A DNA stretch of 22,905 bases from a virus, in the IMG/VR virus record IMGVR_UViG_3300034012_000818, positions 1 to 22,905 of that record; one strand, written 5' to 3'. Positions 1-22,905 of this stretch are shown here, piece by piece (the first letter of the stretch is position 1; each line of letters starts with the position of its first letter). A program made the translations under genes and the position numbers. The notes beneath the pieces were generated by a model that saw only the letters and a program-made list of their open reading frames with translations, was not told where the DNA came from and did no database searches.

Positions 1-1
1 A

Positions 2-499
2 AAAGAATTCGTAATAAAGGACAACGTAAACTTCGGGGAATGGGATTGGGCAGAACTAGCGAACGGCTGGGCAAACTCAGACCTGACAGAGTGGGGACTT
101 AGTCAGCAATTGGAATTTGCAGACCACTTTGGAGAGAAGGACGTTGACCCCGAAAACAAATACTCAAGAAAAGTTGAAGCACCTATCTACGAGCCAAAAA
201 ACGAAAAGCCTTCCGTAGCGGACCTAATCGACAAAACAAAAACCGTCGCTTTGATTGAAAGAATAAACGCATCATCGGTACCAGAGGAGGAAAAGGAATT
301 TCTAAGACTATCCGCGCAGCGGCATTTAGTTTTTAAGTATTCCTTAATCGCAGACTATTACGCACACTCAGAACCAGAAACGCAAAGCCTGATGGAAGAT
401 TCCGCACTCGTTATAGTAGACTTTGACCAGGCAATAGAAAAAGGATTCGTTCAACTCTCAAAAGAAATAGCGGAGACCTATGCTTCGGAATATGAATGA
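2..499 (+). CDS. ParB-like N-terminal-domain phage protein (5' partial)
   Basis: The frame is open from the first bases of the window to a TGA at 497-499, so the true start lies upstream. The first visible residues (KEFVIKDNVNFGEWDW, then ELANGW and LTEWGL) match the end of the ParB/Spo0J-like N-terminal domain found in phage proteins often annotated as ParB-like nucleases or DNA-modification proteins. The remaining ~130 residues are charged and helical, with a segment reading IYEPKNEKPSVADLID followed by a conserved-looking block (EEEKEFLRLSAQRH, YYAH, ALVIVDFDQAIEKGF). I recall this pattern from ParB-domain proteins that sit beside phage glycosyltransferase genes. The catalytic half of the ParB domain is outside the window, so activity cannot be judged. 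It overlaps the next gene by 20 nt, which suggests translational coupling and a shared role in DNA modification. Confidence 0.75.
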   Translation, partial: KEFVIKDNVNFGEWDWAELANGWANSDLTEWGLSQQLEFADHFGEKDVDPENKYSRKVEAPIYEPKNEKPSVADLIDKTKTVALIERINASSVPEEEKEFLRLSAQRHLVFKYSLIADYYAHSEPETQSLMEDSALVIVDFDQAIEKGFVQLSKEIAETYASEYE

Positions 500-1337
500 T
501 TTTTGCATCTTCATTCTAACCCACGGAAGACCAAACAGCGTTTTTACCTGGGAGACCTTAAGAAAGGTCGGGGTGGAGATCCCGATCTATATTATTATTG
601 ATAGCGATGACCAACGAAAGGAAGAGTATTTTTTTAATTTCGGGGACAGGGTTGTCGTATTCGACAAGGCAGAAATCAAATTCGAAACAGCGGAAAACTT
701 CGGGAATAAAAAGTGCATTTCATTTGCTAGAAACGCTTGCTTCGACATAGCGGGGGAACTAGGGTATGAATACTTTATCCAACTCGACGACGACTACACT
801 CATTTCAACTATCGTTTCGACTCCGAATACCGTTATCAGTTCAAAACACTTCGAAAGATAGACGACATTTTTTATTCAATCCTAGACTTCTACAAGAAAA
901 CACCCTTTACGACACTTTCAATTTCGCAGGGTGGGGACTTTTTTGGCGGGGAAAAAGGAAAGACAGCCGAATCAATATCAATCAGAAGGAAGGCGATGAA
1001 TAGTTTCTTTTGCTCTACAAGCCGCCCGTTTCAATTTATAGGCATGATAAACGAAGATGTGAATACCTACGTGCATCGGGGCTCGCAAGGCGTCCTTATT
1101 GGTCAAATAAACAATGTTGCACTGCAACAAAGAGCAACACAACAGGAAGACGGGGGAATGAGCGAGACCTACCTTAACAGCGGAACCTATGTGAAATCAT
1201 TCTACACAATTCTATTCGCTCCGAGTTGCACTAAGATAAGACTAATGGGTGAATCTAATATGCGGTTGCATCACTCAATTAAATGGGAGAATGCCGTAGT
1301 GAAAATTCTACACGAAAAACAAAGGAAACAGCGATGA
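480..1337 (+). CDS. TET-associated-glycosyltransferase-like protein (GT-A type)
   Basis: The 285-residue product has the hallmarks of a phage glycosyltransferase family related to TET-associated glycosyltransferases (TAGT). It opens with FILTHGRPNSVFTWETLRK (residues ~11-29), continues with IYIIIDSDDQ and the block SFARNACFDIA (81-91), and has an acidic LDDDY motif (102-106) in the position of the GT-A DxD metal/nucleotide-sugar site. Further on come AMNSFFCS, MINEDVNTY and MRLHHSIKW. Members of this family are known or predicted to transfer sugars to hydroxymethylated cytosine in phage DNA; the exact substrate here is inferred. No TET/JBP oxygenase is visible, but the region upstream is missing. 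The start could be 480 (GGAG at 472-475, short spacer) or 492, which gives MNDFCIFIL. It overlaps the upstream ParB-like gene and shares an ATGA junction with the small terminase. Confidence 0.72.
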   Translation: MLRNMNDFCIFILTHGRPNSVFTWETLRKVGVEIPIYIIIDSDDQRKEEYFFNFGDRVVVFDKAEIKFETAENFGNKKCISFARNACFDIAGELGYEYFIQLDDDYTHFNYRFDSEYRYQFKTLRKIDDIFYSILDFYKKTPFTTLSISQGGDFFGGEKGKTAESISIRRKAMNSFFCSTSRPFQFIGMINEDVNTYVHRGSQGVLIGQINNVALQQRATQQEDGGMSETYLNSGTYVKSFYTILFAPSCTKIRLMGESNMRLHHSIKWENAVVKILHEKQRKQR

Positions 1338-1693
1338 AACAGCGTGAGACAATAGAAGGAAAGAACGGGGGTAGGCTAAACAGACCACAAAAGGGCGACC
1401 CATCACCAAACCCAAACGGAAGACCAAAAGGGACAAGGAACAGAGCGACAATCGTAAAAGAGTTCCTGGATGTCATAACGGCAGGCAAAAACCCTCTCAG
1501 CGGGGAGGACGAGAATCTTTCCGTTGAACAGCGTATGACCCTAGCAATGATTGGCCAGGTTATAAACAAAGGGAACGTTCAAGCATACAACGCAATCTTA
1601 GACAATCGTTACGGGAAGCAAAAAGACTCGGTATCCGTAGAGTCTCCTATCATATTGGAATATGTCCGACCAGCCAAACCGCCAGAGAATTGA
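1334..1693 (+). CDS. terS: small terminase subunit (DUF5681-like)
   Basis: The product is 119 residues. The basic N-terminal part contains NPNGRPKGTRNRATIVKEFL (~26-45), the signature of the DUF5681 family seen in phage small terminase or terminase-adjacent proteins. A helical central region (QRMTLAMIGQVINKGNVQAY) and a short C-terminal tail follow. The start at 1334 is chosen because AAGGA at 1322-1326 is 7 nt upstream and the ATG overlaps the TGA of the preceding gene (ATGA); an in-frame ATG at 1283 would bury it in that gene. It overlaps the large terminase gene by 32 nt, the expected neighbour. The likely role is recognition of phage DNA and delivery to the large subunit; this rests on position plus the motif. 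Confidence 0.75.
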   Translation: MKQRETIEGKNGGRLNRPQKGDPSPNPNGRPKGTRNRATIVKEFLDVITAGKNPLSGEDENLSVEQRMTLAMIGQVINKGNVQAYNAILDNRYGKQKDSVSVESPIILEYVRPAKPPEN

Positions 1694-2903
1694 ACTTTTA
1701 TGGGATCAAGCGAGGTTCGTAGACTCAGAGGCGAGGTTCGTTCTAAATTCAGGCGGGGTAGGAAGCGGGAAGACCTATTCGATTGTTTTAAAAGTCCTAG
1801 AGCTTATTAAAAGATTCCCAGGAATAATGGTTTTGATCGGGGCGAGGACTTTCCCACAGTTAAGAGACACCACGATGCGGGAGTTTTTCAATGTCTGCCC
1901 ATCATCTTGGATTGCAGAAAACAACAAATCGAATCACAACCTAGTTTTGGCGAACGGTTCGACAATATTTTTTCGCCAGCTTGACGATCCAAATAAGCTG
2001 AAATCATACAACCTTGGAGCGGCGGCAATCGAGGAAATGTCAGACGTTCCAGAAGAGTTTTTTAAAATGCTTCGAACAAGAATGAGACAACCAAATATGC
2101 CAGGGTGCATCTTCGGAGCAACGAACCCAGACGTCTTCGGAAACTGGGTTTACAAGCGGTTTATCGAATCGCCGATTGAAGGCTCAACGGTCATTTATTC
2201 AAACACCGCACGGAACGTATATTTACCAGACGACTTCCTCAAAGACTTGGAAGAACTAAAGAAAACGAATCCAGATTACTATCGGCGAATGGTGGAGGGT
2301 CAGTGGGGAGCAATGGAAGGTCTCATTTACAATTTACCCGTTCGGTCAATTCGAGAAATGCCAGCGTATGAAGATCGAGAAAAATGGATTCCTTGGCATA
2401 GAACATTTGACCGATTCATTGCGGGTCTGGACTTCGGATTCACTCACCCGACCGCGATGGCAATTATTGGCAAAAAACGAGAGCTATCTTTTCAAGTTGA
2501 TGAAGTGTATCAAAGAGGACTCACTTCAAATGAGATCGTGGACATAGCAAAGCGGAAATGCCGTGAATGGCGAATTGATACCGTATACTGTGACTCGGCA
2601 AGACCTGAAATTATTGAAGACTTACAACGAGCCGGCGTTCCAGCAGTTGCGGCGAACAAAGACGTGTTTCTTGGAATCCTTTACATGAAGAGCCGCGTCA
2701 ACTCCGGCGAATACGTAGTCAACTCAGCTTGCACTGCAACGATTCGAGAATTCAATTCCTATATTTGGGACGCGAAAAACAAAACAAAAGAGGTTCCGAT
2801 TAAAGCAAACGACGATATGATGGACGCGCTTCGATACGCAGAATACTCGGACAAGCATAATGAAGGCGTAGACATGGCTGAATTGTTATTAGGAAAATAC
2901 TAA
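1662..2903 (+). CDS. terL: large terminase subunit (packaging ATPase/nuclease)
   Basis: The 413-residue product carries both enzymatic parts of a terminase. In the ATPase half, Walker A is GGVGSGKT (31-38), Walker B with the catalytic glutamate is AAAIEEMSD (120-128), and the coupling motif is GATNP (152-156). In the RNase H-like nuclease half the metal-binding acidic positions are GLDFGF (D257), VYCDSA (D311) and NDDMMDALRYA (D388). It pumps DNA into the prohead at the portal and cuts the concatemer. Length is usual for a compact TerL. The start at 1662 lies inside the terS end, with GGAA just upstream, so translation is probably coupled. The gene is followed by a promoter-like site and an accessory cassette rather than by the portal gene, which is unusual. 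Confidence 0.97.
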   Translation: MSDQPNRQRIELLWDQARFVDSEARFVLNSGGVGSGKTYSIVLKVLELIKRFPGIMVLIGARTFPQLRDTTMREFFNVCPSSWIAENNKSNHNLVLANGSTIFFRQLDDPNKLKSYNLGAAAIEEMSDVPEEFFKMLRTRMRQPNMPGCIFGATNPDVFGNWVYKRFIESPIEGSTVIYSNTARNVYLPDDFLKDLEELKKTNPDYYRRMVEGQWGAMEGLIYNLPVRSIREMPAYEDREKWIPWHRTFDRFIAGLDFGFTHPTAMAIIGKKRELSFQVDEVYQRGLTSNEIVDIAKRKCREWRIDTVYCDSARPEIIEDLQRAGVPAVAANKDVFLGILYMKSRVNSGEYVVNSACTATIREFNSYIWDAKNKTKEVPIKANDDMMDALRYAEYSDKHNEGVDMAELLLGKY

Positions 2904-2910
2904 AAAATAC

Positions 2911-2938
2911 TTTACACAAAATTATTGATAATTACGAT
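2911..2938 (+). promoter_or_regulatory. sigma70-like promoter before the accessory cassette
   Basis: TTTACA (2911-2916) and TACGAT (2933-2938) are separated by 16 nt in an AT-rich 59-nt gap between terL and the next gene. This is one of the few real intergenic gaps in the window. It would drive the small-gene cassette independently. The call is by consensus only. Confidence 0.45.
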
Positions 2939-2962
2939 TAGGTAAATTAAAGGAGAACCAAC

Positions 2963-3106
2963 TTGAAAAAAACCTACGTAATTTCAATGAGACTTGAAGA
3001 AGACGAATACGCCAAACTCAAAAAGCTATGCGAGACTGTAAAGGCAACCGCGCGATGGGACAGATACGTTTATAGCGCCTTAATTAAAAAGGCGGCAAAC
3101 AAATGA
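2963..3106 (+). CDS. small ribbon-helix-helix-like protein, TTG start
   Basis: A 47-residue frame begins at TTG 2963, preceded by a strong AGGAG (2951-2955) at 7 nt. It ends in a TGA that overlaps the next ATG (ATGA at 3103-3106). The product reads MKKTYVISMRLEEDEYAKLK, then a second helix with LCETVKATARWDRYVYSALI. A short beta strand (TYVISMRL) followed by two amphipathic helices is the layout of CopG/Arc ribbon-helix-helix DNA-binding proteins. The strong ribosome site, coupled overlap and position right after a promoter-like sequence support a real gene, possibly a regulator of this cassette. The fold assignment is inference. Confidence 0.65.
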   Translation: MKKTYVISMRLEEDEYAKLKKLCETVKATARWDRYVYSALIKKAANK

Positions 3107-3306
3107 ACGAGTACAGCTTGGAAGAAACAAGACAGCGCATCGGCTGTTATGTATCTAAAATAAGTAAGTTATGCAACCAGGGAAAAATTAAGAGAACTCG
3201 AACAGGATACTACTTAAAAGAGTCTGTGGACAAATACATAGCCGACATAGAAGAGCGGAAGAGAATAACAAAACCAGATTGGATACGACAAGGGAGCGCG
3301 CCATGA
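3103..3306 (+). CDS. excisionase/AlpA-like HTH DNA-binding protein
   Basis: The 67-residue product starts MNEYSLEETRQRIGCYVSKI and continues SKLCNQGKIKRTRTGYYLKE with VDKYI. This is the layout of the MerR/excisionase-type helix-turn-helix (HTH_17): an 'xSLEETxxxIG' first helix, a recognition helix, a basic wing with aromatic residues, and a following short helix. A basic tail (EERKRITKPDWIRQ) follows. It overlaps its neighbours on both sides by ATGA junctions, so it is co-translated with the ribbon-helix-helix-like protein. With no integrase in view it could be a regulator or a directionality factor; I cannot choose between these. Confidence 0.7.
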   Translation: MNEYSLEETRQRIGCYVSKISKLCNQGKIKRTRTGYYLKESVDKYIADIEERKRITKPDWIRQGSAP

Positions 3307-3443
3307 AGAACCCGAACAAAGGAATTGATCCACGCGATCCAGAATACGATGACAGATACGCTGACATTCCGGATGACGAATGGGAAGACGCGGCTGTATG
3401 GGAAGCGGAGCAGAAGTTGGAAGAAATGGAGAATAGACGATGA
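3303..3443 (+). CDS. highly acidic 46-residue protein of unknown function
   Basis: ATG at 3303 overlaps the TGA of the HTH gene, and its own TGA overlaps the next ATG. The product has 16 Asp/Glu against 7 Lys/Arg (net about -9), mostly in the middle and C-terminal part (YDDRYADIPDDEWEDAAVWE). I do not recognise a family. The coupled ATGA junctions on both sides are the main evidence that it is translated. Small acidic phage proteins are sometimes inhibitors or DNA mimics, but nothing here shows that. Confidence 0.55.
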   Translation: MKNPNKGIDPRDPEYDDRYADIPDDEWEDAAVWEAEQKLEEMENRR

Positions 3444-3532
3444 ATATACAAGAAATTATGATGATACTTAATGTCGCACTATGGTGGGCATTGCTACTTC
3501 TTGCAATGGTATTTGCAACGAGGAAGCCATGA
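3440..3532 (+). CDS. 30-residue single-pass membrane peptide
   Basis: The frame opens at ATG 3440, overlapping the previous stop, and ends at TGA 3530-3532, overlapping the next start. The product is a short polar N-terminus (MNIQEI), a hydrophobic run (MMILNVALWWALLLLAMVFA, ~7-26), and a basic end (TRKP). This is one transmembrane helix with a positive flank. Coupled overlaps on both sides support translation. It resembles phage membrane mini-proteins in general, such as superinfection-exclusion or spanin-like peptides, but no specific family is recognised. Confidence 0.5.
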   Translation: MNIQEIMMILNVALWWALLLLAMVFATRKP

Positions 3533-4167
3533 ACGGAATATACATTGAATACAACAAACTAAAACCACATCACATTGAGTGGTTGGATAAGTGCGGGGCG
3601 AAATGGGCTAGCCGAGACAAATTTTCTGGAATACGAGGTATCATTGAATTTGTTTGTTTGTCAACTTACGACGACAAAGAATGGGGTTTTTATTATGGTA
3701 AAGAAGTCGAAAACTGCCAAACAGCAGACGAATTCTGTCAAGGTGTAGCTAAACGGTTGGGGATTGAGTATGTAAGGGAACGACATGATACCTCAGAAAT
3801 CGAGAAACGAACAGAAGAATACTTCCAAAAAAAACTAGCCGACAAGCTAGCAGAACACGACATGGCAGACGCGTTGTTTCCGCAAAGTGGTGACGACATA
3901 AATGTCGCTACCAAAGAAGAAGTGAAGTATAAGCACTTACGTGAATGCTTTCACTGGGACGAAGACAGATATATTCTTTCTGAGTCATTTGATACCGTTA
4001 TCCGTGCTGTCCTTAAAGACCTACCACAAGAGTATGTTGTTTGTTCCAATGAATCTTTTAGATACGGACGGTTTGGAAAATTAGCACCACATGACACAGG
4101 AAATATTTTTCAACGCATAGGCAGTATAAGCGAAAAGGTTGAGATCGTTAAAGAGGGGTTTGTCTAA
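3529..4167 (+). CDS. unknown 212-residue phage protein
   Basis: The start at 3529 is chosen over the in-frame ATG 48 nt upstream because it overlaps the membrane-peptide stop and has AGGA at 3521-3524. The product begins MNGIYIEYNKLKPHHIEWLD and has an aromatic, cysteine-containing first third (EFVCLSTYDDKEWGFYYG), a charged helical middle (TEEYFQKKLADKLAEHDMAD) and a mixed C-terminal part. There is no signal peptide or membrane segment. I do not recognise a family. It is the largest gene of the cassette and joins the zinc-ribbon gene by a TAATG junction. Confidence 0.7.
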   Translation: MNGIYIEYNKLKPHHIEWLDKCGAKWASRDKFSGIRGIIEFVCLSTYDDKEWGFYYGKEVENCQTADEFCQGVAKRLGIEYVRERHDTSEIEKRTEEYFQKKLADKLAEHDMADALFPQSGDDINVATKEEVKYKHLRECFHWDEDRYILSESFDTVIRAVLKDLPQEYVVCSNESFRYGRFGKLAPHDTGNIFQRIGSISEKVEIVKEGFV

Positions 4168-4400
4168 TGAAACCAGTATGTAAAAAATGCGGTAAAGAAC
4201 TTGTGGGTACATCGACATACTGTTCGCCATACTGTATAGCTAGTTATCCTTCTACAAGCCAAGCAAAACAAAAGTTAATTGAGGCGATAAAGATAATGCA
4301 ACAAAGGAACGAAAACGAGAGCGCATACTCGGAAGAGTTTTATTCCGCAGATGAAGCCTACAAGGTATGCATTAAACTAATTGAGGAGATATTAAAATGA
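4167..4400 (+). CDS. small zinc-ribbon-type protein
   Basis: The 77-residue product begins with two cysteine pairs, C5-x2-C8 and C19-x3-C23 (CKKCGKELVGTSTYCSPYC), a treble-clef/zinc-ribbon-like arrangement. The rest is a helical charged tail (QAKQKLIEAIKIMQQRNE and YKVCIKLIEEILK). It likely binds zinc; partner and role are unknown. AGAGGGG lies about 10 nt upstream. It ends in an ATGA overlap with the next gene. Confidence 0.65.
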   Translation: MKPVCKKCGKELVGTSTYCSPYCIASYPSTSQAKQKLIEAIKIMQQRNENESAYSEEFYSADEAYKVCIKLIEEILK

Positions 4401-4600
4401 CCAAACATAGAACTGAAACAATGTGGATTGCGTGGCATAGCAAAAGAAAATATATACCACAAACTGGTAGTAAAACAAAAAAAGGATGCGTTTTATTAAC
4501 AAAGTTTTATATGAATTCACCATATTGGGAGCAATGCGTCCCAATCAAAGTCCAGATAACAGAGATACAATCAAAGAAGAGAGGGAAGGGATGGAACTAA
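4397..4600 (+). CDS. unknown 67-residue basic protein
   Basis: The ATG at 4397 overlaps the previous stop, and GAGGAG at 4383-4388 sits 8 nt upstream, a good ribosome site. The product is basic and aromatic (MTKHRTETMWIAWHSKRKYI, later SPYWEQCVPIKVQITEIQSK). I do not recognise it. Its 3' end overlaps the next start by 10 nt. Confidence 0.5.
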   Translation: MTKHRTETMWIAWHSKRKYIPQTGSKTKKGCVLLTKFYMNSPYWEQCVPIKVQITEIQSKKRGKGWN

Positions 4601-4857
4601 CTAAACTAATAGAGCAATATGAAAGAGAGAACCCAGGTGAGAAAGCGTTCTCAGGCGAATTTGGTTGGCGGGAAAAATTTGTCCTATGGCTCGCTTCCCG
4701 TCCTACTTGCGGAGTAGAGCAAAGGAATTTTTTAGATGAGGTGGAAAAGAAAGGAAAATATAATTTCAAAGTGAAAGTTATTGAAATTAGTGCTTATAGC
4801 GAACTCGATCAAGATGATTTTACCGCCGACCTATCCAAAGTGATTAAAGGAGAATAG
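4591..4857 (+). CDS. unknown 88-residue protein
   Basis: The start at 4591 is preferred because GAGGGAAGGG (4581-4590) abuts it and it slightly overlaps the previous gene; in-frame ATGs at 4486 and 4534 would overlap much more. The product starts MELTKLIEQYERENPGEKAF and contains FGWREKFVLWLASRP, then a charged C-terminal part ending DFTADLSKVIKGE. No family is recognised. It is followed after 3 nt by the next gene. Confidence 0.55.
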   Translation: MELTKLIEQYERENPGEKAFSGEFGWREKFVLWLASRPTCGVEQRNFLDEVEKKGKYNFKVKVIEISAYSELDQDDFTADLSKVIKGE

Positions 4858-4860
4858 GCT

Positions 4861-5241
4861 ATGAGTGAGATAAAACGATACGGTTTAGTCTTGCGAAACG
4901 ACGACATGGGAGACTATAATTGCATAGAAGAAGTTCCCGATGGTGGCTATGTTGATTATGACGACTACGAATCCGAACGCCTAGCACATGAACAGACCAA
5001 AAAGAATTCAGACATAACAGTTCAAGCGTTACTTATTGAACAAGAAGCACATGAAGCTACTCGCAAGGAACTGGAAGAGTTACAAGATGCGATTGCAATG
5101 AGGGCACGGCAAAGGGTGGCAATGGGAAACAATAGCAAAGAATACCATTTAACCTTAAATCTTATTTACCCAGGACAAGGACTAAAGGACGAGATTTTGA
5201 TTGACGCAATCCAAGCATCAAGGGAGAGAGCGAGCGCCTAA
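4861..5241 (+). CDS. unknown 126-residue protein with central coiled coil
   Basis: AAAGGAG (4846-4852) lies 8 nt before the ATG. The product starts MSEIKRYGLVLRNDDMGDYN and has an acidic tyrosine-rich stretch (GGYVDYDDYESERLAHEQ). A helix follows that is likely to form a coiled coil (LLIEQEAHEATRKELEELQD, ~57-76), and the C-terminus is mixed. It is the last gene of the cassette. No family is recognised. Confidence 0.6.
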   Translation: MSEIKRYGLVLRNDDMGDYNCIEEVPDGGYVDYDDYESERLAHEQTKKNSDITVQALLIEQEAHEATRKELEELQDAIAMRARQRVAMGNNSKEYHLTLNLIYPGQGLKDEILIDAIQASRERASA

Positions 5242-5260
5242 AATCCGACTGCAAAAAAAC

Positions 5261-5290
5261 TTGACGAATCCTTCCTACCGTGATTAGGTT
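5261..5290 (+). promoter_or_regulatory. promoter-like site before the portal gene
   Basis: TTGACG (5261-5266) matches the -35 consensus in five of six bases. The best -10 candidates 17-18 nt downstream are weak (TTAGGT or TAGGTT at 5284-5290). They lie in a stretch, GATTAGGTTAAAT (5282-5294), that closely resembles GATTAGGTAAAT (2936-2947) in the other intergenic gap. It may start the structural operon. Confidence 0.35.
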
Positions 5291-5308
5291 AAATCCTACG
5301 AGGCGCTT

Positions 5309-5359
5309 ATGGTCAAATCACCTACCGCCAATCACATTCCGACGGCGGAAAGCCCTTGA
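5309..5359 (+). CDS. possible 16-residue leader peptide before portal
   Basis: A short frame, MVKSPTAN then HIPTAESP, runs from ATG 5309 (GAGG at 5300-5303) to a TGA at 5357-5359. The stop overlaps the TTG start of the portal gene. The same stop/start overlap is the rule at gene borders elsewhere in the window, so this may be a leader that couples translation into the portal gene. Chance is a real alternative. Confidence 0.25.
   Translation: MVKSPTANHIPTAESP
5325..5348. repeat. short inverted repeat upstream of portal
   Basis: CCGCC (5325-5329) pairs with GGCGG (5344-5348) across a 14-nt loop, directly before the portal TTG. The 3' arm falls in the only purine-rich stretch that could serve as its ribosome site (GGCGGAAAG). 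It could therefore mask initiation. There is no T-tract, so it is not a terminator. Confidence 0.3.
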
Positions 5360-6690
5360 TTCGTGAATGGTTGCGTTCTAAAATCCAGGCACTATTTCAG
5401 GTAGTATCAAACTCGAATTCGATTTTTACATCGAGCGAGGTGGAAGAGAACGTAAAAAACTTTTACAACTCACTCACTTTAATTTATCGGGGAATGAATA
5501 ACCTTTTAGAGTTTGGCAACTCAGGCATTCAAAACGTCATTACATACCGTCGCTCTTGGATCATGTCCAAGGATACCAAAGTATCATGCGAAGACGAGTA
5601 TGAGGCGGAAGAGGAGTGGATCGAGGCTTTCGAGCGTCATAATAAAATGAACATCCTTCGCCAACGGTTCGCGACAAACGGAGAGATTGAGGGCAAAGTT
5701 CTAATCGTTCTTATGGTTGACGCGGCTTCTCAAATGATCGTGCCTCGCGTGTTCAATTTCGTGGACTACTTCTATGAGATTGATTTTAACGAATTTGGCG
5801 AACCCGTTCAAGTCCGATACACGCTAGGAAATAAAGAATACAAAGTCAGACCAGACCGCTTTATTTATTGCACGATGACCATGTCCGAAAACTACCTAGA
5901 CCACAGAATCACACCTTCCTCGGTCTTTTTCGTGCTGGAGCAAATTATCAACTCAGACAAAGCATACCAGAATTGGCGCTACGTCAACGACCGATTCGCT
6001 AAGACTACTCCTATGTTTGAAATGGAGACTTGGCAAGACGCTTCTAAGGTGTCGCAAATCCTAAACGGTAAATCGGAAGACCTCACTAATCCACACGAAC
6101 GCGGAAAGAAATGGAAGGTAGGTGAGGGCTTGGCATTCGCAAAGGGTAAATCCTACACGCTCGACTTCAACGCCGACGGAATCGAATCGCTCAAAGGTGA
6201 GATTACGGCTTGCGCCCAAAAGATTAGCGGACATACTGGAATACCGATCTTTCTACTTGGCTTCCCAGAGCTCATAGGTGGCGGTCGTGCGACGGCTGAA
6301 GAGATGGCGGAAGCTATCACGAATAAAACAATCACCGAGCGGATAATTTGGGAAGAGAAGCTGAAAGAAGTCTATTCCAAAGCAATGATTCTTTCCAACG
6401 AATACTTTGGCACAACACTCGACCCCGATTGCATATCCGTTCGTATTCCACCTGTTTCCCTAGCCGAAATAAACTCCATGATCACAACTTACGAATCTGC
6501 GGTTGACAAGAAATACATTTCCAAGCGCACGTTCCGCGACATGCTTCCAGGCATCGACAACGATGAAGAAGAGGAGAGACTTGCGGAGGAAGCGGCGGCG
6601 GGTATGGCTATCATGACAGGCGCAATGAGTGGACTAGGCGACAACATGCCTATGCCTAAACCGCCAATCGAGGACGAAGAGGATGTCTAG
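5356..6690 (+). CDS. portal protein
   Basis: The 444-residue product has the composition and order of SPP1 gp6/HK97-type portals: an N-terminal segment with VITYRRSWIMSKD, a clip/stem region (NWRYVNDRFAKTTPMFEMET), and the typical stem-to-crown block KISGHTGIPIFLLGFP followed by GGGRATAEEM. It ends in an acidic Gly/Met/Pro-rich tail. As the dodecameric ring at one vertex it takes the terminase and neck proteins. No ATG is available at the 5' end; TTG 5356 follows GGCGGAAAG and overlaps a short upstream frame, so initiation may be inefficient. Upstream the frame closes at 5290-5292. The next gene overlaps by 8 nt. Confidence 0.88.
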   Translation: MIREWLRSKIQALFQVVSNSNSIFTSSEVEENVKNFYNSLTLIYRGMNNLLEFGNSGIQNVITYRRSWIMSKDTKVSCEDEYEAEEEWIEAFERHNKMNILRQRFATNGEIEGKVLIVLMVDAASQMIVPRVFNFVDYFYEIDFNEFGEPVQVRYTLGNKEYKVRPDRFIYCTMTMSENYLDHRITPSSVFFVLEQIINSDKAYQNWRYVNDRFAKTTPMFEMETWQDASKVSQILNGKSEDLTNPHERGKKWKVGEGLAFAKGKSYTLDFNADGIESLKGEITACAQKISGHTGIPIFLLGFPELIGGGRATAEEMAEAITNKTITERIIWEEKLKEVYSKAMILSNEYFGTTLDPDCISVRIPPVSLAEINSMITTYESAVDKKYISKRTFRDMLPGIDNDEEEERLAEEAAAGMAIMTGAMSGLGDNMPMPKPPIEDEEDV

Positions 6691-7039
6691 TATTTACAAC
6701 ATCAACATTGACCAAGGGTCTACATATCGTCTATCGGTAACTTATCAAGACCCAGATGGAAATCCTATAAGCAATTTCGGATACTCAGCAAACCTACAAG
6801 TCCGCACATCATATACCGCGACATCGGCAAATATCAACCTAACCTCTGCGCCTCCTTACGGGCTTCAGATGGGCGGTGCAAACGGAGTCATCGACATAAC
6901 TTTTCAACCGATTGACACGCAACTTCTAGAATATGTGAAACGAGCGTATGTTTATGACTTAGAACTTACATCGGGAAGCGGTGAAGTTACGCGTCTAATT
7001 GAAGGGACTTTCCTTTTATTCCCAGAGGCGACACGATGA
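6683..7039 (+). CDS. beta-sandwich structural protein (BppU-N/head-fibre-like)
   Basis: The 118-residue product starts MSSIYNINIDQGSTYRLSVT and goes on with DPDGNPISNFGYSANLQVRT, later IDITFQPIDTQLL and a C-terminal strand LIEGTFLLFPEATR. The pattern 'I-QG-T---v-y-D-dGnPi---gysa--qvR' is that of small Ig-like N-terminal domains in phage baseplate, neck or head-fibre proteins (BppU-N type). The likely role is a particle-anchoring piece for the following fibre gene, with which it shares an ATGA junction. GAGGAC (6670-6675) is 7 nt upstream. Confidence 0.6.
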   Translation: MSSIYNINIDQGSTYRLSVTYQDPDGNPISNFGYSANLQVRTSYTATSANINLTSAPPYGLQMGGANGVIDITFQPIDTQLLEYVKRAYVYDLELTSGSGEVTRLIEGTFLLFPEATR

Positions 7040-8451
7040 GCAATACCGTAATTGTAACAGAAACACCACAAGCTAGAATCGTTATCTCTTCGCCTGGTCC
7101 GCAAGGTCCACCTGGTGCGGGAGGTGGAGGCGGTGGCGCAGTAGATTCGGTCAACGGTCAAACGGGTGTCGTAGTTCTTGACACAGGCGACATTGCCGAT
7201 GTTACGGACAAGCGATATATAACCGACGCGCAACAAATCGTTTTAGGCAATACAAGCGGAACGAACACAGGGAATCAAACTTCCATTGTAGGCATAAGCG
7301 GAACACTCGCTCAATTCAACACGGCACTTTCAGACGCTGATTTTGCAACAGGCGGTGGCGTTATTACTGGCACAAGTTCTGGCACAAACACAGGCGATCA
7401 GTCTCTTGCGGGCTTGCAACCTCTCGACGCGGATTTGACTGCAATCGCGGCACTTACTCCATCGAATGACGATGTCATTCAAAGAAAGTCAGGTGCGTGG
7501 ACTAATCGCACAATGGCACAAGTCAAAACGGACCTAGCACTTACAAAATCCGACGTCGGACTAGGAAGCGTGGTAAACGCGGACACGACCACAACTGCAA
7601 ATATAACAGACTCATCAAATAAAAGATTCGTTACCGATGCACAGCAAACAGTAATCGGAAACACGTCTGGAACAAATACAGGCGACAACGCGACGAACAC
7701 GCTTTACTCAGGACTCGCGGCCTCGAAACAAGATACTCTCATTTCTGGGACGAACATAAAAACAATAAATTCCACTTCTCTACTTGGGTCAGGTGATATA
7801 TCAATTTCGGGGTCAGTCCCAGACGGTGACAAAGGCGACATCACAGTATCGGGTTCGGGAACGGTGTGGAGCATAGACAACGGAGTCATTGACCTTGCCA
7901 ATCTATCCGCAACGGGAACACCAGGCGGGTCAAACTTCCTACGAGGTGACAACACTTGGGCGACTCCATCGGGTTCGGGTGATATGGTTCTTGCAGACCC
8001 TCAGACAAACACGGGTGCAAAGACATTCCTTTCGGCTACTTTGCTTTTGCGAAATGTCGCTAATACTTTCTCTTCATTATTTACGAATACAAATACAGGC
8101 GCAAGAACCTACACCTTAAAAGACGCAGACGGAACGCTCGCATTCACAAGCGACATTCCAACGGTTCAATCGGGAATTGTGGAAGTGGATTTCGGAGCGA
8201 CACCAAGCTCGGAAGCCTCGGTAAGCGTAACAGGGCAAACGTCAATTCTTACGACCTCAGTCCCTCACGCATGGATAAGCGGACGCACAGCAAGCGACTC
8301 GTCGAACACTTCAAATGACCACTTACAAGCGGGCGCGGTTTGCCGCGTGGTATGCAGTGAGCCAACGGCGGCGACAGGGTTCACGATTACAGTTTATGTT
8401 CTCATTGGTTTTGCGACGGGAAAATTCAAATTAGATTATAGGTGGACTTAG
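7036..8451 (+). CDS. fibre protein with collagen-like and repeat segments
   Basis: The 471-residue product has a short N-terminal strand region, a collagen-like tract (SPGPQGPPGAGGGGGGAVDS, ~19-38) and the very common fibre phrase VNGQTGVVVLDT. A repeated shaft follows in which KR-[YF]-[IV]-TDAQQ-x-V-x-GNTSGTNTG occurs twice. The fibre motif GGSNFLRGDNTWATP is near residue 300, and a beta-rich C-terminal head (AWISGRTASDSSN, GFTITVYVLIGF) completes it. It is a trimeric adhesion fibre by family features. Its location between portal and capsid protease suggests a head or neck fibre rather than a tail fibre. Confidence 0.75.
   Translation: MSNTVIVTETPQARIVISSPGPQGPPGAGGGGGGAVDSVNGQTGVVVLDTGDIADVTDKRYITDAQQIVLGNTSGTNTGNQTSIVGISGTLAQFNTALSDADFATGGGVITGTSSGTNTGDQSLAGLQPLDADLTAIAALTPSNDDVIQRKSGAWTNRTMAQVKTDLALTKSDVGLGSVVNADTTTTANITDSSNKRFVTDAQQTVIGNTSGTNTGDNATNTLYSGLAASKQDTLISGTNIKTINSTSLLGSGDISISGSVPDGDKGDITVSGSGTVWSIDNGVIDLANLSATGTPGGSNFLRGDNTWATPSGSGDMVLADPQTNTGAKTFLSATLLLRNVANTFSSLFTNTNTGARTYTLKDADGTLAFTSDIPTVQSGIVEVDFGATPSSEASVSVTGQTSILTTSVPHAWISGRTASDSSNTSNDHLQAGAVCRVVCSEPTAATGFTITVYVLIGFATGKFKLDYRWT
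7201..7278 (+). repeat. fibre shaft repeat, copy 1
   Basis: This 26-codon unit encodes VTDKRYITDAQQIVLG plus NTSGTNTGNQ. The second copy is at 7612-7689. A shorter related GTNTGDQ unit lies at 7369-7401. The protein repeat is clear, while the DNA has diverged at many third positions, so the duplication is old or under selection. Confidence 0.7.
7612..7689 (+). repeat. fibre shaft repeat, copy 2
   Basis: This unit encodes SSNKRFVTDAQQTVIG plus NTSGTNTGDN and pairs with the unit at 7201-7278. The shared core is KR-aromatic-hydrophobic-TDAQQ and GNTSGTNTG. Confidence 0.7.
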
Positions 8452-9918
8452 ATGTCATTTTTAAACAAAATACTAGGAAATTCAAGCGGCAATGTCGCAG
8501 AAGTAAACTCCTCACACGAGTTAAAAGTTGTAACAAACGAAACGAGATCAAACATGACTACGTTTTATGAGAACGACAGCGGGATAAAGCTCGTCACTCG
8601 TTACCTGAAAAGTCCCGAGGTATCACAAGACTTTCGTTTGCGAGTGGGTCAAGATACTGTATTATTCGGTGACACTTTTAATTCGACAACTCAGAACACC
8701 TCAAATTGGAAGCACTCATTTACGACGATGACAATGACCCAAAGCGCGGGGTTCCTAAACGTAAACGCGGCGGGAACTTCTACCGTATCGGGCAACTATG
8801 CTTACCTTCAAACATGGCGTTATTTTCCTTTATTTGGAACAGCGCCTCTTGGGGTAGAAACGACTGCTCAATTCACAAACTATCCAACCGTCAACGAGGT
8901 TATCCAATGGGGTTTAGGTATCGCCACAGGCGCGGCAGAATGTATCGACGGGGTTTGGTGGGAAATGACCTCAACGGGCATTACGGGGTGTATTCGTTAT
9001 AACTCAGGCACAACCGCAAAACAAACCCTTATCGCAACGATTACGGATTTAGACCTCAACCAAAATTACAAGTTTGTAGTCGTAATCGGAGAAAGACAAG
9101 TAGACTATTGGATTGACGATGTTCTTTACGGAAGTCAAGACATGCCAGCGGGTCAAGGTCAGCCGTTTATAACCACCGCACTTCCTTATTTTGTCCAAAA
9201 GTACAATTCAGGAACAGTCGGGTCAACACCTAACACGATATTCAAAGTCGGTGATATATCCGTCACACTCATGGACTTAAGCACAAATCAAACTTGGGCA
9301 AACCAAATGTCGCAGCTTGGGCTTGGTATGCAAGGCCTCAACGGTGGAACCATGGGGAACGCTATGGTTCAATGGGCAAACACGACTTTACCAACGGCGG
9401 CGGCGGCTACAAATACCACAGCTGCACTTGGAGCTTTTGTGGGTGGAATCTTCCAAATGAACGCGCCCGCAACATCGACCACAGACGTTATCGTTTCTTC
9501 TTGGCAGAACCCAATTGGTGGCGTAAACCAAACGCCAAGAACTTTAAAGCTAAGAGGTATGAAAGTGGATTGTGTGAATACGGTCGCGGCGGTGGCTACC
9601 ACAGGCACGACATTCGCGGTCGCAGTCGCATGGGGTGCGCAACAAGCAAACCTCGCCGCCTCTCTCGCGGGGACTGAGACAGGCTCATTTATTAACAACA
9701 CGACAAAGATAAGAAGAATACAACCTCTAGGCGTGATCTCGTTCCCAGTTGGCGCGGCTATTGGCGCGCAGGCGACGGGCATTCAGTTTGACTTTGAAGC
9801 GCCACTCGTTATCAATCCAGGGGAATACCTACAAGTGATTGCAAAGCCTCTCTTGGGAACAGCGACAGCGACGGAAGTCTTTGTCTGGATTATTTCGCCA
9901 AACCTATACCACGAATGA
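8452..9918 (+). CDS. large beta-rich virion protein, possible fibre or spike
   Basis: The 488-residue product starts MSFLNKILGNSSGNVAEVNS, a form often seen in virion proteins beside collagen-like fibres. The middle (~70-275) has DTFNSTTQNTSNWK, a repeated pattern of strands, and VVVIGERQVDYWIDDVLYGS; the latter resembles a concanavalin/LamG-type jelly roll, where a 'v-v-wWiDg' strand is typical. The C-terminal half is Ala/Thr/Gly rich (LPTAAAATNTTAALGAFVGG, FEAPLVINPGEYLQVIAKPL). It has no catalytic motif. It follows the fibre gene directly (TAG then ATG) with GGTGG upstream, and overlaps the protease gene by ATGA. A glycan-binding surface protein is the best guess. Confidence 0.55.
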   Translation: MSFLNKILGNSSGNVAEVNSSHELKVVTNETRSNMTTFYENDSGIKLVTRYLKSPEVSQDFRLRVGQDTVLFGDTFNSTTQNTSNWKHSFTTMTMTQSAGFLNVNAAGTSTVSGNYAYLQTWRYFPLFGTAPLGVETTAQFTNYPTVNEVIQWGLGIATGAAECIDGVWWEMTSTGITGCIRYNSGTTAKQTLIATITDLDLNQNYKFVVVIGERQVDYWIDDVLYGSQDMPAGQGQPFITTALPYFVQKYNSGTVGSTPNTIFKVGDISVTLMDLSTNQTWANQMSQLGLGMQGLNGGTMGNAMVQWANTTLPTAAAATNTTAALGAFVGGIFQMNAPATSTTDVIVSSWQNPIGGVNQTPRTLKLRGMKVDCVNTVAAVATTGTTFAVAVAWGAQQANLAASLAGTETGSFINNTTKIRRIQPLGVISFPVGAAIGAQATGIQFDFEAPLVINPGEYLQVIAKPLLGTATATEVFVWIISPNLYHE

Positions 9919-11060
9919 TAATACGCGGTCAAATTCAATCATTCAGCAAAGACGACATTCGTAAATATGTTGCACAACCGATCATGGGAAACATTATCTC
10001 AAAAGATGCTCACCCGTTATTCAAAAAATACTCGGTTGCTCACGAAGGTGTTTCACGTCCGAAAGTCGTAGGCCAGGGAACGAAAGAAATCTCGTGGGGA
10101 CGTAAGGCGATTAAGTCGGTCACAGATGCAATCTCTATGGGAATCCAATGTATCGCTGGTCACACAAAAGACAACATCAAGCGCGGAGAGAGGGCAGTTG
10201 CTCAAGTTGTCGGCAAGGGAGAGGAAATCATAAATGGCGTTCTTAACTCGGTCATCGTTGCATATTTTCCAGACAAAGCCGATTCCGATTATGATGTCAT
10301 ATCAATGGAAGCAGACCTGGACTGGACTGAAAACGGTTTTGGTATGGGAATAGCGGAGGGCATTACAGCGCTTTCCAGATTTGCACTTGGTAAGTCAGAA
10401 AACGACATACCCGCGTTTCAGGACGCAAAACTACTCGCATCAATTCAATGTTTTGATGAAAAAGAAAGTCCTAGCGAACTAGGCAAAGGAAAGAAAATGG
10501 ATTTAACAACCGCGCCATTCGGCGACATCGTGGCGGAAATAAAACGCCGTCAGACATTCCCATCACAGATTTTTTCGCGTGATGAGATCATAGGAGAACC
10601 CGTAACAGAAGCAAACGGACAGATCAGTTTCCGAGGTGGAGACGCACAGATAACAAGCTATCTTTTAAAGAAGCTACCTTCACCGGAGGACGTAAGAAAA
10701 GAATCACAAGCAAAGATTATTGAACTCGAAACCAAAGTGAAAGAACTTGAGCCAAAAGTATCTGAGCTTTCGACGATCAAACTAGAGAACGCGCGTTTCA
10801 CGGCAAAGACCGACATTTTAGAATATGCGAAGACAAAAAAACTAACCGAAAAACAAATTAAGTGGATCGAAGAAAACCTTGACAAATATTCTCCAAGTGA
10901 GAACAAAGAAGAGTCAATAAAGACTTTCGTCGATGCCCAGACAGAAGACTTTAAACGAATCCAAAAACTCTTTCCCGTGTCGGCTGAAAACCCACCAACG
11001 AAAGACTCCGAAGCAAGTCCTGAAACGACCGAATTCGAAATCAAACACGAAATGTATTAG
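9915..11060 (+). CDS. predicted prohead protease-scaffold fusion
   Basis: The 381-residue product sits just before the decoration and major capsid genes. Residues ~75-135 contain IQCIAGHTKDN (H83) and, 47 residues on, DVISMEADL (S130). A conserved His followed about 50 residues later by a Ser before 'xEA' is the layout of HK97-class prohead serine proteases; between them VVGKGEEIINGVLNSVIVAY gives the expected strands. Residues ~255-325 are a charged coiled coil (IIELETKVKELEPKVSELS), and the acidic Pro/Ser/Glu-rich tail is typical of phage scaffolds. I infer one polypeptide serving as maturation protease and scaffold. The third catalytic residue is not identified. A plain scaffolding protein is the alternative. 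Confidence 0.62.
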   Translation: MIIRGQIQSFSKDDIRKYVAQPIMGNIISKDAHPLFKKYSVAHEGVSRPKVVGQGTKEISWGRKAIKSVTDAISMGIQCIAGHTKDNIKRGERAVAQVVGKGEEIINGVLNSVIVAYFPDKADSDYDVISMEADLDWTENGFGMGIAEGITALSRFALGKSENDIPAFQDAKLLASIQCFDEKESPSELGKGKKMDLTTAPFGDIVAEIKRRQTFPSQIFSRDEIIGEPVTEANGQISFRGGDAQITSYLLKKLPSPEDVRKESQAKIIELETKVKELEPKVSELSTIKLENARFTAKTDILEYAKTKKLTEKQIKWIEENLDKYSPSENKEESIKTFVDAQTEDFKRIQKLFPVSAENPPTKDSEASPETTEFEIKHEMY

Positions 11061-11068
11061 GTAACGAT

Positions 11069-11206
11069 ATGGCAAAACCAGAAACGAAACCAACTAAGGA
11101 AGAGGAAGTCGTAGAGACTCCCAAATCAAAACCAATCGTCTTAGGTGGACAATCCACTTTCCCGATTGAAAAACCACAATTCCATTTAGGAAAAAAGGAG
11201 AAATAA
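11069..11206 (+). CDS. 45-residue charged protein in the capsid operon
   Basis: The frame starts at ATG 11069 and ends at TAA 11204-11206, two bases before the decoration-like gene starts. The product is rich in Lys, Glu and Pro (MAKPETKPTKEEEVVETPKS) with a short motif IVLGGQSTFPIEKPQFHLGK. It fills an otherwise empty 147-nt gap in a tightly packed operon, which supports it. No family is recognised; it may be a small head component. Confidence 0.5.
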   Translation: MAKPETKPTKEEEVVETPKSKPIVLGGQSTFPIEKPQFHLGKKEK

Positions 11207-11207
11207 T

Positions 11208-11564
11208 ATGCCAGTTTTAATAGCATGTACACTAGATGACGCTATCGTAGGGCAAAGAGTCCCAACGGCAACGGTCACAAAGGGAACGGTTGCACAGTTT
11301 TCGGGTCGTCTCGGATTCTGGATTAATGATACCGTATCAGGAAACCTTGGAGCATTTTGCACCGAGGCAGACAACGTAATCGCGGATGTTGACAGCTCAC
11401 TTACTTGGACGCAAGGCGCGCCTCTTTACGAGTCGGCTGGTACACCAACGGGAACATTTAACCAAACTTCAACGGCAGGTCGTAAGCTTGTAGGTTACTC
11501 AAAAGCAACTTACCCAGCAGGAACTTCCAAAATTGAAGCACGATGGACAGGAGCTAACTACTAA
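11208..11564 (+). CDS. capsid decoration/cement protein (DUF2190-like)
   Basis: A strong AAGGAG (11195-11200) lies 7 nt upstream, as expected for a protein made in high copy. The 118-residue beta-rich product contains the pattern of phage DUF2190-type proteins: VPTATVTKGTVAQFSGRLGF, WTQGAPLYES and a final strand GTSKIEARW. Such proteins decorate the outside of capsids and are usually encoded next to the major capsid gene, as here. The TAA overlaps the ATG of that gene by one base. Confidence 0.65.
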   Translation: MPVLIACTLDDAIVGQRVPTATVTKGTVAQFSGRLGFWINDTVSGNLGAFCTEADNVIADVDSSLTWTQGAPLYESAGTPTGTFNQTSTAGRKLVGYSKATYPAGTSKIEARWTGANY

Positions 11565-12628
11565 TGAGCAATCTAGAATTTTATAAACAATTCACAGCTC
11601 TTGCAGAACCAGACCGATTGAAAAGAATTGTCGGCGCAATGGTAAAAGGGACTCCAGACGAAAAACGCATGGCGAGAAATTCAATCCAAGCGTTCGTCAA
11701 TGCTCCTATGACACTACAGAACCAAATCAGAACAGGCACTTTGACTAATAGCGCAATTCAAGCGTTCACCACGTCAAGCGACCTTCCTGAAGTCATTACA
11801 CGATCTTTCGACGTGTTTTCAAGAATCACAAACTACGACCTCCGATGGATGGAAGCATTCAAAGAGCGTATTTTTGACGAAACAAGAAACTACTTCGAAA
11901 TCGTAGACGTGACAAACTCGTTTGCCTTTGACGAACTTCCAGAAGGCGGACAAGTTGTAATTCGTCGATTCACAGGTTCAAGAGTTCAAGTTCCTGCAGT
12001 GACTTACGCGGACGGTATCGGTTGGACTGAGCAAATGGTAGAAGACAGAGAGTGGTCTACTATGATTTCGCTCGCAGAACAGTTCCAAGATGCTTTCTGG
12101 AATAAGAAGTCAAAAGTTCACTATGCGCTTTTGGTCGATTCTTCCGTAGGTAACACGAACAACACTACTTGGCAAGGTTCTGGCACAACGCCAGCAGAAA
12201 TCCTGAAACGCGACACAGACACAATCCAGCTCGCATCTTTCAGACTCGGAAACTCTTGCAAGGACTTGGGATTCGGTGACACCGCGACAACTCCATTCTT
12301 GATTTACGGAACACCACAATTTGAAGGACGAATTATGGCGGCGCTTCAACAAAGAACTGCTAGCGGTATCGCTCCGTCTATTCTTGGATCACGTAACTTC
12401 AAATGGATGCCAACGTATAACCTTAGAAGCTCAAACGGAAACCTTCTCCCTGAGTCAATTTGTCTTATGGTTCTTCCTGGCAATAAGATTCAACGAGGTG
12501 ACAAGTTACAACCTAAGTCTTATATGGAATCCGATGCACGTTCATTCTCTCAGATTCAAACTGTGAGAGCTAGATACGGCGCGGCGGTTGCGGAACCTTT
12601 ACAAGTTCTCCAATTTAACCTAAGCTAA
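11564..12628 (+). CDS. major capsid protein
   Basis: The 354-residue product has a helical N-terminal arm (~1-70) and then the body of an HK97-fold shell protein: LPEVITRSFDVFSRITNYDL, YADGIGWTEQMVEDREW (a frequent E-loop/P-domain motif in phage major head subunits), FLIYGTPQFEGRIMAAL, and a C-terminal strand QIQTVRARYGAAVAEPLQVL. The strong AGGAG at 11548-11552 and position after the decoration gene fit. The N-terminal ~65 residues, rich in charged residues, could be the part cleaved by the upstream protease; this is inference. Its TAA overlaps the ATG of the next gene. Confidence 0.88.
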   Translation: MSNLEFYKQFTALAEPDRLKRIVGAMVKGTPDEKRMARNSIQAFVNAPMTLQNQIRTGTLTNSAIQAFTTSSDLPEVITRSFDVFSRITNYDLRWMEAFKERIFDETRNYFEIVDVTNSFAFDELPEGGQVVIRRFTGSRVQVPAVTYADGIGWTEQMVEDREWSTMISLAEQFQDAFWNKKSKVHYALLVDSSVGNTNNTTWQGSGTTPAEILKRDTDTIQLASFRLGNSCKDLGFGDTATTPFLIYGTPQFEGRIMAALQQRTASGIAPSILGSRNFKWMPTYNLRSSNGNLLPESICLMVLPGNKIQRGDKLQPKSYMESDARSFSQIQTVRARYGAAVAEPLQVLQFNLS

Positions 12629-13038
12629 TGATTGACATTGCAACGGCAGACACCTACTTTCTAACGAAGGTAGGTGCAGAACTCTGGACAGGAACGGCAA
12701 CGATAACAACGGATCAAAAGACTCGTTTGCTCTCGACCGCAGAAAACCAGATTCGCAGTTGCGGTGAGTGGATCGTTCCGTCGACGTATGAAACCAATCT
12801 TGTAAACGCTATATGCGAATGGGCTTGGTGGCTATACAGCGGCGGGACTGCCGACGCTTATGAAGACTATCAGAATGGAATCAAAAGGAAGCAAATCGAT
12901 GTTCTATCGTGGGAGTATAAAGATCAGTGGGTATATCCTGGACCTAGCGACGCTTGGCGCTGGTTATTGGCTTATAGGAATCCAAACTTTGATTACAATA
13001 TTCCAGGGGGGAGCGGGGGAAATACCTTCTCGTTCTGA
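12628..13038 (+). CDS. head-tail adaptor (gp6/gp15-like connector)
   Basis: The 136-residue product follows the major capsid gene directly. It starts MIDIATADTYFLTKVGAELW, and a helical part, KTRLLSTAENQIRSCGEW, is followed by NAICEWAWWLYSGG. This resembles the helical-bundle adaptor proteins (HK97 gp6, SPP1 gp15 type) that bind under the portal. The C-terminal end is Gly/aromatic rich and encoded by two G-runs (13006-13011 and 13015-13019). Family assignment rests on position and general layout. Confidence 0.65.
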   Translation: MIDIATADTYFLTKVGAELWTGTATITTDQKTRLLSTAENQIRSCGEWIVPSTYETNLVNAICEWAWWLYSGGTADAYEDYQNGIKRKQIDVLSWEYKDQWVYPGPSDAWRWLLAYRNPNFDYNIPGGSGGNTFSF

Positions 13039-13040
13039 CA

Positions 13041-15023
13041 GTGACCTTTGAAGAATTCACCAATTCGCGTCTCGAATACTTACAGAAACAACTCGATGAG
13101 CCAATCCGTATCATGCAATCCGCACTCACTCGTTCAATTCAAGACGAGCTAACCGAAGGCGAACGTGACCGACTTTTATCCGTTATAAATTTCCAATACG
13201 AAACAATTCAAACAACCTTAGACGCGTTCACAGCGTCAATTCTTCCAGGCGCTTACAACTCAGGCGTTCAAATATCCATCGATGAAATGAAACGCTTCGG
13301 CAATATCGTAGCCGATAACACTCGGGATATGAAGGCAATCAATACACTTATCGCAGATGCACAGAAAGACTTCCGTCGTGCTATTGGAAACGGGCAAGAG
13401 GCGGTAGGTGACTTTTTCAAATACTTTTCCAAACAAGGCCGACTCACCGAATCTGAGATTTCCAATGCCGTGGCGAAGGGACTCATTGAGCAAGGGACGG
13501 GTTATGGTGCAAAACAATTCACACGTAAAGCAATCACCGACCGAGGTATTCAAATATTTGACCAAGCATCACTCGACCGATACGTAAATAAGAAACTATT
13601 GCAAGGCTACTCGGAGAAACTACTCGATGGGAAGGTGATGCAAATTATTAATAAGAACGGCAAGGTGATGAATTTCCGAGTCAATACCTATGCCGATCTA
13701 GTGAGCCGAACACGAATAGGCGAGGCACAAGTCCAAGGCACGATCGACATTGCAAGGAAGAACGGGATCAAACTTTTTAAGGTAACAAAGCACAATACAA
13801 AATCCGAGATATGTAGACCGCACGAAGGGCAAATACTATCGACCGACAAGAACGATCCAAAATATGATTGGATCAATGGAACAGGCGAACAAGGTGAATC
13901 AAACCGACCAGTATATCATCCGAACTGCTTAAGTAAAGATACCGAAATCTACACATCGCAAGGATGGGTTCTTTGTTCGGAAATTACCAAAGATCAGATC
14001 GTCATGTCGCTCGACCCAAATACTTTAAATTTAGAGTTTTTGCCAATTGTAAAGATTCATAAACAAAAGCACGAAAGGCTATTGCACTTTCAAAATATAT
14101 CGTGCGACTTCTTATTTACGTTCAATCATAGGATGTTTTATCAATCTCAATGGGATGCGCGTTTTAATAAAAAGCGGTGGCAGTTTGCAGAAGCGCAAGA
14201 ATTTAAAGAGAAAAGCAGTAAGATATTTTATCGCTCATCGGATTGGCAAAGTGGAGAAACTAAAGAAATCAGGATTGCAGATCAAAGAATAGATTTTTCT
14301 GATTATTGCAAATTGATGGGGTGGTATCTTTCCGAAGGAAGTGTAGACAATTATCTCAAGCGTGTCGTCATATCTCAATCTAAACAAGCAAACCCAGAAA
14401 AATACGAGATGGTTCATTCACTCCTAGATAAAATCGGAATTCAACACTCATGTCAGCCAGAGGGATTAATATTGCCTAGAAAGTTGTATGATTATTTCAA
14501 ACAGTTTGGCAAGTCATTTGATAAGTTTATACCAGATGAAATCATGAACGCGCCAAAAGAAGACATAAGAAACTTTTTGGATGCGTTTGTTTTGGGAGAT
14601 GGTAACACAAAGAAAGGAAAGTTTTGGAAAGGTTACCAATTCAGAGATTCAAAGCTAATCACTACGTCATCGCGAAGAATGGCGGACAGTTTAGGCGAAT
14701 TGATTATCAAAGCGGGCTACTCGGTCACTTATAAACTGGCAAAAAACAAAGGTAAATCTGTCAAACACTGGAACGGAACGTATGTCACTAATTACGACCA
14801 ATGGCACATTTACATAAACGATTCGCAAAAATCGACGATGCAAAAAATGAAGGTGTCTGAAGTTTATTATAATGATTTTGCTTATTGCGTTTCCTTACCA
14901 AAATTCCATACTATTTTTATTAGGCGAAACGGTCGCACGTTATGGACTGGAAATTGTCTTCACAGACTTATGCCATACGTCGATACTGGTGACTTTAAAT
15001 TCCGTCCACTAAGGAGCGCATAA
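13041..15023 (+). CDS. SPP1 gp7/Mu F-type minor head protein, interrupted by an intein
   Basis: The precursor is 660 residues: N-extein 1-295, intein 296-638, C-extein 639-660. Joined, the exteins give a 317-residue minor head protein. The C-terminal part of the N-extein has the family core: YADLVSRTRIGEAQVQGTID, KHNTKSEICRPHEGQ and VYHPN. After splicing the junction reads HPN-CLHRLMPY, matching the family's HPNCxHR motif. These proteins enter the prohead with the portal and help packaging or ejection. It starts at GTG 13041, two bases after the previous stop, without a clear ribosome site; the frame is closed upstream at 12990-12992. Unusually it lies in the connector block, not beside the portal gene. 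Without splicing the Cys/His cluster stays split, so function probably depends on the intein. Confidence 0.92.
   Translation: MTFEEFTNSRLEYLQKQLDEPIRIMQSALTRSIQDELTEGERDRLLSVINFQYETIQTTLDAFTASILPGAYNSGVQISIDEMKRFGNIVADNTRDMKAINTLIADAQKDFRRAIGNGQEAVGDFFKYFSKQGRLTESEISNAVAKGLIEQGTGYGAKQFTRKAITDRGIQIFDQASLDRYVNKKLLQGYSEKLLDGKVMQIINKNGKVMNFRVNTYADLVSRTRIGEAQVQGTIDIARKNGIKLFKVTKHNTKSEICRPHEGQILSTDKNDPKYDWINGTGEQGESNRPVYHPNCLSKDTEIYTSQGWVLCSEITKDQIVMSLDPNTLNLEFLPIVKIHKQKHERLLHFQNISCDFLFTFNHRMFYQSQWDARFNKKRWQFAEAQEFKEKSSKIFYRSSDWQSGETKEIRIADQRIDFSDYCKLMGWYLSEGSVDNYLKRVVISQSKQANPEKYEMVHSLLDKIGIQHSCQPEGLILPRKLYDYFKQFGKSFDKFIPDEIMNAPKEDIRNFLDAFVLGDGNTKKGKFWKGYQFRDSKLITTSSRRMADSLGELIIKAGYSVTYKLAKNKGKSVKHWNGTYVTNYDQWHIYINDSQKSTMQKMKVSEVYYNDFAYCVSLPKFHTIFIRRNGRTLWTGNCLHRLMPYVDTGDFKFRPLRSA
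13926..14954 (+). other. intein with LAGLIDADG homing endonuclease domain
   Basis: This in-frame insertion of 343 codons has all expected blocks. The first residue is Cys in CLSKDTEIYTSQGW (block A). Block B has T65-x-x-H68 in FTFNHRMF. Two LAGLIDADG-type helices are LMGWYLSEGS (130-139, acidic E137) and LDAFVLGDGN (218-227, acidic D225). Block F/G is AYCVSLPKFHTIFIRRNGRT followed by LWTGN, ending in Asn, with Cys as the +1 extein residue. So this is a class 1 intein with probable self-splicing and homing. The usual penultimate His is replaced by Gly, as in a known subset of inteins with an 'RRNG...TGN' end. Codons are visibly more AT-rich than the exteins, which fits transfer from elsewhere. 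Confidence 0.95.
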
Positions 15024-15289
15024 TGACACGAATGAGACGAACCTACCCAAACGGTCAAGAGATCGAAACGACACTTGAAGTGAATCCGATTTACATGAGT
15101 CGAACGCGCAACAGATCGAACACGAATGGACAATCTTCAATTGGAAACTATGAAGCACTATTCAAACCAGGTACAGACATAAATGAAACCGACTCTTTGA
15201 TCTACGAGGGAACGGAAACGAGCATTCAAACCTTTGATCCGATCATTTACAACGGTAAGACTTATCTTATCAAGGTCACATTCGGATGA
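15023..15289 (+). CDS. head completion/stopper-like protein
   Basis: The 88-residue product (TAATG junction with the minor head gene) begins MTRMRRTYPNGQEIETTLEV and ends in a strand pair, FDPIIYNGKTYLIKVTFG. Size, beta content, the terminal 'Y-g-k-y-i-V-t' pattern and position between the adaptor and the gp10-like gene fit a head-tail stopper (SPP1 gp16 type). No strong motif is present, so this is mainly a positional call. Confidence 0.5.
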   Translation: MTRMRRTYPNGQEIETTLEVNPIYMSRTRNRSNTNGQSSIGNYEALFKPGTDINETDSLIYEGTETSIQTFDPIIYNGKTYLIKVTFG

Positions 15290-15720
15290 AGTTAGACACG
15301 TCAAAGTTCAATAAATCGCTTTTGGAAATCCTTAAAAAGAACGACAAAGCGGTCAACTCGGCACTTTATCAAATCGGCATTGTGATTGTAAACCGTGCGG
15401 AACCTCTCGTTCCAATCAAGGAAGGAAACCTTGTAGGATCGTTTTCTATCTCAGTCGGAAAGAGAATTTACGTAAATGAGAAAGTGCAGAACGGAAAGAA
15501 TGCGACTCCACCCAGTGCGCCCGACATCAAGGGCATAAACAAAAACGAATTGCGGGTAGGTTATAACATGCCTTATGCTTGGCGCTTGCATGAGTTCCCT
15601 TTCAAGCCTGGGGAAAAGTCACGCGAGAAAGGGGTCACGAAACCAGGCTACAAATGGCTGACTCGAACCATTGCCACAATCGACATTCCGAAATTATTTA
15701 CGAGGTTTTACAAACTATGA
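15286..15720 (+). CDS. HK97 gp10-like neck/tail completion protein
   Basis: The 144-residue product has the recognisable HK97 gp10-like layout: an N-terminal amphipathic helix (MKLDTSKFNKSLLEILKKND), then IVNRAEPLVPIKEGNLVGSF, where 'A-x-L-VPI-x-x-G-x-L-x-x-S' is the family motif. VGYNMPYAWRLHEFPF and GYKWLTRTI at the C-terminus also fit. This family joins the neck to the tail. ATGA overlaps at both ends place it in the connector operon. Confidence 0.82.
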   Translation: MKLDTSKFNKSLLEILKKNDKAVNSALYQIGIVIVNRAEPLVPIKEGNLVGSFSISVGKRIYVNEKVQNGKNATPPSAPDIKGINKNELRVGYNMPYAWRLHEFPFKPGEKSREKGVTKPGYKWLTRTIATIDIPKLFTRFYKL

Positions 15721-16088
15721 TTGAAGCAATTTACAAATGGCTTTCCGAAGGAATGCCGCAATACCATTTTATAAAACAGAGTCTCAAAAAGTCAGATCCG
15801 CAAGAGTATATTCTTGTTATAGATGCTGGCGGTTCAACGCAGATATGGCCAAACGAAGTGACGAATCTAAATATCCAGATCATAACGAGCGGAATAACAG
15901 ACGAAAAGGCGCGTAAATTTGCGCTTGACGTTTTCGCATTTATCGGTGAACGTTATGAGGTAACCTTGTCAGACGGAAACTCTGATTATCGGTTCGCAAA
16001 GATCAGGGCAATTGATCGACCCTTTCCGTTGGGCAATGATGGCGAAGGATTCAACTATTCTATCAACTATGAATTTCTAATGTTATAA
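15717..16088 (+). CDS. tail terminator-like protein
   Basis: The start at 15717 overlaps the previous stop (ATGA); an in-frame ATG at 15654 would lie deep in the gp10-like gene. The 123-residue product has an N-terminal helix (MIEAIYKWLSEGMPQYHF), strands with EYILVIDAGGSTQIWPNEVT and LNIQIITSG, a helix (DEKARKFALDVFAFIGERYE) and end strands (FNYSINYEFLML). This alpha-beta order and the position right before the tail tube gene match tail terminator/minor capsid proteins that cap the tail at the neck. Confidence 0.68.
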   Translation: MIEAIYKWLSEGMPQYHFIKQSLKKSDPQEYILVIDAGGSTQIWPNEVTNLNIQIITSGITDEKARKFALDVFAFIGERYEVTLSDGNSDYRFAKIRAIDRPFPLGNDGEGFNYSINYEFLML

Positions 16089-16100
16089 TATGGAGGCTTT

Positions 16101-16916
16101 ATGCCACTACTAGCAATTCCCGCCGATGAAGGGCGGACATTTTTCGGAGCCGATGACGGCGAAATCTCACCATGTAACGTGTATTGGGATACTGCAACAC
16201 CTACCACGCTTTCGGGTACTGTCATCACGGCTACATCGACAACTACAATCACGGGTGCAGGCACTGCGTTCTTGACTGACTTCCGAATAGGTGATTGGAT
16301 TATGATCAACAACACGGTTCCAGTCGTGCGACAAATTACAAACATTGCATCGAACACAGCCATGACAGTCTCACAAGCGGTCTATACGGGTTCGACTCGT
16401 TCTTATGCAAAATACACTACTATTTGGCTAGGGAAAACAATGGGCGTATCTTTCAAATACGACAACAAAAAAGCAGACATTAAATTCGACCAGGCGGGTG
16501 ACTCACCAGCGAACCGAGTTTTATCAGGATACGAAGCGTCTTTAGAAGTAGTCGTTGGCGAGGGAACTATTTCTCGTATGTCTGCGATACTAAACGGTTT
16601 TTATGCCGAAAGACAGTCAACTTCACCTGGTGCATATCAAGGCTATGCTCAAAGATTCGCACTTGGACAGCTTGACTCAGCTATCGTGAAACAAATGAAA
16701 CTCGTAAAGATTATCGGAACAGGAGAGTCAACCGACCCTCTCGACACGGTAACCTTTTGGCGTGCCGCGCCAGCTTCTAGCGTAGAGGCAAAATACGACG
16801 CGACAACTCAAAGAAGCGTGAAGTCAATGTTCACAATTTACTTAGACGACACTAGACAGATCGGCGGTCAGCCGATTTTCTACTCGTCTGGAACTGTGAC
16901 CTTGGACGTGTTATAG
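16101..16916 (+). CDS. major tail (tube) protein with an inserted beta domain
   Basis: GGAGG (16092-16096) precedes the ATG by 4 nt. The 271-residue product starts MPLLAIPADEGRTFFGADDG. Its C-terminal two thirds are typical of siphovirus tube proteins: WLGKTMGVSFKYDNKKADIK, TISRMSAILNGFY and a final strand GTVTLDVL. Residues ~37-95 look like a separate small beta module (TVITATSTTTITGAGTAFLT, FRIGDWIMIN, TNIASNTAMTV), of a kind found in many phage structural proteins. It may be exposed on the tail surface. Position between terminator and chaperone genes fits the tube protein. Confidence 0.75.
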   Translation: MPLLAIPADEGRTFFGADDGEISPCNVYWDTATPTTLSGTVITATSTTTITGAGTAFLTDFRIGDWIMINNTVPVVRQITNIASNTAMTVSQAVYTGSTRSYAKYTTIWLGKTMGVSFKYDNKKADIKFDQAGDSPANRVLSGYEASLEVVVGEGTISRMSAILNGFYAERQSTSPGAYQGYAQRFALGQLDSAIVKQMKLVKIIGTGESTDPLDTVTFWRAAPASSVEAKYDATTQRSVKSMFTIYLDDTRQIGGQPIFYSSGTVTLDVL

Positions 16917-16917
16917 A

Positions 16918-17406
16918 ATGAAATTTACGGCTTTACCATACTCGGTTAATATCACAAAAAACGACGGTAAAGTCGTATCCATTTCTACTCATAACGCAGA
17001 AGGGATTTTTAAAAGCGTTCGGCTAGATGAGGCAAAAGAAAAGATTAACACTCATTTAGTCGAATACCAATCCTTCACAGCCGAATACGAAACAATGTCG
17101 GACGCGGACAAAGCAACGAAAGAAACTTATGACAAACTTACCCGCATAAATAAACAGCTTCGAGGCGCGTCAATTGAATATCTCAAAGAGTGCATCAAAG
17201 AAATAGACAAACACGTTGAGACGATAGACGAAATTAAAGGAACAGAAATGCCTTTATTTATGTCAGCGATAGAAAGGTCAATGTTCGGGAACGACGATAC
17301 AAGCGACGAACCGAAAAAAAAAATTCATACGTCTACATCATCGAAAAGCTCAGGCGCTACGGTTACGAGGAAGAGGAAGTCAAAAAGTGGTCCGCCTTCA
17401 AGCTAA
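16918..17406 (+). CDS. tail assembly chaperone, short form (gpG-like)
   Basis: The 162-residue product lies between tube and tape-measure genes, the universal place for gpG-type chaperones. It starts MKFTALPYSVNITKNDGKVV and has long helices in the middle (LRGASIEYLKECIKEIDKHV). Near its end, codons 133-135 are AAA AAA AAA, followed by a low-complexity basic Ser/Thr tail (SSKSSG, TRKRKSKSG) that looks like readthrough of a non-conserved frame. The gpG-type chaperone coats the tape measure and recruits tube subunits; the assignment rests on position, size and the frameshift arrangement. Confidence 0.75.
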   Translation: MKFTALPYSVNITKNDGKVVSISTHNAEGIFKSVRLDEAKEKINTHLVEYQSFTAEYETMSDADKATKETYDKLTRINKQLRGASIEYLKECIKEIDKHVETIDEIKGTEMPLFMSAIERSMFGNDDTSDEPKKKIHTSTSSKSSGATVTRKRKSKSGPPSS

Positions 17407-17624
17407 ACTATAAGCTAAAATTAAATGAAGTCTTAGACTTGGAAGAGGAGCAAAAAAACACGATGATTGCAATGTACTCACAATCAACGAACACCGATAG
17501 AATCGGAACTCTCCAAGTGCAAATCAACACGCTCATGGAAGCGGAGCCACCCAAAAAAATAAAACGAGAAGTCGTTAATATCAACGATTACATTCTCAAA
17601 GAGGTTCCCGCATGGCAGTTGTAG
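16918..17624 (+). CDS. tail assembly chaperone, frameshifted long form (gpGT-like)
   Basis: A -1 shift on the A-run at 17314-17323 would join residues 1-135 of the short form to a continuous -1 frame ending at TAG 17622-17624, about 235 residues in all. That frame reads NSYVYIIEKLRRYGYEEEEV then KKWSAFKLNYKLKLNEVLDL and has no stop. It looks like a real, charged, helical protein, unlike the 0-frame tail. The start of the tape-measure gene (17612) lies just inside its end, as in other phages with this arrangement. The -1 frame has no good independent start near the run, which supports frameshifting. Confidence 0.7.
17314..17323 (+). promoter_or_regulatory. -1 ribosomal frameshift slippery run (A10)
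   Basis: Ten As follow CCG. In the gpG frame this reads AAA AAA AAA ATT and contains the canonical A_AAA_AAA heptamer at 17316-17322. It is the only evident link between the two chaperone frames. I could not see a convincing pseudoknot downstream. Confidence 0.65.
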
Positions 17625-20389
17625 AATCGATATACTCATCACTCATACTTGACACTAGACAATATGAAGAGGCACTTCGAAAGATCGTAGGCATATCGAA
17701 AGACGCTGAAAAGACGTTTGACGATGGCTTTAAAAAAGGTAAAGCGTCCGTAGACGAGACGACAAAGTCAGTCGACAAAATGAGCGGTGCTTTAAAGGCA
17801 CTTGGCTCAGCGGCAAGTTTTGCGGCGGTTGTCGCCGGCTTTAAAGGAATGATCGACTCAGCGGTTCAAGCTGAATCACAAATCAAAGGACTTGCGGCGG
17901 TAATAAAAAACAAACTCGGAGACGAAGCCGTTCCGCAAGCGGCAAAGATGGTGAAGACACTTTCCAGCGAACTTGGACTTACGACGGGAGCGGTAACGCA
18001 AGCGACGAAGAACCTTGTTTCAATGGGATTCTCGCTCGCCGACACAGAAAAACTTTTACGTGGTGCGACAGACATGGCGGTCGATAACCGACAAGCACAC
18101 TACGATCTATCTGAATCAGTCCAAGTCTGGACGGAAGGTCTTAAAAATAACAACTCGACACTATCCGATTCAATCGGTATCTCGGAAAACATTTCTAAGC
18201 AGTATTCTCGCTTGGGTGTAGACGCTGACAATTTAGGTGATAAGTTTGCAGGACTTGCTGACAGGCAAAAACTCGTAAACGACTTTACGAATCAATTTGC
18301 AGTAAACGCGGGAAGAGCGCAAGAGAACCTGCAAGGGTATTCAGGAGCAACGCAATCACTTAACAAGTCAACGAGTGAACTCTCTATTTCAATCGGGCAA
18401 GTTCTGCGAGAGGGAATCACGCCGTTTGTTTCGGCACTAGCAAAAGGTGTCGTATGGATTGCTGACTGGGCAAAGAATATGGGGACAATGGAAAAGATGG
18501 CAGTCACTTTTGCCGCGTCACTTGTAACCATTGGAACGGCTATCGTCACATTAAAAGGAATCATGGCGGTTGCCGCACCTCAAATGGCGGCCTCGCTTAC
18601 TCTTATGACAGGTGGGATCAGCGCAATTGTAATAGGGATTTCTGCTACCATAGCTTTATTCTCTCAACTTGACGCGGTGTCAAGCGGGGCAAGCGCGACG
18701 GTAGCGGCAGAGTCCACAAGGATTGCAAGGGCGAACGGTGTCGTCCAAGAGTCTACGAAAAACAGTCTTTCTGCTATGTCGAAGGGATTTGAAGACCTTA
18801 GAAGAAACCAGAACGCGAGCATGGGAACAAGGATTGCATATTCTCAAGCACTCATAAATCAAATTGAACAATCGTCAGGTTTGACGAGAGAATACAAAGA
18901 TCATTTAAAAGGCCTCGCGTCATCTGCAAGAGATAGCGAAGGCGCAATGAAATCATTGGCGTTTGCAATATCGGCAATGCAAACACAAGGCACAAATCCA
19001 GTTGTTCCTGGCGCACCTGGTGCGGGTGGGACTCCTACTACTTCAGGCGGTAGACCTAAAAGCAGTGGAACAGATAATTGGTGGGCAGAGCAAACAGGGT
19101 CATTGCAGAAGTTTGAATCGACAATGGTCAAAGTCAATATGCAAGTTGATCTTTTAAAAAACGCCAAAGGATTTGAAGGGCTTGGATTTAATTCTAAAAC
19201 ATTAAAGGAAGTCGGAGCGGGTGCAAAACTTGCGGCGATGGCAATAAGCGAAGTAGGTCAAGCCGCCTCCGAAATGGGAAACGCTATGGCGGGACAAGCG
19301 ACGGTCAAACTTCAAAACTTTAAACAACGGCTAGACTTCTTTGCGAACGGTTTGAACTTTCTTGCCAAACAACAAGCAGATCAAAGACAAGCCGAATTTG
19401 ACGCGCAGATGGAACAGATCGCGGCGCAGAATCAAGCACTACTCGATCAAGAACGAGCGTATCAAATAGAACGTGCGGCACTCAAAGCAGAATTCGACGA
19501 ATCCGCAAAAGCAGAAAATGAACGTCTCTATCAGGAAGCCTTAGAAATGTTACGCGCGGATATGGAAGCGAAGAAAGCCGAAAACGATGCAAACTCAGCA
19601 GACGCAGAACAACGAATGATAAACGACGAAGCCTTACAGAACGATTTTGAACAATCTCGAATTAAATTAAGATCAGATTTTGATCAAAAACTTTTAGACG
19701 CAATCAAAGTAAAAGACGAACAATTATCAAAGAACGACAAAGCACAAGCGGATAAACAACTAGCGGCGCAGACAGCACTCCAAGCGGAACAAGTCAAACT
19801 TCAAAAGCAAAAAGAACTAGATGACAAAGCGGCAGACAAAGCAAACGAAGACCGAACACGCGCGAAGGCTTTAATGGAATGGCAAGCCGGGAAAGCGGCA
19901 TTCCAAATGAACAAGCAAATTCAAATGGCGACAATAGCAACACAAATGGCAATGACGATTATGATGTCTCTTGCAGGTGTCGCTATGGCATTCGCTCAAG
20001 GTGGGATTCCAGGTGGAATAGCGGGTATGGTTTTTGCGGGTCTCATTACAGCAATGTCACTCGGTGCGGGTGCAATGGCAATGGGTGCGGTCGCTTCAAT
20101 GCAGTATCCACCTCCACCGGTGTTCGCAGACGGCGGTATCGCAACACAGCCTTCAATCTTTGGTGAGGCTGGGGCTGAACTAGCAATACCTTTTAATAAT
20201 CCAGGCAAAGACTTTGGAGCTTTAAAAAAAGAAGTCGCCGATAATTTAACGAACGGAACTGGCGGGAATGTAACAAATGTTTACATGGAAGGCATTCAAA
20301 TAAACGGTTCAAATATGAACCCGAACGAGCTTGCAGATTTTGTCGCAGAAAAAATTAGACGAGACGTTTACATGGCGGCGGCTGGATGA
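17612..20389 (+). CDS. tail tape measure protein
   Basis: The 925-residue product is the longest complete gene here and follows the chaperones. AAAGAGG (17598-17604) is 7 nt upstream. In order: a helical N-terminal part starting MAVVESIYSSLILDTRQYEE; two long hydrophobic segments (~293-353 and ~770-830, e.g. GGIPGGIAGMVFAGLITAMS); a Gly/Pro/Thr-rich linker (~465-490); a long Gln/Ala/Glu coiled coil (~587-760); and the frequent tape-measure C-terminal motif FADGGIATQPSIFGEAGAEL (~838-857). It sets tail length and passes into the host membrane at injection. At about 0.15 nm per residue the tail would be roughly 140 nm. No lysozyme or peptidase domain was recognised. Confidence 0.93.
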   Translation: MAVVESIYSSLILDTRQYEEALRKIVGISKDAEKTFDDGFKKGKASVDETTKSVDKMSGALKALGSAASFAAVVAGFKGMIDSAVQAESQIKGLAAVIKNKLGDEAVPQAAKMVKTLSSELGLTTGAVTQATKNLVSMGFSLADTEKLLRGATDMAVDNRQAHYDLSESVQVWTEGLKNNNSTLSDSIGISENISKQYSRLGVDADNLGDKFAGLADRQKLVNDFTNQFAVNAGRAQENLQGYSGATQSLNKSTSELSISIGQVLREGITPFVSALAKGVVWIADWAKNMGTMEKMAVTFAASLVTIGTAIVTLKGIMAVAAPQMAASLTLMTGGISAIVIGISATIALFSQLDAVSSGASATVAAESTRIARANGVVQESTKNSLSAMSKGFEDLRRNQNASMGTRIAYSQALINQIEQSSGLTREYKDHLKGLASSARDSEGAMKSLAFAISAMQTQGTNPVVPGAPGAGGTPTTSGGRPKSSGTDNWWAEQTGSLQKFESTMVKVNMQVDLLKNAKGFEGLGFNSKTLKEVGAGAKLAAMAISEVGQAASEMGNAMAGQATVKLQNFKQRLDFFANGLNFLAKQQADQRQAEFDAQMEQIAAQNQALLDQERAYQIERAALKAEFDESAKAENERLYQEALEMLRADMEAKKAENDANSADAEQRMINDEALQNDFEQSRIKLRSDFDQKLLDAIKVKDEQLSKNDKAQADKQLAAQTALQAEQVKLQKQKELDDKAADKANEDRTRAKALMEWQAGKAAFQMNKQIQMATIATQMAMTIMMSLAGVAMAFAQGGIPGGIAGMVFAGLITAMSLGAGAMAMGAVASMQYPPPPVFADGGIATQPSIFGEAGAELAIPFNNPGKDFGALKKEVADNLTNGTGGNVTNVYMEGIQINGSNMNPNELADFVAEKIRRDVYMAAAG

Positions 20390-21186
20390 AAATAAAATTT
20401 ACTGATTCACTCAATAACTCTCTAGACCTTTCGGCACTTAACGACGCAGACGGATACGCTCCAAGAGTCGACTTTGGAGACTTCGAAACAAAAGTTAAGG
20501 TGCTAGATAAGTTTGGCGTTGAAGGTGGATATGAGACAGGCGATGGCGTTCTAGGTTCTCGCAATGCGGAAGTGAAAATCTGGTTCATTGCGCAAACGGA
20601 TCTCGCATACCGACAACGGCTTGCAAGAGTGGTGAATTTTTTTCGTGCAGAAAAAAGACCTTTTTACCTGGTCGATACGGATAACAACTTACGAGCGAAA
20701 GTATCATTCAAAGGAATGTCTTGGAAAGCAAGAGAAGGTTCGACTCACAGAATCGGTGAGGGAACAATAAAACTTGCAATGCTAGATGCTCTCATGGAAT
20801 CGACTTCAACCGTGACGATCACATCGGCAAACATTGCATCGGGAAGCTCAATGTATATTGTCGTGTCATCGAATATTGAAGTCTACAACGCCTACCCACA
20901 AATCAAAATGACAACGGCGGGAGCGAACGCAGATTTTTCGATTACGAATGTCACTAACGGAGACTCGGTAAGGATTCAACAAGTAAACCTAACGAGCGGA
21001 CAATTTGTACAAGTCGATTCAGTCGACGGGCTTATTTATTACGGGACCACGTTATCGCCTACTTCTAAAACAGGCGGAAACTTTCCAAGACTCGTAAATG
21101 GTCTCAATCAAATCCAATATCAATCCGCAATCGGTACAGCGGCAACTTCCATCGAAATCATTTACAGACCTAGGTTCGTCATCTAA
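20386..21186 (+). CDS. distal tail protein (Dit-like)
   Basis: The 266-residue product overlaps the tape-measure stop by ATGA. The N-terminal half follows the siphovirus Dit pattern: MKIKFTDSLNNSLDLSALND, then FETKVKVLDKFGVEGGYETG, then RNAEVKIWFIAQTDLAYRQR with LARVVNFFRAEKRPFYLVDT. The C-terminal half is a beta-sandwich (VTNGDSVRIQQVNLTSGQFV, DSVDGLIYYGTT), matching the usual galectin-like Dit domain. It forms the hexameric ring joining the tube to the tail-tip hub encoded next. Confidence 0.8.
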   Translation: MKIKFTDSLNNSLDLSALNDADGYAPRVDFGDFETKVKVLDKFGVEGGYETGDGVLGSRNAEVKIWFIAQTDLAYRQRLARVVNFFRAEKRPFYLVDTDNNLRAKVSFKGMSWKAREGSTHRIGEGTIKLAMLDALMESTSTVTITSANIASGSSMYIVVSSNIEVYNAYPQIKMTTAGANADFSITNVTNGDSVRIQQVNLTSGQFVQVDSVDGLIYYGTTLSPTSKTGGNFPRLVNGLNQIQYQSAIGTAATSIEIIYRPRFVI

Positions 21187-22905
21187 TGCCGTTCGTCGAA
21201 TATACAAGAATGCCGAAGCGGATTTCTCTCAAGAGAAAGCGCATTCACAGAAAGGAAGGAAGCATTCTAATATTCGAACCGTCTCCTGAAGTTCCAAGCG
21301 GATACCTTACTCCAAGCATATCAATATCGACTTTGACGGGTGGACTACTCGGAGCGATTCCATCGGGAATTCAAAACACAATTATCAACTCAATAGAATA
21401 CACAAACTCAGAACGCGGATCAGACGAGGCCGTTCTTATCCTCAACCAACTTCCACCTTTTCCGCTGGCAGTCTATTCGACAATCTCAATCACGGTAAAC
21501 GGTCAGCCTGACTATAAAGGCTATATGTGGAAACCGTTCGACCCTGGAAACACAAAGAACGAAACCTTTAAATATGAGTTTTATGGCCTTCGAAAAAAAT
21601 ACGAAAAGACTCCGATTGAGACAACACAAAACTTTACAATCTCGTCGATCACTCGACCAGGTGGAACGACATCACGCTACAACGTAACAACGACAACGGC
21701 GGGAATCAATACAAACCAGATGCTTGCGGCGAGAGGTTGCACTTCTGATTTCAATAACCTATATTCGATGATAACAGCGGTTGGATCAAATTGGTTTGAA
21801 ATTACAAATCCAGTTGGCGTTGCACAAGCGGGAACAGGGGGCGACATTAGAGTGCTTCCAGCCGAGTGGTCCTCGTCCAATCTTATTTCTTTACTATTTA
21901 CTCAGCTTGTGACGACATACGGAAGTGGTCTTGGAATTGGTTACGTGCCAGCAAAAGTAATTGCGTCTACTGGATCGAATACGCTTGGCTATGTTGATTT
22001 TAATGGTTCAACGCTTCAACAGGCAATTGAGATGCTGGAAAAAATGACTCTCGGTTCTTACGTGATGGGAGTGGATAGGGCGGGCGATTATTTCTTTAAA
22101 CCCGTGCCAGCAGTAAACGACGTTTTAAATGTCGGATACAATATTCACAATTTTCAACTTACTCGCAACTTTGACAAAATTATAAACGTGGTAGACGTTC
22201 GACGGGCAAAAGGACACTCAGAAGGTGGCAACGGTTGGGTCACGGCCTCAGTCGGATCGGATGCAACTTCAATCGCCAAGTATGGAAGACGTTCACCTTC
22301 GGAAGCGACAATCACGATTCCAGAATATTTTTCCGACGACGTTGCGGATCTTATTCGAGACAACACTCTTGCGACATTCAAAGATCCGAAATACTTTTGC
22401 AAGATCAAAGGCGTTCGAATGACTCAGCAGTTTGATAACGGGTTTTATCGGTTCTCTTCATATCCAGATATTTACTCCACGATATTCGACGAACTTGATT
22501 CACTTACTGGCTGGACGTTCGGTGCAAACATTTCAAGATCAATCGACACGACAACACTTGTCACGGGTGCGGGTTCATTCAAGCTAGATTTGACCTCATC
22601 TTCTAATGGACAGAGTGCGACAAAATCAGGACTCAGCTTTGCAATCACTGGAAAAAAAACTTTATCGTTTTGGATTCGTGGAACGAGAGCGGGGCAATTT
22701 ATCCAAGTCTCATTTACGGACGGAGCCAACACGACATCTGCGAACGTCTACATATCGGTTCCAAACGAATTTTACTACTTCACGCTAGACATATCATCAA
22801 GCCTCGTCAATACGATCACTTCTCTTTCGTTCAATGTTTCGGGTGTCACATCTGCGACCACAATCTACATCGACGAGATTTCCGTAGAGTGTCTCGGATC
22901 GCTTC
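21186..22905 (+). CDS. tail-tip hub (Tal-like) protein with C-terminal jelly-roll domain (3' partial)
   Basis: The frame opens at ATG 21186 (TAATG with the Dit gene) and runs without a stop to the end of the window, 573 codons. It starts MPFVEYTRMPKRISLKRKRI. Residues ~70-400 have the order of a siphovirus hub: SERGSDEAVLILNQLPPFPL, ITVNGQPDYKGYMW, FYGLRKKYEKTPIE, then LQQAIEMLEKMTLGSYVMGV with FFKPVP, and the helix-strand part DVADLIRDNTLATFKDPKYF. From ~436 a second domain begins: DSLTGWTFGANISRSID, TFWIRG-like (KTLSFWIRGTRAGQF), and a final strand TTIYIDEISVE, typical of galactose-binding/CBM-like jelly rolls. It probably contacts surface glycans. The C-terminal end is missing. Confidence 0.8.
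   Translation, partial: MPFVEYTRMPKRISLKRKRIHRKEGSILIFEPSPEVPSGYLTPSISISTLTGGLLGAIPSGIQNTIINSIEYTNSERGSDEAVLILNQLPPFPLAVYSTISITVNGQPDYKGYMWKPFDPGNTKNETFKYEFYGLRKKYEKTPIETTQNFTISSITRPGGTTSRYNVTTTTAGINTNQMLAARGCTSDFNNLYSMITAVGSNWFEITNPVGVAQAGTGGDIRVLPAEWSSSNLISLLFTQLVTTYGSGLGIGYVPAKVIASTGSNTLGYVDFNGSTLQQAIEMLEKMTLGSYVMGVDRAGDYFFKPVPAVNDVLNVGYNIHNFQLTRNFDKIINVVDVRRAKGHSEGGNGWVTASVGSDATSIAKYGRRSPSEATITIPEYFSDDVADLIRDNTLATFKDPKYFCKIKGVRMTQQFDNGFYRFSSYPDIYSTIFDELDSLTGWTFGANISRSIDTTTLVTGAGSFKLDLTSSSNGQSATKSGLSFAITGKKTLSFWIRGTRAGQFIQVSFTDGANTTSANVYISVPNEFYYFTLDISSSLVNTITSLSFNVSGVTSATTIYIDEISVECLGSL

Follow-up and report, generated by a model that had tools for sequence, protein, structure and literature searches.

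A full-length intein within the HPNC motif of a phage minor head protein, at an insertion site that recurs among distant phages

The gene described here lies in a stretch of viral DNA of 22,905 nucleotides (IMG/VR record IMGVR_UViG_3300034012_000818), all of which was analysed and which we call the window. Terminase, portal-like, capsid, neck and tail genes are its neighbours, by which the locus can be recognized as a tailed-phage head module. Adjoining the terminase, positions 480-1337 encode a member of the TET-associated glycosyltransferase family (PF20691; phrog_842, beta-glucosyl-HMC-alpha-glucosyltransferase, 3.9e-68), so that the DNA of this phage may be modified. The portal-like and capsid genes are separated by three genes (6683-9918), one of which resembles tail fibre assembly proteins (phrog_1084, phrog_3304); at a syntenic locus (L011) the homologue of window 9915-11060 comes immediately after the portal-like match. 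Rfam and tRNA features were looked for across the window and none were found. The gene itself is made up of the following parts:

13041..15023, plus strand: precursor reading frame, minor head protein with intein, 660 aa, GTG start
13041..13925, plus strand: N-extein, 295 aa, with HPN at its end; minor capsid / Mu F-like, scoring 27.4 bits with PF06152 when taken alone and matching phrog_4611 (minor head protein)
13917..13925, plus strand: HPN, the upstream half of the insertion site, its C following at 14955-14957; H and C invariant in 36 joined exteins, motif uninterrupted in 31 relatives
13926..14954, plus strand: full-length intein with LAGLIDADG endonuclease, 343 aa, residues 296-638 of the precursor
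14955..15020, plus strand: C-extein, 22 aa, starting with the Cys+1 of CLHR; joined score up to 38.8 bits

The insert at 13926-14954, CLSKDTEIYTSQGW ... RRNGRTLWTGN, is flanked by HPN and CLHR, and the joined extein (residues 1-295 plus 639-660) has 317 aa. An earlier note on this DNA had described an intein exactly here, between the N and the C of HPN/C in a minor head protein of the Mu F type, with Cys1, a TxxH motif (TFNH), two LAGLIDADG motifs, a terminal Asn and Cys+1, and this description holds. The borders, residues 296-638, were recovered independently by aligning distant phage inteins without the borders being supplied (E down to 4e-16). When the whole reading frame was compared with phage records by tblastn, the matches were inteins in genes for ribonucleotide reductase, terminase, methylase and peptidase; the majority start at residue 296 or a few residues earlier and stop at about 638. 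The intein also has a GC content of 0.367, the minimum among 438 sliding 1029-nt windows of the sequence. Its motifs are listed below, with conservation scored over 26 inteins (that of the window included) inserted at the equivalent point of other genes, HPx/C, where the slash marks the insertion:

13926..13973, plus strand: block A, Cys1 and N-terminal splicing motif CLSKDTEIYTSQGWVL; Cys1, D5, T6 and G13 invariant in the 26 inteins
14118..14129, plus strand: block B, TFNH (TxxH), intein residues 65-68; H68 invariant, T65 nearly invariant
14313..14339, plus strand: first LAGLIDADG motif, LMGWYLSEG, intein residues 130-138; helix 124-137 in the model
14574..14603, plus strand: second LAGLIDADG motif, FLDAFVLGDG (FVLGDG at 221-226); D225 and G226 invariant in the 26 inteins; helix 211-225 in the model
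14886..14888, plus strand: block F Cys; relatives inserted at this site have either Cys or Asp here
14949..14954, plus strand: terminal Gly-Asn, block G; N343 invariant, G342 nearly invariant

The two LAGLIDADG motifs are intact and keep their acidic residues. The window intein scores 18.3 with the Pfam family LAGLIDADG_3, that is, below its cutoff of 22.5, and 19 of the 26 inteins in the set match this family with E <= 0.01. The usual penultimate residue of an intein is His. Here it is Gly instead, and block F has a Cys; both features are normal for this group of phage inteins. As to the class, for which we have used the definitions in PMC7664689, the nucleophile Cys1 is present together with only a partial WCT triplet (Met, Cys, Thr), which is the class 1 situation. 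Class 3 does not apply, as Cys1 is there and Trp is absent, with a Met at the block B position two past the His. On its sequence the window intein is therefore class 1 by Cys1, as the earlier note had it, although the block F Cys and the block G Thr are two of the three class 3 markers, and their presence alongside Cys1 without the Trp leaves the order of the chemical steps unfixed.

An AlphaFold model made with the alignment of the 26 inteins has the HINT plus LAGLIDADG fold (pLDDT 95.0, pTM 0.92), and its best 16 fold matches in the PDB are all homing-endonuclease inteins, e.g., TliVMA, PI-SceI and PI-PfuI (E 1.7e-17 to 3.5e-9). The profile of the same alignment matches PI-PkoII, TliVMA and other inteins by sequence. 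In the AlphaFold model of the whole precursor the extein was poorly modelled (mean pLDDT 75, pTM 0.56), and that model was left unused.

Joining the exteins lifts the score with PF06152 (Phage_min_cap2) from 26.5 to 38.8 bits (cutoff 26.3), with phrog_581 from 37.5 to 54.3 and with phrog_4611 from 148.6 to 167, and after joining each of the three matches spans the junction. The gene had been proposed to belong to the SPP1 gp7/Mu F families. It is of the Mu F type as proposed, and the joined extein passes PF06152; with TIGR01641 (SPP1 gp7, NCBIfam) the unspliced protein scores 14.7 bits against a cutoff of 39.65. Relatives in Leptospira plasmids or prophages, with extein identity up to 36%, have no interruption. 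An alignment of these Leptospira relatives found 31 relatives in IMG/VR, and every one of them is uninterrupted at the insertion point, where the motif is HPxC (HRNC or HNNC in three), just as had been anticipated for homologues of the gene. The syntenic locus mentioned above (L011) shares the head gene order of the window and has a capsid protein 43% identical, and the intein is absent from it. No intein-free relative more than 50% identical to the window extein was found, and the empty-site comparison is one of exteins that are ca. 31-36% identical. Neither the whole protein nor the N-extein had a close relative in viral contigs by single-sequence search, and none turned up in a bacterial genome collection, for which the extein alignment and the intein served as queries.

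There is a reading of these data without any protein splicing, namely that the insert is a normal conserved domain of the head family, or else a HINT domain that cleaves itself without ligating, like the intein-like domains of bacteria. The HINT fold is indeed common to intein-like and hedgehog domains, and these appear among the weaker fold matches; however, the best matches are full-length inteins with endonuclease, none of the 31 relatives has the domain, Cys+1 is retained in the HPx/C inteins for which the downstream junction was read, and the family scores improve once the extein is reassembled across the junction. We find this reading scarcely credible. Given the empty-site and fold evidence, we reject an ordinary head-protein domain, a chance reading frame and an assembly artefact.

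Three scans of IMG/VR were carried out with degenerate DNA patterns for the junctions, and duplicates and other genes were removed. They yielded 35 further distinct loci in which the insert starts at the Cys of HPx/C and ends before a Cys (HAN/C in L132). These, together with two published single cases, do not bear out the impression of rarity that the earlier note gave for inteins in head morphogenesis proteins. Among the 36 joined exteins (window included), Phage_Mu_F is found in 23 and Phage_min_cap2 in 12, some of them having both, and a single PHROG head family matches as many as 28 of the 36. Across this set, no variation is seen in one upstream Cys or in the HPxC His and Cys, which bears out the claim that few sites in the family are as well conserved. 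Most of the inserts at HPx/C are 335-354 aa long with the endonuclease present, but there are also inteins of 132-156 aa without endonuclease (L072, L094, L101, L105, and L107), and three inserts end in HN and resemble another intein type (L049, L056, and L071). Among annotated isolate phages, the intein matches were, for those listed, all in other genes.

Inteins were also seen at other places. A second recurrent site in a head-assembly gene is the GELxHP motif of prohead protease genes (L080, L083, L005, and L046), and C-junction matches of the GELxHP type are found in L110, L118, L122, L125, L128, L133, and L135. The joined extein of L080 matches Peptidase_S77 with 80.8 bits, and the remaining prohead protease loci have the same or a similar junction sequence. 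Helicase-motif inteins follow GHPx in L088, L090, L093, L095 (AHPK), and L106, and the joined L090 matches SNF2-rel_dom. In Bacteroides phage BF766P4, the product of L004:4279-5697, a "hypothetical protein", is an M15 peptidase whose intein follows SDH. Gordonia phage Woes has an annotated portal protein intein, and Gordonia phage Twinkle a weak intein-like match (E 3) in its tape measure protein (L045/L047).

A tree was built from 39 full-length inteins. A branch in it (91/95; seen in 94% of bootstrap trees) separates the 28 at HPx/C from the other 11, the only inteins compared that come from other genes (prohead protease, terminase, methylase, peptidase and others), and the scan patterns pick particular block A and junction sequences, a sampling bias that affects this clade and the similarity figures given here. 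The window intein pairs in this tree with that of L064 (91/93; 42% identity) and groups with inteins of distant phages, while in a quick tree of the exteins the window extein sits in a 15-member clade (support 99) whose other members are intein-free. This extein tree requires at least eight changes of intein state. Over 25 intein-containing loci (300 pairs) the mean identity is 36% for the inteins and 19% for the exteins, and in none of the 300 pairs is the extein more similar than the intein, a difference for which stronger constraint on the inteins could account in part. L140 and L063 are 63% identical, and the site in L140 is empty. In the endonuclease region of a close pair, L100 and L109, dN is 0.018 and dS 0.142, in other words, there is purifying selection. 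No clear gradient that would be a signature of co-conversion was seen near the insert in L063 vs. L140 or in L100 vs. L109. Taking together the split in the tree, the changes of state in the extein tree, the identity gap, the empty site of L140 and the dN/dS values, we favour the view that the HPx/C inteins are a mobile, site-specific lineage, a functional element that would move between phages rather than being simply inherited.

The alternative is that the intein is competent for splicing while its endonuclease is dead or no longer homing, so that what we see is an inherited passenger, kept since precise loss is rare. Endonucleases do get lost at this site, as the short inteins illustrate, and the weak correlation between intein and extein distances (Spearman 0.22, p 0.006) is consistent with some vertical inheritance. 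In the window intein, however, the acidic residues of the LAGLIDADG motifs have been preserved and the fold is confident throughout, and in the related pair the endonuclease region is under purifying selection. A mere passenger therefore seems to us rather unlikely.

We consider it very probable that what lies between the Asn and the Cys of HPNC is an intact-looking full-length intein, predicted to splice and to home, and one of an HPx/C lineage that has probably spread horizontally. After translation the HINT domain would excise itself by an acyl shift at Cys1, transfer to Cys+1 and cyclisation of Asn343, the two exteins being ligated into the mature 317-residue protein; the unspliced precursor would presumably be inactive. 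The LAGLIDADG domain, for its part, is expected to cut intein-free alleles at the same conserved site, where repair would copy the intein in. The lineage is seen at this one site across many distant phages.

One could also think of a regulatory intein, in which splicing awaits a signal (e.g., redox, via Cys1 and the block F Cys) and so times head assembly or the loading of the minor head protein, the same idea having been put forward by Ward et al. (2004; PMC517821) for the Methylococcus Mu-like prophage. The insertion at the most conserved motif of a head assembly protein and the co-occurrence of the two Cys would agree with it, but block F is Asp in many HPx/C inteins, so the thiol pair is not conserved, and many relatives of the gene are intein-free, a distribution for which a parasitic element accounts without any benefit. 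Regulation of head assembly by splicing is speculation, and so is the tie between the two that the earlier note had drawn; a regulatory intein here appears very improbable. A broader scenario, which we also take to be improbable, is that HPx/C is an old recurrent site with its own intein lineage jumping between phage families, and that in some phages, including that of the window, conditional splicing times capsid assembly; this would be a parasite working in morphogenesis.

Discussion of phage inteins has usually centred on terminases and DNA enzymes. The window intein alone is an ordinary example, unsurprising to a specialist, and an intein in a Mu F-type or minor head protein was already known; the recurrent HPx/C site and its lineage are apparently new and the part worth following. 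No description of HPx/C as a recurrent intein site was found in the open-access literature, with most subscription journals lying outside this coverage. Literature on MuF and inteins had nothing relevant among the matches listed, and a paper on MuF polymorphic toxins makes no mention of inteins. Portal protein inteins are listed in a survey of mycobacteriophages (PMC5050341, 2016). A lineage at one motif, with full-length, endonuclease-less and empty alleles at the same site, provides a natural series for the study of homing between phages. There is also a consequence for annotation, as such genes are read as head proteins of ca. 400-1100 aa and the split motif makes the extein family easy to miss.

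Among the systems with which the window intein can be compared, L064 (IMG/VR contig 2513237152_000001), L055, L057, L120, and L067 share its insertion point and architecture, with inteins 36-42% identical, but their exteins have only 16-28% identity with that of the window; that of L067 is a Phage_Mu_F protein whereas the window extein is a Phage_min_cap2. The inteins of terminase, methylase and ribonucleotide reductase genes in Gordonia GMA6, EBPR siphovirus 2, Mycobacterium Dorothy and Salmonella phages have, like the window's, Cys1, TxxH, the block F Cys and Gly-Asn, but belong to other genes and sites, are 21-25% identical and fall outside the HPx/C lineage. The solved inteins TliVMA (7QSU), PI-SceI (1VDE), and PI-PfuI (1DQ3) have the HINT and two-motif LAGLIDADG fold in common with it, at 10-14% identity and in cellular host genes. 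Two published cases come closest by gene. Ward et al. (2004; PMC517821) described an intein in gp30, the F protein of a Mu-like prophage in Methylococcus capsulatus Bath. This intein, too, is inside a Mu F-type head assembly protein; compared by description, it reportedly has no recognisable endonuclease and is nearest to archaeal IF-2 inteins, unlike the window intein, which is full-length and akin to the other phage inteins at HPx/C. The minor head protein of the cryoconite phage variant AB09 (Bellas et al., 2020; PMC7468147) has, as in the window, an intein with a homing endonuclease, one that shows presence/absence variation; compared by description, it is of 0.8 kb and the window intein of 1.03 kb.
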